Below, piece by piece: positions 1 to 64,000 of a stretch of 64,000 nucleotides of DNA. The stretch is from Acetomicrobium sp. S15 = DSM 107314 (GTDB lineage Bacteria > Synergistota > Synergistia > Synergistales > Thermosynergistaceae), in NCBI RefSeq assembly GCF_016125955.1, contig NZ_JADEVE010000184.1, positions 1-64,000 on the forward strand, written 5' to 3'. A program made the position numbers and the translations under genes. The notes below the pieces were generated by a model, which was given only the letters and a program-made list of their open reading frames with translations, was not told the origin of the DNA and ran no database searches. Every line of letters starts with the position of its first letter. The first letter of the stretch is position 1.

Positions 1-3
1 AAA

Positions 4-2701
4 GTTTCACTTCCTCATATGTAGGATAAAAACAGATGATTATATATTGTGTGTGTTTTTTAAGAAAGAAGAGTTTCAATTCCTCATAGGTAGGCTAAAA
101 CCGACGAAGGAAAGAGAAGTGGAATTGTGGGAGTTGTAGTTTCAATTCCTCATAGGTAGGCTAAAAACAGTATGTTGAGGGACGATGTAGAGCTTTTGAA
201 ACATTGTTTCAATTCCTCATAGGTAGGCTAAAAACCAGAGGATAAATGGTTGCTTTGGGAGTGGTCTCAAGTTTCAATTCCTCATAGGTAGGCTAAAAAC
301 TTGGCATAGACCATATTGAGAATATGTTGTCTTGTTTTGTTTCAATTCCTCATAGGTAGGCTAAAAACAGTTTCCTTCTGCGTTCAGCCACTTTCGCCAA
401 TCTTGTTTCAATTCCTCATAGGTAGGCTAAAAACTTTATACTAATGATGAATATTCTATTACAGTTGCAGTTTCAATTCCTCATAGGTAGGCTAAAAACT
501 AGGGACATAAGCGAATTGCCCACACCTAACTTCAGACGTTTCAATTCCTCATAGGTAGGCTAAAAACATAACCCTATCGGGAGGCTCGTATTCCCAAGAT
601 CCCAAGTTTCAATTCCTCATAGGTAGGCTAAAAACGGAAAAATGATAGTTTGAAAGATGAACAACTTAATGAAGTTTCAATTCCTCATAGGTAGGCTAAA
701 AACTGCCTCCTATTCGATGCCTAAAGCAGCTCTAACTTGTTTCAATTCCTCATAGGTAGGCTAAAAACATCTATTCGCCAACTTTGGAATGGGTGAGATG
801 TGCCGTTTCAATTCCTCATAGGTAGGCTAAAAACGCGATCTATTTTAAAGCGAATAGAATTTTACTATAAAAAGTTTCAATTCCTCATAGGTAGGCTAAA
901 AACGTAGTCCACGCTTGTAGCATCAACACTCCGGCTCTAGTTTCAATTCCTCATAGGTAGGCTAAAAACGCTGGTAACATCCTCCACGGCCTTGAGATTA
1001 AAACTGCGTTTCAATTCCTCATAGGTAGGCTAAAAACCGAGAAACGATGAGCTTATAGCCCAGCTTATCCAAAGTTTCAATTCCTCATAGGTAGGCTAAA
1101 AACGAAAAGTTATTTGAGACCATTGCTATATAGTATTAAAAGTTTCAATTCCTCATAGGTAGGCTAAAAACCGATCACAGAGATCGTGTTTTCACCCGCT
1201 CCATAGAGTTTCAATTCCTCATAGGTAGGCTAAAAACCTGCTCATCTGCGAGCTACCCCATTTTAGCAAATAGTTTCAATTCCTCATAGGTAGGCTAAAA
1301 ACTTAATGTCGTCTCCCCACTTTAGCCATGCCGCTACACGTTTCAATTCCTCATAGGTAGGCTAAAAACTCCTCTAATTATGTTAAGAATTTTTGCTCGT
1401 TCAGCTGTTTCAATTCCTCATAGGTAGGCTAAAAACCAAAATATGCAGGACCAATAGGTGATGATGGTAATTAGTTTCAATTCCTCATAGGTAGGCTAAA
1501 AACAAGGATGGGCGCATTCCTCATTGATTCCTCTAATTAGTTTCAATTCCTCATAGGTAGGCTAAAAACCATGGAGCGACCAAGACTCCCTGTCGTATCC
1601 CACGCGTTTCAATTCCTCATAGGTAGGCTAAAAACCTGGGCCTACATCATGGCGGCATAATAACACATTTAGTTTCAATTCCTCATAGGTAGGCTAAAAA
1701 CTATGTTGCAGGCAGCGATAGCACCTATAATATTAAAGTTTCAATTCCTCATAGGTAGGCTAAAAACAGATTGTCTGCAAAGTATTTCAAAATACCTTCG
1801 TCGCGTTTCAATTCCTCATAGGTAGGCTAAAAACTATCTAAAGCGTCTTTTGGCGGCTCTCGTTTTTCAAGTTTCAATTCCTCATAGGTAGGCTAAAAAC
1901 ACTTTTAGGTGATGACTGTGTTGAGATTGCACCGCCTGTTTCAATTCCTCATAGGTAGGCTAAAAACATCGGCCCAAAGGTAAAAGTCCATCGGTATCAG
2001 AAGTTTCAATTCCTCATAGGTAGGCTAAAAACGTGGCAGGGATCACTTGATAGGGGTAGAATCGTTGGTTTCAATTCCTCATAGGTAGGCTAAAAACCAG
2101 TTGAAAAGATTGCAAAAGAGTTATTGATGAAACAAGTTTCAATTCCTCATAGGTAGGCTAAAAACGGATATGCAGAAGCTACGTCATAGTCGTAGAAAAT
2201 CCCGTTTCAATTCCTCATAGGTAGGCTAAAAACACCTGATTCCTTACAAGAACTCAAAAACAGGCAAGTTTGGTTTCAATTCCTCATAGGTAGGCTAAAA
2301 ACACTAACAGTGCAAGCTGCTCCCGCTACAACAACATTGGTTTCAATTCCTCATAGGTAGGCTAAAAACTTGGCACTAAACGCCTATCTTGGTGCGGAGG
2401 TGAGCAGTTTCAATTCCTCATAGGTAGGCTAAAAACAAGCCAAGGCATGGCGGATCAAGGAGGGCATTTATAGTTTCAATTCCTCATAGGTAGGCTAAAA
2501 ACTTTAATGATGCAGCGATTGCTGAAAACACTAAGGACTGTTTCAATTCCTCATAGGTAGGCTAAAAACCATAGCCTGAGACTGCTCTTCCCAGCGCTTC
2601 TGCTGTTTCAATTCCTCATAGGTAGGCTAAAAACCGTATTGGTCTTTTACAATATATTGCTGAATGTCTTAGTTTCAATTCCTCATAGGTAGGCTAAAAA
2701 C
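4..2701 (-). CRISPR. CRISPR array, 41 repeats, type I-B
   Basis: Forty-one copies of a 30-bp repeat (first 4-33, last 2672-2701) separate 40 unique spacers of 35-39 bp. On the + strand each copy begins GTTTCAATTCC and ends GGCTAAAAAC. Read on the minus strand it therefore ends in ATTGAAAC, the usual 8-nt 5' crRNA handle left by Cas6 in type I-B systems. This, the promoter at 2728-2756 and the decayed repeats at the left end (three mismatches at 4-33, one at 73-102) all say the array is transcribed leftward, with the leader on the right and the oldest spacers near position 1. The cas operon lies just beyond the leader. Whether more repeats lie left of position 4 cannot be seen, but the decay suggests this is the trailer end. 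Confidence 0.98.
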
Positions 2702-2727
2702 CAATTCCGTATCCGATGGCTACAGAA

Positions 2728-2756
2728 ATTATAACTTACATGGGTGTGGAAGTCAA
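2728..2756 (-). promoter_or_regulatory. CRISPR array promoter
   Basis: On the minus strand, TTGACT (2756-2751) and TATAAT (2733-2728) are separated by exactly 17 bp. This is a near-consensus sigma-70-type promoter. Transcription would start near 2721 and enter the first repeat about 20 nt later. Confidence 0.85.
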
Positions 2757-2813
2757 GCGCTTTTTCAAGTTGAAGGATAGTGATAATTACTGAGTTTAGA
2801 GGTCATCGGGAGC

Positions 2814-2857
2814 TTTGTCGATCCCCAGGCATTTTTACACTACCAGGGGTCGACAAA
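2814..2857 (-). other. Long imperfect hairpin between cas2 and leader
   Basis: On the + strand TTTGTCGA-T-CCCC (2814-2826) pairs with GGGGTCGACAAA (2846-2857), leaving a single bulged T. The stem continues through an A/A mismatch to GG/CC. The loop is about 13 nt. It begins two bases after the cas2 stop codon. No T-run follows on either strand, so it is not a classical intrinsic terminator. It may end or stabilise the cas transcript, or be a leader element. Confidence 0.7.
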
Positions 2858-2859
2858 AA

Positions 2860-3123
2860 TTATATCATCGTGGTTTGACCGCCTTTGTTTAGGCCTAAGG
2901 TTTGCCTTTCGAGATATTGTTCTCGGCGCGATATATAAAAGACAACAGAGTCCTGCTCATCGTTGATTATTTTGTGTAGATCTGCTTTAAGTCTGGCAAG
3001 TTGTGCCTTGGTGAGCTCGCCCTCTAAGAGGGAGTTTTGAACCCAATTTAGATACCGTCTTCCTACGTGCAGGACCTTTGTAACGCGTTCTACGTTAACG
3101 TCATAAGCCATAATTACAAACAT
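2860..3123 (-). CDS. cas2: CRISPR-associated protein Cas2
   Basis: Cas2 is a small ferredoxin-fold protein that dimerises and, with Cas1, forms the spacer-integration complex. The 87-residue product starts MFVIMAYDVN, the typical Cas2 first strand with the conserved Asp, followed by a helix (RRYLNWVQNS) and a second strand with VVFYIS. The ATG at 3123 is preferred over an upstream GTG at 3132 because it follows an AAGGTGGT ribosome-binding site and gives the usual Cas2 N-terminus. Cas1 stops two bases upstream, so the two are translated together. It is the last gene of the cas operon. Confidence 0.95.
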   Translation of the reverse strand: MFVIMAYDVNVERVTKVLHVGRRYLNWVQNSLLEGELTKAQLARLKADLHKIINDEQDSVVFYISRREQYLERQTLGLNKGGQTTMI

Positions 3124-3125
3124 AT

Positions 3126-4124
3126 TTACCACCTTGAAGCATAAGGCTCATAAGGCTTATCTCCTAAAAGGTGTTTTTCAATTTTGTACAGATCAAGCCT
3201 TATTAAGCTGCGATAAGAGACTTTTCGCTTTAAAGGGGGATAGTCAATGGTTGTTTTTAGCTTGTTTTCCCATTCTTCTATAAATGTTTGCCGTCCTGAC
3301 TCAGAGAGAAATACCCCTTCAACACCGGTAGAGAAGTCCTTTGCCTTCAGTTGGTTTTTATTTATTAAGGAGAATATCAATCTGTCGACAAAGATGGGCT
3401 TAAACACTTCTGCCACATCCAAATTTAGGCTAAAACGCCTAAAATTGGTAGAGTGCAAAAAACCGATTCTGGGATCTAAGTGCGTTCTGTAGATCTCACT
3501 TAAAACGGTAACGTAAAGCAGAGAATTTCCGAAGCTAATCAGGGCATTAAGACGATTCTGCGGAGGCCTTCGCGTCCTTTTGGCGAAGGAAAAATCTTCA
3601 CTGTCCGTAATGATATCAAAGGCACTGTAGTAAATTTCACGAGCGTTGCCTTCGATTGCCATCAGCGCCTCAGGCGAGTCCTGGGTTTCGACAGCAGAGC
3701 TAATGTGACTTAACTCTTCCAGCGTAGTTGAAAGCTCTTCGGCTCCTCTTCTTATATAATATTCTAAAACTTTATTCATATTATTGATGGCACCATAGAC
3801 GAATTTTTTCGCTAAATCCATCCGTTTTAATATATCTAAATAATATTCTGCCTGTTTTAATATTAAATAACCTGAATTATAATATTCCCTCGGATAAAAC
3901 GAGCCAATATAGTAACCATAATGGTTAAAGAAATGCAGAGTGATTTCGTTTTGGGTTAGGAACTCAAGTAACCGTTTATTAAAGTCGAGTTCGCCAAATA
4001 CATGGATATCGGCTATTGTTTCGACCGGCATATACCGCTTTTTGCCATCGCCATCCTTGAAAACTAATGTGTTCTGCTGCCTTTCGAGGGTTCCACTTGA
4101 AAATATGTATATAGGTTTTCTCAT
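3126..4124 (-). CDS. cas1: CRISPR-associated endonuclease Cas1
   Basis: Cas1 is the integrase subunit of spacer acquisition. The 332-residue product starts MRKPIYIFSSGTLERQQNTL and shows the N-terminal beta domain (about 1-90) with the family-typical LHFFNHYGYYIGSF segment, then the all-alpha catalytic domain. Conserved catalytic-type residues occur in the IEGNAREIYYSAF segment (Glu), the DPRIGFLHS segment (His) and the LDVAEVFKPIFVDRLIF segment (Asp/Glu). The start at 4124 follows GGGGGTAGG and lies just after the cas4 stop. An upstream in-frame start at 4187 lies inside cas4 and is less likely. Confidence 0.96.
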   Translation of the reverse strand: MRKPIYIFSSGTLERQQNTLVFKDGDGKKRYMPVETIADIHVFGELDFNKRLLEFLTQNEITLHFFNHYGYYIGSFYPREYYNSGYLILKQAEYYLDILKRMDLAKKFVYGAINNMNKVLEYYIRRGAEELSTTLEELSHISSAVETQDSPEALMAIEGNAREIYYSAFDIITDSEDFSFAKRTRRPPQNRLNALISFGNSLLYVTVLSEIYRTHLDPRIGFLHSTNFRRFSLNLDVAEVFKPIFVDRLIFSLINKNQLKAKDFSTGVEGVFLSESGRQTFIEEWENKLKTTIDYPPLKRKVSYRSLIRLDLYKIEKHLLGDKPYEPYASRW

Positions 4125-4128
4125 ATTC

Positions 4129-4680
4129 CTACCCCCAACAGAACTCCGCGTAAGCACAAGGGCGGCATATACCAGACCATTCGACAATGGGCGGACTTGG
4201 AGGCTCGATTAATTGCGCTATATTCTGTAGGGCTGCTTTAACTTCTCCTTCTTTTTCCTCGGTTAATATCACGTCTTCTTTTCTTTTCTGTCGCGGGAAG
4301 CGCAATTCACCGACCAGTCCATCAAAACCCTTGCGCTTTAGGTAGTAAAGGTAATACAGCACTTGCAGCCTTGAAGCTTCTATCATTTTGCTCGAATATT
4401 TTACTTCAAGAATTTTGCCGCTTTCTTCTAAAACATCTATTTTGATTAAAGAATCAATCAGCATCTCGCGTTTCTTCAAACGTGGGTAACTTGTTTCGTG
4501 AAGGAGGGCACCTAAAGCGACCTTGTCGCTCGATTTTTCTAATTCTACCCGATGAGAGTAAAGCCAAAGTTTTCTATGGCATATTACATAGTAGTACACT
4601 TGGGTGCCAGTGTAGAGGAATTGCTCCTCGTTATAAAATTCAATTTCATTACCTTGTTGCGGTTCTTTTTGCTGTTCCAT
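4129..4680 (-). CDS. cas4: CRISPR-associated exonuclease Cas4
   Basis: Cas4 is a RecB-family Fe-S nuclease that trims prespacers and helps select PAM orientation. The 183-residue protein carries the four cluster cysteines: one in the VICHRKLWL segment (about residue 34) and three in the C-terminal CRPCAYAEFC segment (172, 175, 181). RecB nuclease motifs are visible as GALLHE, SLIKIDVL and ILEVKYSSK, followed by QVLYYLYYL. It sits between cas3 and cas1 with gaps of only 2-4 bases, which is the usual place in type I-B operons. Confidence 0.93.
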   Translation of the reverse strand: MEQQKEPQQGNEIEFYNEEQFLYTGTQVYYYVICHRKLWLYSHRVELEKSSDKVALGALLHETSYPRLKKREMLIDSLIKIDVLEESGKILEVKYSSKMIEASRLQVLYYLYYLKRKGFDGLVGELRFPRQKRKEDVILTEEKEGEVKAALQNIAQLIEPPSPPIVEWSGICRPCAYAEFCWG

Positions 4681-4682
4681 GA

Positions 4683-6890
4683 TTATATAAATATGTCCTT
4701 TAGACTATGCGTTTTAGACATATCATCTTGATCTTCCTCCAAATAAGGCGGCAGCAGGCCAATCTCGCTATTATAAGGAAGGTCAGCAACGGGATGTTGA
4801 ATGTCTTTACATGGAGGGAATCGATCGCTAAATTGATAGATCCACCAAATTGGCACTGGCGTTAGGTATTCTACTATACGCCAAGCCTCGCCTATTTCAT
4901 AAAGATGATATACATCTTGTAAAAACGCCGCAGGTATTACATCAACAGATATCTGGCCTCGACGAGTGATGAATTTGTCGCGCATATTTTCATCCGATAA
5001 ATCTATTGTGTAACATCCTAAGATGTTTTGAACTTCCTCCAATGTTTGAGCCCCTTCGTTAAATTCCTTGTTCCAACTTTCTAAAGCCATAATGTGAGAA
5101 TAAAGTCTATCGGTGGCATTGGCCAAATCCTGGTCGGTTGGTGATGCAGGTAGCTCTTTTAAAATTTCAAGGCTATAGTCAAGTATTTCTTTGCCATAAA
5201 CATGCTTAGAGTTTTCGGAGTATTTACAACACACAATTACTGGAGTTTGAGGTTGGTCGCCACTTCGGTTAACCCGACCCATGCGTTGGACTAATGCGTC
5301 AATTGGAGCTATTTCGGTTAAAAGCATATCATAGGAAATATCTAAACTAACTTCGACTATTTGAGTGGCGATAAAAATGGTACCTGGCTTGGGGTCTTTT
5401 ACTTTTTCTTCTTTTTCTTGTCTGTCCCTAAAGGTGAAACGAGCATGCAGTAAATGGCATTTATCCCAATTTAACTCGTTTTTCAATGTTTGATAAAGCA
5501 TTTGGGCTTCGCGAATAGTATTAACCACTATTAGGACCCTTTTGCCGCTAGTAGCGAAAGATAAAGCTCTTCCTAAAACATTTTGCAGCAAGTCATCTTC
5601 AAGGTGTAATCGATGACGAGTCCGTTGCCATAGGTTGTGTTCGGCCTCTATTAACGTTCCTTTGGGGAATAGCTTTAATAACGACGGCGGGAGTGTGGCG
5701 CTGGCTATCGCAAAGCGAGCAGGTGCATCTGTTTTAAGCGCTTTCACAAGAAGCCCCAACGTATAAGGTTCATAAGCATGAATCTCGTCCAAAACGACCG
5801 TAGCTTGTTTAGCAAAGCATCTGCGCTCTTCCCAATGGCGCCCGTTAAGGTGCGCGAACAGGTACTGGTCGAGGGTTGCTACAGTTACGGGTTTGGCGAA
5901 TACAGAACCGAACAAGCGCATTTCTAAGGGGTCTTCATCACTTTCATTGCGAAGCATGTAGTTAGCTCGCTCATGCGCCAGTGCTACATAGTCATCGCCA
6001 TAGATACATTGCAGGCGCTTCCACATGGCATTGACAGTAGCCTGGGTGGGTAGCAAATAGATTAAACGCTCAGCGTCGTTTGCCCATAGCAAAAGTGCTT
6101 CGGTTTTACCTGTACCTGTGGGGGCTCGAAGTTGAATATTATCATTATAGCTATCTTCTGCTTGTCGTTGGAAGTTTCGTAATGGGAATTGACTTGTAAA
6201 GGATTTGACTATCTGCTTGCCACTATTCAAAAACAATACAGAAGCATCATGCTTACCTGCCGAGGCTAACCAATCTGCAAGATGCAACACTGACTTTACT
6301 TGGGCAAAATCATGAGCTGGCAAAACTTGCAATAGGCCTCTTATGCTGTATTTCAACTGTCCCTTAGCATGAATTACACAATCGAGAATGGTAGCAGGCG
6401 AGCTATCCTTATTAAGTAATGGTTGTGTAAATTGTAAAAATTGTTCTACACCTGGTAGCCCATTTACTTCGTAAGATTCAAGTAAATTCCATAGATCTCC
6501 TAAAAATATTTTTAGATTAGGATGATATCCTGGAGCTTCAAAACCTCTATAAAGTTCAGGCCCTAAAGGGGAATGATGAGTTAAGACAGATGCTGTTGCC
6601 GTTAATTCGTAGCTGTCCCAACGATAATAATTGTTCATCATGCCTTCAGCTGCTAATATAAGCGGAAAAGAAGCCAGAGCATGGGGATAGGCTTTTCTTT
6701 TTTTACGACGTATATATTCCTGAAAGTCTATTGTTGCCTTTCCTATGTCGTGTAACGCGCAAGCAAGTAAAGCTTTCAGGCGTAAACGACTATTTAGCTT
6801 CATACGGTTAGCAAGGTCATTGCCTAAATGCATTACATCTGTTGAATGCCTTAAAAGAGACATGTCAGGTTTAGCTAGCAGTTCATCCAT
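4683..6890 (-). CDS. cas3: CRISPR-associated helicase/nuclease Cas3
   Basis: Cas3 is recruited by Cascade to unwind and shred target DNA. The 735-residue protein is the standard fusion of an N-terminal HD nuclease and an SF2 helicase. The HD motif is in CALHDIGKATIDF (about residues 44-56), with an upstream His in HLGNDLANRM and further His in LTHHSP. The helicase has Walker A (APTGTGKTEALL), a DEIH box (VVLDEIHAYEP), motif III (ASATLP) and motif VI (RMGRVNRSG). All expected catalytic motifs are present, so interference should be active. Its start overlaps the end of cas5 by 16 bases. Confidence 0.96.
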   Translation of the reverse strand: MDELLAKPDMSLLRHSTDVMHLGNDLANRMKLNSRLRLKALLACALHDIGKATIDFQEYIRRKKRKAYPHALASFPLILAAEGMMNNYYRWDSYELTATASVLTHHSPLGPELYRGFEAPGYHPNLKIFLGDLWNLLESYEVNGLPGVEQFLQFTQPLLNKDSSPATILDCVIHAKGQLKYSIRGLLQVLPAHDFAQVKSVLHLADWLASAGKHDASVLFLNSGKQIVKSFTSQFPLRNFQRQAEDSYNDNIQLRAPTGTGKTEALLLWANDAERLIYLLPTQATVNAMWKRLQCIYGDDYVALAHERANYMLRNESDEDPLEMRLFGSVFAKPVTVATLDQYLFAHLNGRHWEERRCFAKQATVVLDEIHAYEPYTLGLLVKALKTDAPARFAIASATLPPSLLKLFPKGTLIEAEHNLWQRTRHRLHLEDDLLQNVLGRALSFATSGKRVLIVVNTIREAQMLYQTLKNELNWDKCHLLHARFTFRDRQEKEEKVKDPKPGTIFIATQIVEVSLDISYDMLLTEIAPIDALVQRMGRVNRSGDQPQTPVIVCCKYSENSKHVYGKEILDYSLEILKELPASPTDQDLANATDRLYSHIMALESWNKEFNEGAQTLEEVQNILGCYTIDLSDENMRDKFITRRGQISVDVIPAAFLQDVYHLYEIGEAWRIVEYLTPVPIWWIYQFSDRFPPCKDIQHPVADLPYNSEIGLLPPYLEEDQDDMSKTHSLKDIFI

Positions 6891-7576
6891 ACGAAGTTTC
6901 TCCCTTGATATTTTAGGGCTTGCATTTCCGGTATTTCCATTTTTAACTGAAAAGGCAAAAAACTTAAAACGGCATAATTTTGTGGATGGCGCAACCTTTT
7001 ATTGTCAACACTAAAATTCAAAGGAAGTTCAGCGATTATGGGTGGTTCAAATTGTATCCCTGGTTCAAGCATCGGATAAATCTGCATTTTTCTTACATCA
7101 CCCGCTATTACTGTACCGTAAAATATAGGTTCACCCGGAGAGGCTTCATCTATTGTTATATTTTCTACTAATATCAACTCGTCTTCTCGCCCAAGCGATA
7201 AGGGATAGGCAGGGTTTTGAAAAGCTTGATATAAGTTTGTAAGTAGCTGTTCATCAGCGTTATAGATGATCGTATAAAATACGCCAAACAAAAGTTCACG
7301 CATGTAAGGAGAGCGTTCCATTTTCATATCTTTAATTTTCAACAATGTCCACATATCACTAGCACGGCCCGGTTCTTGATCCATCCAGACTGAAACTTTT
7401 ACATCATTTAAAAGACTATTTTTTGCCCAAAGCTCGCGATCTGAGAGTCCCAATGCAGAACCAGCAAGACCAATGAGAGTAGTAGGAGGAGGTAAGGTCA
7501 GTGTACGTTGATAGTTGTGATCTAAAGGTCGTCGGAAAGAAACAACTGGCGACTGAACTTTCAAGCAAAGTATCAT
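6875..7576 (-). CDS. cas5: CRISPR-associated protein Cas5
   Basis: Cas5 caps the 5' handle end of the crRNA in Cascade. The 233-residue product has the RAMP-type first strand LCLKVQSPVVSFRRP, then the Cas5-family LPPPTTLIGLAGSALGLS segment. The ATG at 7576 overlaps the cas7 stop codon (ATGA). A GTG at 7582, two codons earlier, is an alternative start. The 3' end overlaps cas3. No catalytic residue typical of the I-C processing Cas5 was noted, and a separate Cas6 is present. Confidence 0.9.
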   Translation of the reverse strand: MILCLKVQSPVVSFRRPLDHNYQRTLTLPPPTTLIGLAGSALGLSDRELWAKNSLLNDVKVSVWMDQEPGRASDMWTLLKIKDMKMERSPYMRELLFGVFYTIIYNADEQLLTNLYQAFQNPAYPLSLGREDELILVENITIDEASPGEPIFYGTVIAGDVRKMQIYPMLEPGIQFEPPIIAELPLNFSVDNKRLRHPQNYAVLSFLPFQLKMEIPEMQALKYQGRNFVWMNC

Positions 7577-8487
7577 TTCCACAAGTCTTCCACCTCTTTT
7601 TTGGCCTTTTGAAGGGCCTCATGCACAGACACAACTCCTCCATAATTTTTAAGGCAGTCTCTGATTTCAAGCTCATTATCAAAAACACCCGGTTCTAATC
7701 CGAATATTGTGCTCTTGCGATACGTTTCAAACTTATATAGTGCATTTAAGAGGGGCTCTAATTCCAGGACATATTTATTATTTTCATATTGAGCACTTAG
7801 GGCTTCAAGGAAAACTGGATGTTTGACGTTAAGTCTGCTGTATGCGATAAATTTTGGCGAAAGATCCGTAAGCATCCTGGCAGTTCGTCCTCCGCCCCAC
7901 AATATATTCAGAGCCTCCAATAAATCTTGTAACCTTTTTCTGCGGTCAGGGATAGGAAGTTCTTTTTGTTCTTTTTCTTTGATCTCTAAAGTAGGGAATA
8001 CACCTATTCTGTCGAGCTCAACCAAAATCGTACCTTTAAATAGATTTGCATATAATTCCGTTTCAAATATATTGCCTCCCGCCGACATTGCTTGCCCAAA
8101 ACGCTCAAACGACCTAGTTCCAAGATCGCGATCACCTTGAAAAGGGAATAACCCCACTGCCGCAGATACCCTTACAGGTGAAGTCCGACGATATCCTTTG
8201 GGGTCTAGATAACCAAAGAAATCTTCATCTACATACTCCCAGGGACGAATAGGCGGGGTCACTTGCTGTCCACTAACCTCGGCAAAGGGCTCTGATAGGG
8301 CATGCCCCAGTTCAGCCAATCGATCTCTCAACATTCGGCGTATAGCTTGCCCAGAAATATAGGGTATTGTGCTGCCATCAGGAAGGGTTACTTTTTTAGT
8401 GACTATGACGTTACCCTCTGTATAGGAGGCGTTCACGTTTGCTGCTGAAACTTTGATCAAATAACCTATAGCAATCGCCTTGCACAT
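7573..8487 (-). CDS. cas7: CRISPR-associated protein Cas7 (Cst2/DevR family)
   Basis: Cas7 forms the helical crRNA-binding backbone of Cascade. The 304-residue protein has a Cst2/DevR-like N-terminus (IGYLIKVSAANVNASY) and the family motif PYISGQAIRRMLRDRL, with a glycine-rich segment GGNIFETELY in the middle. It starts with ATG two bases after the cas8 stop and behind GGAGG. The Cst2 affinity, with the CXXC-type Cas8 next door, points to the Tneap-like variant of type I-B. Confidence 0.93.
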   Translation of the reverse strand: MCKAIAIGYLIKVSAANVNASYTEGNVIVTKKVTLPDGSTIPYISGQAIRRMLRDRLAELGHALSEPFAEVSGQQVTPPIRPWEYVDEDFFGYLDPKGYRRTSPVRVSAAVGLFPFQGDRDLGTRSFERFGQAMSAGGNIFETELYANLFKGTILVELDRIGVFPTLEIKEKEQKELPIPDRRKRLQDLLEALNILWGGGRTARMLTDLSPKFIAYSRLNVKHPVFLEALSAQYENNKYVLELEPLLNALYKFETYRKSTIFGLEPGVFDNELEIRDCLKNYGGVVSVHEALQKAKKEVEDLWK

Positions 8488-8489
8488 GT

Positions 8490-10010
8490 TTACTCCTCCT
8501 TTTCTGAAGTTGCAGAATCTTTTTCTTGTTTAGCATTTTCTCTCAAATAGCTATTCATTGCATAAATTGCAAGTAAGGTTTTGACTCTTACCCAAGGCAC
8601 ACCGGAGATACGTTCTCCTTTTTCAATGCGAAGCAGAGCTTCCGGGATGGTCATTTCTAAGCGAAATTGTGCATCATTTAATACACGATAAAATTCTTCT
8701 GGTTTTTTCGCGTTGCGTAAAGCATAAAGCAGGCCCATTTCACTATGTTCTTTTGCTGCCTTTCCTAGTGCATAACCGAACCCGGCAAGGGTTCGTTGAA
8801 ACTGCTCATCCATATCAAGCACCTCCCTGAGATAGACATTAAACATATCTAAAGTCCCCATTACCAAAGGTTTTGTGGGGTTTTCCTTAGCACGTACGTC
8901 AAAAATGAATGTTTCCAGAAACGGAAATGGATCTGTAAAATGAAGTATTGCCCAAGCAATCTTATCACGCCATAGTGTTTCTTCTTTTTTATTCTCTTGT
9001 CGAGACACGAACTGTCGGAATATCCATGCTATTTGTTGGGGTGGATTATTTATTTCTTTTCGTTCAAGCTCATTTACCCATTTTTCATAAATTCGATAAA
9101 CGAAATGAAGTTTTGTAAATTCTTTTAACTTCATAAAAAAATGCTGCCCCATTATACCTGTAACTGCATAAAGCGTAATAGGTTGGGGTGGGAGGAAAGA
9201 CATGGAATCTACTTTAAACAAGGAAACCAAGCATTTGTTCGTCTCTTCGGGAACATCCTGAGGATCTGAAATGTATGAAAAAAGCGAAAGCAACAGTCCA
9301 AGGGTTGTTTCATGGATATACAGTCCCCAGAAAGGCAAACGAGGAGTATTGCCGCTCTTATCCCCTTCTATTCTTAAAGGCACAAATACCTCACGATGAA
9401 GTCTTTCCATTGTTCTAAGATCAGAGTGAAAGATAAAAAAGTGAAGCACACTCCTTTGAGCCTTTCCTTGGCCCTTTCTTTGGACCTTCCAAAGCCATCC
9501 TATGTAACCCGCCAGTCCAGCCAATGCACAACGAGCACAAAACTTAAAACCTTGTTTTGAACCTGAATAGAAGTTCCCAAACTTAGATGGTTCTACTATG
9601 AAAGGGAATATCCACATCTTAGCGTCTGTAACAGGAGCCTTTGTTCCACAGATATCGCAAACCCCGGGTGTTTTACTTAAGCTTAAATTAAGGTCAAAAA
9701 CAGGCGGTTGAGTGGGATAAGTTTCTCCGTCGATTTCAACTTTTTCATCAGATTTTCCTGACACTCTAATAAATTGGTTCGTTGGATATTTCCAATTAAC
9801 CTTTTCGTACTCCACGATTTCTTTCTTTTTTTGATCGAAATATTTAGTTTTTCCACCAGTTTTTAGCACTAATTTTTCCGTTAGTTTTTCTAGAATATAA
9901 TCTGAATCATAATCACCCTCTCCAAATTCACAATACAGGGTAACTAACCCGTTATCTATCCAGAAATTACCAGTGGGACTAGATAAATTGATAGACACGC
10001 TGTGACTCAT
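8490..10010 (-). CDS. cst1: Cascade large subunit Cas8 (Cst1, CXXC-CXXC type)
   Basis: This is the large subunit that recognises the PAM in type I-B systems. The 506-residue protein matches the Cst1 (CXXC_CXXC) family. It has an N-terminal domain (INLSSPTGNFWIDNG), then two cysteine pairs, CDICGT near residue 120 and CARCALAG near residue 160, which probably form one zinc site, then a long helical C-terminal part. Start at ATG 10010, behind AGGTGG; a GTG nine bases upstream overlaps that site. The name is by family pattern only, as Cas8 sequences diverge strongly. Confidence 0.87.
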   Translation of the reverse strand: MSHSVSINLSSPTGNFWIDNGLVTLYCEFGEGDYDSDYILEKLTEKLVLKTGGKTKYFDQKKKEIVEYEKVNWKYPTNQFIRVSGKSDEKVEIDGETYPTQPPVFDLNLSLSKTPGVCDICGTKAPVTDAKMWIFPFIVEPSKFGNFYSGSKQGFKFCARCALAGLAGYIGWLWKVQRKGQGKAQRSVLHFFIFHSDLRTMERLHREVFVPLRIEGDKSGNTPRLPFWGLYIHETTLGLLLSLFSYISDPQDVPEETNKCLVSLFKVDSMSFLPPQPITLYAVTGIMGQHFFMKLKEFTKLHFVYRIYEKWVNELERKEINNPPQQIAWIFRQFVSRQENKKEETLWRDKIAWAILHFTDPFPFLETFIFDVRAKENPTKPLVMGTLDMFNVYLREVLDMDEQFQRTLAGFGYALGKAAKEHSEMGLLYALRNAKKPEEFYRVLNDAQFRLEMTIPEALLRIEKGERISGVPWVRVKTLLAIYAMNSYLRENAKQEKDSATSEKEE

Positions 10011-10081
10011 TATATCCACCTGCTTTAACTATGACATTTAGTTTCTAATGTTTTTGGTTTTCAAAAAACATCCCGCTTAAA

Positions 10082-10825
10082 TCAAACTGTCTTAATCATC
10101 CCAAACCCCTGACTGTTTTTAGCTCCCAAACCGGCATCATAGGCGAGGTAGAAGAAGTCTTCTGGCAGGTCTAATTCATAGACTCCTGTCCAACCTTTGA
10201 TCACGGTGTCGCGATATTTCACAATTCTTAAGTCTTGTTTGCCTACGCGAATCGGTTTAATCCGTGCCCCTTTTAAGTATTCTGGGTTTTTGGGGCCTAA
10301 ACCCAGTGCCTGACTTTTTCGCCACAGATTTGTGAGGACTTGGATTTCCCAATCTTGTTCTGTTGGGCTGTAGTAATAAGTCTTTTTGCGCCCATCACCC
10401 ATTGTCAGAGTGCTATAGACCGTAATGGGCGAAAGCGCTTTGAATTTTATTGGTCGAGCTAACTTTGGCCTTTCTTCTACTTCTATTCGTATAAGTTCAC
10501 ATAGGTTACCTTCTAATTGCATTTGCCCTTCCACGAGGAGATGTTTTACCATCGATTCTAAAAGGTTTTCATGGACTGAAGATATATATATTTTGGCAGG
10601 GCCCGTAAACTCAATGTTTTTGTCATTCATCATGTATCTTCCGGTTATGCGGCTAAAGGTGAAGAAACGGAACTGTCGTTTCTCAAAAGGCGTACCTTCG
10701 TTGTGGAGGTGGTCTGAAATAGCTCGATCGATGTGGTTGTAGATAAAACCTTGTATTATGCTATTATAGTGAATGGGGAGTATAAGCTTCCCCGCTGTAG
10801 GAGCAAATTCTAACGCTATCCTCAT
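10082..10825 (-). CDS. cas6: CRISPR RNA endonuclease Cas6
   Basis: Cas6 cleaves the precursor crRNA within each repeat. The 247-residue protein shows the duplicated ferredoxin-like fold expected of Cas6 and the diagnostic C-terminal glycine-rich loop GLGAKNSQGFGMIK. The N-terminus (MRIALEFAP...LPIHYNSIIQGFIY) is typical of the family, with a His at about residue 20 that could be catalytic. The start at 10825 follows GGGAGGTGA. It is the first gene of the cas operon, about 160 bases downstream of the predicted transcription start. Confidence 0.94.
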   Translation of the reverse strand: MRIALEFAPTAGKLILPIHYNSIIQGFIYNHIDRAISDHLHNEGTPFEKRQFRFFTFSRITGRYMMNDKNIEFTGPAKIYISSVHENLLESMVKHLLVEGQMQLEGNLCELIRIEVEERPKLARPIKFKALSPITVYSTLTMGDGRKKTYYYSPTEQDWEIQVLTNLWRKSQALGLGPKNPEYLKGARIKPIRVGKQDLRIVKYRDTVIKGWTGVYELDLPEDFFYLAYDAGLGAKNSQGFGMIKTV

Positions 10826-11172
10826 ATTTTCTTTATCACCTCCCAGATAAAGCACGCCATTTTTGCGAAAACGCGCTTAGTCGGAGCATCAAAGACTCCG
10901 AAGACTTTACTGCAACCTCGACACTTATGACCACCTATGCCTTTGTGTCGTTCGGCCACCTCAGGCAAAACATGAGCAGGCTGTAGAAAAATCATAACAT
11001 CGTAGTAGAATGAAAGCAATAGTTCGACGGTTTTTTGTCGGTTTTGATGAAACCGAGCGGCAGTTGATGGCGCTTAGCGGTGCATGTCGTCGCAGGTGTC
11101 CAAAACATGGCGGTAGATGAGGTTTGATGTAACATAAGGAGACATCGAGCCACAGCAATGGGAGTGGTTTTT
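10826..11172. other. Intergenic region between cas6 and the nuclease gene
   Basis: This 347-bp gap holds the cas promoter and cas 5' leader on the minus strand. The rest (about 11020-11160) has no convincing gene on either strand. No clear promoter for the rightward nuclease gene was recognised, though TTGATG near 11130 could be a weak -35. Confidence 0.5.
10991..11019 (-). promoter_or_regulatory. cas operon promoter
   Basis: On the minus strand TTGCTT (11019-11014) and TATGAT (10996-10991) are 17 bp apart, upstream of cas6. The predicted start near 10984 gives a 5' leader of about 160 nt. That leader contains a small hairpin, TCGGAG (9-nt loop) CTCCGA, and a short frame that runs into the cas6 start codon. 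Confidence 0.75.
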
Positions 11173-11970
11173 ATGAAGAAGTATTTAACCTTGGCGGTGC
11201 TGCTTTTTGCCCTCATATCGGCACAATGTGGGCATGCTGAGCTTCTTTATGGCACCGTAAAAGAAGTAGTAGATGGCGACACGGTAAAGGTAGAGCTTGC
11301 TTCAGGTGCTGTGGAGACGGTGCGGTATCTTTTGATCGATACTCCCGAACTTCACCACCCCAAGCGCGGGGAGGAGGAGTTAGGGAAAGAGGCATACTTG
11401 GCCAACAGGGCGCTTGTGCAGGGCAGGCGGGTGGCCCTTGAGCTCGACCAAGTGACAAAAGACAGATACGGGCGCTTGCTGGCTTATGTGTGGCTCGAGA
11501 CGCCGTCGGGAAGGGAGTTGGTCAACGCCGTTTTGGTGGAGAGGGGATTGGCCCTTCCTTACGTATTCCCCCCAAACGAGCGATATCTGCCTCTCATACG
11601 CGAGGCTGCTTCGAGGGCGCAACGTCGGGAAAAGGGCCTGTGGGGCAGGGCAAAATGGAGGTTTTTTACGCCCGAACAGATGTGGGCCGAATTGCCGTAC
11701 CTTGCCGGATTTTTCGTCACCTTGAGGGTAAAGCCGGAGGAGATAGTGCACAGCGGCAGTCGATACTTATTGGTCCAGGGTAAAGGCAGGAGCGTCGTTG
11801 TGGTCTATAAAGACAATCTGCACCTCTTTCCTTCCCTGGACGAGCTGAAAGGGCGCCCTTTTAGGATAGTAGGCAAGGTTACGGCGGGATACAGAGGGGC
11901 CGAGGTCGTGTTGAACGACCCGCTTCAGATAATGGCCGTCCAGAGACCCGCCGAATTGGCGCAGATGTAA
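11173..11970 (+). CDS. Secreted thermonuclease-family nuclease with C-terminal OB-like domain
   Basis: This is a predicted exported Ca-dependent nuclease of the staphylococcal nuclease (SNase/TNase) family. A signal peptide (MKKYLTLAVLLFALISAQCGHAE) precedes the SNase domain at about residues 25-155. Motifs include VVDGDTV (metal Asp), VRYLLIDTPE (catalytic Arg and Glu) and KDRYGRLLAYVWL (second Arg). The remaining 105 residues resemble a small beta-barrel (OB-like) domain ending in GAEVVLNDPLQI. ATG 11173 follows GGGAG; a GTG-type start 15 bases earlier would lengthen the signal peptide. It is divergent from the cas operon, so a link to CRISPR is not implied. Confidence 0.85.
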   Translation: MKKYLTLAVLLFALISAQCGHAELLYGTVKEVVDGDTVKVELASGAVETVRYLLIDTPELHHPKRGEEELGKEAYLANRALVQGRRVALELDQVTKDRYGRLLAYVWLETPSGRELVNAVLVERGLALPYVFPPNERYLPLIREAASRAQRREKGLWGRAKWRFFTPEQMWAELPYLAGFFVTLRVKPEEIVHSGSRYLLVQGKGRSVVVVYKDNLHLFPSLDELKGRPFRIVGKVTAGYRGAEVVLNDPLQIMAVQRPAELAQM

Positions 11971-11992
11971 CAAAAGTGTAAATTTTTGCGAT

Positions 11993-12021
11993 TTATCCAC
12001 AATTGGCTCCACTTATCCACA
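11993..12021. promoter_or_regulatory. Two perfect DnaA-box sequences
   Basis: TTATCCACA occurs at 11993-12001 and again at 12013-12021 in the same orientation, 20 bp start to start. Both match the strict DnaA box exactly. They lie between the nuclease stop and the promoter of the TamB-like gene. This is too few boxes, with no AT-rich unwinding element, for an origin; DnaA-dependent regulation or titration is possible. Confidence 0.6.
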
Positions 12022-12070
12022 TCCCAGGCTAAATCCATAAAGCTACCGACCTCTTCGCCAGGCGGCAGGG

Positions 12071-12076
12071 TATAAT
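12071..12076 (+). promoter_or_regulatory. Probable -10 box of the first TamB-like gene
   Basis: TATAAT lies 29 bases upstream of the chosen start codon, but no good -35 hexamer is seen 16-18 bp before it. The DnaA boxes are 50-78 bp upstream. Confidence 0.5.
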
Positions 12077-12104
12077 AAAAAGGTAAATTTAGGAGGTGAA
12101 CGGC

Positions 12105-15100
12105 GTGGATAAGAAGAAGTTATCCAAGTGGATTTTGATATGCGCCGGCATCGTCGTAGCCGTTTTGGCGATAGGGTTCATCGTGCTTTTAAACAGCGAC
12201 ATAGGAAGCGAGCAGGTTGCCAAAGAGTTGGAGTCAGCCGGCCAGGCGATCAACGGCGATATATCGGTTTCGTCGGTCCGCGGAAATCCTATAGTAGGCT
12301 ATTCGATAGAGGGACTTTCTCTCACCTCCCCTGTGGGGCTTGACCTCTCGGCCGAGAAGATCAACTTAAACCTGGACCTCTCGGGCCTGCTGAAAGGAAA
12401 GGTTGCGCTGAGTTCCGTCAACCTAAAAAGGGTAGCAGTCGACATAAAGGACCCTGCGAGATTGAAGGAACTTTTCCCGGCAGGGCCGGGAGGGGAGCTC
12501 GTTCTGCCCGAGCTCGAGATCAATGTCAGCGATATCGCGGTAACGATACCTCAGGTCAGTTTTGCCATATCGCAGGGGAAAGCCAATCTCTCCCCTTCCG
12601 CCGTTGACTTTAGCTTCAAAGGGAAGGTTTCGGATATAGAGGTCGAGGAGGAGGGAAGGGTCAGGATAGACAAAGGCACCATCGTTTTAGAAAAAGACAC
12701 AGTGAGGATGGGCGGAGCCGTGCTTGAGGCCTCGGGAAAGCTCTATCCGGAGCTCGATCTTTCTGGAAAGCTCGAAGGGCTCGATCTCGTCAGATTGACG
12801 GCACTTTGGCCGGCCTCCCAAAAACTGGGCGTAGAGGGAAAGCTATCCGGCGCCTTTACCGCTCGAGGCCCGTTGAGTGCTCCTTCGATCGAGGGAGAAT
12901 TGGCCGTAAGCGGCGGCAAGATATACGGGACCGCCATCGATAAGGCCACTGGCAAGTGGCGCTTTGCCGAGGGCAAGCTGTACGTAGAGCCCATCGAGGG
13001 GAAAGTCCTTGGCGCATCGGTAGGCGGGTCGCTTGCCTTGACGCTCGAGAATTTGCAGACTAAGTTGACACTAAATGCAGAAGGGTTTGATCTCGCTCAA
13101 GCGCGGCAGATATTTCCTAAACTCCCGCCCGTGGAGGGAAAGGTAGAGAAGGCCACGCTCTCGCTGGCCGGGTCTCTCTTAACGCCCACTGGAGAGGTGA
13201 AGGTTTCAATCCCTTCCCTGAAGGTCGCGGGCATTCCGGTCGAGTCCATTGAAGCGACGGCTGGGCTTTCTTCTAAAAAAGAGATTTCCTTAAGCAGTAA
13301 GGGGCTCTTTATGGGTTCTCAGGCCACGGCCACGGGCAAGGTGTTTTTGGAGGAAGAACCGCGCATAAACGTCTCCCTTGCGGCACCGGGCTTGTCGCTA
13401 AAAAAGGTGACCAGCTACTTCCCTCAAACTCAAAAACTTAATATCGACGGCAACGCGGAGGTCAAGCTCACGGCGGAGGGAAAAGCATTCGCCCCGAACC
13501 TGAGCGGTACGCTGCGTTCCGATAGCGTAACCGTGCAGGGGGTGGCGCTTCGCTCCATAGATGCCTCGTTTGCGTTAGAGGGCGATTCTTTCGTCGTCAA
13601 TTCGGCATCAGCTAAGTTGTACGACGGAACGCTTTCTGCCTCCGGACGCATCGAAAGCCTGCTCAAGGAACCGGTGCTTGCTCTACAGGGCGATGGCAAG
13701 GGTTTGCCTGTGGAGGCCGCAAGGTCTTTTGTGCCTGCCATTCCAGAAGGCGTTGCGGGTAAGGTCGATGTGGAGTGGAAAGCGTCGGGCAAGCTCGCTT
13801 CTCCGAGCATCGAGGCGACCGCGCGGTCTTCGGCACTCAACTTATATAAGGGCATGAGCCTCAAGGCTTTGGAGGCGCAATTCGCCTACGCTCCTCAAAA
13901 ATTGGAGATCTCAAAAGCCAAGGCCTCTCTGTTGGACGGCAGCCTTGAGGCTGCGGGTGCGGTCTCTTTGGCCGATGGGGGTGCCCTCGACGTTAAAGGC
14001 TCGTTCAAAGAGGTCTCCTTGGGGGCTCTGCCCTTCGAGGCGCAGCTTCCGTTAGAGGGGCGCCTTTCGGGGACGTTCCAGTTGAGCGGCGCGCTGACTG
14101 CACCCGCGCTTCAGGCAGAGGCGCAGGTGCCCCATCTGACGGCGGGGCCGGTCTCGCTGGAGAACATCCAGGTTGCGCTCAAGGGAAGCCCAACCCATTT
14201 TGCCACGGAGAAGTTGACCGCATCGCTCGGCGGCGCTCCTATCGTCGGGAAGGTGGAGGCCAAAAGCGAAGAGGGCAAGTGGAAGGCCAATTTTGAGGCC
14301 TCTGGCGAGGGCATAAATGCAGCTAAGTTTTTGTCCGAAGGATATGCTGGTTTAGTTGAAGGGACCTTGAACTTCAACTTCAACGGAGAATATGGCGGAA
14401 GCCTCAAGGGGACCGGGCGGATCACGTCGCCCGAACTGACCGTCCGCGGAGCAAGGCTCAACGACGTCGAGCTCCCTGTAGCCTTGGACGGCGAGAAGCT
14501 TTCGCTGGGCGAGGGGAACGCCCTCCTATACGGTGGTAAATTGACTGCGGGCGTAGCGCTATGGTTGGAGGGGTTGGAATGGCAGGCCAAGGTGCACGCC
14601 GAGGGCGTAGATATGGAGCCGCTCCTGAAAGAGGTCGTAGCCCTTGAGGGGAGAGTAACCGGCAAGGCCTCGCTCGATTTGGAGGCAAAGGGCAAGGGTG
14701 CGAACACGAAAAACCTATCCGGGCAAGGGAAATTCCAGGCCAAAGACGGCGAAATAGCTGACTTTAAGGCCGTCAAGGCTGCAGCCGCCATCGCCGGGCG
14801 TAAAAGCATACCTTACAGCACTGCAGCGGTTAACTTCGTCATGGACGGGGTTTCCGTGTATATAATGCCGGGAAGCCACATGACGGCTCCAGCGGGCGAC
14901 CCGCTTTACCGCTATGTGAACATAGACGGAAGCGTGTTCTACACCAAGAGGCTGGAGCTTCACGGCATGGCCGAGGTGAATTTACAAGTTTTAAATGCTT
15001 TTGTCGGTGCTGTGAAGGGGGTTGCTACGGGCGGAGCATCGATTCAAGAGGCGCTTCAAGGGCTTTTGGGCGGCATAATGCCCGGCTCTTCGACGGGGGA

Positions 15101-15329
15101 TTTTCGGGAGGTCTCTTTCGACATCGCCGGCACGTTCGACTCTCCAAAACTCATGAGCCTGCAAGTCCAAAGAAAGCCTACAGAGCAGCAACCCACGGGG
15201 ACCACAGATGACAAGCAACAACTCAAGCTCGATATACCCGTGGGGAGCGGAACAGAATCGGGCAACAGCACGGGAGATCAACTGAAGAAGCAGATCCTTC
15301 AGCAGATATTCAAGAGCATTCAGGACTGA
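12105..15329 (+). CDS. TamB/AsmA-like envelope protein (paralog 1)
   Basis: This 1074-residue protein is anchored by one N-terminal membrane helix (about residues 8-30, ILICAGIVVAVLAIGFIVLL). It is otherwise a long series of beta-strand repeats in which phrases such as GKLSGAFTARGPLSAPSIEGEL recur with TARGP/SAPS-type motifs. That is the pattern of AsmA/TamB/YdbH-type proteins, which build hydrophobic grooves carrying phospholipid between inner and outer membranes. The C-terminal part (YRYVNIDGS, DFREVSFDIAGTFDSPK) is shared with the paralog at 17392. GTG 12105 is chosen because AGGAGGTG sits at ideal distance; a GTG at 12096 overlaps that site. No DUF490 boundary could be tested. Confidence 0.8.
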   Translation: MDKKKLSKWILICAGIVVAVLAIGFIVLLNSDIGSEQVAKELESAGQAINGDISVSSVRGNPIVGYSIEGLSLTSPVGLDLSAEKINLNLDLSGLLKGKVALSSVNLKRVAVDIKDPARLKELFPAGPGGELVLPELEINVSDIAVTIPQVSFAISQGKANLSPSAVDFSFKGKVSDIEVEEEGRVRIDKGTIVLEKDTVRMGGAVLEASGKLYPELDLSGKLEGLDLVRLTALWPASQKLGVEGKLSGAFTARGPLSAPSIEGELAVSGGKIYGTAIDKATGKWRFAEGKLYVEPIEGKVLGASVGGSLALTLENLQTKLTLNAEGFDLAQARQIFPKLPPVEGKVEKATLSLAGSLLTPTGEVKVSIPSLKVAGIPVESIEATAGLSSKKEISLSSKGLFMGSQATATGKVFLEEEPRINVSLAAPGLSLKKVTSYFPQTQKLNIDGNAEVKLTAEGKAFAPNLSGTLRSDSVTVQGVALRSIDASFALEGDSFVVNSASAKLYDGTLSASGRIESLLKEPVLALQGDGKGLPVEAARSFVPAIPEGVAGKVDVEWKASGKLASPSIEATARSSALNLYKGMSLKALEAQFAYAPQKLEISKAKASLLDGSLEAAGAVSLADGGALDVKGSFKEVSLGALPFEAQLPLEGRLSGTFQLSGALTAPALQAEAQVPHLTAGPVSLENIQVALKGSPTHFATEKLTASLGGAPIVGKVEAKSEEGKWKANFEASGEGINAAKFLSEGYAGLVEGTLNFNFNGEYGGSLKGTGRITSPELTVRGARLNDVELPVALDGEKLSLGEGNALLYGGKLTAGVALWLEGLEWQAKVHAEGVDMEPLLKEVVALEGRVTGKASLDLEAKGKGANTKNLSGQGKFQAKDGEIADFKAVKAAAAIAGRKSIPYSTAAVNFVMDGVSVYIMPGSHMTAPAGDPLYRYVNIDGSVFYTKRLELHGMAEVNLQVLNAFVGAVKGVATGGASIQEALQGLLGGIMPGSSTGDFREVSFDIAGTFDSPKLMSLQVQRKPTEQQPTGTTDDKQQLKLDIPVGSGTESGNSTGDQLKKQILQQIFKSIQD

Positions 15330-16444
15330 GCGCTATCGGTGTTTTTGGGAGGGTATTTCAGGGCCTTTATGTCCTCGAACTCGACTTTCTCTTTCACCAG
15401 GTCCCCCAAGCGGGAAACCTTCACTCGTACGAAAGGTCCGCCCTCCCAAAGCCTCTTTTGCTCGATATTGCGCTCCATCCTCATTCTTGAAACGGGCCAG
15501 TAGCGGACGCCTATCGTCGTCGTATCCTCCAGGATACACCTGAGCGCCGCATCGAGCTCTGCGTACGTAGCCAATGCCCTGAGAACGAATAGAGGACGGC
15601 CTTTTTTGCCCAAACCCTGGAGGAGGTGGGCCTCGAGCGTCGACTCTTGGAGGCGTTCGAGGGCAAGGGCGATCTCTTCGCCTGTGATGTCGTCGAGCGT
15701 GGCCTCGAGCATATAAACCTCTTCGAGGCTTTCATCTCTTGTTTTTATGGCCCTTATGGGCGTAGTGTAGCGTGGGTCGAAAGAGGCGCCATAGGAAGTT
15801 CGCTGCGGAACTATCGAAGGTAGGGCACGGACGAAGCGCGCCCCTGTAGCTAACATCACGCATCCGAGCGGGGAAGTTCCCACACCGTGACGGTTGCTGC
15901 CGAGAAGGGGGATGTTTCTCTCGGCGGCGATGGCGAAGATGACCGAATTCGCCAAAAACGTATCACCGTCTGGAGCTCCGGAAACGCACAAGGGCGTCGA
16001 AAGCGCCTCTTCTTTCATCTCTGAGAGCAAGACGAAAAAAGTCAGGGCCGAGGCGATCCTCGAAACCTCTCCTTCTATCCCTAAAGGAGTTTCGTCCACA
16101 GGCGTGCCGCTCAGCGATGCGCGGCAACGCGCGACCAATTCGACAGCGGAGAGTGCCCTTTCTAAGGCTTCCCTCGGAGCAGAGGCAGCATCGGCAACTT
16201 TTTCGAGCCAAGACTTCGCTTCGTCCAGCGATCTATGTCTATGGTGCGATGCACGGGAAACGCAAGGGCAAACCTTGAGGGATGTCATGCCGTCCCGCGC
16301 AACGCTTTCAATGGAGAAAGAAAGGCCCTCCGTCCAGTTGCCGTCGGTCAGGCGCTTTGAAGCCGCTTCGCCCGATATCGATACGAGGCTCGAAAGGAGT
16401 CTGCCTTCGTCAACGCCTGAAGTGTGTGCCTCAAATATTATCAT
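15320..16444 (-). CDS. larC: LarC-like nickel insertion protein (DUF111)
   Basis: LarC inserts nickel into the pyridinium dithiocarboxylate precursor to finish the nickel-pincer nucleotide cofactor of lactate racemase-type enzymes. The C-terminal two thirds of this 374-residue protein matches well: the HRHRSLDEA segment, PLGCVMLATGARF, YMLEATLDDITGEEIALALERL, KKGRPLFVLRAL and the EDTTTIGVRY motif with a following arginine-rich stretch. The N-terminus (MIIFEAHTSGVDEGRLLSSLV) lacks the family's usual aGxsGDM signature. Start at ATG 16444, six bases after larE. It overlaps the end of the convergent TamB-like gene by 10 bases. Confidence 0.8.
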   Translation of the reverse strand: MIIFEAHTSGVDEGRLLSSLVSISGEAASKRLTDGNWTEGLSFSIESVARDGMTSLKVCPCVSRASHHRHRSLDEAKSWLEKVADAASAPREALERALSAVELVARCRASLSGTPVDETPLGIEGEVSRIASALTFFVLLSEMKEEALSTPLCVSGAPDGDTFLANSVIFAIAAERNIPLLGSNRHGVGTSPLGCVMLATGARFVRALPSIVPQRTSYGASFDPRYTTPIRAIKTRDESLEEVYMLEATLDDITGEEIALALERLQESTLEAHLLQGLGKKGRPLFVLRALATYAELDAALRCILEDTTTIGVRYWPVSRMRMERNIEQKRLWEGGPFVRVKVSRLGDLVKEKVEFEDIKALKYPPKNTDSAQS

Positions 16445-16449
16445 CGCAG

Positions 16450-17304
16450 TTAACCTTTGAAATTTTGGCTGTCGGGCAACTGGCGGCTCTCTTTTTGTAT
16501 GGAGCGGTTGAGCTTGCCGCCGACATGCCCTTCGAGGTCCATCGCCACGAAAGAAAAGCCAAAACCCCTCAAGAGACTTGCGATATCGCGCCGCAGTGAC
16601 CATGCCCTGTCCATCTCTGTTGGACTTACCTCCGCCACGGCGAGCCCGTGGGGGAAACACCTCACTCTAAACTCTGAAAAGCCCATTTCGTGCAGGCTTT
16701 TCTCTGCGGCTTCCACCATCTTTAGCAGCTCGGCCGAGAGTGGAAAGCCGTATGGGAAGCGAGATGCGAGGCACGGCGAGCTGGGGCGGTTCCAGCATTC
16801 CAACCCCATGGCTTTGGCTGCGCTCCTTATTTCGGCTTTGGAAAAGCCCACCTCGGCCAGCGGATGCCGCACGCCGGCTTCGTCCGCAGCCCTTAGGCCC
16901 GGCCTGTAGTCGTTTAAGTCGTCGGCGTTTGCGCCGTCGCAAAAAGCTCCATCCCACCCAGTTTCTTCAGCCCATGCCAGGGCCAACTCTTGGCGGTGCT
17001 TCCTGCAGTAGTAACAGCGATCCGGCCCGTTTGCCCTGACTTCGTCAACGTCAAATTCGTTTGAGTCGATGATGTAATGCTCCATTTTTGCAAGCTGAGC
17101 CCACTTTGCGGCTTCTTCGGCCTCTTCTGCCGGGGCGAGGGATGAGCGAAAAGTGATAGCGACGGCGTTACCGCCCAAGGTTCGCCGCGATACCTCGGCC
17201 AAGAATGTGCTGTCTACTCCGCCGGAGAGTAGTATTGCCACTTTGCCCATCGATGCGATATGATTTTTTAGTCTCTCTACTTTATCCGCCAAATTCCTCT
17301 CCAA
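16450..17304 (-). CDS. larE: LarE-like ATP-dependent sacrificial sulfur transferase
   Basis: LarE activates and thiolates the carboxylates of the nicotinic-acid-derived precursor of the nickel-pincer cofactor. The protein has the PP-loop SGGVDST near residue 30, the CYYCRKH segment near 100 and the conserved SSPCLASRFPYG segment near 180, whose cysteine is the sacrificial sulfur donor in single-cysteine LarE enzymes. The start is uncertain: TTG 17304 has good spacing to AAAGGGG, and GTG 17313 is too close to it. It forms a two-gene operon with larC. No larB, and no LarA-type racemase, is present in the window. Confidence 0.85.
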   Translation of the reverse strand: MERNLADKVERLKNHIASMGKVAILLSGGVDSTFLAEVSRRTLGGNAVAITFRSSLAPAEEAEEAAKWAQLAKMEHYIIDSNEFDVDEVRANGPDRCYYCRKHRQELALAWAEETGWDGAFCDGANADDLNDYRPGLRAADEAGVRHPLAEVGFSKAEIRSAAKAMGLECWNRPSSPCLASRFPYGFPLSAELLKMVEAAEKSLHEMGFSEFRVRCFPHGLAVAEVSPTEMDRAWSLRRDIASLLRGFGFSFVAMDLEGHVGGKLNRSIQKESRQLPDSQNFKG

Positions 17305-17351
17305 ATTGTGCACCCCTTTTGTAATTATAGGCGAAAGCGCAATCTTGCCTC

Positions 17352-17357
17352 TATAAT
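17352..17357 (+). promoter_or_regulatory. Probable -10 box of the second TamB-like gene
   Basis: TATAAT lies in the divergent gap between larE and the TamB-like gene, 35 bases upstream of the chosen ATG. No strong -35 was recognised. Confidence 0.45.
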
Positions 17358-17391
17358 AAAAGCGGCTGCGCGAAAAAATCCAGCCGGGGGG

Positions 17392-20300
17392 ATGGCCTTG
17401 AGGATAAAAGCCCCGCCGCTTAAGGCGTATTTTATAGCGATGATTGCTGTGGCATGCAGCGCCTTTGCCCTTGGCGGTTTTCTTTGGCTCGGTGAGCGCA
17501 ATCTGGGGACAGGCTTGGTGCGCTCGCAGCTTTATGGTGCCCTCGCTTCTGTCTGCGGGAACTCTGCCGAAGTGGGTGAGGTGACGGGGAACTTCCTCAT
17601 CGGCTACAGAGTCAACGGCCTGCGCATATCAGGTCCGGATGGGGAGGCTTTCTCGGCCGAGCGTGCTCGGATCAGGATAGATTTGTTTTCGATCTTGAGA
17701 GGAAAACCTGCTGCGAAAGAGCTCATAATAGCTGGATGCGCTGTCGACCCAATAAGACTGGGTTCCCTCCTTAAGTTGGGGAAAAGCGGTGGTGGGACTC
17801 CACCCGTCGAGCAACTCCATTTTCGAGATGTCGCCGTCAGCTATCCGATGGGCGAGATCTTTTTTGAAGACGCCCTCCTGGCTCTCCGGGATGACGGCGT
17901 AGATGCCGTTATGGAAGGAAAAATAAACGGCCTGGACTTTCAGGGGAAGCTCTTTGTTAAAGGCCACACTTCTGGCACGGGCGCAAGCCTCGAGAGGTTT
18001 TCGCTCAAGCTCGCCTCTGGAGGGAAGGTCGCTCTTTCGGGGGATCTTCTTCCCGAGTTGGACTTGGTTGGCTTGGCTCAAGACATAACCCACGAGGCCT
18101 TGCTTTCTCTCTTTCCTCAGCTTGCGGCGGTAGGTCCTCATGGCGTGCTCGATATGGAACTCCGCATTGCCGGTTCGCCAAGGCAAGCGACGGTGGAGGG
18201 AAAAATCACTAGCGCCAGTGGGCGCATCGCCGGTTTTCCCATAGAAAGCGCAAAGGCCTCATGGCAGCTTGTCGGTCGGTCGCTGCGCTTTTTTGATCTC
18301 GACGCTTCTGTTTTTGGGTCGCGCCTCTTGGGTGAGATGTCTTTTGACCTATCGACAAGGCCGGTTGTCATAGAGGTGAAGCTCTCTGGTGAGGGTTTAG
18401 ATATAGATAAGTGGAAGGCGCGATTCAGCTGGCTTTCTTTCGCAAAAGGTGTAGCCAACTCGTTCGAAGCCGATTTGTCTGGAGCGTTGTGGGCACTTTC
18501 AGGTGATGTCAAGGTCAATGCCAAGTCCTTAGACCTTGCCGGTTATAAAATAGACGAACTCAAGGCAGATCTTTATTTAACTGAAGGAAAGAAAGTTAAA
18601 GTAAAAGGAGACGGCAAATGGCTGGGTGCGCCATTAAAAACCCAGGGTGTTGTGGCTATTATCAATGGTAAAACTAATTTAGACCTCGAAGTAACGCTTA
18701 AAGGATTTTCACTTAATGGACTGGCTAAGCGCTTTGATGCGTTATCTCCTATTTCACCTGAGGGACTTGTAGATTCATCGCTCCGCCTTAAGGGCTTTCT
18801 TCCGAATGTGGCTGTTGAGGGTAGCGCGCGCTCAAGCGTCATAAGGATTTTTGGCGAACGCTTGGAGCAATTTGACGTTTCTTTCGAGTTGCTTAATGGA
18901 AATTTATCGATTAAGAGCCTATCTGCGCGATGGAACGGAGCTAGTGTATCTGCAAGTGGTGCATTTAAAGAGCTTCCTTCAGGTAATCCTTTATTTCAAA
19001 TGCAAGGCAAAGTGTCGCGCCTTTCTGTAGCGGCGCTAAAAAGCAAATTTAAAATTCCAGAGGGGATATCTGGAGAATTCGATGCTTCTTGGAGCCTTTC
19101 CGGAAGTTCCAAAAGCCCTCTTTTTCGAGTTAATGCCGTTTCTAAGGGGGTCTTGACCCCCTTAGGTGTGCTTAAAGATACTAATATTGTTGTTAATTAC
19201 GAAGGCGCTAAGGCGTTTTTGGATTTAAAGGGCAAAATATTTGGAGGAAGCGTGAATTTAAGCGGGCAGATATTGCCAGACGTCGCCGTTGAAGGTGCTG
19301 CTAAAGGGATCGATTTAAGAATGGCCGGTGAAGCGTTTTCCCTGCCCTTGAATGGGGTAGCAAACGGGCAATTTAAGGCTTTTGGCGCCTTATCTAAGGT
19401 TCAGTGGAACTTAGAGCTTGAGACTGAGGAATCCTTTATTGGCCCAGCGGCGGTTGATATGGCTAAAATTTCTTTCTTTAATAAAGATAAGGAACTTAGC
19501 GTGAAAGTTGATGCTAACATGCTCGGTGGAAGTGCAAATATGGCTGGTCTTATTTTGCTTTCCGAGAAAAAGATTGCCCTTGAAGGCAATTTTTCGGATG
19601 TCGGAGTTGATTCAAAGTCCGGTTTTCCTTTTAATGGAACGCTTTCTGGTAAGATTGCCGTTGGCGGTGCAATTGCTTCGCCTGAAGTTAGGCTTGAAGG
19701 AAATTCTTCTGAACTTGGCATTAGAGGGTTTTACCTTTCTGACGCGACGTTTGCCCTTGTTATGAGGGGAAAGAGCGCTACTATAGAAATGATCAAAGGG
19801 CGCTTAGGGGAATCTCCCTTTGAGGCCTCAGGAACAGTTGTATTTAAAGAAAAAGGAGCTTTAAACCTTTCCTTAAACGCTAAAAGAGTAAGTGTGGCAT
19901 CAATTTTAAAAGATAAAAGTGGCTTGTTTCGCGGTGAGGCAGATGTTTCGATTTTCTTGCGAAATAAAGGACATAATGCTTTTAGTGGCAGCGGTAGATT
20001 TTATTCAAAAGAGCTTTCCATGGGTTATTTTTCTATTTACGATGTTGATATCCCATTTTCTATTAGTGGAAGCGAAATAGTCGTAAAAGGCGGCAAAGGG
20101 TTATTATATGATGGAGAAAGCAGCATTAATGGCTCATTTGATATAACAAAGCGAGTTTTCAAAGCTACATTTGAGGCAAAGGGGTTAGATTTAAAAGCAG
20201 CGCTTGCCGAGGCACTTCGCTCAAAAGGTTCGATCTCTGGCAAGGCTAATCTTTCGCTCAGTGTAGAAGGCAGTGTCGCCGGAAGGTTGTTTTTAAGAGG

Positions 20301-20886
20301 CATAGGTCAGCTTAATGCCACGAATGGTGAGCTTTATAAATCTCTATCTATAACTTTTGCCTTCGATAACGGAGGCCTTTACATATTTCCTGGCAGCAGG
20401 GCGTCGGCTCCGGTTAACAGCCCTCTATATCGCTACATAACGGCAGACGGAAGTATTACTAAAGAAGCGGTAGACCTTAACTGCTATGGCAACATTAACA
20501 TAAAGGCTTTAAATGCCCTTGTAGGCGCACTTAAAGAGTTGTCTCAGTTAGCTCAAAGTAGCCAGCAGTTATCTCAAGAAAGTTTGGCAGGAATCCTTGC
20601 CGGCTTTTTTGGCGGCATTACGACGAAAGAGTTCCAGGAGGTTTCTTTCCACCTTGGTGGGAGGCCAGATAAGCCATATCTCCATAATTTGCAAGTATAT
20701 AAGCCTACATCTACTTCGCCTCTACCTTATTCTTCTATGGGGCCCGATAGAAAAGGTTATGACGATACGGACAAGATCGAAATCACCCTGAACTTTCCCC
20801 AAGGAGGAGGCGGTAGCGGAGACCAGGTTACAGGGCAGCTCTTGGAACAGCTTCTTAAGCAATTGCTAAAGCCGAAGGAGCCGTAG
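17392..20886 (+). CDS. TamB/AsmA-like envelope protein (paralog 2)
   Basis: This 1164-residue protein has the same architecture as the one at 12105: an N-terminal membrane helix (AYFIAMIAVACSAFALGGFL), a very long beta-repeat body and a matching C-terminus (GGLYIFPGSRASAP, SPLYRYITADGS, EFQEVSFHLGGRPDKPYL). It ends in a Gly-rich linker plus an amphipathic QLLEQLLKQLLK tail. The pair look like diverged tandem duplicates now separated by larEC on the other strand. A probable role is lipid transport or assembly across a diderm envelope. Base composition drops sharply from about 18540 to 20360. The start is uncertain: ATG 17392 or TTG 17398, both just after a run of six G. Confidence 0.78.
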   Translation: MALRIKAPPLKAYFIAMIAVACSAFALGGFLWLGERNLGTGLVRSQLYGALASVCGNSAEVGEVTGNFLIGYRVNGLRISGPDGEAFSAERARIRIDLFSILRGKPAAKELIIAGCAVDPIRLGSLLKLGKSGGGTPPVEQLHFRDVAVSYPMGEIFFEDALLALRDDGVDAVMEGKINGLDFQGKLFVKGHTSGTGASLERFSLKLASGGKVALSGDLLPELDLVGLAQDITHEALLSLFPQLAAVGPHGVLDMELRIAGSPRQATVEGKITSASGRIAGFPIESAKASWQLVGRSLRFFDLDASVFGSRLLGEMSFDLSTRPVVIEVKLSGEGLDIDKWKARFSWLSFAKGVANSFEADLSGALWALSGDVKVNAKSLDLAGYKIDELKADLYLTEGKKVKVKGDGKWLGAPLKTQGVVAIINGKTNLDLEVTLKGFSLNGLAKRFDALSPISPEGLVDSSLRLKGFLPNVAVEGSARSSVIRIFGERLEQFDVSFELLNGNLSIKSLSARWNGASVSASGAFKELPSGNPLFQMQGKVSRLSVAALKSKFKIPEGISGEFDASWSLSGSSKSPLFRVNAVSKGVLTPLGVLKDTNIVVNYEGAKAFLDLKGKIFGGSVNLSGQILPDVAVEGAAKGIDLRMAGEAFSLPLNGVANGQFKAFGALSKVQWNLELETEESFIGPAAVDMAKISFFNKDKELSVKVDANMLGGSANMAGLILLSEKKIALEGNFSDVGVDSKSGFPFNGTLSGKIAVGGAIASPEVRLEGNSSELGIRGFYLSDATFALVMRGKSATIEMIKGRLGESPFEASGTVVFKEKGALNLSLNAKRVSVASILKDKSGLFRGEADVSIFLRNKGHNAFSGSGRFYSKELSMGYFSIYDVDIPFSISGSEIVVKGGKGLLYDGESSINGSFDITKRVFKATFEAKGLDLKAALAEALRSKGSISGKANLSLSVEGSVAGRLFLRGIGQLNATNGELYKSLSITFAFDNGGLYIFPGSRASAPVNSPLYRYITADGSITKEAVDLNCYGNINIKALNALVGALKELSQLAQSSQQLSQESLAGILAGFFGGITTKEFQEVSFHLGGRPDKPYLHNLQVYKPTSTSPLPYSSMGPDRKGYDDTDKIEITLNFPQGGGGSGDQVTGQLLEQLLKQLLKPKEP

Positions 20887-20936
20887 GCAGATTGCGAGCC
20901 ATAAAAATTTGGAATAAAAGAGTGGGAGGAGTCAGA

Positions 20937-22109
20937 TTGAAATACAATTTTGATAAAGCGATCAACCGCAAAAATACTGGATGCAAGAAGTGGGACGGTC
21001 TCAAAACTTGGTATGGCGAAGACGACTTGATACCTATGTGGATAGCGGACATGGACTTCGAGTCTCCTCCATGTGTAGTAGAGGCGATTGAGAGGCGGGC
21101 TGCCCACGGGGTGTATGGCTACCCGATAAGAGAAGATTCTTTCTACGAGGCAGTCACAGGCTGGATGAAACGCCACCACGGCTTTTCTGTAGACCCGAGT
21201 TGGGTCGTTCCATCCCCAGGTGTGGTGCCGGCGCTTGCCTTTGCTATTTTAGCCTTTACAAATCCAGGCGACAAAATAATAGTTCAAAGTCCAATATATC
21301 CGCCTTTTTTCTCCGTTATAGCGGACAACGGGAGACAAGTGCTCGTTAATCGCCTAAGGCTTGAGGGTGGCAAATATGCCATGGACTTTGACGACCTTGA
21401 AAGGTCTATTGACTCGCGCACCAGGATGATCTTATTGTGCAACCCCCATAATCCAGTGGGGAGGGTCTGGAAAGAGAAAGAACTGTCAAAACTTGGGGAA
21501 ATATGTCTGAAGCACAACATAACTATCGTTTCTGATGAAATTCATTCAGACGTCATTTATCGAGGAAATAAACACATCCCCGTAGCCACCCTTTCTCCGC
21601 AGTTGCTTGAAAGTTCTATTACATGTATGGCTCCGAGCAAGACGTTCAACATACCCGGTTTGGCCACCGCGATAAACATTATTCCAAACGAAAAAATGAG
21701 GCAGGATTTTCAAAACGTCATCGAAGGCTTACATCTTGCGACAGGCAATGTTTTTGGGATCGTGGCGTTGGAAGCGGCGTATAACAGAGGAGAGGAGTGG
21801 CTTAAAGAGCTCATCGACTATCTTGAAAATAACATTAACTTTTTGTCTTCTTTCCTCAAAAAGCGAATCCCCCAAATAAAACTGATAGAACCGGAAGGCA
21901 TGTTTGTTGTGTGGCTCGATTGTAGGGAACTCCCGATCGAAAGCGCGCACCTGAAGGACTTTTTCGCGAAAGAAGCTAAAGTAGCCTTAAACGACGGGAT
22001 TACCTTTGGCCCGGGCGGCGAAGGTTTCATGCGCATGAACGTAGGATGCCCCCGAAGCACCTTGGAAGAAGGGCTTTTGAGGATCGAAAAAGCCGTCAAA
22101 AGCCTTTAA
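20937..22109 (+). CDS. MalY/PatB-family PLP C-S lyase or aminotransferase
   Basis: This is a fold-type I PLP enzyme of the MalY/PatB branch, whose members act as cystathionine/cystine beta-lyases or aminotransferases. The 390-residue protein has the MalY-type opening DRKN-like INRKNTGCKKWD, MWIADMDF, a YGYP substrate segment, CNPHNPVGRVW, SDEIHSD and the PLP lysine in APSKTFNIPGL. The C-terminus has MRMNVGCPRSTLEEGL. TTG 20937 is chosen because GGGAGG lies six bases before it; an upstream ATG at 20892 lacks a good site. It follows the TamB-like gene by about 50 bases and is followed by a hairpin. Confidence 0.88.
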   Translation: MKYNFDKAINRKNTGCKKWDGLKTWYGEDDLIPMWIADMDFESPPCVVEAIERRAAHGVYGYPIREDSFYEAVTGWMKRHHGFSVDPSWVVPSPGVVPALAFAILAFTNPGDKIIVQSPIYPPFFSVIADNGRQVLVNRLRLEGGKYAMDFDDLERSIDSRTRMILLCNPHNPVGRVWKEKELSKLGEICLKHNITIVSDEIHSDVIYRGNKHIPVATLSPQLLESSITCMAPSKTFNIPGLATAINIIPNEKMRQDFQNVIEGLHLATGNVFGIVALEAAYNRGEEWLKELIDYLENNINFLSSFLKKRIPQIKLIEPEGMFVVWLDCRELPIESAHLKDFFAKEAKVALNDGITFGPGGEGFMRMNVGCPRSTLEEGLLRIEKAVKSL

Positions 22110-22117
22110 CGATAAGC

Positions 22118-22155
22118 CACCCTTAGGGGGGCGCCCTGCTCCGTCCCTAAGGGTG
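22118..22155 (+). terminator. Stem-loop after the MalY-like gene
   Basis: CACCCTTAGGG (22118-22128) and CCCTAAGGGTG (22145-22155) form a perfect 11-bp stem with a 16-nt loop, eight bases after the stop codon. The T-run (ATTTTTG) is about 18 bases further on, so termination may be Rho-dependent or weak. Confidence 0.65.
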
Positions 22156-22163
22156 CGCTTGCC

Positions 22164-22213
22164 ATGCAAAATTTTTGCCTCTTGGTTGGACCTCACCTCA
22201 GCATAGCGGGCAT
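22164..22213 (+). pseudogene. Possible 5' remnant of an endonuclease IV (nfo) gene
   Basis: The frame beginning at 22164 encodes LLVGPHLSIAG within its first 20 residues. This closely resembles the N-terminus of endonuclease IV (GSHLSISGG-type). After AG the similarity stops abruptly and the frame goes into AT-rich sequence unlike the family. It is best read as a truncated gene start at the border of the accessory region, but the match is only about ten residues and could be chance. Confidence 0.35.
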
Positions 22214-22231
22214 AGAGGCCTCGAAAAGTTG

Positions 22232-22262
22232 TTACATAAATCTTGAGGAGCTATGCTATAAT
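22232..22262 (+). promoter_or_regulatory. Possible promoter upstream of the hydantoinase-like operon
   Basis: TTACAT (22232-22237) and a perfect TATAAT (22257-22262) are separated by 19 bp, slightly longer than ideal. It would give a leader of about 245 nt before the first gene. An AT-rich stretch closer to the gene (22455-22490, with TATTATAAG) may hold another promoter. Confidence 0.4.
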
Positions 22263-22513
22263 ACAAAGCAAAAGGCTCACGCGCTATTTGAAATGCTATC
22301 TGATAATCTATGCAAACAAAGTTTATACACGCAATATATGCCATCGCAATTTTACTGGTCAATCTTGTTTTACTTTAGTGGCATACACAATCACGATTAA
22401 TTAGTAGTTGTTTAATTTGTCCCCAAGTTACTTGGTAAGGTATATTTTACCCATTAATATATCAAGAATAGAATATATTATAAGTAAAAATTAAATAAAC
22501 GGAGGTTGGTTCA

Positions 22514-23932
22514 ATGAAGTATGATCTTTTACTAAAGGGAGGACGTTTAGTCGACCCCAAAAACGGAGTAGATAAACTGTTGGACATTGGTATTAAAGGC
22601 GGAAAGGTAGAGGACGTTGGGGAAGACCTTGATCCATCTTGTGCAATGGAGTGCTTCGACGTTCGAGGGCTTGTCGTTATCCCTGGTGTGATCGATATAC
22701 ATGTCCACGTTTCGGAGTGGATTGGAGGACGATTGGGTCATAAAATGATGGCTCAAGCTGGAGTGACCACCGCTGTGGATCTCTCTGGACCTATAGATGG
22801 CGTACTTGCAATTGCTAAGGATTATGGAGCTGGTTTGAATATCGCATGTCTTCATTATGTTAGACCTGGCCATACGGTATCTAGCGATAATCCGTCTATG
22901 GAAGAACTTATGCAACTTATTAATAAAGTGATGGAAAAGGGTGCGTTGGGTTATAAAATCTTGGGTGGCCATTATCCATTAACCCCTGAAGCTACAGCTC
23001 GCGCTATCGAAGTAGCGAATAAACAAAGGGCTTACGTGGCATTTCATGCTGGAACAAAAGCTCACGGATCCAACATTGATGGTTTCATTGAAGCAGTGGA
23101 ATTAGCAGGCAAAAATAGATTACATTTGGCTCACATAAATAGCTACTGTCGTGGACAAATTATGCCAACACTCGAGGAGACCCAAAAAGCCATCGATCTT
23201 CTTGAGGCGCACAAAAATATCATAACTGAATCCTATCTCTCTCCGCTTAATGGGACAAGCTCCCAGTGTTCAGGTGGAGTTCCCGAGAGCGCTGTAACGC
23301 GAAAATGCTTGGAGGTTGGAGGATTTGAGCCTACAGAAAAAGGGTTTGAAGAGGCTATTCGTGCAGGCTGGGCCTTAATAAATGCAGAGCGAGGTGGCGT
23401 CAACGTTCTTCTTTCGGGGGAAGAAGGGGTTAACTATTGGCGTGCGCGGAATACGCTTGGCACTGTGAGTTTTCGGGTTAATCCTGGAGAGAGCCGCTAT
23501 ATTCTGGCTACAGCTAAAAGAAGGGACGCATCCTTCGTAGTCGATGCGATAAGTACTGATGGTGGAGGGATTCCGCGAAATGCCACCGTGGAGCTGGGTT
23601 TAGGGTTGGTGCATTGGGGAGGTATGACATTAGCTGAATTCGTTCAGAAAGCCTCCGTAAACCCAGCAGCAATTTTGGGTCTTTCCACCAAAGGGCACCT
23701 TGCTCCTGGTGCTGATGCAGATGTTACCGTGGTAGATTTGGAATGCTGCAAGCCATATCTTGCCATTGCAAATGGGAAGCTTATCATGCATCGGGGAGCT
23801 GTTGTAGGAAAGTCTGCCATTATAATCACAACTGAAAAAGGTCGAACTGCCGTTGAGAGTCTTGGCTTTCAACCTTGTATTGTAGATTTAGAGCAAAGCG
23901 GTTTTTATAAAATGCGCGCGGGTGAGTGTTGA
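22514..23932 (+). CDS. Dihydroorotase/hydantoinase-like amidohydrolase
   Basis: This is a metal-dependent amidohydrolase of the hydantoinase/dihydroorotase superfamily. The 472-residue protein has the N- and C-terminal beta-sandwich edges (LLLKGGRLVDPKNG; GADADVTVVDLE), the HVH metal pair at residues 63 and 65 (DIHVHV), a Lys at 148 (GYKIL) that could be the carbamylated bridging lysine, and further His in AFHAGTKAHGS and HLAHINSY. The acid is probably in VVDAISTDGGG. The substrate is unknown. With a carbamoylase-like enzyme next door, a cyclic ureide or amide is plausible. ATG follows CGGAGG. First gene of a four-gene cluster. Confidence 0.75.
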   Translation: MKYDLLLKGGRLVDPKNGVDKLLDIGIKGGKVEDVGEDLDPSCAMECFDVRGLVVIPGVIDIHVHVSEWIGGRLGHKMMAQAGVTTAVDLSGPIDGVLAIAKDYGAGLNIACLHYVRPGHTVSSDNPSMEELMQLINKVMEKGALGYKILGGHYPLTPEATARAIEVANKQRAYVAFHAGTKAHGSNIDGFIEAVELAGKNRLHLAHINSYCRGQIMPTLEETQKAIDLLEAHKNIITESYLSPLNGTSSQCSGGVPESAVTRKCLEVGGFEPTEKGFEEAIRAGWALINAERGGVNVLLSGEEGVNYWRARNTLGTVSFRVNPGESRYILATAKRRDASFVVDAISTDGGGIPRNATVELGLGLVHWGGMTLAEFVQKASVNPAAILGLSTKGHLAPGADADVTVVDLECCKPYLAIANGKLIMHRGAVVGKSAIIITTEKGRTAVESLGFQPCIVDLEQSGFYKMRAGEC

Positions 23933-23978
23933 CAATTGATCTGACTATGCTACAGTGCTATAAAGGTGGTGAGGGCAG

Positions 23979-25184
23979 GTGGAAGATTTTGCCTTCTTGA
24001 AATCATGTTTTGATCGTTTTTACCATGTAGGGGCTTTGCCTAACGGGGGTGTTAAACGCCTGGGTTATACCGTTGAGGAAAATGCTATGCATCAGATCCT
24101 CAAAGAAATCTCTAGTGAAATGGAATTCTTTTTTCGCACTGACGAAGTAGGTAACAGTTTCGTTTCCTTGAATAATCCATTATTTCCTTTTGTAGTTGGT
24201 TCTCATTTGGACTCTGTGCCTAACGGTGGCAGATACGACGGCGTAGCGGGTATATTGGCAGGACTGTTGCTCCTAAAATGGGTCAAGGAACGCGCTCTTG
24301 ATCTTCCTCTCTCTGTGGTGGCGTTCAGATGCGAAGAATCCAGCCGATTTGGCCAGGCCACAGTAGGAAGCCACCTCGCATCAGAAAAGCTTGGAGATAA
24401 ATTGGCTATTCTCCACGATAGTGATGGTGTTACCCTTGAGGAGGCCATAAAAAAGGCCGGCTTTAGTCCTCGCCCTTACAAGCTTAAAGTTCGAGGTTTT
24501 CTTGAACTTCACATTGAACAGGGAAGAGTCCTCGAAGAGAAAAGGATTCCCATAGGAATTGTTACTTCCATTGCTGCACCGGTGAGGTTGTGGCTCGATA
24601 TAAAGGGGCGTCAAGACCATTCAGGGGCAACGCCAATGGAGATGCGAAAGGATGCCCTGGCTTTTGCATCGGAGGTAGTGCTCCTCGTAGAAAAACTTGG
24701 CAGGGCTGAATCGCACAGAAAAAGCGTTGCAACAGTAGGCGTGCTTCATCTGGAGCCAAACGCGATGAATGTCGTTCCTGGACATGTGGAGCTTGGGATT
24801 GATATCAGGGGGATTGATCTGCTAAGCAGGGAGGAGGTGGTTCAGGGCCTGGTAAAGGGCGTTGAGGAAATTTCTCGAACGAGGGATGTAGAGTATGTGT
24901 TAAAGGAAATCTCCAGGGAGGATCCTGTTTCAATGGATGAAGAGATCATATCTGGCCTCAAACATGCTGCTACTTTCGAGGGTGTACGTTTCCTGGAGAT
25001 GCCTAGCGGAGCGGGACATGATGCAATGGTAATGGCGAGTGTAACAAAAGCAGGAATGCTTTTCATTCCATGTAAGGGAGGAATAAGCCACAACCCTCAA
25101 GAGGAGGCCAATCTTGAGGATGTACAGTTGGGGGCAAGGATAATGTTGCGGTATCTGGAAGAAGCTGCAAAAGGAGGCGATTGA
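23979..25184 (+). CDS. M20-family N-carbamoyl-amino-acid / allantoate amidohydrolase-like enzyme
   Basis: This 401-residue zinc hydrolase belongs to the hydantoinase/carbamoylase branch of peptidase family M20. Metal and catalytic motifs are seen as GSHLDSVPNGGRYDGVAG, RCEESSRFG, LELHIEQGRVLE and the late histidine in GGISHNPQE. DHSGATPM is the typical dimerisation-domain segment. Such enzymes open N-carbamoyl amino acids, ureidoglycolate or allantoate; the exact substrate cannot be read from sequence. GTG start behind a GGTGAGGG site. It lies 46 bases after the amidohydrolase, which fits a two-step ring opening and decarbamoylation. Confidence 0.8.
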   Translation: MEDFAFLKSCFDRFYHVGALPNGGVKRLGYTVEENAMHQILKEISSEMEFFFRTDEVGNSFVSLNNPLFPFVVGSHLDSVPNGGRYDGVAGILAGLLLLKWVKERALDLPLSVVAFRCEESSRFGQATVGSHLASEKLGDKLAILHDSDGVTLEEAIKKAGFSPRPYKLKVRGFLELHIEQGRVLEEKRIPIGIVTSIAAPVRLWLDIKGRQDHSGATPMEMRKDALAFASEVVLLVEKLGRAESHRKSVATVGVLHLEPNAMNVVPGHVELGIDIRGIDLLSREEVVQGLVKGVEEISRTRDVEYVLKEISREDPVSMDEEIISGLKHAATFEGVRFLEMPSGAGHDAMVMASVTKAGMLFIPCKGGISHNPQEEANLEDVQLGARIMLRYLEEAAKGGD

Positions 25185-25185
25185 C

Positions 25186-26448
25186 ATGGTATATATAGGT
25201 GGAATAATCGTTATCTTGACATTCGCAGCTATTGTTAAAGGTTACGAAACACGACTTACACTTTTCATTTCGGGGCTTGTAATGTCTCTCCTCGTTTTAA
25301 AGCCTATGGCTGCCTTTGATGCTTTTTTCAAAACGGCAGCGCATTCTACTCTTGTGCCGATTATATGTAGCGTTATGGGTTTCGCTTATGTGGCAAAGCT
25401 TACTAAGTGCGACGAACACCTTGTGCGTATGTTAACGGATCCATTGAAAAAAGTGCAAGCAATTTTAATCCCAGGCGCCGTTATTGTAACCTTCGTTATC
25501 AATATCGCCCTGACCAGTGCGGCTGGAGTCTCTGCGGCAGTAGGAGCTATACTTATACCGGTGCTAATTAGAGCAGGTGTTAAACCAGAGATGGCTGCTG
25601 CTGCCGTATTCGCGGGAACATTTGGTAGTGTCTTAAGTCCAGGAAATCCTCACAACGTCTACGTAGCTGATCTGGCCAAGGTAGAAGTTATGAGCATTAT
25701 TTCAGTTCACGCTTTAACGAGTGTGATCTGCGGTATTATAAGTGCCGTTGCCCTATCTGTCGTGGCGCACATAAGAGGTGAGGTTAGTGGATGGGCCTCT
25801 GATAGCACTGCTCAGACAAGTGGTACCATTCAAGATGGCTCTATCAATGTTCTTATGGCTATCGTGCCTCTTATACCCTTAGCCATTCTTATACTCGCTA
25901 CTCCGCAAGTGGGTCTTCTCCCTAAAAGTATTAACGTGCCGACAGCTATGATCATTGGGGCCTTTATCGCCTGGGCTGTAACGCGCGTAAAACCGAGAGA
26001 GATATCTAAATCTTTCTTCGAGGGGATGGGATACTCATACGCTAACGTTATAGGGATAATTATCGCTGCATCAGTCTTCACTGCGGGTATGGGAGCTATC
26101 GGGCTTACTGATTCACTCATTGAAGCTATGAAACGGTCTGAGCACGTGGTGAAACTTGGAGCAACGTTCGGCCCATTTCTTATCGCCGTACTCGGAGGTT
26201 CTGGAGATGCCGCAACTCTCGCCTTTAACGCAGCGATCACTCCTCGAGCCGCTGAATTCGGGCTTTCGATACCAACCCTTGGTTCTATAGCCAACCTCGC
26301 TGGGGCTTTGGGAAGGACGATGTCACCAGTTGCTGGTGCAGCCATTGTCTGTGCTGGCATAGCCAAGGTGAATCCTATTGAGCTTTCAAAACGAACCTGG
26401 CCTGGGATGTTGATAGCTGCTGTGGTAGCTATGTTGATGCTGCTTTAA
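25186..26448 (+). CDS. DcuC-family anaerobic C4-dicarboxylate carrier-like transporter
   Basis: This 420-residue, very hydrophobic protein has about 11-12 membrane segments. It resembles DcuC-type carriers, with SVMGFAYVAKLTKCDEHLV in the first third, the re-entrant-like ALTSAAGVSAAVGAILIPVLIRAG and GTFGSVLSPGNPHNVYVA, and a second SPVAGAAIVCAGIAKVNP near the end. It probably imports the acid processed by the adjacent hydrolases, or exchanges a dicarboxylate. ATG is one base after the stop of the preceding gene, so the genes are co-translated. Confidence 0.75.
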   Translation: MVYIGGIIVILTFAAIVKGYETRLTLFISGLVMSLLVLKPMAAFDAFFKTAAHSTLVPIICSVMGFAYVAKLTKCDEHLVRMLTDPLKKVQAILIPGAVIVTFVINIALTSAAGVSAAVGAILIPVLIRAGVKPEMAAAAVFAGTFGSVLSPGNPHNVYVADLAKVEVMSIISVHALTSVICGIISAVALSVVAHIRGEVSGWASDSTAQTSGTIQDGSINVLMAIVPLIPLAILILATPQVGLLPKSINVPTAMIIGAFIAWAVTRVKPREISKSFFEGMGYSYANVIGIIIAASVFTAGMGAIGLTDSLIEAMKRSEHVVKLGATFGPFLIAVLGGSGDAATLAFNAAITPRAAEFGLSIPTLGSIANLAGALGRTMSPVAGAAIVCAGIAKVNPIELSKRTWPGMLIAAVVAMLMLL

Positions 26449-26496
26449 ATGATAGTTAATAAAAAGATTCTTAAGAAAGGAAAGGAGAACAAATCC

Positions 26497-27798
26497 ATGA
26501 CTCTCAAAATCGAACAGCTCGTTCAAAAGATTGAGCCACACCTTATTGCAATGCGACGAGACTTTCACCGCTATCCTGAACCTGGTTGGACAGAGTTTAG
26601 GACAGCCTCCTTCGTGGTTAAAAGACTTAAAGAGCTACAATTCGACGTTTTATATGGTGGTGAAGTAGTAAAAGAAGAAGCTATGATGGGTGTCCCCTCA
26701 AAAGAGGAACTCGATGAAAGCGCAAAGAGAGCCATATCCGAAGGTGCCGACCCAGAAATTGTGGCAGCGATGGCTGGGGGTAAGACGGGTGTTGTTGGGA
26801 TACTTGATACTGGCCGACCGGGACCGACATTGGGCTTTCGTGTTGATATGGATGCAAACGATGTTGACGAGGCAAAGGATCCAGACCATCGCCCAGCGAG
26901 AGAAGGATTTGCCTCGACACACCATGGCGCTATGCACGCCTGTGGCCATGATGCTCATACGGCTATAGGTTTAGGTCTCGCTGAGGTATTGGCAGAGCTT
27001 AAAGATGAGCTAAAGGGGAAGATCAAGCTTGTCTTCCAACCAGCTGAAGAAGGAGTTCGAGGAGCCAGAGCCATGGCTGAGGCGGGTGTGGTAGACGACG
27101 TAGATTATATGATAGGTGTTCATGTGGGTGTTACATGCAAGAAGCTTGGTGAATTGATCTGTGGCGGCACGGGGTTCTTAGCCACAACCAAGCTTGATGT
27201 AACATATGAGGGCGTTCCGGCTCACGCAGGAGCTGAACCACACCTTGGTAAAAACGCTCTTCTGGCTGCCGCTACGGCTGTTTTAAATCTTCATGCCATA
27301 CCAAGGCACGGCGAAGGTGCTACACGCATAAATGTAGGAACACTCCGCGCAGGGACAGGAAGGAATGTGATTCCCGCTAAGGCTGACATGAAAATCGAAA
27401 CGCGAGGGGTTACAACAGAACTCAACGAGTTTATGAAAGAAAAGGCTCTGCAGATATTAAAAGGTAGCGCTGCGATGCATGATGTGAAGGTCGAGATTGT
27501 TGAAGCTGGGGGTGCTTTGGGAGGTGAACCTAGCGAGGGATTGGTGCTTAAAGTAGCCGAGGTTGCCAAGACAATCCCAGACTTTAGTGAGATCCATAAA
27601 TATGGTCCAGGCGGAGGGAGCGAGGATTACACTTACTTTATGTCTCGCGTGCAACAAAAAGGAGGAGAGGGAACTTTCATCTATGTTGGAACAGAGCTTG
27701 CTGCGGGACACCATAACTCGCGTTTTGACATAAACGAAAAGGTCATTCCTCTTGCAGTAAAACTGCTGGCAGAACTCACACTAACCCTTGCCAAGTGA
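26497..27798 (+). CDS. M20D amidohydrolase (AbgA-like)
   Basis: This 433-residue amidohydrolase belongs to the aminoacylase/aminobenzoyl-glutamate hydrolase family. Motifs: RRDFHRYPEPGWTEF at the N-terminus, RVDMDANDVDEA, the metal-binding MHACGHDAHTAIGLG, QPAEEGVRGARAMAEAG, and a late GGGSEDYTYFM. The extra residues between the first motif and the metal site (about residues 50-85) are like AbgA. It would remove an amide-linked group from an amino acid or amino-benzoate. Start at ATG 26497 behind AAAGGAG; an ATG at 26449 lacks a site. Last gene of the cluster. Confidence 0.8.
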   Translation: MTLKIEQLVQKIEPHLIAMRRDFHRYPEPGWTEFRTASFVVKRLKELQFDVLYGGEVVKEEAMMGVPSKEELDESAKRAISEGADPEIVAAMAGGKTGVVGILDTGRPGPTLGFRVDMDANDVDEAKDPDHRPAREGFASTHHGAMHACGHDAHTAIGLGLAEVLAELKDELKGKIKLVFQPAEEGVRGARAMAEAGVVDDVDYMIGVHVGVTCKKLGELICGGTGFLATTKLDVTYEGVPAHAGAEPHLGKNALLAAATAVLNLHAIPRHGEGATRINVGTLRAGTGRNVIPAKADMKIETRGVTTELNEFMKEKALQILKGSAAMHDVKVEIVEAGGALGGEPSEGLVLKVAEVAKTIPDFSEIHKYGPGGGSEDYTYFMSRVQQKGGEGTFIYVGTELAAGHHNSRFDINEKVIPLAVKLLAELTLTLAK

Positions 27799-27814
27799 GA
27801 TTAATATGGATAAA

Positions 27815-27860
27815 TGGGGTCAGAGCTGGGCTGTGTGTTAAAGAACAGTATCTGGCCCCA
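27815..27860 (+). terminator. Stem-loop after the AbgA-like gene
   Basis: TGGGGTCAGA (27815-27824) pairs with TCTGGCCCCA (27851-27860) with one G-U pair, around a 26-nt loop. TTGCTTTT follows. It lies between convergent genes and could end both transcripts. Resemblance to REP-type palindromes was noted but no second copy was found here. Confidence 0.5.
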
Positions 27861-27899
27861 AGTTGCTTTTGGACTCACATGATATCAGGAGGGTGCACT

Positions 27900-28361
27900 T
27901 TACCAAAAGATGTTCTTTGCGACGAAGAAAATCTTTTCGCCACCCTGAACCTTTACGTTGTTGCCCTTGAGATTTTCTCCTTTGAGTCCCACCTTGGCTT
28001 TGATATGGTTAGGTTGATCCTTTGGGCGGAAGGCGACCTTCAGGTTGATCAGGTTGAGCTCTTTTCCCGCTTTCTTCGGCAGATCGACCTTAATAAGAAA
28101 CATGTGGTTATTGACGTGGACCTTTACGGTGTGGTCTTTTCCTGGCTTATCTTCAAAATCTTTTAATGAGACAGACGCATGTACAAAGGAGCCATCCGGA
28201 AGGTCTGTCTCTCCTCTTATGTGGAGTTTGTGCCCTTTGATGCTTAACTCGGTGATTTCAAATCGGGAGAAGAAGTCATCAGCGCCTGCCGTGTAGGGCA
28301 GGAAGCACGCCAAGAATAGCGCCGCCAAAACGACGCCGACGGCTGTCTTCTTTCTTCTCAT
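27900..28361 (-). CDS. Small secreted protein of unknown function
   Basis: I do not recognise this 153-residue protein. It has a clear signal peptide (MRRKKTAVGVVLAALFLACFLPYTAGA). A basic domain follows, with alternating short strands (ELSIKGHKLHIRGETDLPDGSFV, MFLIKVDLPKKAGKELNLINLKV) that look like an Ig- or C2-like beta sandwich. It would be periplasmic or outer-surface. GGGGGTGAG precedes the ATG. It lies alone on the minus strand, between the AbgA-like gene and the end of a TRAP operon whose 3' end is 181 bases upstream, and may be read through from it. Confidence 0.65.
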   Translation of the reverse strand: MRRKKTAVGVVLAALFLACFLPYTAGADDFFSRFEITELSIKGHKLHIRGETDLPDGSFVHASVSLKDFEDKPGKDHTVKVHVNNHMFLIKVDLPKKAGKELNLINLKVAFRPKDQPNHIKAKVGLKGENLKGNNVKVQGGEKIFFVAKNIFW

Positions 28362-28542
28362 TTAGATCTCACCCCCATATGCGCTCATAGCTATTTTGAA
28401 TTAATTTACCTCCGGCATTGCTCATCGGCATCGGTAAATATACCGTGATCCGTGTCGTAGCAACAGCGCTTTTGCTCAAATATCGTAAGCGTCTTTGAAT
28501 CATTTAAAATCTTCCGACCTACTATCGTCCTTAAAAGAATTG

Positions 28543-29838
28543 TCAGTTGATAAATCCCGTTAGGCGTGGAAGAAGGAGAATTAAATCAGGTATGTAAGTA
28601 ATGAGGAAAACGGCGACCATTTCGGCCATTACAAAAGGCATTGCCTTCGGGATAATTTTTTCTAAAGAAACCTTCGCAATAGGGCTTACGGTAAAAAGAC
28701 ACACGCCGACCGGAGGCGTGGCAAGGCCTACGTTCAGGTTAACCAGCATGACGAGAGCGAAGTGAAGAGGGTGTATACCAAAACTGATGGCCACGGGAAG
28801 GAGTATCGGAGCCAATAAGATTACGCTAGCTCCTGTCTCCATAATCATTCCCATGAAAAAAAGCAGTATATTAACAATCAATAAAAAAATATATTTATTG
28901 GGGACTACGGTGGTCATGACTTGTGCAATATGTTCAGGGATTCTTTCAAGTGTAAGAACCATACTAAAAACTTGACTTGTAGAAATGATAAAGAGAATAG
29001 TTGCAGAGACTATACCGGCTCCGATAAGGCTATCTATCATATTTTTTGCTGTGAGGGCACGGTAATAAAAGATTCCCACTAAAAAAGCATAAAAACATGC
29101 TATGGCTGCTGCCTCTGTAGGCGTAAACATGCCTGACAAAATACCTCCGATAATTATAATGGGCACGAGAAGGGCAACCAGAGAACGCTTGATTATTTGC
29201 ATTGCTTCTTTTCTTTCGATCCGTTCCGTCCTTTTGGGGTGGTTGTTTTTGACGGCGTAGTAGTAGGCCAAGACCATCAAAGAGGCGGCTACCAAAAGAC
29301 CGGGGATAAATCCGCCCATAAAGAGGGCCCCCACCGATTCGCCCGTCACAGATGAGTAGATGACCATGATAATGCTTGGGGGAATAATGGGCCCGATGAT
29401 CGACGATGTGGCCGTTACCGCCGCTGAATATTCTGGAGAGTATCCCTCTTCTACCATCGCGGGCACGAGTATGGACCCTATGGCGGCCGTATCTGCCACT
29501 GCCGCGCCGGTGAGGCCCGCGAAGATAATGCTAACCACGATGTTGACCTGCGCCAAGGCACCTCGCACACGGCCCACCAAAAGCCGAGCGAGGTTTACGA
29601 GGTCTTTTGTGATTCCGGTGTGGTTCATAAGGTTTCCGGCTAAGATAAAAAATGGAAGGGCAAGAAGTGTGTAGTTGTCTATGCCGCCGTACAACCTCGA
29701 TGCGATGGCGACAAGAGGAATCCCTCGAAAGAAAATAAGATAAAGCAGGGGAACCAACCCGAGGACGAATGCGATCGGAATGCCGATTACGAGAGCCCCT
29801 ACAAAAACAAAAGTCATAAAAAGTAACCCGGCATTCAT
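28543..29838 (-). CDS. dctM: TRAP transporter large permease (DctM)
   Basis: This 431-residue integral membrane protein is the 12-helix ion-coupled subunit of a tripartite TRAP importer. Typical DctM segments are LALPFFILAGNLMNHTGI, AALGSIL-like ADTAAIGSILVPAMVEEGY, IIGPIIPPSIIMVIYSSVTGESVGALFMGGFIPG, GGILSGMFTPTEAAAIACFYA and VNLNVGLATPPVGVCLF. It overlaps the dctQ stop by four bases (ATGA). Last gene of the dctP-dctQ-dctM operon, with moderately low GC. Confidence 0.95.
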   Translation of the reverse strand: MNAGLLFMTFVFVGALVIGIPIAFVLGLVPLLYLIFFRGIPLVAIASRLYGGIDNYTLLALPFFILAGNLMNHTGITKDLVNLARLLVGRVRGALAQVNIVVSIIFAGLTGAAVADTAAIGSILVPAMVEEGYSPEYSAAVTATSSIIGPIIPPSIIMVIYSSVTGESVGALFMGGFIPGLLVAASLMVLAYYYAVKNNHPKRTERIERKEAMQIIKRSLVALLVPIIIIGGILSGMFTPTEAAAIACFYAFLVGIFYYRALTAKNMIDSLIGAGIVSATILFIISTSQVFSMVLTLERIPEHIAQVMTTVVPNKYIFLLIVNILLFFMGMIMETGASVILLAPILLPVAISFGIHPLHFALVMLVNLNVGLATPPVGVCLFTVSPIAKVSLEKIIPKAMPFVMAEMVAVFLITYIPDLILLLPRLTGFIN

Positions 29839-30362
29839 TGTTTGATCTCACCTTCTTGTCCGCCGCTAATCATGTAAGGACGGAAATTTTCTTTTTCCCG
29901 CAAGATGCCTGCGAAAAAATATGTCATATGAACGATCATGAAGATAGATCCTAAAGGAAGGTTCATTTTGACCCATATCATAGGAACTCTAAGAATGGCC
30001 CCATATTGTCGGCGCGCGAGAAGCGCAGTTTGAAAAGTATATTTTGTAGTGATGACTAAAAAAACTATGATCGCAATATAACCAACGATAATGGCTATTT
30101 TCATCGTACGTTTGTTCATTTTTAGGAGAAAGTATTCAATGCCGATGTGGTTTTGCACTTTTAACGCCACTGATGCTCCTATATAGGCAATTCCGATAAG
30201 AAACCATCGCATAAGTTCTTCGTTCCAAGAAAGAGCACTGCCCATTATACGGAAGAAAACTCCAACGATTGCTAAAATAGTAACGCCTAAAACGTATGCG
30301 AACATGATCCACTTCGCTATTGTATATGTTAGATCGCTTGCCTTTTTGAGGATGTTAATCAT
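29835..30362 (-). CDS. dctQ: TRAP transporter small permease (DctQ)
   Basis: This 175-residue, four-helix protein is the small membrane subunit of the TRAP system. Recognised by the ALSWNEELMRWFLIGIAYIGASVALKVQNHIGI segment (SWxEExxR...G) and its place between dctP and dctM. ATG at 30362. A hairpin lies in the 111-base gap separating it from dctP. Confidence 0.92.
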   Translation of the reverse strand: MINILKKASDLTYTIAKWIMFAYVLGVTILAIVGVFFRIMGSALSWNEELMRWFLIGIAYIGASVALKVQNHIGIEYFLLKMNKRTMKIAIIVGYIAIIVFLVITTKYTFQTALLARRQYGAILRVPMIWVKMNLPLGSIFMIVHMTYFFAGILREKENFRPYMISGGQEGEIKQ

Positions 30363-30411
30363 GATAGCGCCTTGATACCACCTTATTAGGGATTTTGTCG
30401 GTCAAAAGGAG

Positions 30412-30441
30412 GGGCAGTCCGCTGTCTCCAACGAACTGCCC
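30412..30441 (-). other. Intercistronic stem-loop between dctP and dctQ (minus-strand operon)
   Basis: Read on the minus strand, GGGCAGTTCG and CGGACTGCCC form a 10-bp stem (one G-U pair) with a 10-nt loop, followed by CTCCTTTTG. Such hairpins protect or partly terminate the dctP message, so that binding protein exceeds permease. Confidence 0.65.
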
Positions 30442-30473
30442 GAGATTTGCTCACAAAGGCCGATCTCGAAAGA

Positions 30474-31604
30474 TCATCGTCTCCAACCAGTTCGGGCTTC
30501 TGCCTTTTTGACCTCGAGCAGGAAGGTGTCAACCACTTCTTTCCCCAACTTGCCTTGGAGATACTCAATAACTGCAGGTTGTGCGAGTTCTCGGAACCGC
30601 TGAATTTCATCAGCGGTTGGGATATATATCTGCATATGTTTGGCAATAATTTCATACTCTACAATATTGGACACCATGCGTTCGGCAACCCTGTCAGCCT
30701 CTGCGCCTAACTTGGCCCCTTGTTTAATAATTTGCTGGGCGGCTATTGGGAGGCTGTTGAATTTGTTGGCGTTCATGACCATGATGTCTTCGCTCCAAAC
30801 GTGTCCATCCAATGTCAAATATTTTTGGACCTCATAAATCTTGCCAAGAGCAATAGGGGCAAGACCGTTTTCGTGACCATCGACTACGCCTGTTTGAAGC
30901 GCAGTATATGTTTCATTCCATGCAATTGGCACAGCGCTAGCACCCAACGATTCAATTAGCTTTACGTAAACAGGACTTTCCATAACGCGAAACTTAAGCC
31001 CTTTGAGGTCTTCGGGTTTGCGGATTTCGCGGACGTTATTGGTGAAATGGCGCCAACCGTTTTGACCGATTGAAAGATATTTGAAGCCCGTTTGTTTTTC
31101 CATCTTGTCCATCAGTTGGGCCCAAAAAGAACTATTATCGAAAAATTCCTCTACAACATCATCTGAAAGGAAAACATATGGAATTGTGATGAGCTGGATG
31201 GGCTCAAAGAAAGACCCTAAAGATCCTGTGCCTATATTTATATCAAGCGACCCATTTTGAACCATTTCAAGAGTTTGTCGATATGTCCCAATGGAACCTC
31301 CTCCAAATAGTTCAACTTTAATTTTCCCGCTCGACGTCCTTTCTACGTAATCTTTGAAAAAGAGAGCATATGCATGTTCGGGATAAGGAACGTTTGAAGA
31401 TTTCGGCCACAACGTTGGATCATCGTAAGCTACCTTAAGGATGATTGGTTTATCAGGGAGAGACATGTCGATCATTGGAGGGATCTCGTTCGCTGTTGCT
31501 TCTTGCGCTTGAGCTTGCCGTGCCTCTTGTCCTGCGACGCAGAAAAAGGTGAACAAAACCAGAATAGCGAGGAGAAGACCAAATTTTCTGAAATAAAATC
31601 GCAT
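30474..31604 (-). CDS. dctP: TRAP transporter solute-binding protein (DctP)
   Basis: This 376-residue periplasmic binding protein starts with a signal peptide (LLLAILVLFTFFCVAGQEARQAQAQ). It has the DctP-family core: IKVELFGGGSIG, MVQNGSLDINIG, GWRHFTNNVREIRKPEDLKGLKFRVMESPVYV and ETYTALQTGVVDGHENG, with the carboxylate-binding Arg expected in FRVMESP. TRAP systems of this type import organic acids; the ligand is unknown. AAGGAGG precedes the ATG. The promoter with an inverted repeat is about 220 bases upstream. Confidence 0.95.
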   Translation of the reverse strand: MRFYFRKFGLLLAILVLFTFFCVAGQEARQAQAQEATANEIPPMIDMSLPDKPIILKVAYDDPTLWPKSSNVPYPEHAYALFFKDYVERTSSGKIKVELFGGGSIGTYRQTLEMVQNGSLDINIGTGSLGSFFEPIQLITIPYVFLSDDVVEEFFDNSSFWAQLMDKMEKQTGFKYLSIGQNGWRHFTNNVREIRKPEDLKGLKFRVMESPVYVKLIESLGASAVPIAWNETYTALQTGVVDGHENGLAPIALGKIYEVQKYLTLDGHVWSEDIMVMNANKFNSLPIAAQQIIKQGAKLGAEADRVAERMVSNIVEYEIIAKHMQIYIPTADEIQRFRELAQPAVIEYLQGKLGKEVVDTFLLEVKKAEARTGWRR

Positions 31605-32000
31605 TTCTACACCCTCCTCCTTTTGGATACATCACATTACACTGTTTTTAGGGGCAACCCCTCTGTCGAAACTCAAAACCTCGCACTATCCAATCTTATT
31701 TTTTTCCATTTCTATATCTGCTTTGCTAATATCACCCCCTGATTACAAACCGATAGCGCATCGAAAATCAGCATTCATCAGTAACTATTTCCCCACGCAA
31801 ACCTTCTCCGACTTCATACAAAACATAGGTTGTATCCGTGAGTTTGTCAATACCTCGTCTTCAATTTATACAATATAGACTATAGCTTGCAAAAGGAAGC
31901 GCAAGGGAAGTGGCCTTCTCTGGGCGCATTGTCACTGCATCCGTGATAAAATTTAAAAGCATATGCGTATGACAATGAACTCGACGAGGAGGAATAGGCG
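31605..32000. other. Divergent intergenic region between dctP and the flavin reductase gene
   Basis: This region holds the dctP promoter/operator and an AT-rich 5' leader of about 210 nt. No gene is supported. The flavin reductase promoter was not clear: TTGTCA at 31929 has no good -10 at the right distance. Confidence 0.5.
31816..31850 (-). promoter_or_regulatory. dctP operon promoter with overlapping inverted-repeat operator
   Basis: On the minus strand TTGACA (31850-31845), 17 bp, then TATGTT (31827-31822). The -10 box lies inside an inverted repeat, ATACAA (31816-31821), N8, TTGTAT (31830-31835). The same half-sites form the palindrome TTGTATACAA at 32904-32913, in front of the GntR-type regulator. 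The arrangement suggests repression by that regulator. Confidence 0.7.
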
Positions 32001-32531
32001 ATGAAAAAACAGCTTGCGCCCCAAACTTTGCTGTACCCTGTTCCGGTCGTGTTGGCCACATCAGGCGATTTCAACGGTCGCAAAAACATCATTACCTTGG
32101 CCTGGGCTGGCGTAGTGAATTCTGAACCGCCTATGGTGGGCATAAGCGTTCGCCCCGCCCGTTACTCTCACGATCTCATCGCACAAGCGAGAGAATTCGT
32201 AATCAATGTCCCTAAGGCCGACCATCTCGAGGCTGTAAAGCTCTGCGGGAGTGCCTCCGGAAGGACAACCGATAAATTCGCGGCTACCGGCTTATCCGCT
32301 GTGCCCGCAACCGAGGTGAAAGCTCCCCTCATCGCGGAGTGCCCCGTGAACCTGGAGTGCCGGGTAAAGCAGGTCATAAGCCTGGGGAGCCATGATCTCT
32401 TTTTGGGGGAAATCGTGGCGGTGCATGTATCTCAAGAAGTCTTAGACGAAAGAGGGCAGATCGACCCTGCGAAGGCTCACCCGCTTGCTTACTGCCAGGG
32501 AAATTTCTGGCATGGCGCAGATATGCTTTAG
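32001..32531 (+). CDS. Flavin reductase-domain protein (flavoredoxin-like)
   Basis: This 176-residue protein has the FMN-binding split-barrel fold of the flavin reductase/flavoredoxin family: LLYPVPVVLATSGDFNGRKNIITLAWAGVVNSEPPMVGISVRPARYSHDLI followed by FVINVP and the C-terminal HPLAYCQGNFW. Such proteins bind FMN and act in electron transfer or flavin reduction in anaerobes. ATG follows GAGGAGGAA. It is a single gene ended by a stem-loop. Confidence 0.85.
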   Translation: MKKQLAPQTLLYPVPVVLATSGDFNGRKNIITLAWAGVVNSEPPMVGISVRPARYSHDLIAQAREFVINVPKADHLEAVKLCGSASGRTTDKFAATGLSAVPATEVKAPLIAECPVNLECRVKQVISLGSHDLFLGEIVAVHVSQEVLDERGQIDPAKAHPLAYCQGNFWHGADML

Positions 32532-32545
32532 CCATTTGCCGCAAT

Positions 32546-32575
32546 AGACCGAAGCGCTGCGGTGCGCTTCGGTCT
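32546..32575 (+). terminator. Stem-loop after the flavin reductase gene
   Basis: AGACCGAAGCG (32546-32556) and CGCTTCGGTCT (32565-32575) form a perfect 11-bp GC-rich stem with an 8-nt loop, 14 bases after the stop. There is no immediate T-run. Confidence 0.7.
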
Positions 32576-32839
32576 CAGGTCGTTGGCCCAGCTTTTGTGT
32601 GCACAATCGTGCCTTGCCTTGCCTCGATCGTGCAGATAGTTTAATTCCCTTCTCGCAAATTCAGAAAAACACAGAAAGCCCATGCGAAGCGACAGGGTCG
32701 TGGGTTGCAGCTTAGGTGTTGCATGCCTATGTGCATCGCACATTCCTATTTGGTTTTGACCAAGACTCAAAAACCTTTGCCTTTCTGTGCTTGGTCATTA
32801 ACGAAATCGAAGCAGAGAGATAAACTATCCTCCTGACAC

Positions 32840-32868
32840 TTGACAAACCAAATTTTTGGTGGTAAGTT
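32840..32868 (+). promoter_or_regulatory. Candidate promoter of the GntR-E1-TRAP operon
   Basis: TTGACA (32840-32845) is followed after 17 bp by TAAGTT (32863-32868). The spacer contains a small palindrome, ACCAAA-TT-TTTGGT. A second -10-like TATGAT at 32896-32901, with TTGCGC 19 bp upstream, is an alternative nearer the gene. Confidence 0.5.
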
Positions 32869-32903
32869 ATTTGCGCTATGATTGCATACCAGTAGTATGA
32901 TGG

Positions 32904-32913
32904 TTGTATACAA
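32904..32913. promoter_or_regulatory. Palindromic operator for the GntR-type regulator
   Basis: TTGTATACAA is a perfect 10-bp palindrome of the form typical for FadR/FCD-subfamily GntR regulators. It lies directly before the ribosome-binding site of the regulator gene, which suggests autoregulation. Confidence 0.6.
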
Positions 32914-32930
32914 ACGGGGTGAGGCCGGTT

Positions 32931-33563
32931 ATGTGCGGAAAAACAAAGAAGGATTTGGCTTACGAAGAGATAAAACGACTCATACTCGATGGCAAACTTT
33001 CTGGCGACATGACCATATCGGAGAATGTTCTGGCGGATATGCTGGGCGTAAGCCGGACCCCCGTAAGGGACGCCCTAAGGCGCTTGGAGATGGACGGGTT
33101 CGTTAGGGTCATACCAAATCAGGGTGTGGTGATCCGCGAGGTTTCCATAAGCGAGGTCAAGGAGATTTACGACATGCGCATAGCCTTGGAGGAGTTCGTG
33201 GTGAGGGAGCTTGCCGATGGACTTTCCGACGAAGACTTTCGCAACTTAGAGGCGATCCTTAAAAAGCAGGAGGAGGCGTGCAAAAAGAGGGATGCCGTGG
33301 CTTTCCACGAGGAAGATCGCAGATTTCACGACTACCTCATGAGGGCCTACGGCAATGCGATGATAACCAATTTCATATCGAGGCTTCGAGATCGCATAGA
33401 GGGCATCAACGTGAACATGCTCAAAATGCCTGGGAATATGCAGCTATTTTATGGCGAACACAAAAGGATTTTCGAGGCCTTGCGCAGGAGAAGCGGGGAA
33501 GAGGCCGCCAAGGAGATGGACGAGCATCTGAAGGGCGGGAAGATGAGGTTGATCGCGAGCTGA
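32931..33563 (+). CDS. GntR-family (FCD) transcriptional regulator
   Basis: This 210-residue regulator has an N-terminal winged helix (about residues 8-70; ISENVLADMLGVSRTPVRDALRRLEMDGFV) and a C-terminal FCD ligand domain with the metal/ligand histidine pattern in EEDRRFHDYLMRAYGN and EHKRIFEALRRR. Start ATG 32931 behind GGGGTGAGG; a TTG in the palindrome at 32904 is rejected. It heads the E1alpha-E1beta-TRAP genes and presumably senses the acid they import or degrade. Confidence 0.92.
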   Translation: MCGKTKKDLAYEEIKRLILDGKLSGDMTISENVLADMLGVSRTPVRDALRRLEMDGFVRVIPNQGVVIREVSISEVKEIYDMRIALEEFVVRELADGLSDEDFRNLEAILKKQEEACKKRDAVAFHEEDRRFHDYLMRAYGNAMITNFISRLRDRIEGINVNMLKMPGNMQLFYGEHKRIFEALRRRSGEEAAKEMDEHLKGGKMRLIAS

Positions 33564-33605
33564 TCTTGAAAGTTGGACGTCGTAGAAAGCAAAAGGAGGC
33601 GTTCG

Positions 33606-34574
33606 TTGGTGGTCGGTTGGGATGAAGAGCTGTTGTGTCGCTTTTACAGGACGATGGTAACCATCAGGTTCTTCGAGCAGACAGTGGAAAAGCATTTCCT
33701 CGCCGGCGAGATACCAGGGTTTGTGCACCTTTACATAGGCGAGGAAGCTATCGCGACGGGCGTGTGTGCTAACCTCACCACAGATGATTACATAGCCAGC
33801 ACACACAGGGGGCATGGCCATTCTATAGCCAAGGGAGCCGACGTAAGCAGGATGATGGCCGAGATATTCGGTAGAAAGACGGGGTATTGCAAGGGCAAAG
33901 GGGGATCTATGCACATAGCCGATTTCAGCGTAGGGATGCTCGGCGCTAACGGAGTTGTAGGTGGCAGTTTGCCTTTAGCGACAGGGGCGGCCTTAGCTGC
34001 GAAGATGCTCAGGCAAAAGAGGGTTGCCGTGGCCTTTTTTGGCGATGGCGCCTCAAACCGCGGGACGTTTCACGAATCTGCTAACTTAGCCAGCGTTTGG
34101 AAACTTCCGGTGATATTTTTGTGCGAAAACAACCAATATGCCTCGACCACTCCCTATAGGAGCAGCACATCGGTAGAAGACATAGCCGACAGGGCACGCG
34201 GATATGGCATGCCGGGCGTCATTGTCGATGGAAATGACGTGTTTGCGGTATATGAGGCTGCAAAAGCCGCTGTGGAGAGGGCAAGAGGCGGCGGCGGTCC
34301 GTCTCTCGTAGAGGCCAAGACATATCGCATCAAAGGGCATTTCGTGGGGGACCCGGAGCTTTATCGCTCCAAGGAAGAGGTGCAGGAAATCTTTGCGAAG
34401 ACAGACCCTATTTCCCGTTTTGAAAGGCAAGTGTCGAGCGAAGGCTCGCTTAGCCGAGAAAAGCTTGATAGCATTAAGCTTGAGGTGCAGGAGCTGATTG
34501 ACAAAGCGCTCGCCTTTGCCAAAGAGAGCCCAGAGCCGGATCCCTCTGAGCTGTTTAGCGATGTGTACGCGTAG
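33606..34574 (+). CDS. TPP-dependent 2-oxo acid/acetoin dehydrogenase E1, alpha subunit
   Basis: This 323-residue alpha subunit of a pyruvate/acetoin dehydrogenase-type E1 resembles AcoA/PdhA. Features: EQTVEKHFLAGEIPGFVHLYIGEEAIATG, STHRGHGHSIAKG, GYCKGKGGSMH and the TPP-binding motif FFGDGASNRGTFHESANLASVWKLPVIFLCENN (GDG...NN). TTG 33606 is chosen for its six-base spacing from AAAAGGAGG; GTG 33609 is equally possible. It lies between the GntR gene and the beta subunit. No E2 or E3 gene follows. Confidence 0.9.
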   Translation: MVVGWDEELLCRFYRTMVTIRFFEQTVEKHFLAGEIPGFVHLYIGEEAIATGVCANLTTDDYIASTHRGHGHSIAKGADVSRMMAEIFGRKTGYCKGKGGSMHIADFSVGMLGANGVVGGSLPLATGAALAAKMLRQKRVAVAFFGDGASNRGTFHESANLASVWKLPVIFLCENNQYASTTPYRSSTSVEDIADRARGYGMPGVIVDGNDVFAVYEAAKAAVERARGGGGPSLVEAKTYRIKGHFVGDPELYRSKEEVQEIFAKTDPISRFERQVSSEGSLSREKLDSIKLEVQELIDKALAFAKESPEPDPSELFSDVYA

Positions 34575-34586
34575 GGGATGAATGCC

Positions 34587-35558
34587 ATGAGAGAGATTAC
34601 ATTCGCTCAAGCCACGCTTGAGGCAATGGAAGAAGAAATGACCCGAGATGAGCGCGTCTTCGTCATGGGAGAAGACATCGCACGTCAAGGGGGCATATTC
34701 GGCCAGTTTAAGGGATTGCCGCAGAAGTTCGGATTGGATCGCGTCAAAGATACGCCCATTTCAGAAACGGCTATCGTAGGGGCTGGAGTGGGTGCGGCCC
34801 TCGGAGGCATGAGGCCAGTGGTTGACATGCACTTCGCTGACTTCATGGGTGTGGCCATGGACGAGCTCTTTAATCAAATGGCCAAGATACACTTCATGTT
34901 CGGCGGACAAAGGCCCGTGCCTGTAGTAGTACGCGCCCCAGACGGTCTCACCAACCAGGCCGCTGCTCAGCACTCCCAATCCATAGAGGCCTGGTTTTTG
35001 CACATACCGGGCCTGAAGGTGGTTATCCCTTCAAACCCGGCAGATGCCAAAGGGCTTTTGAAGTCTGCGATCCGCGACGACAACCCAGTCATATACTTCG
35101 AGCACAAGAGGCTGTTCCCCGTAAAAGGCCCTGTTCCTGACGGAGAGGTCCTCGTTCCCATAGGAAAAGCTGCCGTTACAAAACCGGGCAAAGATATTAC
35201 CATCGTTTCATACTCGTACACGATGAGAGTCGTCATGGATGCCGTCTCCATACTGGAGAAGGATGGAATTGACCCTGAGGTTATAGACCTGCGGACGATC
35301 TCTCCTATAGATAAAGATACAATCTTAAATTCCGTAGCGAAGACGAGGAAACTTGCAATAGCCCACGAGGCTGTAAAACAAGGTGGTGTCGGGGCTGAAA
35401 TTGCAGCTATCGTAGCGGAAGAGGGGCTTGATTATCTGGATGCCCCTGTATTGCGCTTCGGTGCACCTTTCACGCCCGTGCCGTTTGCCAGGACGTTGGA
35501 AGCGGCATATAGGGTAAAGGCGGAAGATATCTATTCTGGAATTAGAGCATTATTTTAA
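34587..35558 (+). CDS. TPP-dependent 2-oxo acid/acetoin dehydrogenase E1, beta subunit
   Basis: This 323-residue transketolase-like beta subunit pairs with the preceding alpha subunit. It has REITFAQATLEAMEEEM, the FVMGEDIARQGGIFG segment, RVKDTPISETAIVGAGVGAALGG with the catalytic-type Glu, and the C-terminal transketolase domain DLRTISPIDKDTI. ATG 34587 is preferred to ATG 34578 for its distance from GTAGGGGA. The usual lipoyl E2 and FAD E3 genes are replaced here by a TRAP transporter. Confidence 0.9.
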   Translation: MREITFAQATLEAMEEEMTRDERVFVMGEDIARQGGIFGQFKGLPQKFGLDRVKDTPISETAIVGAGVGAALGGMRPVVDMHFADFMGVAMDELFNQMAKIHFMFGGQRPVPVVVRAPDGLTNQAAAQHSQSIEAWFLHIPGLKVVIPSNPADAKGLLKSAIRDDNPVIYFEHKRLFPVKGPVPDGEVLVPIGKAAVTKPGKDITIVSYSYTMRVVMDAVSILEKDGIDPEVIDLRTISPIDKDTILNSVAKTRKLAIAHEAVKQGGVGAEIAAIVAEEGLDYLDAPVLRFGAPFTPVPFARTLEAAYRVKAEDIYSGIRALF

Positions 35559-35671
35559 TTAAATGCTTGAGGAGGTGGTAACGAGAAGAAAAGAGACACT
35601 TCGCTGCGATGGGAAGTTTCAAAAAATGTCAGAGGGAGGTGAATTGTCCGGCTATAGTCGGACGTAAAGCG

Positions 35672-36688
35672 ATGAAAAAGGTGCTGTGTGGGATTTTAGC
35701 GTTGGCGTTACTTTTTGGGGTGGCAGGGCTTGATAGGGCGTCCGCCGCGGCGCTCAAGAATGAGTATAAGCTCACGATGAACGTCTCCACCGATACTGCG
35801 TGGGGCAAGGGTGGCGTGAAGTTCGCTGAACTCGTGAAGGAGTACACTGGAGGCAAAGTCAACGTAAAGGTATACCCCAACGCTCAGCTCGTGGGCGGTG
35901 ACCAGATGCGCCAGGCGGAGATGGTCTCAAGCGGCGCTATAGACTTCATGCTAAACTCTACCATCAACATCGCTCCCATAATTCCGGAATGCAACGCCTT
36001 CTCTCTCCCCTTCATGTTCCCGAGTTACGAAGCTGTGGATGCCGTTACTAAATCCGCTGGCGGAGAAATGGTTCTTAAGGCTCTCGAAAAGCACAACATG
36101 GTAGGCCTCGGTTGGGGTGAAAACGGCTTCCGCGAGCTCACGAACAATGTGCGTCCAGTAGCGCACCCGGATGACTTGAAGGGCTTAAAGATAAGGGTCG
36201 TCACGCCGATCTATGTTGATATCATGAGAGCCCTGGGGGCCAACGCCATCGCTATGAACTGGGGCGAAGTCTTCACCGCGTTGCAACAGGGCGTCATCGA
36301 CGGACAGGAAAACCCCATCGTTGGGATCATCATACCTAACAAGATTTATGAAGTGCAGAAATACCTCACCAACTGGCACTATTCCTACGACGCGCTCATT
36401 TTGGCCGTGAACAAGCAGGTCTGGGCTGGCTTCGACCCTGAGGTTCAAGAGCAGATCAAAAAAGCTGCTGCAGATGCTATGCGCTGGCAGATCTATGACG
36501 TGAGCCGCGTGGGCTTGAAGGATGGCATAGAATTCCTCAAGTCCAAGGGCATGGTCGTCACCGATCCTACGCCAGAGCAGTTGGCCGCGTTCCGTGAGCG
36601 CACAAAAGCCGTTTACGATAAGTGGGTGCAGAACGTAGGGCCGGACATAGTAAAGGCCTTTGAGGAAGCTGTGGCCAGCTACAAGTAG
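35672..36688 (+). CDS. dctP: TRAP transporter solute-binding protein (DctP), second system
   Basis: This 338-residue binding protein has a signal peptide (MKKVLCGILALALLFGVAGLDRASA) and the full DctP core: VKVYPNAQLVGGDQMRQAEMVSSGAIDFM, GWGENGFRELTNNVRPVAHPDDLKGLKIRVVTPIYVDIM and GEVFTALQQGVIDGQENP. The start at 35672 is chosen for the signal peptide. The only good ribosome-binding site lies upstream, before a small stem-loop (35646-35663, GTCCG/CGGAC) that abuts the start and may modulate translation. It follows the E1 genes, so its ligand is probably their substrate or precursor. Confidence 0.92.
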   Translation: MKKVLCGILALALLFGVAGLDRASAAALKNEYKLTMNVSTDTAWGKGGVKFAELVKEYTGGKVNVKVYPNAQLVGGDQMRQAEMVSSGAIDFMLNSTINIAPIIPECNAFSLPFMFPSYEAVDAVTKSAGGEMVLKALEKHNMVGLGWGENGFRELTNNVRPVAHPDDLKGLKIRVVTPIYVDIMRALGANAIAMNWGEVFTALQQGVIDGQENPIVGIIIPNKIYEVQKYLTNWHYSYDALILAVNKQVWAGFDPEVQEQIKKAAADAMRWQIYDVSRVGLKDGIEFLKSKGMVVTDPTPEQLAAFRERTKAVYDKWVQNVGPDIVKAFEEAVASYK

Positions 36689-36697
36689 GGCTATGCG

Positions 36698-36726
36698 AGG
36701 GGAGTTGCCTTTGTGGCGGCTCCCCT
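36698..36726 (+). other. Intercistronic stem-loop between dctP and dctQ (plus-strand operon)
   Basis: AGGGGAGTTGCC (36698-36709) pairs with GGCGGCTCCCCT (36715-36726), including two G-U pairs, around a 5-nt loop. It stands ten bases after dctP. Like the hairpin at 30412, it probably raises dctP mRNA level relative to the permease genes. Confidence 0.65.
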
Positions 36727-36783
36727 GTTCCCGTTTAACGGCTCGGTGTGATTGTGCGCCGGGAGAAGGGGTGATGTTGGGGC

Positions 36784-37293
36784 ATGCTTAGATTTCTTGA
36801 CAAGGCCGAAGAGTGGACGTGTGCCGTCATGCTCTTTTTCATGGCCATTTTAGCTTTTATTAACGTGATCGTAAGATACCTTACAACCTTTTCTTTCTCC
36901 TTCTCAGAGGAGCTCTTGGTCAACTTGTTTGTATGGATCACGATGCTTGGAGCATCTATAGCTACGCGGAAGGGAGCGCTTTTGGGCGTCACTTTTTTGG
37001 TCGACCGGCTGTCTACAGGGCTCAAAAAGGTTGCGTCTTTAGCGGTCACTCTTTGCGGCGTAATCCTATTTCTACTCCTTGCGCTTCACGGCGTGGATAT
37101 GGTGAGGTCGGAATACAGGTCTGGAATGACCACCTACTCTATGGCTCTTCCTATGTGGATATTCGGCCTCGCCGTGCCGGTGTGCGCGTTTCTGCTGATA
37201 GCGAGGACTATTCAGAGAGGCATAGATGAATGGAAGGCCCTTTCTTCGGATGTGCCCGAAGTTGAGCCCGATGTGGAGGTGAAGCCGAAGTGA
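36784..37293 (+). CDS. dctQ: TRAP transporter small permease (DctQ), second system
   Basis: This 169-residue protein has four membrane segments and the DctQ signature SFSEELLVNLFVWITMLGASIATRKGALLG. Located between dctP and dctM. Its stop codon overlaps the GTG start of dctM. Confidence 0.92.
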   Translation: MLRFLDKAEEWTCAVMLFFMAILAFINVIVRYLTTFSFSFSEELLVNLFVWITMLGASIATRKGALLGVTFLVDRLSTGLKKVASLAVTLCGVILFLLLALHGVDMVRSEYRSGMTTYSMALPMWIFGLAVPVCAFLLIARTIQRGIDEWKALSSDVPEVEPDVEVKPK

Positions 37294-38576
37294 ACATAGA
37301 TCCCGGTGTAGTATTGTTAGGCCTTTTCTTCGTCATGATCGCCTTTAAGGTCCCTATAGCGATAGCCTTAGGCCTGGCAGGGATGGCCGTCGTGTATTGG
37401 TTTAACCTGGGTGCCCAGATGTTCGCCCCCGTATTCTTCGCCAATATATCGAAATTTTCTCTATTGGCTATCCCCTTTTTCATCCTGGCCGGTGTAATCA
37501 TGGGGAGGGCTAAGATATCGGATAAGATTGTCCACTTGATAATGCTACTTGTGGGCCCGATAAGCGGCGGTATGGCTATCGTGACGGTCATAACTGCGCT
37601 CTTTTGGGGAGCCGTCTCCGGATCGGGACCTGCTACTGTGGCTGCTTTGGGTACCATACTAATCCCCGGCATGGTAAAAGCCGGTTATGACCGAGGTTTT
37701 GCCGCGGCGATTACATCTGCTGCAAGTGGCCTCGCTATCGTGATTCCGCCGAGCATAGGGTTTATCGTCTACGGCGTAATCACGGGCGCCTCAATAAGCG
37801 AATTGTTTCTTGCCGGCATCATACCCGGTATTGTGGTGGGACTCTTTCTCATAGTTGTAGCTTTTATCATCTCAGTGGCTCGTGGGTATAAGGGTGAGCG
37901 GTTCGGTACGGCCCGTGAGGTATTGCACGCTTTCAAAGACGCCTTCTGGGCGCTCATCACTCCGGTCATCATATTGGGTGGCATATATGGAGGAATATTT
38001 ACGCCCACTGAAGCGGCTGCGGTAGGTGTGGTTTACGGCCTCTTTGTGGGCTTCGTGGTGTATAAGACGCTCACTCTCAAGGACTTATACGAGCTATTAG
38101 TGGAGACCTGCGTCTCCTCAGCGGTGGTAATGCTCGTGGTTTCCTTTGCCGGGATCTTTGGATGGGCCATGACGGTTCTGGGCGTGGTGGAGAGGATATC
38201 CCAGGCGGTGATATCGTTGAGTTCTAATCCTTATGTCGTCATAGCCCTCATAAATGGCGTCCTGCTCGTGGCAGGAATGCTCTTGGATGCCATCTCTATA
38301 TATTACTTGCTTCTGCCCATCTTCATGCCGGTGATGGCTCACTTCGGCTGGGATCCGGTTTGGTTCGGCATAGTAATGACAATAAACCTGGCCATAGGAC
38401 AGGTAACGCCGCCGGTGGCGGTCAACCTCTATGTGGGGTGCAATATCGGTGGCGTATCGATGGACGAGATCTCCCGTGCCGTAATCCCCTTCGTTATAGC
38501 CTCGATAGCGGCCTTGGTGGTTATCGTTTACGCTCCCGACGTCACGTTATGGCTTCCGCGGCTCTTGATGCGATAA
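37290..38576 (+). CDS. dctM: TRAP transporter large permease (DctM), second system
   Basis: This 428-residue, 12-helix subunit shows LLAIPFFILAGVIMGRAKI, SGSGPATVAALGTILIPGMVKAGYDRGFAAAITSAASGLAIVIPPSIGFIVYGVITG, IFTPTEAAAVGVVYGL and INLAIGQVTPPVAVNLYVG, all typical of DctM. GTG start in a GTGA overlap with dctQ. Its last 30 bases overlap the 3' end of the HAD gene on the other strand. Last gene of the GntR-E1-TRAP operon. Confidence 0.95.
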   Translation: MNIDPGVVLLGLFFVMIAFKVPIAIALGLAGMAVVYWFNLGAQMFAPVFFANISKFSLLAIPFFILAGVIMGRAKISDKIVHLIMLLVGPISGGMAIVTVITALFWGAVSGSGPATVAALGTILIPGMVKAGYDRGFAAAITSAASGLAIVIPPSIGFIVYGVITGASISELFLAGIIPGIVVGLFLIVVAFIISVARGYKGERFGTAREVLHAFKDAFWALITPVIILGGIYGGIFTPTEAAAVGVVYGLFVGFVVYKTLTLKDLYELLVETCVSSAVVMLVVSFAGIFGWAMTVLGVVERISQAVISLSSNPYVVIALINGVLLVAGMLLDAISIYYLLLPIFMPVMAHFGWDPVWFGIVMTINLAIGQVTPPVAVNLYVGCNIGGVSMDEISRAVIPFVIASIAALVVIVYAPDVTLWLPRLLMR

Positions 38577-39410
38577 AAGTGCACAAGAGCAGGTGTTTTG
38601 CGGGCGGGCATTGAGGGCGCTTTCTATGACCAACGCCACTCCGTCTTCGTCGTTGCTCTTCGTTATAATTTGCGCCCTTTCTTTTACTTCAGGTCGTGCG
38701 TTTGCCATTGCTACGGGAAGGCCGGCGGCGTCGAGCAGCGAAACGTCGTTACCAGAGTCGCCTATGGCCATTATTTCTTCTTTCTTTATGCTTAAGCTTT
38801 GGGCTAACATTGTCAAAGCCTTTCCCTTGCTCACCTCGGGATGACAGATCTCCACATATATGGCGTTAGGAGCTTGAGAGATAGCGATAAAAAGCTTTGT
38901 GCCGAAGTCAGCATTTAGATATTCATACATTGCGCCAGCTTCCTCCGGCGAATCGGCTATGCCGAGCATCTTGGTGGGCTCGCCTTTGATCGTGTATAAA
39001 GCGTCTCCCAATGGGATCGCTTCCACCCCGGCTATTGTAGCGTATGCCTTTGCCTTTTCATCGAGGTGTCGTACATATAGGGTGTCGTCAATATATGTCT
39101 GAATGTGCCATCTCATTTCTTTGAATAACATCATAATTTCGTGTGAAAGTTTTTCTGGTATCGGGCGATGGTAGTAGACTTTTCCGCTTACCGAGCGGAC
39201 GAGCGCTCCGTTATAGGTGATTAATGGGACATCGAGATCAAGTTTTTTTGCGATGGCGAGCGCCGAACGATACATACGCCCCGTAGCGATCGTTACAACT
39301 ATTCCAGACTCCGCAGCGCGCCTTATGGCTGCCTCGGTGCGGGGCGAGATCGCATTTTTTGAATTTAGAAGCGTTCCATCCAGATCTATGGCTATCAGTT
39401 TCAGCGACAA
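38547..39410 (-). CDS. Cof-type HAD-superfamily hydrolase
   Basis: This 287-residue phosphatase of the Cof/YidA (HAD IIB) group acts on sugar phosphates or similar small molecules. HAD motifs: IAIDLDGTLLNSKN near the start, VTIATGRM, a central cap domain, and IMAIGDSGNDVSLLDAAGLPVAMANA near the end. The TTG start at 39410 has GGGGAG six bases upstream. The last ten codons run antisense to the end of dctM; the tail NTCSCALLSHQEPRKP is unlike the family and may be a readthrough extension. Confidence 0.9.
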   Translation of the reverse strand: MSLKLIAIDLDGTLLNSKNAISPRTEAAIRRAAESGIVVTIATGRMYRSALAIAKKLDLDVPLITYNGALVRSVSGKVYYHRPIPEKLSHEIMMLFKEMRWHIQTYIDDTLYVRHLDEKAKAYATIAGVEAIPLGDALYTIKGEPTKMLGIADSPEEAGAMYEYLNADFGTKLFIAISQAPNAIYVEICHPEVSKGKALTMLAQSLSIKKEEIMAIGDSGNDVSLLDAAGLPVAMANARPEVKERAQIITKSNDEDGVALVIESALNARPQNTCSCALLSHQEPRKP

Positions 39411-39499
39411 GTAAAACTCCCCTTTTGGTCATGATAAAATTCTTACCTATTATGGTACATTTTACATGGCTGCGATTACAGGTATGTTCAAAGGTGGGG

Positions 39500-40885
39500 A
39501 TGGAGCTGGCAAATGTCGCCTCGAAGAAGACGGTCTTAGTGGTCTCAGCTGTAGCCTCTTTCCTTTCTCCTTTCATGATATCTTCAGTTAACATATCGCT
39601 TCCTTCCATTGGTAGAGAGTTCAATGCCGGCGCCACCCTCTTGGGATGGGTGGCCACGACGTATCTGTTGGCCACCGCTGCCTCGTTGGTTCCCATGGGC
39701 AAGTTCGCTGACATAGTAGGAAGAAAGAAGATCTTTGCCCTGGGTGCTGTTTTATTCGCTGCCTCGAACTTTTCGGCTGCCGCATCCCCGTCGCTTTTAT
39801 TCCTCATATTTTTTAGGGTCATCCAAGGGGTCGGCGGCGCTATGATCGTTACGACCTCGGTGGCCATCTTGGCATGCGTATTCCCGCCTGGCGAACGGGG
39901 AAGGGCTATGGGGATAAATACGGCCTCTATATACCTGGGCATGTCTATGGGCCCCTTCTTAGGCGGGACTTTAGTGCATCGTTTAGGTTGGAGGAGCGTG
40001 TTTTTGGCCGGAGGCATCGCCAGCGCGTGTGTATTTTATCTCGTAAAGAGGCACCTTCAAGGAGAGTGGGCCGACGCCGAGGGAGAGGAGTTTGACGCAA
40101 AAGGAAGCCTTCTTTATGTGACGTCGCTCGTATTTTTCATGTATGGCGTTTCGCTTTTGCCTGCTAATCTGGGGATATATTTTATGATAGCAGGCGGAGC
40201 ACTCTTGGTTGCCTTCGTGAAGTGCGAGCTTTCCATATCCAATCCCGTCTTTGAAGTGCGCCTTTTCATTACAAATCGGACGTTTGCCTTCTCCAACCTG
40301 GCAGCCCTCATCAATTACTCTGCCACGGCGGCCGTGGCCTTCCTCCTCAGCCTTTATCTCCAATACGCCAAAGGGTTATCCCCTCAAAGTGCCGGGCTAG
40401 TCCTGATGGTGCAGCCGGCCTTCCAGGCGCTGCTTTCCCCTTCGGCGGGTAAACTTTCCGACAGGATAGAGCCGGGCATAATAGCTTCTCTGGGCATGGC
40501 CTTGACGGCCCTTGGGCTTTTTATGCTTTCCATGCTCGAGCTTCATACGTCGCTTTATTTCATGGCGCTCTCGCTTTCCTGTTTGGGCGTTGGATTTGCG
40601 CTCTTTTCCTCGCCCAACATGAACGCTATCATGAGCTCCGTATCAAGGGAGCATTACGGCATAGCTTCGGGGTCTTTGGCCACGATGAGGCTTTTGGGGC
40701 AGATGACAAGCTTAGCCTTGGCGACGGTGCTCTTCGCGTTTACTATGGGCCAGGCGCAAATAGGGCCGGGCAACTTGCACGTTTTCGTGAAAAGCGTGAA
40801 TACAGCTTTCATCATCTCCGCCGTCCTCTGCGCCATTGGCATATACTTCTCCTACGCCAGAGGCAAGCTGCATCAGCGCCAGTGA
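39500..40885 (+). CDS. MFS transporter of the DHA2 (EmrB/QacA-like) family
   Basis: This protein of about 461 residues has around 14 membrane helices. It resembles drug/H+ antiporters: SSVNISLPSIGREF in helix 1, GWVATTYLLATAASLVPMGKFADIVGRKKIF (motif A), FRVIQGVGGAMI and GRAMGINTASIYLGMSMGPFLGG (motif C). It probably exports a toxic compound or metabolite. ATG 39500 is chosen just after AAAGGTGG; a longer frame exists upstream but lacks a site and overlaps the HAD promoter region. The neighbouring genes give no functional hint. Confidence 0.85.
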   Translation: MELANVASKKTVLVVSAVASFLSPFMISSVNISLPSIGREFNAGATLLGWVATTYLLATAASLVPMGKFADIVGRKKIFALGAVLFAASNFSAAASPSLLFLIFFRVIQGVGGAMIVTTSVAILACVFPPGERGRAMGINTASIYLGMSMGPFLGGTLVHRLGWRSVFLAGGIASACVFYLVKRHLQGEWADAEGEEFDAKGSLLYVTSLVFFMYGVSLLPANLGIYFMIAGGALLVAFVKCELSISNPVFEVRLFITNRTFAFSNLAALINYSATAAVAFLLSLYLQYAKGLSPQSAGLVLMVQPAFQALLSPSAGKLSDRIEPGIIASLGMALTALGLFMLSMLELHTSLYFMALSLSCLGVGFALFSSPNMNAIMSSVSREHYGIASGSLATMRLLGQMTSLALATVLFAFTMGQAQIGPGNLHVFVKSVNTAFIISAVLCAIGIYFSYARGKLHQRQ

Positions 40886-40953
40886 GGTTGCACGCTATGT
40901 TGGTGCTTCCCTTGCTTCTATCCGAGATTTTTTATGGCGTAAAACCTGACGGC

Positions 40954-42510
40954 TCAAAATACCCTTCTTCCGCCCAAATAAGTCTCTGCTGTCCTTACGG
41001 TGCGCAGGTGGCGCTCATCTACGGTCAGAGGATCGTCTTCCACCACTACGAAGTCGGCGATTTTTCCTTCCTCCAGGTTTCCCAAGAGCTTTTCTTCGCC
41101 CATAATGTAAGCCGAGCCAAGGGTATAGCAGTAAAGCGATTCTTCTACGGTTAGCGCTTCTTCTTTGGATGTTTCATACACTGAGGGAGCTTCAAATTTC
41201 CCCCTTGTGACGGCCGCATATAGGGTTTCAAAGGGATCGATCGGCTCGACTGGCGAATCCGTCCCGAAGCCCACCGGCACTCCGGCTTGCATTATGCTTC
41301 TAAAGGGATAAATCCATTTGGCCCTCCGTTGACCGACCCTTTCTAAGAGCCACCAGTCTGTGAGGACGAAGTGAGGTTGAACTGTTACGGCGATGCCGAC
41401 TTGCGCCATTCGCTCGATTTGGTCAGGCCTCGATAAGGAGGCGTGTTCGATCCTGTGCCTTAGATCGCTGTGTCCCAGCGCCTCGTATGCGTCGAGGATC
41501 ATATCTATGGTGGCGTCGCCTATGCCGTGGATGGCGAGCTGCAATTTGGCTTCGTCAGCCTCCGCCGCGAGCGAAAAGAGCTCGTCTCTTCTGACGTTAT
41601 ACTGGCCGAAGGCCTCGGGGTCGTCCTCGTAGGGATCGGAAAGCCGTGCCGTGCGGGCCCCGAGGGAACCGTCTGCCAATATCTTTATGCCTTGAATCTT
41701 GAGCAGGTCGTCTCCGAAGCCTCGCCTTATGCCCAGGCCCTTTAAAGCCTTCAAGACGTCTCTTTCGGGGTTGAGGTAGGCCCTGACCCTCAGAGGGAGC
41801 TCTTCGCCCAACTCGATCAATGCCGCCAGTTCCCTTGCGCCGCAGCTTACGAAGCCGAGGGTGCTTACACCGCGCGAGGCGGCATGAAATGCGCCAGCTC
41901 GCAAATATTCTTTCCAGTCTTCGATGGTGAGAGACCTCCTGAACTTCTCCTTGGCGATATTTAGAGCTTCCTCTACGATCACTCCGGAAGGAGCCCTGTC
42001 TTTGCCCTTCAAGACATTCGGCGAGGAGGGGTCCAATCCTAACTCTTTTAGGGCCGGCGTGTTGATGACTGCCGCATGGAGGCATACTCTGGACAGCATG
42101 ACAGGTCGCTTCTTCTCTACGGCATCCAGATCGTATCTCGTGGGCCACCTGTGCTCTGCGAATAGCTCCTGGTCCCATCCGTATCCCAATATCCACGGCG
42201 AGTCGTTATCTCGTGCGAAGGCATCGAGTTTTCCCTTGAGCTCCTCGAGACTCTTCGTGCCTCTCAAGTCGACGGAGCGGAGGGAGAGTCCGACTTCATC
42301 GAGATGAGCGTGAGAGTCTATGAAACCCGGAAGGAGCGTCTTTCCCTTTAAATCTACGATCTCGGCCCCAAGTCTCTCAGCGAGATCCCTGATCTGATCC
42401 TCTCTGCCTGACGATAATACTCGGCCTCCAGCGATCAAGAGGCCGCCCGCCTCTTTCTTCGGGCAGAAGGAGATATAAATGTGACCGTTTAAGAAGGCTT
42501 TGGCTCCCAT
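40954..42510 (-). CDS. YtcJ-like amidohydrolase (amidohydrolase_3 family)
   Basis: This 518-residue zinc amidohydrolase resembles YtcJ-type proteins. Motifs: LPGFIDSHAHLDEVGLSLRSVDLRG near residues 60-80, ILGYGWDQELFAE, GIKILADGSLGARTARLSDPY with a likely bridging Lys, LAIHGIGDATIDMIL, RIEHASL and VGFGTDSPVEPIDPFETLYAAVTR. Substrates of this group are mostly unknown N-substituted amides or imides. It is a single gene on the minus strand, divergent from the Pif1 gene. Confidence 0.88.
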   Translation of the reverse strand: MGAKAFLNGHIYISFCPKKEAGGLLIAGGRVLSSGREDQIRDLAERLGAEIVDLKGKTLLPGFIDSHAHLDEVGLSLRSVDLRGTKSLEELKGKLDAFARDNDSPWILGYGWDQELFAEHRWPTRYDLDAVEKKRPVMLSRVCLHAAVINTPALKELGLDPSSPNVLKGKDRAPSGVIVEEALNIAKEKFRRSLTIEDWKEYLRAGAFHAASRGVSTLGFVSCGARELAALIELGEELPLRVRAYLNPERDVLKALKGLGIRRGFGDDLLKIQGIKILADGSLGARTARLSDPYEDDPEAFGQYNVRRDELFSLAAEADEAKLQLAIHGIGDATIDMILDAYEALGHSDLRHRIEHASLSRPDQIERMAQVGIAVTVQPHFVLTDWWLLERVGQRRAKWIYPFRSIMQAGVPVGFGTDSPVEPIDPFETLYAAVTRGKFEAPSVYETSKEEALTVEESLYCYTLGSAYIMGEEKLLGNLEEGKIADFVVVEDDPLTVDERHLRTVRTAETYLGGRRVF

Positions 42511-42639
42511 CGAAACGAGACCCCCTTTTTATGTTTGCTCCATTATAATGAATATACTCGACAAATGCTTTCGGAGAACGGTGCACCGCAAAGTCGGCAT
42601 CCGAAGATGGGACGAGACCGAACGAAGGTGAGAAAACAA

Positions 42640-44262
42640 ATGAAGATAGAGCTGAACGAAGGTTTCCGCCGGGCCTTAGAGTTGATGGAAAAAACCGACA
42701 AGGGCGTCTTTGTAACGGGGCGGGCAGGCACCGGCAAATCTACGCTGTTGAGCTATTTTCGTGCTACGACCGCAAAGCGGATAGCAGTGTTGGCCCCTAC
42801 CGGCGTGGCTGCCTTAAACGTCTGCGGGCAAACCATCCACTCCTTCTTCGGCTTTAAGCCGAACGTCACGATGGAGCGCATAAAGAAAATCCCTTCCTCA
42901 AGCGATAGGGGCGATGTGTATCGGAACATCGACACTATCGTCATAGACGAGATCTCCATGGTGAGAGCCGACCTGCTCGATTGCGTGGATAAGTTCTTGA
43001 GGTTGAACGGCCCTCTAAAAGGCAAACCTTTCGGGGGAATCCAGATGATCTTCATAGGCGACCTTTACCAGCTTCCACCGGTGGTCACCGGGAGCGAAAG
43101 GGCAGCCTTCGGTTCGCTCTACGAAAGCCCTTATTTCTATAGCGCTCATGTCTTCAAGTCCATCGATATGGCCTTCGTGGAGTTGGATAAGATCTACCGT
43201 CAGCACGATCAGCGGTTCATAGATCTGCTCAACGCCATCCGGAACAAGTCCGTCTCCGAAGAGGAGATAGAACTCCTCAACAGCAGGGTTATGCCCGAAT
43301 TTGAGCCTCCGCCGGACGAATTTTACATCTATTTGACCACTACCAACAGGCAGGCCGAAGAGATCAACAGGCGACAGCTGTCAAAGTTGAAAGGCCCTAT
43401 GTACAGCTTTACGGGTTTTATCGAAGGAGAGTTCGGCGACGATTACCTGCCTACGGCAATCGAACTCCAGCTCAAAGGGGGAGCTCAGGTCATGATGCTC
43501 AACAATGACCCTCAGGGCAGATGGGTAAACGGCAGCGTAGGTAGGATCACCGATATAATCCGATATCCCGATGAGGAGGCGGTCGTTGTCGTAGAGCTCG
43601 CCGATGGCGAGGAAGTGGAAGTGACGCCCAATACATGGGAAATCTTCCGCTTTTTCTCGGAAGACGACAAGTTGAAATCGGAGGTCATCGGAAAGTTCAC
43701 TCAATATCCCTTGATGCTGGCTTGGGCGGTGACCATCCACAAGAGTCAGGGGAAATCCTTCGACAAAGTCATTATAGATATAGGAAGGGGTGCCTTCGCT
43801 CATGGCCAAGTCTACGTTGCGCTGAGCCGATGCACATCCTTTGAAGGCCTCGTCCTCAAAAAACCTATCCTCAAGAGGCATATTTGGATGGACTGGCAAG
43901 TTGTGAAGTTCCTGACCAGGTATCAGTACAAGAAGGCTGAGGAAGACCTCCCCATCGATGAGAAGGTCAAGCTCATCGAGGAGGCCATCCTGAAAAAGGC
44001 GGCTTTAGAGATAGTCTATCTCAAGCCCAATGACGAGAAGACCAAGAGAGTCGTATGGCCTAAGGAAGTAGGCGAAATGGAGTATCGGGGCAAGAGATAC
44101 TTGGGGATGCGGGCTTTTTGTGCGCAGCGAAACGAGGAGAGGACCTTCAGGGTTGACCGAATACTGGAGATTAAGGGTATACATGGACAGAGCGAGGAAA
44201 GTCACTCGGCCGAATTCGAAAGGGCTGAGTTAAGCGCGTTTCAGGAGAGTGACGTTGTATAA
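42640..44262 (+). CDS. Pif1-family DNA helicase with C-terminal WYL domain
   Basis: This 540-residue SF1B helicase has the Walker A motif GRAGTGKST (residues 27-35), APTGVAALNVCGQTIHSFF (motif Ia), VIDEISMV (motif II), GDLYQLPPV (motif III), then AWAVTIHKSQGKSFD and YVALSRCTSFEGL (motifs V and VI). The last 110 residues form a WYL-like domain: LEIVYLKPNDEKTKRVVWP, YLGMRAFC and RTFRVDRILEI. Bacterial Pif1 proteins with WYL tails unwind G-quadruplex and forked DNA. Start at ATG 42640 behind GAAGGTGAG; a longer frame from 42535 lacks a site. Confidence 0.9.
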   Translation: MKIELNEGFRRALELMEKTDKGVFVTGRAGTGKSTLLSYFRATTAKRIAVLAPTGVAALNVCGQTIHSFFGFKPNVTMERIKKIPSSSDRGDVYRNIDTIVIDEISMVRADLLDCVDKFLRLNGPLKGKPFGGIQMIFIGDLYQLPPVVTGSERAAFGSLYESPYFYSAHVFKSIDMAFVELDKIYRQHDQRFIDLLNAIRNKSVSEEEIELLNSRVMPEFEPPPDEFYIYLTTTNRQAEEINRRQLSKLKGPMYSFTGFIEGEFGDDYLPTAIELQLKGGAQVMMLNNDPQGRWVNGSVGRITDIIRYPDEEAVVVVELADGEEVEVTPNTWEIFRFFSEDDKLKSEVIGKFTQYPLMLAWAVTIHKSQGKSFDKVIIDIGRGAFAHGQVYVALSRCTSFEGLVLKKPILKRHIWMDWQVVKFLTRYQYKKAEEDLPIDEKVKLIEEAILKKAALEIVYLKPNDEKTKRVVWPKEVGEMEYRGKRYLGMRAFCAQRNEERTFRVDRILEIKGIHGQSEESHSAEFERAELSAFQESDVV

Positions 44263-44296
44263 TTAAAGTAAATACTATGAAGGAGGTGCGAGCCCG

Positions 44297-44506
44297 ATGA
44301 AGATCAGCGCGAGAAACGTGCTAAAGGGCAAGGTCAAAAAGGTGATCCATGGAGCGGTGAATTCCGAGGTGACCTTGGAGCTCCCAGGTGGGCTTGAGAT
44401 CGTCTCCATCATTACGAAGACGTCGGCGGAAAACCTCGGTCTGACCGAGGGGAAGGAAGTCTATGCCGTAATAAAGGCTTCCAATGTGATGATCGCTACT
44501 GATTGA
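44297..44506 (+). CDS. Mop-type molybdenum/tungsten-binding protein (TOBE domain)
   Basis: This 69-residue single-domain TOBE/Mop protein has SARNVLKGKVKKVIHGAVNSEVTLEL and TKTSAENLGLTEGKEVYAVIKASNVMIA, the classical molbindin pattern. Molbindins oligomerise and store molybdate or tungstate. AAGGAGGTG precedes the ATG. A TATAAT at 44258-44263, overlapping the end of the helicase gene, may be its -10 box. Confidence 0.92.
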   Translation: MKISARNVLKGKVKKVIHGAVNSEVTLELPGGLEIVSIITKTSAENLGLTEGKEVYAVIKASNVMIATD

Positions 44507-44528
44507 CGGAGCGCGAGGGCGAAGATCC

Positions 44529-44927
44529 TTGCTTCAAACGATAAACGTAAGGACGCAAAAGCGGACTGAGCTGGTGGATATTACGGCAGAGGTGGCAGAG
44601 GCCGTAGAAAGGACGGACGTGCAAAGCGGCCTCTGCCACCTCTTTCTGCCTCACACTACAGCTGCCCTCGTGATAAACGAAAACGCGGACCCCAGCGTAG
44701 CGATCGATATCACCGAGTCCCTCGACAGACTTATACCATGGGATTTCGATTATCGGCACCAGGAGGGGAACGCCGCGGCTCACATAAAGTCAAGCCTGTT
44801 GGGAAACTCCTTGACCGTCTTCGTGGAAGACGGCAAGTTGCTACTGGGCAAATGGCAGGGGGTGTTTTTGTGCGAGTTCGACGGCGGAAGGGCGAGGAAG
44901 GTGGTGGTAAAAGTCGTCGAAGGCTAA
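44529..44927 (+). CDS. YjbQ-family protein (UPF0047)
   Basis: This 132-residue protein carries the UPF0047 signature: CHLFLPHTTAALVINENADPSVAIDI, then the WDFDYRHQEGNAAAHIKSSLLG segment with its histidine pair, and LGKWQGVFLCEFDGGRARKVVVKV. The histidines line a metal site; some homologues have weak thiamine phosphate synthase activity. TTG start, 22 bases after the Mop gene. The cardiolipin synthase gene follows by about 20 bases, so the three may be one operon. Confidence 0.9.
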   Translation: MLQTINVRTQKRTELVDITAEVAEAVERTDVQSGLCHLFLPHTTAALVINENADPSVAIDITESLDRLIPWDFDYRHQEGNAAAHIKSSLLGNSLTVFVEDGKLLLGKWQGVFLCEFDGGRARKVVVKVVEG

Positions 44928-44949
44928 CCTTGCGCGGCTGAAAGAGGCA

Positions 44950-46524
44950 TTGATAACCCTAAAGGAGCGGACGTTCGAGGAATCTTCCGTCATTTTGCCC
45001 CTTTTGGCAGTGGTGCTCTTTGTCGTTTATATTGTGAGCGCTTACTGTGGGTTACGGCTCGGGGAATCGGAGCAGGCCGGTTTTTTTGCCTTCTTCAGTG
45101 CTATCAGTCCATATGCCGGCCTCTTCCTAACGCTGTATGCCGTCTTTGCAGCCGTCGTAATCTTTTTTGAAAACAAGAATCCCGACAGGACAATAGCTTG
45201 GATGCTCATTCTTCTGTTTCTGCCCATTGTCGGCTTTGTTTTGTATTTTCTGTTCGGTCCGAACTTAGACAAAAGGGCTGCATTCAGAGGGTTGAAGCAT
45301 AAAAAGAGCGCGATCATGGAGCGCTGGGCGGAGGATGAGCTAAAGGCCTTAGAGTCAATGGCAGCCTCCGTGTTCCCCTGGAAGACCGTCATTTCACTTT
45401 TGAAGACATCAATGGCACCGCTCATCTTTAGAAATACCTTGGAGGTCTTGACCAATGGTGATGCCACGTTTATGGCCATAAAAAGCTCACTCTCCAAGGC
45501 TGAACGCTTCATTCATATGGAATATTTTTCCATATCAAACGATGGAATAGGCAACGAAATAAGGGAAATCCTCGAAAGGAAAGCTAAAGAGGGATTGAGG
45601 GTTAGGGTCATATATGACAGCGTCGGCAGCTGGAATATAGGGAAGGATTACATAGAATCGCTAAAGGGTGCCGGGGTAGAGGTGTATCCCTTCGCTCCCA
45701 TTTCTTTGCCGATGCTCCGCCGTAAGCTGAACCACAGGAACCATCGCAAGATCATCGTCGTGGACGGCAAGGTGGGCTTTATGGGCGGGCTCAATATAGG
45801 CGACAAATATCTGAGCCGAGATCGTCGCTTCGGTTTTTGGCGCGATACGCATTTGAAGGTAGAAGGAGAAGCCGTTCACAAACTGCAGGATGTCTTTTTG
45901 AGCGATTGGCGATTCTGCAGCGGCCAAGATCTCGACGAACCCGATCTATTCCCGCAAGTGGAGGGGCCCAGTTTGTGGATCCCCGTTCAGATTGTGAATA
46001 GCGGTCCGGACCTGGAGCTGAGCCCTGTTATGATAGGCTATTTTTCCTTGATCGCTTCGGCAACTGAGCGCATATGGATCACGACACCCTACCTGGTTCC
46101 CGGCGAGAGCATAAAGACCGCCCTCAAAGCAGCTTCCCTAAGCGGCCTCGATGTGCGTATAATTGTGCCCGGTTTGGCCGATCATATTTTTGTGTTTTGG
46201 GCTTCCCAAGCCAATATCGACGATCTTTTGACTGCTGGCGTGCGCATATTCAGTTACAATAATGGCTTTATTCACTCAAAAGTTGTCATCGTCGACGGGA
46301 AGGCTGCGTCGGTGGGCACGACCAATCTGGACTTGAGGAGTTTCGAGATAAACTTTGAAATTCAAGCCTTTATATACAGCAAGGAGGTTGCCTCTCGGCT
46401 GGAGCAGGATTTCATGGATGACCTGACTCAGTGCAGCGAATTTACGCTGGAGGAGCGAGCGCGAAAGCCTTTCGCCCAGAAGGCGAAAGAAGCGATTGGG
46501 AGACTTTGGACAGCTCAAGTGTGA
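44950..46524 (+). CDS. cls: Cardiolipin synthase (phospholipase D family)
   Basis: This 524-residue membrane enzyme makes cardiolipin from two phosphatidylglycerols. Two N-terminal membrane segments (about residues 13-35 and 52-72) with a third at about 80-100 (MLILLFLPIVGFVLYFLFGP) precede two HKD motifs: NHRNHRKIIVVDGKVGFMGGLNIGD and FIHSKVVIVDGKAASVGTTNLD. Both catalytic sets are intact. The TTG start follows AAAGAGG. Length is near the usual 480-510 residues. Confidence 0.93.
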   Translation: MITLKERTFEESSVILPLLAVVLFVVYIVSAYCGLRLGESEQAGFFAFFSAISPYAGLFLTLYAVFAAVVIFFENKNPDRTIAWMLILLFLPIVGFVLYFLFGPNLDKRAAFRGLKHKKSAIMERWAEDELKALESMAASVFPWKTVISLLKTSMAPLIFRNTLEVLTNGDATFMAIKSSLSKAERFIHMEYFSISNDGIGNEIREILERKAKEGLRVRVIYDSVGSWNIGKDYIESLKGAGVEVYPFAPISLPMLRRKLNHRNHRKIIVVDGKVGFMGGLNIGDKYLSRDRRFGFWRDTHLKVEGEAVHKLQDVFLSDWRFCSGQDLDEPDLFPQVEGPSLWIPVQIVNSGPDLELSPVMIGYFSLIASATERIWITTPYLVPGESIKTALKAASLSGLDVRIIVPGLADHIFVFWASQANIDDLLTAGVRIFSYNNGFIHSKVVIVDGKAASVGTTNLDLRSFEINFEIQAFIYSKEVASRLEQDFMDDLTQCSEFTLEERARKPFAQKAKEAIGRLWTAQV

Positions 46525-46541
46525 GGGAATCTTCTGCTGGC

Positions 46542-46569
46542 TTGTAGGATCTTTAACTATTGTTATAAT
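46542..46569 (+). promoter_or_regulatory. Promoter of the mbh hydrogenase operon
   Basis: TTGTAG (46542-46547) and TATAAT (46564-46569) are 16 bp apart, 57 bases upstream of the first mbh start codon. It is the only good promoter before the 14-gene operon. Confidence 0.65.
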
Positions 46570-46625
46570 GGTTTCGGGCATATTAGGTGTAAAGGATATT
46601 GCATACGTTTGGGGAGGTGGTTTGC

Positions 46626-47111
46626 TTGGTAATCTTCATCCTTTCCGCCGTCACTTACCTTTTGCTCGTCTGGAGCGGCGGAGGGATACCGTTGTCTGAG
46701 GTCGTAATAGCATTAGCTCTTGCGACGATAATGGCCGTCGCCGCAAAGAGTTGGAGTCCCTATGTCGTGCGCTTAGGGGCGCTGCGACCAGATAGATGGG
46801 TTCGCTTTGTCGTCTATCTGTTTGGTCCGTTCCTTGTGGCCATGGCCAAGGCCAACATCGATGTCGCGTTGAGGGTCATCACAGGCAAGATCAGGCCCGG
46901 TATAGTAAAGGTCGATATCGGGCTCACGAACGATATTTCCACGACCTTGCTCGCCAACTCCATCACGCTCACCCCCGGCACTCTCACCGTTGACGTAGAC
47001 GAGGAGGAGCGAGCGCTTTATATCCATTGGATCAACGTGACGAACAAGACCCCCGCTGGGCCGGAATTGTATGGCCCTTTTGAGGAATGGGCAAGGAGGA
47101 TTGCGGAATGA
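46626..47111 (+). CDS. mbhA: Mbh hydrogenase subunit A (MrpE-like)
   Basis: This 161-residue protein is related to Na+/H+ antiporter subunit MrpE, with membrane helices at about residues 1-40 and the MrpE core VRFVVYLFGPFLVAMAKANIDVALRVI and SITLTPGTLTVDVDEEERALYIHWINV. It belongs to the sodium-translocating part of the complex. TTG 46626 is chosen because GGGGAGGTG lies eight bases upstream; an earlier TTG at 46599 has no site. First gene of the operon. Confidence 0.9.
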   Translation: MVIFILSAVTYLLLVWSGGGIPLSEVVIALALATIMAVAAKSWSPYVVRLGALRPDRWVRFVVYLFGPFLVAMAKANIDVALRVITGKIRPGIVKVDIGLTNDISTTLLANSITLTPGTLTVDVDEEERALYIHWINVTNKTPAGPELYGPFEEWARRIAE

Positions 47112-47365
47112 CATCATTGCTCCTCTTTGGCAGCGCTGTGTTGGGTATAGCGGCGATTTTGATGGTAGGCCGCGCGATAGCCGGCCCCACAAATCCGGAT
47201 AGAGTAGTGGCGCTCGATGCCCTTAACACCTTAGTTGTAGCCCTGATGATCCTTTTGTCGGCTGTCTACGATTCGGTGGTTATGGTGGATGTGGCCATAG
47301 TCTATGCGGCTCTGTCTTTTGTGGGGACAATCTTTATCGCGCGCTATTTGGAGGGGGGTCTTTAG
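47108..47365 (+). CDS. mbhB: Mbh hydrogenase subunit B (MrpF-like)
   Basis: This 85-residue, three-helix protein is MrpF-like: GRAIAGPTNPDRVVALDALNTLVVALMILL, AIVYAALSFVGTIFIARY. ATG overlaps the mbhA stop codon (ATGA), the rule throughout this operon. Confidence 0.92.
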   Translation: MTSLLLFGSAVLGIAAILMVGRAIAGPTNPDRVVALDALNTLVVALMILLSAVYDSVVMVDVAIVYAALSFVGTIFIARYLEGGL

Positions 47366-47367
47366 GA

Positions 47368-47751
47368 ATGTACGCGATCGCGTTCCTCTTATTGGCCATC
47401 TGCCTCTTTATAGGGCTTGCATTTAATTGTCTTGCTACAGTGGCGTTGTATCGTTTTCCTGACGTATACACTCGCCTCCACGGAACGACCAAATGCACAA
47501 CCTTTGGCTCCATATTCACGTCGGCAGCTGTGGTGGTATATGCCCTCTACAAGTACGGAAGCACGGGAGACGGGCGATTCTTGGCGCTCTTCATCCACGT
47601 GGTGATTGCGGTTTTGGCAATTTTGATCACAAACGCCACTGGTGGTCATGCCATAGCCAGGGCAGCCCATAGGAGCGGAGTCAAACCTGCCATGGCCGTG
47701 GTGGATCGCCTGGCCGAGAGAGAAAGAAAGGGCGGTGTCGCTAATGGCTGA
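47368..47751 (+). CDS. mbhC: Mbh hydrogenase subunit C (MrpG-like)
   Basis: This 127-residue protein is MrpG-like, with three membrane helices and the conserved ALYRFPDVYTRLHGTTKCTTFGSIF followed by VVIAVLAILITNATGGHAIARAAHRSG. The tail is somewhat longer than usual. It overlaps the start of mbhD. Confidence 0.92.
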   Translation: MYAIAFLLLAICLFIGLAFNCLATVALYRFPDVYTRLHGTTKCTTFGSIFTSAAVVVYALYKYGSTGDGRFLALFIHVVIAVLAILITNATGGHAIARAAHRSGVKPAMAVVDRLAERERKGGVANG

Positions 47752-47986
47752 CGTATTGCATGCAGCTGTGCTGATCCTCATAGTGGTGTCGGCCTTTTTT
47801 GCGGCGTGGTTCAGAGATCTATTGGCGGCCGTGGTCTCGCTTGCGATTATGAGCCTCGTGATTTCATTGGAATTCTATATCCTGCAGGCTCCCGACGTGG
47901 CTATAGCCGAGGCTGGAATAGGAGCCGGCCTCTCCACGGCTATATACATGATCGCCCTGCGGGCGTGCAAGCGCACCAGGAGGTGA
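47744..47986 (+). CDS. mbhD: Mbh hydrogenase subunit D (MrpA C-terminal part, DUF4040)
   Basis: This 80-residue, three-helix protein corresponds to the first segment of the MrpA C-terminal region: AAWFRDLLAAVVSLAIMSLVISLEFYILQAPDVAIAEAGIGAGLSTAIYMIAL. Mbh complexes carry this as a separate gene instead of a fused MrpA. ATG lies inside the last codons of mbhC. Confidence 0.92.
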   Translation: MADVLHAAVLILIVVSAFFAAWFRDLLAAVVSLAIMSLVISLEFYILQAPDVAIAEAGIGAGLSTAIYMIALRACKRTRR

Positions 47987-47991
47987 AGCGC

Positions 47992-48270
47992 ATGAGAGGA
48001 TGGCGAATCTTTTATCTATTGGGGCTCATGGTGATGTGCGGACTCTTCTTCGGAGCGCTTCAGGATATCCACCCCTTCGGTGAGCCCTTGGAACCCGCTA
48101 TGGACGACTATTTCCTGGAACGCGCTCAAGAAGAAAGGGCGGCCAACAACGTGGTCACCTCTATAGTCTTCGACTACAGGGGCTTCGACACATTGGGAGA
48201 GGCTGCGGTGCTGTTTACGGCCGTTACATCCGTGGTAGCGCTTTTTAGAAAGGGAGGTCATGAGCGATGA
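47992..48270 (+). CDS. mbhE: Mbh hydrogenase subunit E (MrpA C-terminal part)
   Basis: This 92-residue protein has two membrane helices and the MbhE signature ERAQEERAANNVVTSIVFDYRGFDTLGEAAVLFTAVTSVVALFR, equivalent to the extreme C-terminus of MrpA. AGGAGGTGA precedes ATG 47992. The stop overlaps the next start. Confidence 0.92.
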   Translation: MRGWRIFYLLGLMVMCGLFFGALQDIHPFGEPLEPAMDDYFLERAQEERAANNVVTSIVFDYRGFDTLGEAAVLFTAVTSVVALFRKGGHER

Positions 48271-48755
48271 ATCCCCTTTCCGTAATAGTTAGGACGGTTT
48301 GCAATGTCTTCGCCTGGTTCATGGTTATCTTCGGCGCCTACGTCATAGTTCACGGGCACCTCTCTCCGGGAGGAGGTTTTCAGGGCGGAGCCGTTGTTGC
48401 CACTTTTATAGCCTTCTTGTTGGTCGCCCACGGAGGGAAGAGGCTTCTCGGTTGGGTCAAAGAGGGGCTATTCAGCGCCGCGGAGAGTACTGGACTCTTG
48501 GTATTCTTGGGGGCAGGACTTTTCGGCATATCGACCACCTTCTTTTACAACTTCTTAGCGAAAAAAGGAGGCCTCTTCGGCTCGATGGTTCCTCTCGGCA
48601 GTAACCCTGGAGTGCTGAACAGCTCAGGAACCATAGCGCTGATGAATTTGGCTGTCGGGTTGGAGGTAATTGCGGGGTTGTCGCTCATAATCGTTTACAT
48701 GTTCAAGGGAATCCGCATGGAGCTCGGGGGAGAGGAGGAGAGTCATGACAGGTAA
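48267..48755 (+). CDS. mbhF: Mbh hydrogenase subunit F (MrpB-like)
   Basis: This 162-residue, four-helix protein of the MnhB/MrpB family has FGAYVIVHGHLSPGGGFQGGAVVATFIAFLLVAHGG and TIALMNLAVGLEVIAGLSLI. ATGA overlap with mbhE and an 11-base overlap with mbhG. Confidence 0.93.
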   Translation: MNPLSVIVRTVCNVFAWFMVIFGAYVIVHGHLSPGGGFQGGAVVATFIAFLLVAHGGKRLLGWVKEGLFSAAESTGLLVFLGAGLFGISTTFFYNFLAKKGGLFGSMVPLGSNPGVLNSSGTIALMNLAVGLEVIAGLSLIIVYMFKGIRMELGGEEESHDR

Positions 48756-49092
48756 CTTTCCTTTCGTCGTGGTCGGATTGGTCTTCGCTATAGGTATGGC
48801 TTTGATCCTCTTCGACAAAAATCTCATCAAAATAGCGATAGGCGTATCCATGGTCGAGGCAGCCACAAACCTGTTCCTCATAGTCTTGGGCTACAGAACG
48901 GGCGGATCCATCCCGGTCTACACCTTGGCTGGCGAAGTTAAAAGGATGGTGTTGCCTACGCCGCAGGCGCTGACGCTTACATCTATCGTCATAGGCGTAG
49001 CGACGACAGCGCTGATGCTTTCCCTCATCATGTTGCTCTATCGCCATTACGGCACTCTTGACGTCCGCGAGATAAGGAGGCTGCGAGGATGA
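48745..49092 (+). CDS. mbhG: Mbh hydrogenase subunit G (MrpC/NuoK-like)
   Basis: This 115-residue, three-helix protein is MrpC-like: FDKNLIKIAIGVSMVEAATNLFLIVLGYRTGG, LPTPQALTLTSIVIGVATTALMLSLIML. It includes the membrane Glu in MVEAATN that corresponds to a NuoK proton-path residue. GAGGAGAG precedes the ATG. Confidence 0.93.
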   Translation: MTGNFPFVVVGLVFAIGMALILFDKNLIKIAIGVSMVEAATNLFLIVLGYRTGGSIPVYTLAGEVKRMVLPTPQALTLTSIVIGVATTALMLSLIMLLYRHYGTLDVREIRRLRG

Positions 49093-50648
49093 ACTGGCAA
49101 ATCCATCTACCTGCGTTGCTCATAGCCGTACCGCTCTTGGGGGCCTTTGCGGCGCCCGCTTTCGCCAATCGTCGCCTGCGGGACGTCTGGTTTACGGTTA
49201 TGATCGCCGCTACGACTGTCATAGCTTTTCTGCTTTGGCGGCGAGTGGGGACAGAAGGGATTGTAGTCTACGTAATGGGGGGCGAAAACTGGCGCCTCAC
49301 GCTCCCATCCGGTATGAAACTTCCCATCCGCATCATAATGGAAGTGGACGCCTTCAGCGCCTTTATGGCTCTCTCTGGTTCCATCGTTTCCTTCGCGGGA
49401 GCCATTTTCTCACTAAGGTTCTTGGACCGCACGACCGGCGGAGAGAAGTTCGTTGCCCTCTATTTCCTCCTTACAGCCGGAATGCTCGGTATGGAGACCA
49501 CGGGCGACCTCTTTAACTTCTTCGTCTTTCTGGAGATCGCTTCTGTAGCCTCTTATGGCCTTATCGCCTTTTGGCGCAATACTCCCGAGGCCATCGAAGC
49601 CAGCTTTAAGTACATGCTGCTGTCTACTATAGCGGCTCTCATGGTTTTGATAGGGGTGGGCATCCTCTACGGGCGGTATGGGGCGCTCAATATGGCCGCC
49701 ATCGCGAAATCCATGCGGTTGGGATTGCCCGAAAAGGTGGCGCTTGCGCTCTTTGTGGCTGCTTTAGCCATGAAGTGCGGCGCCGTGCCGCTACACATGT
49801 GGGTTCCCGACGCTTATTCCCAGGCGCCGGCAGGCATATCGTGCTTCTTGGTCTCCGTGAGCCAGGCCTCCCTTTACGGCCTGTTCCGTATCTCCTTCTC
49901 CGTTTACGGTCGAGCCCTCGATACTCCTGCCGTGGCGTGGATCATAATAGTCTTCGGGATCCTCTCCATGTTCATCGCAGTCGTAATGGCCGTCATACAG
50001 AAGGAAGTAAAGCGCCTCATGGCTTATCACGCCGTTTCTCAGACGGGCTACATGTTGTTGGGCGTCGGAGTGGGGCTGTTGGCCTTGACGCACCCTCAGG
50101 CCATGAGCGAATACGGCTTCACGGCGATGCAGGGCGGCATCTTCCACATAATCAACCATGCCATGTATAAGGGCTTGCTCTTCCTCACCGCCGGATCTAT
50201 TTTCTACGCGTCTGGGACGCTCGATCTGAACCGGTTGGGAGGGTTGGCCAGGAATATGCCGTATACCACGGTCATGTTCGTCGTTTCGGCTGCGGCTATC
50301 GCCGGGCTTCCTCCGGTCAACGGGTTCGTGTCGAAGCTTTTGGTGTACGAGTCTTCCTTTGCCGTGCACCCCATCCTTACGGTTATGGCGCTGGTCACCT
50401 CGATCCTCACTCTCGCTTCCTTCGTGAAGGTCTTTCAGTCGGCTTTCTTGGGCCCGGCGAGGGCACGCTTTTCTGAGGTGAGGGAGGTTCCGAGGAGCAT
50501 GCTCGTGGGCATGACGGTTTTGTTGGTGGCCATACTCTGGCTGAGTTTTATGCCTACGTGGTCTTTGTCGAAACTGGTTGGCCCAGCAGCGCAGGCTTTG
50601 GTCGATCAGGCGGGCTACATTGAGGCCATCATGAGGAGTGGATTGTGA
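49089..50648 (+). CDS. mbhH: Mbh hydrogenase subunit H (MrpD/NuoN-like antiporter)
   Basis: This 519-residue protein has about 14 membrane helices and belongs to the antiporter-like family of complex I. Typical segments: MEVDAFSAFMALSGSIVSFAGAIFSLRF, GDLFNFFVFLEIASVASYGLIAFW with the key Glu, AMKCGAVPLHMWVPDAYSQAPAGISCFL with the key Lys, KEVKRLMAYHAVSQTGYMLLGVG and HIINHAMYKGLLFLTAGSI. It is the main ion-translocating subunit of the hydrogenase. Confidence 0.95.
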   Translation: MNWQIHLPALLIAVPLLGAFAAPAFANRRLRDVWFTVMIAATTVIAFLLWRRVGTEGIVVYVMGGENWRLTLPSGMKLPIRIIMEVDAFSAFMALSGSIVSFAGAIFSLRFLDRTTGGEKFVALYFLLTAGMLGMETTGDLFNFFVFLEIASVASYGLIAFWRNTPEAIEASFKYMLLSTIAALMVLIGVGILYGRYGALNMAAIAKSMRLGLPEKVALALFVAALAMKCGAVPLHMWVPDAYSQAPAGISCFLVSVSQASLYGLFRISFSVYGRALDTPAVAWIIIVFGILSMFIAVVMAVIQKEVKRLMAYHAVSQTGYMLLGVGVGLLALTHPQAMSEYGFTAMQGGIFHIINHAMYKGLLFLTAGSIFYASGTLDLNRLGGLARNMPYTTVMFVVSAAAIAGLPPVNGFVSKLLVYESSFAVHPILTVMALVTSILTLASFVKVFQSAFLGPARARFSEVREVPRSMLVGMTVLLVAILWLSFMPTWSLSKLVGPAAQALVDQAGYIEAIMRSGL

Positions 50649-50989
50649 TGATGTTGGGGACTGTGCAGTCTGGCTTCGGGTATTGGAATGTATATGCCTG
50701 GATCGTCTTCTTCGCCTTGGCGGCCGTGTTGGTCTTTTACTTCAGGTCCGCCGGCAGAAGCGACTATAAAGTGGGCACGTACCAAGACGAGATATTCTAT
50801 GGCGGCAACCCCGTCCCTAAAGACGGAGACGAGATAGCGGTGCCCGCCAGCTCGGCCTACTGGGGTTTCACGGAGGCCCTTTCTCCCTTTTATAAGTTGC
50901 TTTTGAGCCTTCACACCGGGATCGCCAGCGATTACGTGGGCTATCTCGTAGTGACTACCGCCCTCATTTCTGCGCTCATCGTGCTGTAG
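50648..50989 (+). CDS. mbhI: Mbh hydrogenase subunit I
   Basis: This protein of about 113 residues has a membrane helix at each end (YWNVYAWIVFFALAAVLVFYF; VGYLVVTTALISALIVL) and a hydrophilic middle (YKVGTYQDEIFYGGNPVPKDGDE). It matches the size, position and two-helix plan of MbhI, which bridges the antiporter and hydrogenase modules. Start is ATG 50648 or 50651, behind GAGGAG, overlapping the mbhH stop. Confidence 0.82.
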   Translation: MMLGTVQSGFGYWNVYAWIVFFALAAVLVFYFRSAGRSDYKVGTYQDEIFYGGNPVPKDGDEIAVPASSAYWGFTEALSPFYKLLLSLHTGIASDYVGYLVVTTALISALIVL

Positions 50990-51001
50990 GAGGCGAAAGA
51001 G

Positions 51002-51490
51002 ATGCTGAAGATGGATTTAGCGAAGACGTTGGAAATCCTGCCCAGATCTATTTGGGTGTTCTTGTGCAACAGCGGCTCATGTAACGGTTGCGATATCGAG
51101 GTGGTGGCGACCTTGACCCCTCGCTATGACATAGAGCGGTTCGGTATGAAGCTCGTGGGCTCGCCAAGACACGCGGATGCCCTCTTGGTCACCGGGCCGG
51201 TGACCAAGTATATGACGGAGAGGTTGAAGCATATCTACGATCAGATGCCGGATCCTAAGGTGGTGATCGTCGTGGGCAACTGCGGATGTTCCGGTGATGT
51301 CTTCTACAAATCGTATAGCCTCGATGGGCCGGTGGACCAGGTGCTTCCCGTTGATGTCTATGTCCACGGTTGCCCGCCAAGGCCTGAGGCCATCATAGAG
51401 GGCGTAGCCAAGGCGGTCCTGAAGCTCGAAGCTTTGAGGGAATCGCTTGACAGCAAGGAGGCAGATGTGGCCGATGTCGCGCAGAGCTGA
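51002..51490 (+). CDS. mbhJ: Mbh hydrogenase small subunit J (NuoB-like)
   Basis: This 162-residue small subunit carries the proximal [4Fe-4S] cluster next to the NiFe site. Cysteines 27 and 30 (GSCNGCD), one of the two in GNCGCSG (94/96) and 124 (VHGCPPRPEA) match the NuoB/MbhJ cluster pattern. ATG follows GGAGG. The 3' end overlaps the start of mbhK. Confidence 0.95.
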   Translation: MLKMDLAKTLEILPRSIWVFLCNSGSCNGCDIEVVATLTPRYDIERFGMKLVGSPRHADALLVTGPVTKYMTERLKHIYDQMPDPKVVIVVGNCGCSGDVFYKSYSLDGPVDQVLPVDVYVHGCPPRPEAIIEGVAKAVLKLEALRESLDSKEADVADVAQS

Positions 51491-52022
51491 GTATACGGAC
51501 AAGGCGCTGGCTCCCGAAGCTGTGGTCAGCGTAATTAAAGAGCGGTTGGGGGATGCGGTCGAAGTTGTGGGACTGAGAGATCGGAAGGCCGGTTCGAACG
51601 ATACCGTATGTTTTCACGATCTGTGGCTTCGCTGTCCCAAGGACAAGTTCCTCGAGCTCTTAGATATCCTATTCGAGCTCGACTTCCCATTTTTCCACGT
51701 CATGTCTGGGAACGATGAGGGGGAGGCTGTGCTTTTAAACTATCATTTCACTCTATTCCAGAGCAGTGGTAAGGCTTCAAGATTGGGCGTGGCGGTGAGC
51801 GTTTACCTCCCGAAGGACGATCTGACCATGCCGTCAATACAGGACCGTATCCCAGGTGCAGAGTACAGCGAGCGGGAGATGCGGGAGATGCTCGGCATCG
51901 CTTTTTCTGGGATGCCTGACGAATCGCTCGTATTTCTGCCGGAGGATTGGGATGAACAAATCAAACCCTGGCGGCGCGATGAAGCTGGTCCAAAACCGGA
52001 ACAGATACGGGAGCTGTCTTAG
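51465..52022 (+). CDS. mbhK: Mbh hydrogenase subunit K (NuoC-like)
   Basis: This protein of about 185 residues is related to NuoC: LLDILFELDFPFFHVMSGNDEGEAVLLNYHFTLFQSSG, LGVAVSVYLPKDDLTMPSIQDRIPGAEYSEREMREMLGIAFSGMPD. It is peripheral and contacts the catalytic subunit. Start uncertain: ATG 51465 is close to AAGGAGG (51455-51461), ATG 51474 is farther away. Confidence 0.9.
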   Translation: MWPMSRRAEYTDKALAPEAVVSVIKERLGDAVEVVGLRDRKAGSNDTVCFHDLWLRCPKDKFLELLDILFELDFPFFHVMSGNDEGEAVLLNYHFTLFQSSGKASRLGVAVSVYLPKDDLTMPSIQDRIPGAEYSEREMREMLGIAFSGMPDESLVFLPEDWDEQIKPWRRDEAGPKPEQIRELS

Positions 52023-52033
52023 GAGGGCATACA

Positions 52034-53272
52034 ATGGCTGTAGGAGAAGCTAAAACCTATAAAATACCGATAGGCCCCGTTCACGTTGGCCTCAAGGAGC
52101 CTATAACCACATGGCTTGAGGTGGATGGGGAGAGGATAGTAGACATAAAGGTTCGCCCGGGTGCCATCCATCGAGGGATAGAATTCATGGCCAGGGAACG
52201 CAATCCTATCCAGGTTATATATCTGGCGGAGAGGATATGCGGGATCTGCTCCTTCGCCCACATCGAAAGCTTCGTCAGAGCCGTGGAGGACGCCGCATCA
52301 ATCTCCGTACCCAAGCGGGCTCAGTATATAAGGACGATCATGCTCGAGCTCGAGAGGGTCCACTCCCACATCTTGTGGGCCGGCGTAGCCTGTTATACCT
52401 TCGGCTACGATTCGGCTTTCAATCTGGGGTTGCTGCTCAGGGAAAAGGTCATGGATGTGCTCGAGGCCGTGTCGGGCAATCGCGTCAATTACGGCGTAGG
52501 AACGATAGGCGGCGTAAGGCGAGACATAACGCCAGAAGCGGCGGCGGCGCTTGAGGACATGTTGAGTTATTACAGGAGGGAGTTCGCGGCCTTTTACGAG
52601 GTGGCTACAGAAGACCCCATAACGAAGGCGCGCATGAGGCATGTTGGCACTCTGCCGCCCGAGGATGCCGTGCGCTACTGTGCGGTGGGACCGACGGCGA
52701 GGGCGAGCGGCCTCCGGGTCGACCTGCGCTGGTCGTCTCCCTATGAGGCTTACGCCGACATAGAGGTGACGCCCATAGTGCCGCAAGACTACATGGGTGA
52801 GGTCTACGGCGACGTCTTCGACCGTTTCCTCGTGCGGGTTTTAGAGGTCTATCAGTCGCTTGACATAATAGAAAAAGCGCTGTCGGGTTTACCCGAAGGG
52901 CCACTCATGGCGGAGCCGAAACTCCCCAAATTATTGGCCCTTTTGAAGGCCGCCGACGGCGTAGGTTGGAGCAGCATAGAAGCTCCCAGAGGCGATGACG
53001 CGCACATTGTGAAGCTCACGAAGGGAGACGAGAACGTCACGTGGTGGAAGGTGAGAGCCCCAACCTATGCCAACATCGTCTCGTGGCCGATCATGTTCCG
53101 GGGACAAGAGATAGCGGATGCCCCTCTCATCGTAAACAGCATAGATCCGTGCATATCCTGTATGGAGAGGGCCCTCGTGATAGACAAAAGGAGCGGCTCG
53201 TCTGAGGTTTTGACGAAGGAAGAGCTCTTGAAGCGCTCAAGGGAGAAGACGAGGAGGTTGATGGGGCGATGA
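52034..53272 (+). CDS. mbhL: Mbh hydrogenase catalytic large subunit L
   Basis: This 412-residue [NiFe] subunit, group 4, produces H2 from reduced ferredoxin. Both NiFe-ligand motifs are intact: RICGICSFAH with Cys69 and Cys72, and DPCISC with Cys373 and Cys376. This marks it as a true hydrogenase rather than an Mbx/Mbs-type sulfur reductase relative that lacks part of the motif. RVHSHILWAGVACYTFGYDSAFN and VPQDYMGEVYGDVFDRFLVRVLEV are typical of NuoD-related subunits. There is a 36-residue tail after the last motif, and whether it is removed by a protease is not visible. AGGAGGG precedes the ATG. Confidence 0.96.
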   Translation: MAVGEAKTYKIPIGPVHVGLKEPITTWLEVDGERIVDIKVRPGAIHRGIEFMARERNPIQVIYLAERICGICSFAHIESFVRAVEDAASISVPKRAQYIRTIMLELERVHSHILWAGVACYTFGYDSAFNLGLLLREKVMDVLEAVSGNRVNYGVGTIGGVRRDITPEAAAALEDMLSYYRREFAAFYEVATEDPITKARMRHVGTLPPEDAVRYCAVGPTARASGLRVDLRWSSPYEAYADIEVTPIVPQDYMGEVYGDVFDRFLVRVLEVYQSLDIIEKALSGLPEGPLMAEPKLPKLLALLKAADGVGWSSIEAPRGDDAHIVKLTKGDENVTWWKVRAPTYANIVSWPIMFRGQEIADAPLIVNSIDPCISCMERALVIDKRSGSSEVLTKEELLKRSREKTRRLMGR

Positions 53273-54270
53273 GCGTCTTGATATTCGTGGCCAAGCTGAT
53301 CGCAGGCGGTGCGCTTCTATGCTTAGGAGTGCTCCTCGCACTGCTTTACGAGGGCGTCGATCGCATAATCAGCGCACGTATGCAGCGCAGGTTCGGGCCT
53401 CCCCTCCTGCAGCCCTTTTACGACGTATTGAAGCTCCTGGGCAAAGAGTCCATAGTGCCCCGCAGGGCGGTGGCGTGGGCCTTCAATGGGGCTCCTTGGA
53501 TGGCCCTCGTCACTGCGCTCATGGTTTTCCTCTACATACCGATGGGGGCGCTTCCTCCTATATTGGGAAGCGAGGGGGACTTGATCCTCATCACGTATCT
53601 CTTAGCCCTCTCTGCCGTGGCCCTCGTCGTAGGCGGCTTTGCCAGCGGCTCCCCTTATGCGAACGTGGGCTCTCAACGCGAAATGGTGCTGATGATGAGC
53701 TATGAGTTGCCTTTGGCCCTCGTCGTATCGACGATGGCCTGGCTCGTATATCGTCGAGGAATTCCTGGCCCGGCTTTCAGCCTCGAGACCTTTTCTTCCC
53801 TTTCTCTGTGGAATACGGTCGGCTGGGTCGGGGCGCTAGGGCTTTTGTCGCTGTTGCTCGCACTGTTGGCTGTGGTGCCGGCCGAAGTGGGAAAGGTCCC
53901 CATGGACATAGCGGAGGCGAAGACGGAGATCCTCGAGGGGTTGATCTCCGAATATTCGGGGCGCAACTTAGCGCTGCTCAAGCTCACTTACTCCGTTAGG
54001 ACATTGGCGCTGTGCGCCGTGGTCGTCGCGCTTTTCTTCCCTTGGTCTTTAGGCAAGGCGATGGGTCTCTCCGGCGTTGGGCTGTTCGTCATAGATTTCG
54101 TCTGGTTTTGGATCAAGACGTTCGTTGTCCAGACTGTGGGAGTAACGACGGTGCGGACGGCCTTTGGTAGGTTTAAGATCTGGCAGGCCGCGCGCTTCTA
54201 TTGGATTCAGGTCGGCGGCTTGGCCCTGGCGGGCATGCTGCTTCTTACGCTCGAAGTGGCGATCTATTGA
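53269..54270 (+). CDS. mbhM: Mbh hydrogenase membrane anchor subunit M (NuoH-like)
   Basis: This 333-residue membrane protein has about eight helices and the NuoH signatures YEGVDRIISARMQRRFGPPLLQPFYDVLKLLGKES, GSQREMVLMMSYELPLALV and VPMDIAEAKTEILEGLISEYSGRNLALL. It anchors the hydrogenase arm. ATGA overlap with mbhL. Confidence 0.95.
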   Translation: MSVLIFVAKLIAGGALLCLGVLLALLYEGVDRIISARMQRRFGPPLLQPFYDVLKLLGKESIVPRRAVAWAFNGAPWMALVTALMVFLYIPMGALPPILGSEGDLILITYLLALSAVALVVGGFASGSPYANVGSQREMVLMMSYELPLALVVSTMAWLVYRRGIPGPAFSLETFSSLSLWNTVGWVGALGLLSLLLALLAVVPAEVGKVPMDIAEAKTEILEGLISEYSGRNLALLKLTYSVRTLALCAVVVALFFPWSLGKAMGLSGVGLFVIDFVWFWIKTFVVQTVGVTTVRTAFGRFKIWQAARFYWIQVGGLALAGMLLLTLEVAIY

Positions 54271-54283
54271 GGAGGGAATGCCA

Positions 54284-54775
54284 GTGTTAAATCGCATGAC
54301 TTTGCAGATCTTAAAACAAGTTGTCGAGAAGCCGTTTACTAACCTCTTTCCGGTGCCTCATATGCCCGACAATTTGGGAGAGGTATTGAAAGCAGCCGCC
54401 GAAGGGCGCGTGCAGATCAATCCGCCTGTGGAGGTGCCGAAGCATTTTCGCGGCAAAATCGGCTACGATAGGGAAAAGTGCATAGGCTGTCGCCTTTGTA
54501 CGCGCGTGTGCCCGGCCAACGCCATAACCTATATCCCTGAGGATAAGAAGGTTATGGTGCATGTTGATCGTTGTTGTTTTTGCGCGCAGTGCACAGAAAT
54601 ATGCCCGGTGCAATGCTTGTGGATGACGGAAGAGTTCCTGCTCTCATCATACGACAGGAAAGCTCAAGTGGTGATCGATTCAGGCAAAAAAGCCGAAGAG
54701 GTACCGCAGGTCGAGCGCATCCCGTCTGAAGCGCAAGTAATGGAGACCGCCGCGCCAGAAGCCGCATCGTCGTGA
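54284..54775 (+). CDS. mbhN: Mbh hydrogenase ferredoxin-like subunit N (NuoI-like)
   Basis: This protein of about 163 residues has two [4Fe-4S] motifs, CIGCRLCTRVCPA and CCFCAQCTEICPV, which pass electrons from ferredoxin to MbhJ. The N-terminal PFTNLFPVPHMPDNLG segment is typical of MbhN. GTG 54284 is chosen for spacing from GGAGGG; ATG 54278 is too close to it. Last gene of the operon, with a terminator region downstream. Confidence 0.93.
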   Translation: MLNRMTLQILKQVVEKPFTNLFPVPHMPDNLGEVLKAAAEGRVQINPPVEVPKHFRGKIGYDREKCIGCRLCTRVCPANAITYIPEDKKVMVHVDRCCFCAQCTEICPVQCLWMTEEFLLSSYDRKAQVVIDSGKKAEEVPQVERIPSEAQVMETAAPEAASS

Positions 54776-54783
54776 GCTTTTGA

Positions 54784-54802
54784 GCGCACGGCGCGCTTTT
54801 TG
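54784..54802 (+). terminator. Short intrinsic terminator of the mbh operon
   Basis: AGCGC and GCGCT form a short stem around ACGGC, followed immediately by a run of T. It begins about ten bases after the mbhN stop. Confidence 0.6.
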
Positions 54803-54804
54803 AG

Positions 54805-54845
54805 GGCGGAGGGGAGCTCTGATGTGACTGAAGCTTCCCTCCGCC
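54805..54845. terminator. Strong bidirectional stem-loop between mbhN and gltX
   Basis: GGCGGAGGGGAGCT (54805-54818) pairs with AGCTTCCCTCCGCC (54832-54845), a 14-bp stem with one mismatch or G-U pair and a 13-nt loop. It lies four bases after the gltX stop codon on the minus strand; there the T-run is absent but it is well placed to end both converging transcripts. Confidence 0.7.
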
Positions 54846-54849
54846 AATT

Positions 54850-56157
54850 TCAGATCAGGTTGTAATGAGATAGGCGCTTTTTTACCTCGTCGCGCCCGAG
54901 TAGCTGGGCCACCTCGAAGATTCCCGGGCTCACCTTCCTTCCGGTGAGGACCAATCGCAACGGCATCGCCACATCTTTCAGCTTCATCCCTTTTTCATCG
55001 CACCATTGTCGTGCGAAGTTTTCCATCTGTGGCGCTTCCCACGGCTCTATCGCCAGAAGGGCACGGAAGAAGGGGCGAAGGCTCTCTGCTTTATCTGCCG
55101 ACTCCTTGCCGTCATAGCGTTTAGCGACGCTATTAAAATCGAAGAAGTAATCCGTAAATTCGGCGATCTCTACGAGTGTCCTCCCTCTGCCCTCAAGGAG
55201 GCTTACGGCTTGCTCTAAATAGGAGCGGTCGAATTGCTCGACTGGAAGCCCGAGCTTTTTCCAAAAAGGTAGCACCGCATCGACGAGGGATTTAGGGTCC
55301 ATCATCTTTATATGTTCCTGGTTGACGTAGTTGAGTTTATCCATGTCGAAAATGGCGGCCCTCTTCACGACGCGAGAGATCTCGAAGAGCCGAGTTGCCT
55401 CCTCCCTCGTGAATATCTCCTTGTCGCCGCCTGGCGACCATCCGAGGAGGGCGAGGAAGTTAAAGACAGCCTCGGGTAGGTACCCCATGTCCTTGTACTC
55501 GTGGACGCTCGTGGCACCATGCCTCTTGGAGAGCTTCTTCTTGTCTTTGCCGAGTATCATGGGCAGGTGGGCGAAGCGCGGCAATTCCCAGCCAAAAGCC
55601 TTGTAAAACAAAATCTGCTTGGGCGTGTTGGCTATGTGGTCTTCCCCCCTTATGACCCAATTTATGGCCATGTGGTGATCGTCTATCACTACGGCGTAGT
55701 TGTAGGTGGGGGTGCCGTCGCTCTTCATTAAGACCTGGTCCTTCAGCGTCTCGCTTTTGACGCTTATCGCTCCGTACACGGCATCTTCGAACGATATCGT
55801 CTCTCCCTGGGGTATTTTGAATATTATCGCCGCTCCGTCGCGATAGGCCAGACCGCGCGATACTAAATCTTCGGCGCATTCCATATAAAGCTCCAATCTC
55901 TCAGACTGCCGATAAGGGCCATAAGGACCTCCGCAATCCGGTCCTTCGTCCCAATCCAGTCCCAACCATCGCAATCCGGCATATATCGTATCCTCATAGG
56001 CCTGCGTGGATCGCTCCCTGTCCGTATCCTCTATCCTCAACACAAATCTTCCGCCGTGTTTTTTGGCCCATAGCCAGTTGAAGAGAGCCGTATGGGCACC
56101 TCCTATGTGAAGGGCGCCCGTGGGGCTCGGGGCAAACCTGACGCGCACATCTGTCAT
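54850..56157 (-). CDS. gltX: Glutamyl-tRNA synthetase (shortened form)
   Basis: This 435-residue class I synthetase has the HIGH-type motif FAPSPTGALHIGGAHTALFN near the start, RIEDTDRERS, TPTYNYAVVIDDHHMAINWVIRGEDHIANTPKQI and the KMSKS-type KKLSKRHGA near residue 217. It is shorter than the usual 470-490. The sequence goes straight from SRGLAY to AAIIFKIP, missing the roughly 45-50 residues that normally carry the FCxC-type cysteines and the PPRYDGxCR segment. The anticodon-binding C-terminus is present and ends KKRLSHYNLI. Whether it is the main GluRS or a second copy cannot be decided here. Confidence 0.9.
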   Translation of the reverse strand: MTDVRVRFAPSPTGALHIGGAHTALFNWLWAKKHGGRFVLRIEDTDRERSTQAYEDTIYAGLRWLGLDWDEGPDCGGPYGPYRQSERLELYMECAEDLVSRGLAYRDGAAIIFKIPQGETISFEDAVYGAISVKSETLKDQVLMKSDGTPTYNYAVVIDDHHMAINWVIRGEDHIANTPKQILFYKAFGWELPRFAHLPMILGKDKKKLSKRHGATSVHEYKDMGYLPEAVFNFLALLGWSPGGDKEIFTREEATRLFEISRVVKRAAIFDMDKLNYVNQEHIKMMDPKSLVDAVLPFWKKLGLPVEQFDRSYLEQAVSLLEGRGRTLVEIAEFTDYFFDFNSVAKRYDGKESADKAESLRPFFRALLAIEPWEAPQMENFARQWCDEKGMKLKDVAMPLRLVLTGRKVSPGIFEVAQLLGRDEVKKRLSHYNLI

Positions 56158-56210
56158 CGTGCTATCCTCCTATTTCTCATCTCGTTCCTTGCGGCCTCGG
56201 CGAAAAGGCT

Positions 56211-56240
56211 TTTACAGACCGGCATTCTGTGAGATTATAT
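56211..56240 (+). promoter_or_regulatory. Candidate polA promoter
   Basis: TTTACA (56211-56216) and TTATAT (56235-56240) are 18 bp apart, 40 bases upstream of the polA start, in the divergent gap with gltX. Confidence 0.45.
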
Positions 56241-56279
56241 ACAAATATGGCTTTGTCTGCCAGGAACGGAGGGGGAAAA

Positions 56280-58841
56280 TTGGCCAAGCAAAAACTATTG
56301 CTCGTGGACGGCCATGCCTTGGCCTTCAGGGCTTTCTATGCCCTGCCGGAGCTGAACGCTCCGGACGGCACGCCCACGAACGCCGTTTTGGGCTTCGTGA
56401 ACATGCTCCTGAAGGTCCTCAACGATGAAAAGCCGACACATGTGGCCGTAGTGTTCGATGCCAAGGGTGAGACTTTCAGGCATCAAGCTTACCGCGAATA
56501 CAAGGCAGGACGCCAGCCGGCACCTGACGCTTTCAAGGTTCAACTCCCTTTGATAAAGGAGCTGGTCGCGCTTTTGGGGCTGCCGGTGTTCGAAGTGGAA
56601 GGGGTAGAGGCTGACGACGTCATAGCGTCAGCTGCCTTGCGCGCTGCAAATTCTGGCGTAGAGGCCCTGATCCTCACGGCGGATAAAGACCTAATGCAGA
56701 TCTTGGCACCAGGCATCCGGGTCATCAAGCCGTCGAGGGGGGTGAGCGATTTTAAGGTTTACGACGCCGAAACCTTCACAGAAGAGTACGGCTTTCCTCC
56801 GCGAGCGTTCGTCGATTATCTGGCTTTGGTGGGCGATAAGGTGGACAACGTGCCCGGGGTTCCGGGAATAGGGGACAAGAGGGCATCTTCTCTGTTGCGC
56901 GAATACGGCTCCGTTGAGGGCATCTTTGAGCATCTGGATGAGCTGCCTTCTTCTCTGAAAGAGAAAATAGAGCCCCTTCGCGACCGCATATTGGAGAGCA
57001 GGAGTTTGGCGAAGCTCGAGGCCGATTTGCCGGTCGAGGTTGAAAGCTTCCTGCCCAAAGAGCCCGATGTCGATGGGCTTAAGGCACTTTGCAGGAAGCT
57101 CGGCCTCAAAAAGTTGGCGGAGAGGCTCAAAATAGAGATAGACGATCCGAAAAAGTCGGAGGAAAGATCGATAACAGCAAAGCCCGCACTGCAAAATTCT
57201 TCCATCGATGAGTTGGCAGGCGAAGACGAACTCGTCATAGCCTGGCAGGGTGAGGGAGTTTACCCAAAGCATTTCGCCATTAAAAAGTTGCTCATTTCGT
57301 CGAGGGATGGAAGGCGCTCACTTATAGAATCCCCATCCAAGGGTTGGCCTGTTGAGGCCTTGAGCGCGCTTCGCAGCTCCAAATTTTACCTCTGGGGTTA
57401 TAAGGAATTCTGCCAAGCCTTAGGGGAGCTGCCCGTGCCCTGCGAGCGCATCTGGGACGTAAAAGTGGGCCACTACCTGTTGCACCCTGATATGCCCGAC
57501 CACGGCCTTAAGACTTCGGGAGGCTTATTTCCGGTCACCTTGCTCGAGCAGGGCGACGCGATATGGCATGCTAAAGAAGCGCAGGAGGCAGGCTTTGGCG
57601 ACGAAGCCCTGCGCAAGCTCATGATAGAGATAGACCAACCCCTCTCTCCCGTCCTGGCTGAAATGGAAGCCTATGGTCTGGCTGTAGACAGAAAAATGCT
57701 CGAAGGCTTGGCAGGAGAGCTCGCTATCCGCATAAAGGAGGTGGAAGCCTCCATAGCGCGAATGGCCGGTACAGAGATAAACCTCAACTCGCCCAAGCAG
57801 GTGGGGTGGCTGCTCTTCGAAAAACTTGGACTGCCTCCGACCAAAAGGACGAAGACGGGTTATTCCACCGACGTTACCGTGTTGGAAGAGCTCTCTAAGC
57901 TTGATACCGAGCTCAGCGAGGTTCCCAAAAAATTGCTCGAACACCGTGAGCTTTCAAAGTTGCTCTCCGGCTTTGCGCAGGCCATCCTGCGGGCTATCGA
58001 CCAAGAGAGCGGGTGCGTGCATTCCACCTTCGACCACACCTCTACTGGGACCGGCAGGCTCAGCAGCAGAGACCCTAACATCCAAAACATCCCGGCCTAT
58101 GGAGAAAACGCTTTTGCGCTGCGAAAGGCCTTCATCCCCCATGAGCCGGACAGGGTTTTCGTGGCGGGCGATTATTCCCAGATAGAGCTCCGCGTCCTCG
58201 CTCACCTTTCGAAGGAGGAGCGCTTGTTAGAGGCCTTTTCTGCTGGGCGCGATATTCACGCCGAAACGGCTTCGTGGGTTTTTGGAGTTGCCGGAGACGC
58301 TGTTACACCTGAGTTGCGCAGGTTGGCCAAAATGATAAATTTCGGGCTTTTGTATGGCATGAGTTCCTTCGGCCTATCCCAGCGGCTCGGCATCGCGAGG
58401 AGCGAGGCGCAAAAGATAATGGAACGTTACTTCCAGGCCCTTCCCAAGGTCAAGGATTACCTCGAAAGAAGTTTCGAGGAGGCCAAGGCGAGAGGATACA
58501 CCCTTTCCATATTCGGGAGGCGGCGCCCCCTGAATGAAGTTTCTACTACGGAAGGAAGGGGTGCCGACGCTATGAGGCGCGTAGCCATAAATACCCCTAT
58601 TCAAAGCAGCGCTGCTGATGTCGCAAAGCTTGCCATGATCAAGTTCTCGAAGAAGGCCGAGCATTTGAGCGGCGAAGCGAGAATGGTCCTTCAGATTCAC
58701 GATTCCATAGTATGCGAATGCCACGGGCAAAACTCGGGCGAAGTCGAAGAGGCGCTCAAAGAGACGATGGAAAGCGCGGTAAAGCTCGACGTGCCGGTAC
58801 TGGTTCAAATGAAGCGCGGCAAGTCCTTGGCAGAGGTGTGA
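56280..58841 (+). CDS. polA: DNA polymerase I
   Basis: This 853-residue polymerase acts in repair and Okazaki-fragment processing. The N-terminal 5'-3' exonuclease domain (about 1-290) has LLVDGHALAFRAFYALP, GVEADDVIASAA, LTADKDLMQI and GDKVDNVPGVPGIGDKRA. The middle domain (about 300-480) lacks the DxE signature of a proofreading exonuclease. The polymerase domain has GTGRLSSRDPNIQNIP, motif A DYSQIELRVLAHLS, motif B RRLAKMINFGLLYGMS and motif C QIHDSIVCE. TTG 56280 follows GGAGGGGG at ideal spacing; an upstream ATG at 56229 has none. Confidence 0.96.
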   Translation: MAKQKLLLVDGHALAFRAFYALPELNAPDGTPTNAVLGFVNMLLKVLNDEKPTHVAVVFDAKGETFRHQAYREYKAGRQPAPDAFKVQLPLIKELVALLGLPVFEVEGVEADDVIASAALRAANSGVEALILTADKDLMQILAPGIRVIKPSRGVSDFKVYDAETFTEEYGFPPRAFVDYLALVGDKVDNVPGVPGIGDKRASSLLREYGSVEGIFEHLDELPSSLKEKIEPLRDRILESRSLAKLEADLPVEVESFLPKEPDVDGLKALCRKLGLKKLAERLKIEIDDPKKSEERSITAKPALQNSSIDELAGEDELVIAWQGEGVYPKHFAIKKLLISSRDGRRSLIESPSKGWPVEALSALRSSKFYLWGYKEFCQALGELPVPCERIWDVKVGHYLLHPDMPDHGLKTSGGLFPVTLLEQGDAIWHAKEAQEAGFGDEALRKLMIEIDQPLSPVLAEMEAYGLAVDRKMLEGLAGELAIRIKEVEASIARMAGTEINLNSPKQVGWLLFEKLGLPPTKRTKTGYSTDVTVLEELSKLDTELSEVPKKLLEHRELSKLLSGFAQAILRAIDQESGCVHSTFDHTSTGTGRLSSRDPNIQNIPAYGENAFALRKAFIPHEPDRVFVAGDYSQIELRVLAHLSKEERLLEAFSAGRDIHAETASWVFGVAGDAVTPELRRLAKMINFGLLYGMSSFGLSQRLGIARSEAQKIMERYFQALPKVKDYLERSFEEAKARGYTLSIFGRRRPLNEVSTTEGRGADAMRRVAINTPIQSSAADVAKLAMIKFSKKAEHLSGEARMVLQIHDSIVCECHGQNSGEVEEALKETMESAVKLDVPVLVQMKRGKSLAEV

Positions 58842-58843
58842 GG

Positions 58844-60340
58844 TCAAAACAAAAGCATAAGAGCTAAGAGAAAACCCGCTATCGCCCATGGCAGCGCTGA
58901 AACCTGGGGACTTGCCAGCCACGGCGTCATGGCGACCAGGCAAACGCCCAAAAAGAGCCTGCCTTTGTTGAGGCGACCTTCTTTTTCGGGCGGAGGTTGA
59001 ATATCTTGGGCGAGCCAAAACGACCTCACCCTCTCGGCCTGCTCCCTGATAACATCCATCGCAGCCTCAAAAGGATGAGTCATCTGCCAGGTCGTCACCT
59101 CGTCCAGCGCTTTTTTAAGGACATCCTCGCTGGACGAGGTGGGGTCTAAGGCCATAAGGTGCCCCTCAAGCGTGGAAAGTGCTCTCACGAGGTAGAGAAA
59201 AGGGCGCGGTATCTTGAAGCCGTGCTGTGCGGAGAGGGTGGTTAAGGCCTCGAAGATCTCCGAAAGGGAAACCCTCCCCACAGGCCGACTCAAATAATCT
59301 TCGAGCATGTCATACATTTGGCTTTGAAGAGCTGTGGCCTCGTGCGAAGGAGGCAGGAACCCTAAGGATAGAAACACGCGGTGAGCCCTCTCTGCGTCTG
59401 CATGAAGCACCGCTTCGAGGAGTCTCAAAAATTTGCGTCGCATGACTTCCGGCACAAAGACCATTGCACCAAAGTCAAGGACTATAAGTTGTCCATCTTC
59501 GTTAACTAACAAGTTACCGGCATGAGGGTCAGCATGAACCATGCCCGCCTCTATGAACTGGATCGAATATATCTGGACGAGCTTGCTGGCCATCTCTCTT
59601 TTGGCGAGCATAGAAAGAGACGGTATCGCTTTGTCCAGGCGAACCCCTTGGTGGTAGGTCATGGTGAGGACCCTCTTACTGCACAGTTGATTTATCGGTT
59701 GGGGGACGATGATGCCTGAACCTTCGGCCACTTTTGCGCGGAATCGCGCCATGGATGACGCTTCTCGCAGGAAATCCATCTCGTGCTGCATCTGCAAAGC
59801 GAGTTCGGCGACGAGGTCTTCCAGCGTGAAGGGGAGCCTCGATGGGCTCGGTAACCACTTGGACAAGTGGCGCATAATCCGGAGGTCTCTTGCAACTTGA
59901 GCCTCCAAGCCGGGACGTCTAACCTTTATGGCCACAGTTCGGCCGTCGGCCAACAGGCCGCGGTATACCTGTGCTATGCTTGCAGAGCCGATGGGCTCTT
60001 TGTCGTAGTCTACTATGGCTTCAGCCGCCTCTCCCAATTCTTCGTCTATAATTGTCTTGACTTGCGAGAACGGAGCGGGTTTGACCTCGTCGAGCAGCTC
60101 AGAGAGGGCCTGCAAGACTTCGGGAGGCAGCAAGTCCACATGGCAGCTGAGCATTTGCCCGAGCTTTATGAACGTAGGCCCTAACGCCTCTAAAACTTCC
60201 TTGAGGCTTTGTGCCTCTTCGTCTGTGAGTATCCTTTGTCTCGGCAGGCGGTCGGCCTTGTAAAGACGTGCGAGGGGAGGACCGAGCGTGATTAAGACCC
60301 GCACAAATCGCATGGCGTGAAGTAGCGAGCGCCAGTTCAT
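58844..60340 (-). CDS. UbiB/ABC1/ADCK-family atypical kinase
   Basis: This 498-residue protein of the ABC1 family has the signature FIKLGQMLSCHVDLLPPEVLQAL (KxGQ), the nucleotide-binding GSASIAQVYRG, AIKVRRPG, the catalytic DPHAGNLLV and metal-binding VLDFGAM, and a C-terminal membrane hairpin (LFLGVCLVAMTPWLASP; ALPWAIAGFLLALMLLF). UbiB proteins support isoprenoid quinone or lipid metabolism through ATPase activity. No quinone genes are nearby. ATG 60340 follows AGGAGGGG. Its 3' end is two bases from the polA stop. Confidence 0.93.
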   Translation of the reverse strand: MNWRSLLHAMRFVRVLITLGPPLARLYKADRLPRQRILTDEEAQSLKEVLEALGPTFIKLGQMLSCHVDLLPPEVLQALSELLDEVKPAPFSQVKTIIDEELGEAAEAIVDYDKEPIGSASIAQVYRGLLADGRTVAIKVRRPGLEAQVARDLRIMRHLSKWLPSPSRLPFTLEDLVAELALQMQHEMDFLREASSMARFRAKVAEGSGIIVPQPINQLCSKRVLTMTYHQGVRLDKAIPSLSMLAKREMASKLVQIYSIQFIEAGMVHADPHAGNLLVNEDGQLIVLDFGAMVFVPEVMRRKFLRLLEAVLHADAERAHRVFLSLGFLPPSHEATALQSQMYDMLEDYLSRPVGRVSLSEIFEALTTLSAQHGFKIPRPFLYLVRALSTLEGHLMALDPTSSSEDVLKKALDEVTTWQMTHPFEAAMDVIREQAERVRSFWLAQDIQPPPEKEGRLNKGRLFLGVCLVAMTPWLASPQVSALPWAIAGFLLALMLLF

Positions 60341-60506
60341 AAAAGCCCCTCCTGGAGGTAAAATTGCGGATATGTCAATGCGTCTGAATATGCTTTCATT
60401 ATAGAGCAGATGACGATTTTTGACACCCTCAAAAGAAGGGAAATCGCGTATCATTAATGGACGTCCTCATTGGGACGGTCAACGAAAGGAGACGGTAGGT
60501 TTGGTT

Positions 60507-61598
60507 ATGAGAATGCTCAGGACCCAGGTGAAATGGATCATGCTGGTGGTGGCGGTGGTTTTCGTCATCTCCATATTCGCTGTCTATGTACACCGGGGTA
60601 GCGGAGGAAGAAATGTGGCACAAGGCGATCGCGTCGTAGCCGAGGTGAACGGCAAAAAAGTCATGCTTTCGCAGATAGACAGTGCGGTTCGTTCTTACGT
60701 GGAGCACTATGGCTTAAAAGACATAAGCCCGTCGGACCTTCCCTCGCTTCGACGGAGTGTTCTCGATAGCATAATCGTAGAAGGCGAACTCGAGAAGGAG
60801 GTCCAGGCCCGTTCGATTCAGGTGACCCAGGAAGAGATAGACGCCGCAATCGCGTATATAAGCCAGCAGTTTCCGACCAAGGAGTCTTTCGAGGATTACT
60901 TGAAGAACAACGGCATCACTATGGAGGTCTTGAGAAAAGAAATTGCCAGGCAGATTGCCCAGCGCAAGCTTCTTCAGCAGGCGTCGGAGGGAGTCTCCGT
61001 GTCCGAGGAGGAGACGAGAGAATACTACGACGCCATGAAAGAGTCTTTGTTTAAGAGGCCCAAAGGATATCTGATCAATGTGGCCCGCTTTAAAGAACCT
61101 CACGTGGCGGAGATAGTTAAGGAAGATCTCTCCGATAAACCAGATGCCTCTTCTTGGAAGGAGCTCATGGAGCTGCACTCTAACGATGTAATATCCCACA
61201 CGCCTTATGAGAACCCTGTATTTTTGAATGAAGAATCGCTGAAACAGCAGTTCGGCATCCAGGAGCTAAACAAAGGAGAAATCCTCGGACCCGAGGAGAT
61301 TGCGAGCGGAGATTACGCCCTATTTTTAGTGATGGAGGAGAAGCCCGAAGAGGTGATATCCTTCGATGTGGTCAGCGGAGACGTAGAAAGGTTCCTTTAT
61401 TCTCAGAAAGCGCAACAGCGCCAACAGGAGTTTTTAGAGGAGCTTGTAAAGAGGGCCGAAGTGAAGCTCTTGGAGCCTGAGCTTTTTGAAGCGGCAAGCA
61501 ACGATCAGCCCGAAATGTCCCAGGACAATGTTGTATCTGACGATGTCGCCTCTTCGGATTTGGGATCCGAAGCGCCGCAGGAAGGCGCAAAGCCTTAA
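60507..61598 (+). CDS. SurA/PpiD-like periplasmic chaperone
   Basis: This 363-residue membrane-anchored protein has one N-terminal helix (VKWIMLVVAVVFVISIFAVYV) and then a SurA_N-type region, AEVNGKKVMLSQIDSAVRSYVEHYG, with the helical ITQEEIDAAIAYISQQFPTKESFEDYLKNNGITMEVLRKEIARQIAQRKLL pattern of PrsA/SurA/PpiD chaperones. A degenerate parvulin-like segment follows (about 200-290), without a clear isomerase active site. The acidic Ser/Asp-rich tail is low-complexity. It probably folds exported proteins at the inner membrane. Start is ATG 60507 or TTG 60501, after AAAGGAGAC. Confidence 0.8.
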   Translation: MRMLRTQVKWIMLVVAVVFVISIFAVYVHRGSGGRNVAQGDRVVAEVNGKKVMLSQIDSAVRSYVEHYGLKDISPSDLPSLRRSVLDSIIVEGELEKEVQARSIQVTQEEIDAAIAYISQQFPTKESFEDYLKNNGITMEVLRKEIARQIAQRKLLQQASEGVSVSEEETREYYDAMKESLFKRPKGYLINVARFKEPHVAEIVKEDLSDKPDASSWKELMELHSNDVISHTPYENPVFLNEESLKQQFGIQELNKGEILGPEEIASGDYALFLVMEEKPEEVISFDVVSGDVERFLYSQKAQQRQQEFLEELVKRAEVKLLEPELFEAASNDQPEMSQDNVVSDDVASSDLGSEAPQEGAKP

Positions 61599-61753
61599 TG
61601 CTTGGGCGATGCAGGTGGGTGCGGCAAACTGTGTAATATCGGTGGGATGGAGATATTTTAGCGGCCGTTCAATGAGGGCGAACTTGCCTTTGAAGAAGCC
61701 CAGTCTTCGTTTAAACCTAAACTATTTGCTGATGATCCCAGGAGGTGTGCGTC

Positions 61754-62692
61754 TTGGAAGAGCTTTTGGCTCGCGGCGAGAGGTGGTTCCCCGAAGAGTC
61801 TACTTTCAGAGAGGATATGCCCAAGCTGTGGGGTGATTGGGGGGTAGATTCCGAGGTGGGAAAGCTCAGGGCTGTTCTTATGAGAAGACCGGGAGAGGAG
61901 ATAGAAAGACTATCAAGCCCTGAGCCCTACAGGTGGAAGGCGTTAATGGACCCGGAACTTGCCAGGGCACAACAGGATGCCTTGGCAAAGGTGTATAGAG
62001 ATCACGGCGTTGAGGTTTATTACGCAAGAGAAGCGGCTTTGGACAAGCCTAACTCGCTGTACCTGAGGGATATCGTATTCATGACCCCCGAAGGTGCCAT
62101 ACTGGGAAGACCGGCCATGGCGGCCCGCAGGGGAGAAGAGCGATGGGCCGCTAAGGCCTTGAGCGAGTTAGGCGTTCCGATTGTGAGGACCATAAACGGT
62201 GATGGCATCTTTGAAGGTGCCTGCTGTCTGTGGATCGATAGCAAAACGGCGATCTTGGGCACTGGTGTACGTTGCAATGCCTCGGGAGCAGCCCAGGTGG
62301 AGTACGAGTTGAGGAATATGGGCGTTGAAAATATCATAAAGTTCCAGATCCCCTATGGGCATGCCCATGTCGATGGCCTGATGAACTTGGCGGATCGTAA
62401 AAAGGCAGTCGTATTTCCGTGGCAGGTGCCGTACGACGTGGTGGCAGCATTGAAAGAGTTGGATTTTCAGATAATAGAGGCTCAATCCGTCCTCGAGGTT
62501 AAGCAGAACTTTGGGGTAAACTTCGTGGCCTTGGAGCCCGGAGTGGTCGTTATGCCGGCCGGAAACCAGCGCACTCAGGCTGCAATGGAGGAAGCAGGCA
62601 TAAAGGTGATCACCGTGGACGTATCGGAGATCATGAAAGGGTGGGGCGCTATACATTGCATGACGGCCTTTTTGAGGCGTGATTCCATATAG
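61754..62692 (+). CDS. Amidinotransferase / arginine deiminase-family enzyme
   Basis: This 312-residue guanidine-modifying enzyme has a pentein fold. Motifs resemble the family that includes arginine deiminase, DDAH and glycine amidinotransferase: LYLRDIVFMTPEGAILGRPAM, INGDGIFEGACCLWID, HAHVDGLMNLAD with the catalytic His, and the C-terminal GWGAIHCMTAFLRRDSI with the nucleophilic Cys. The full arginine deiminase gene set is absent. TTG 61754 follows AGGAGGTG at good spacing. It is followed directly by an amino-acid ABC transporter, which points to arginine or a related guanidino compound as substrate. Confidence 0.82.
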   Translation: MEELLARGERWFPEESTFREDMPKLWGDWGVDSEVGKLRAVLMRRPGEEIERLSSPEPYRWKALMDPELARAQQDALAKVYRDHGVEVYYAREAALDKPNSLYLRDIVFMTPEGAILGRPAMAARRGEERWAAKALSELGVPIVRTINGDGIFEGACCLWIDSKTAILGTGVRCNASGAAQVEYELRNMGVENIIKFQIPYGHAHVDGLMNLADRKKAVVFPWQVPYDVVAALKELDFQIIEAQSVLEVKQNFGVNFVALEPGVVVMPAGNQRTQAAMEEAGIKVITVDVSEIMKGWGAIHCMTAFLRRDSI

Positions 62693-62724
62693 GCGTTAAG
62701 TTTAACGTAAAGGAGAGGTGTGAC

Positions 62725-63531
62725 GTGAAAAAGGTCTTGTGCTTGGTGACGGTTTTGGCGGTTATGGCTTTTTCTCACGCTGTCTTTGCCGCTGAGAAAC
62801 CATGGATGGTCGACAGGGTCTTGGACAAGAAGGAGTTGGTTTTGGGCACGGCTCCCGGGTATTTCCCCTTCGAGATGATCGACAAAAAGGGAAATATCGT
62901 AGGATACGATGTCGATGTCGCTAAGGAGATGGCAGATGCCTTGGGGGTCAAGCTGTCGATACAGAGATACGGCTTCGACGGACTGATCCCCGCCCTTCAG
63001 ACCGGCAAGATAGACATCGTAATGGCCGGCATGACCATAACGCCCAAGAGGGCTCTCGTCGTCTCTTTCAGCAACCCTTACTATTCTACTGGGCAGACGC
63101 TTTTGGTGTCGAAGAAAAACCCCGACGTCAAGTCGTGGCGCGATCTCGATCAGCCGGGTAAGATCATAGGCGTGTCATTGGGCACCACAGGGGCGATTCT
63201 GGCCAAACAGATCTTCGAGAAGGCCCAGGTTAGAGATTTCGATACGTTCCCCGATGCCTCGCTTGCCGCGTCCTCCGGCAGAATCGACGCGGTCGTCTAT
63301 GATGAACCTGGCGTGAGAGTATACGTGGCGCAACATCCCGATACCACCTATGGAGTTTACGACCTTATCTCTGTAGAAAACCTCGGCATAGCGGTGCCCA
63401 AGAACGACTTCGCCTCACTTCAGTGGATAAATTCCTTCTTGTATTCTTTTGTAGGAGGCCTAAAGCATCAAACGATGGTCAAGAAATGGTTTGAAGATAT
63501 GAGCTGGATACAAGAGATGGAAGCGAAATAA
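62725..63531 (+). CDS. Polar amino-acid ABC transporter, solute-binding protein
   Basis: This 268-residue periplasmic binding protein (SBP_bac_3 family) has a signal peptide (VLCLVTVLAVMAFSHAVFAAE) and the usual domains: APGYFPFEMIDKKGNIVGYDVDVAKEMADALG, LQTGKIDIVMAGMTITPKRALVVSFSNPYY and GVSLGTTGAILAK. The ligand is not predictable from sequence, but the Asp in GYDVDVA and the Arg in TPKRA fit alpha-amino-acid binding. GTG start behind AAAGGAGAGG. First gene of an ABC operon continuing off the window. Confidence 0.93.
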   Translation: MKKVLCLVTVLAVMAFSHAVFAAEKPWMVDRVLDKKELVLGTAPGYFPFEMIDKKGNIVGYDVDVAKEMADALGVKLSIQRYGFDGLIPALQTGKIDIVMAGMTITPKRALVVSFSNPYYSTGQTLLVSKKNPDVKSWRDLDQPGKIIGVSLGTTGAILAKQIFEKAQVRDFDTFPDASLAASSGRIDAVVYDEPGVRVYVAQHPDTTYGVYDLISVENLGIAVPKNDFASLQWINSFLYSFVGGLKHQTMVKKWFEDMSWIQEMEAK

Positions 63532-63572
63532 ACTTTGCATATTAGTGCGTAAAAGTCAGAGAGGGGATTTCC

Positions 63573-64000
63573 GTGAGCGAGCTTGACTGGGGAGTGGCAA
63601 TAGACTATCTCGACGTTCTGCTCTATGGCGTGTTGCTGACGCTGAGGCTATCGGCCATCTCTACAGTAGTCGGGTTAGCGATAGGGATAACCGTTGGATT
63701 GTGTCGCATATCCAAAAACCCGCTAATAGCCATTCCCGCAGCCGTGTATGTTGAGGTCGTGAGGGGGATCCCCCTCCTCGTCCTCCTTTTTTACATCTAT
63801 TTTGGAATAGGCTATTTTGTGAACATGCCGCCCTTTATAGCTGCCGTCTCGGGCCTCGGCATATTTTCAGGGGCCTTTGTGGCCGAGATTGTGAGGAGCG
63901 GCATAGAGTCGATCTCGAGGGGTCAAATGGAGGCTGCTCGCTCCACGGGCATGACATATTTGCAGGCCATGAGGTTCGTGATCCTGCCGCAGGCCTTCAG
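63573..64000 (+). CDS. Amino-acid ABC transporter permease (partial, runs off the window)
   Basis: From GTG 63573, behind GAGGGG, an open frame continues to the end of the window. Translation gives SELDWGVAIDYLDVLLYGV, then VYVEVVRGIPLLVLLFYIYFG, then GAFVAEIVRSG and EAARSTGMTYLQAMRFVILP. These are the hallmarks of HisM/GlnP-type permeases, including the EAA loop that contacts the ATPase. About 143 residues are visible and the 3' end is missing. An ATP-binding gene probably follows outside the window. Confidence 0.93.
   Translation, partial: MSELDWGVAIDYLDVLLYGVLLTLRLSAISTVVGLAIGITVGLCRISKNPLIAIPAAVYVEVVRGIPLLVLLFYIYFGIGYFVNMPPFIAAVSGLGIFSGAFVAEIVRSGIESISRGQMEAARSTGMTYLQAMRFVILPQAF

Follow-up and report, generated by a model that had tools for sequence, protein, structure and literature searches.

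A palindrome with an 11-bp series of upstream half-sites as the probable operator of a GntR-type regulator of E1 and TRAP importer genes in the Synergistales

The promoter region of a GntR-family regulatory gene, which heads an operon with E1 alpha, E1 beta and TRAP importer genes, carries a perfect palindrome, TTGTATACAA, at the end of a ladder of TTGTAT-like half-sites set 11 bp apart. We consider it probable, from comparison of sequences, that this combination of a palindrome with a half-site array of one-turn period is the operator of a local autorepressor of the GntR-E1-TRAP operon. The ladder itself, its 11-bp period, its conservation, the palindromic end, the position behind the promoter, the near-uniqueness of the pattern and the conserved operon are all directly observed. 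The result provides a well-defined, conserved candidate operator in a bacterial order that has received little study, for a regulator that has received none. It also corrects the joint regulon proposed in an earlier note on this DNA, in that one substrate family for both TRAP importers should not be assigned on present evidence.

Layout of the operon and of its promoter region

The sequence studied was a 64-kb window on contig C184, the genome being a 2.44-Mb draft; the one named relative to emerge is a member of the Synergistaceae. Between 28.5 and 38.6 kb, the window contains a minus-strand TRAP operon (TRAP1), a flavin reductase gene and a plus-strand operon in the order GntR-E1alpha-E1beta-TRAP2. 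The relevant features are as follows.

28543-31604, minus strand: TRAP importer 1 (DctM, DctQ, DctP), outside the supported regulon
31816-31835, minus strand: ATACAA-N8-TTGTAT over the -10 of the TRAP1 promoter, an exact match, unsupported as an operator of this GntR
32840-32868, plus strand: gntR promoter, with -35 TTGACA at 32840-32845, a 17-bp spacer and a weak -10 TAAGTT at 32863-32868 (read directly and by a looser promoter rule)
32882-32887, plus strand: half-site 1, TTGCAT (one mismatch to TTGTAT), first rung of the 11-bp ladder
32893-32898, plus strand: half-site 2, TAGTAT (one mismatch to TTGTAT), second rung
32904-32913, plus strand: terminal unit, the perfect palindrome TTGTATACAA, third rung
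32931-33563, plus strand: GntR-family FCD (FadR-subfamily) regulator of 210 aa with Pfam GntR and FCD domains, proposed autorepressor
33573-34574, plus strand: E1 alpha subunit of a 2-oxoacid dehydrogenase type enzyme (PF00676, 329 bits), conserved GntR neighbour
34578-35558, plus strand: E1 beta subunit (PF02779 and PF02780), conserved GntR neighbour
35609-38576, plus strand: TRAP importer 2 (DctP 35609-36688, DctQ 36784-37293, DctM 37290-38576), proposed target operon

The palindrome has a TTGTAT half-site as its left arm, and the three rungs (TTGCAT at 32882, TAGTAT at 32893 and TTGTAT at 32904) follow one another in exact 11-bp steps just downstream of the TTGACA-17-TAAGTT promoter, the palindrome lying 17 bp before the GntR ATG at 32931. 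Both of the window's accessory half-sites thus carry one mismatch each. A stricter promoter scan omits the gntR promoter because its -10, TAAGTT, matches at only 3 of 6 positions. The earlier note had described a perfect palindrome before the GntR gene, and this is borne out exactly at 32904-32913; as an account of the whole site it was incomplete, since the palindrome, albeit real and beyond chance, does not stand alone and ends an 11-bp half-site ladder that starts at 32882. TTGTATACAA is the sole perfect palindromic element in the window, and as an exact 10-mer it occurs at only 2 places in the 2.44 Mb (0 in the reversed control). The TTGTAT half-site taken alone is at chance level in the window (26 found, 22.5 expected). 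The other perfect copy of the 10-mer in the genome (G000:C273:197545-197554, L002) is followed closely by a promoter-like sequence and by a gene truncated by the contig end, and no 11-bp ladder was found at that place.

In all of the 11 relatives examined, GntR was adjoined by E1alpha, E1beta and a TRAP importer; the importer near GntR in L039 and L041 is only distantly related (28% DctM identity). E1alpha belonged to the same gene cluster as GntR at 28 of 30 homologous loci (24 directly, with L005, L006, L007 and L009 added from wider neighbourhoods). Genes for E2, E3, lipoyl-synthase-like, ATP-NAD kinase-like and PCC-domain proteins are present nearby in several relatives, which fits a dehydrogenase of the 2-oxoacid or acetoin type. 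For the window's own E1 alpha/beta genes (33573-35558), no E2 or E3 homologue was detected in the window or in the next 20 kb, while relatives carry a complete dehydrogenase cluster; two E2 genes are located elsewhere in the window's genome, on contigs C173 and C415.

The GntR-E1-TRAP2 operon (32931-38576) is 84-92% identical to the operon of G034 (L036), a genome of another family, and the same-genus genome G001 gave no GntR match at E <= 1e-38. Such a patchy distribution suggests that the operon may have been acquired by horizontal transfer. In G034 the operon is followed (L036:2530-9709) by a second E1 alpha/beta pair and by E2, E3, radical-SAM lipoyl-synthase-like, glyoxalase-fold and ATP-NAD kinase-like genes, an arrangement reminiscent of acetoin dehydrogenase clusters. 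Elsewhere in the window (8490-10855), two minus-strand reading frames have translations which, by eye, resemble CRISPR-associated proteins (Cas8-like and Cas6-like).

Conservation and specificity of the half-site array

A homologue search in 180 genomes of the order returned 34 places at E <= 1e-38, of which 30 with loci were used and grouped by upstream similarity into 22 clusters, 21 of them non-window. Outside the order, a plasmid search for relatives gave identities of no more than about 35% among the best 30 of 2163 records, and none were found in viral contigs. A further relative, L033, equals that of G034 in identity and was treated as the same record.

The recurrence of TTGTAT-like hexamers every 11 bp was first seen in the upstream regions of the GntR homologues. 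Across the 21 non-window clusters, 17 TTGTAT-like pairs (at most one mismatch in each hexamer) were counted at a distance of 11 bp, with a shuffle mean of 0.28, as against none at 10 bp and 2 at 12 bp. At least one 11-bp pair (at most two mismatches in total, within 110 bp) was present in 17 of the 22 clusters, or 16 of 21 without the window, whereas shuffling gave a mean of 0.33 of 22 clusters and never more than 4 in 1000 sets. Among the other spacings of 7-25 bp, the most frequent was 22 bp, equal to two steps, in 9 of 22 clusters. Such a pair was lacking in five clusters (L010, L011, the L017 group, L057 and L059); L010, L011 and the L017 group are E1-linked, so that a ladder would be expected there, and L011 does have a pair with three mismatches.

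Two of these exceptions have features of their own. Loci L017-L020, a sister group, carry TGGTAT-like repeats 11 bp apart instead of TTGTAT, some 120-130 bp upstream of GntR, which is possibly a shift of the half-site along with the regulator. At L010 (G043:C22), the GntR promoter region is rearranged relative to the close relatives L049 and L050 and the ladder is lost, reflecting either a real loss or an assembly fault.

Unit tables were compiled from 19 of the 29 non-window loci, after exclusion of the near-copies L015, L016 and L050 and of L010, L017-L020, L057 and L059, which have no array. The terminal unit in these 19 loci reads TTGTAT-R-C-A-A-G, with the C of the right arm kept in 17 of 19 and the next A likewise in 17 of 19, and the penultimate unit consists of a left half-site only, right-arm positions 7-9 holding approximately 0.2-0.3 bit. 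Several relatives carry two exact rungs, and one case has four rungs by a loose two-mismatch rule. Retention of the right arm in the terminal unit alone, next to a preceding unit made of a left half-site only, indicates that the putative operator is one palindrome with one to three direct half-sites on its promoter side.

A simpler arrangement would have TTGTATACAA by itself as the operator and the upstream half-sites as incidental. It would agree with the palindrome being the sole perfect element in the window, and with FadR-subfamily sites being typically single palindromes in the cited portions of PMC4494728. The relatives speak against it, with several having two exact rungs and with an 11-bp upstream half-site as conserved as the palindrome's own left arm, a comparison in which left-arm conservation (but not that of the right arm) is partly selected, because the arrays used for both the matrix and the unit tables had initially been chosen by their TTGTAT pairs. 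We therefore rate the lone palindrome as very unlikely, and retain the palindrome with its half-site array as the probable operator.

All 17 array-bearing clusters, to which the promoter table is confined, have a predicted promoter whose -10 precedes the terminal unit. The distance from the -10 to the start of the terminal unit was 23-27 nt in 10 clusters and 33-39 nt in the other 7, with none between. These two classes are about one turn apart, which suggests that the array may be helically phased to the -10.

The three-rung pattern, with no more than two mismatches, occurs once in the window's genome, at GntR. The sole other match, with three mismatches on contig C36, was considered as a second three-unit array and dismissed, as it reads as coding by eye. 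When 22 genomes were scanned with the same tolerance, all matches fell at GntR promoters except two, namely one in G021, which was discounted as coding sequence by eye, and one in G065, which is a T-rich stretch. The compound pattern TTGTATN5YTGYATRCAR has 18 exact matches across the 180 genomes, and none of the control columns, the reversed control included, has any. Eleven of the 18 lie just before this GntR and 3 beside different FCD GntR genes; the remaining 4 are copies of a single site from four species of the same genus, which falls within a reading frame at the place inspected (L104). The window's own operator fails the exact compound pattern on account of its second rung, TAGTAT. A matrix derived from the relatives only nevertheless ranked the window's site (32893, 21.8 bits) first in the 64 kb, the second-best match (17.8 bits at 9552) being inside a coding frame. 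The proposal of the earlier note that an FCD regulator with TTGTAT half-sites controls its own operon is made very probable by this operator conservation and by the operon being kept in 11 of 11 relatives.

The regulator, related systems and a proposed mode of action

The domain make-up of the regulator is that of the FadR subfamily, with scores of 56 bits for GntR (PF00392, cutoff 27) and 99.5 bits for FCD (PF07729, cutoff 24.3). A palindromic site with TKGT/ACMA boxes, as in the FadR subfamily, is likewise present, as TTGTATACAA in the window and with an RCA right arm in relatives. The phnR_burk model (TIGR03338) gave 144.6 bits, below its cutoff of 271.5. Residues D129, H133, H177 and H199 are near-invariant (kept in at least 95% of 28 E1-linked homologues) and look like the metal-site quartet of FCD domains; on the strength of this pattern, a carboxylate is the likely ligand of the FCD domain.

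Palindromes with extra half-sites have already been described for the FadR subfamily. Suvorova et al. 2015 report, in the portions cited here, GT-N2-AC palindromes with a weaker extra box approximately 7-12 nt from the centre in 13 FadR-subfamily groups, the extra boxes scoring on average about half of true half-sites and their role being left open there (PMC4494728). The same portions describe the sites of the GntR, HypR and UxuR groups, with a 2-nt GT/AC spacing, as palindromes (PMC4494728). TTGTATACAA, with GT-AT-AC, resembles these three groups, and the ladder comes in addition; both the GntR operator proposed here and the published accessory half-sites combine a palindrome with an extra box. 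Unlike the boxes in the cited parts of PMC4494728, the extra half-site at GntR equals the left arm of the palindrome in conservation, is placed towards the promoter in the arrays inspected and can be repeated in up to four 11-bp rungs. TAGTAT has its nearest edge about 10.5 nt and its own centre 13 nt from the palindrome centre, and the 7-12 nt of the published box, as given in those parts, may be measured differently (PMC4494728).

Another alternative would be an operator of the NanR type, composed of pure direct repeats on which offset dimers are joined by a long N-terminal extension. For E. coli NanR, the cited parts of Horne et al. 2021 give an operator of three GGTATA repeats, (GGTATA)3, with steps of less than half a turn, and a measured cooperativity which needs the 32-residue N-terminal extension (PMC8012715). 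As far as those parts go, the two systems have in common an FCD-GntR protein and direct repeats downstream of the RNA polymerase site, with cooperative binding measured for NanR and inferred here (PMC8012715). Direct repeats of a GTAT-containing hexamer do lie just downstream of the gntR promoter, and NanR is the second-best NCBIfam match of the window regulator. This match, however, reaches only 85.8 bits against a cutoff of 260, residue 7 of the window protein aligns with NanR residue 33, so that the 32-residue extension is missing, and the terminal unit of the GntR operator is a palindrome and not a pure direct repeat. NanR further differs, according to the same parts of PMC8012715, in its hexamer, in a repeat distance of less than half a turn as opposed to 11-bp rungs, in serving three operons and in having the extension. 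A NanR-type operator is accordingly very unlikely.

The array at GntR is a variant of the palindromes with extra half-sites mentioned above. The predicted operator works along known lines, and what sets it apart is the full-turn distance of its rungs, the palindrome at its end and a conservation of the accessory half-sites that equals that of the main one. Open-licence papers yielded no description of this operator, whether on direct-repeat FCD operators, on Synergistetes GntR proteins or, judged by the titles of the matches listed, on TTGTATACAA. It offers a clean natural case for the role of accessory half-sites near GntR palindromes, the question left by the cited portions of PMC4494728.

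If the palindrome with its half-site array acts as proposed, this GntR would be the binding protein, and a dimer of it would occupy the palindrome TTGTAT-RCAAG at the end of the array, as is usual in the FadR subfamily. The TTGTAT half-sites one and two turns upstream would then be filled cooperatively by additional protein, in the simplest case by a second (and third) dimer bound to the same face of the helix. As the array is directly downstream of the -10, the bound protein would cover the transcription start and block initiation or escape of RNA polymerase, that is, repress and not activate. Binding of a carboxylate, either imported or formed downstream, to the FCD domain would cause release, upon which gntR, the E1 alpha/beta genes and TRAP importer 2 would be switched on together. 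Two dimers bound to one face with an 11-bp offset may collide. A more far-reaching idea, which we offer tentatively and consider doubtful, is that FCD repressors of the Synergistales have a distinct cooperative mode, in which dimers, nucleated on a single palindrome, would stack along one face with a period of one turn and spread in a polar manner over half-sites only, in the direction of the promoter. This mode would do without the N-terminal extension that NanR needs, and the whole array would be helically phased to the -10.

Half-sites at the TRAP1 promoter

The earlier note had also reported that ATACAA-N8-TTGTAT straddles the -10 of the TRAP1 promoter. The element is indeed exact at 31816-31835 and encloses the -10 of the minus-strand TTGACA-17-TATGTT promoter, with hexamers at 31850-31845 and 31827-31822. 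It had been concluded that one FCD regulator controls both TRAP importers and the E1 genes; for the regulator's own GntR-E1-TRAP2 operon this is supported, while for TRAP1 it is not.

Several observations are compatible with repression of TRAP1 by the same FCD regulator through this element, which would unite both importers in one regulon. The TRAP1 and GntR operons adjoin, the site brackets the -10, and its half-sites are exact copies of a hexamer now independently defined by the relatives. In 20000 shuffles of the 396-bp intergenic region, an everted pair appeared in 0.1% and at least three half-sites in 0.28%, which is nominally unusual locally (P about 0.001-0.003), the P values being nominal because the choice of half-site followed inspection of both promoters, with many promoters available for such inspection. 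The architecture, on the other hand, differs from that of the GntR promoter, as the TRAP1 site contains neither a direct-repeat nor a palindromic unit, and the best score of the relatives-only matrix in the TRAP1 intergenic region is 1.4 bits (21.8 at GntR), near background. The differing spacing of the half-sites had been flagged in the earlier note as a weakness, and rightly so. With up to two mismatches, the TRAP1 pattern occurs 58 times in the genome and 75 times in the reversed control, and exact everted pairs with spacers of N0-20 number 3 in the genome (2 reversed) and 21 when summed over 12 genomes (26 reversed). A common everted-site regulon was discarded on such counts, which are equal to or below the reversed controls, or one above. 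TRAP1 is also absent from all 11 GntR neighbourhoods of the relatives examined. In the 180 genomes, only five TRAP1 homologues besides this one were found at E <= 1e-70, all of them distant (46-48% identity), and the site was absent upstream in the four compared. Control of TRAP1 by this GntR thus appears unlikely, and the further claim that both importers serve one substrate family is likewise unsupported.

The TRAP1 half-sites might instead belong to a different regulator such as FCD2 (contig C273), whose own promoter has everted TTGTAT half-sites in the form GGATACAATA-N15-TATTGTATCC. The genome contains only three exact everted pairs, of which one directly precedes FCD2 and is kept in the same-genus genome G001; one arm of the TRAP1 site also reads GGATACAA. 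The spacing is nonetheless 8 at TRAP1 and 19 at FCD2, the position relative to the promoter differs, and exact everted pairs show no enrichment in the 12-genome count given above. A different regulator of this kind is an improbable owner, and FCD2 was not accepted as the proven one, its half-site being similar and its spacing and placement different. Most likely, the half-sites at TRAP1 are due either to chance or to another regulator.

FCD2 itself is an FCD regulator with 32% identity to the window GntR, and it adjoins a ferredoxin-like gene. The inverted repeat at its own promoter is conserved (G000:C273:151777-151811, L096, and G001:C15:83-113), with one arm forming the -10. In the window, the TRAP1 and flavin-reductase promoters are apparently divergent by eye, with a common -35 region at 31845-31869 (TTGACA on the minus strand and TTGTCA on the plus strand).
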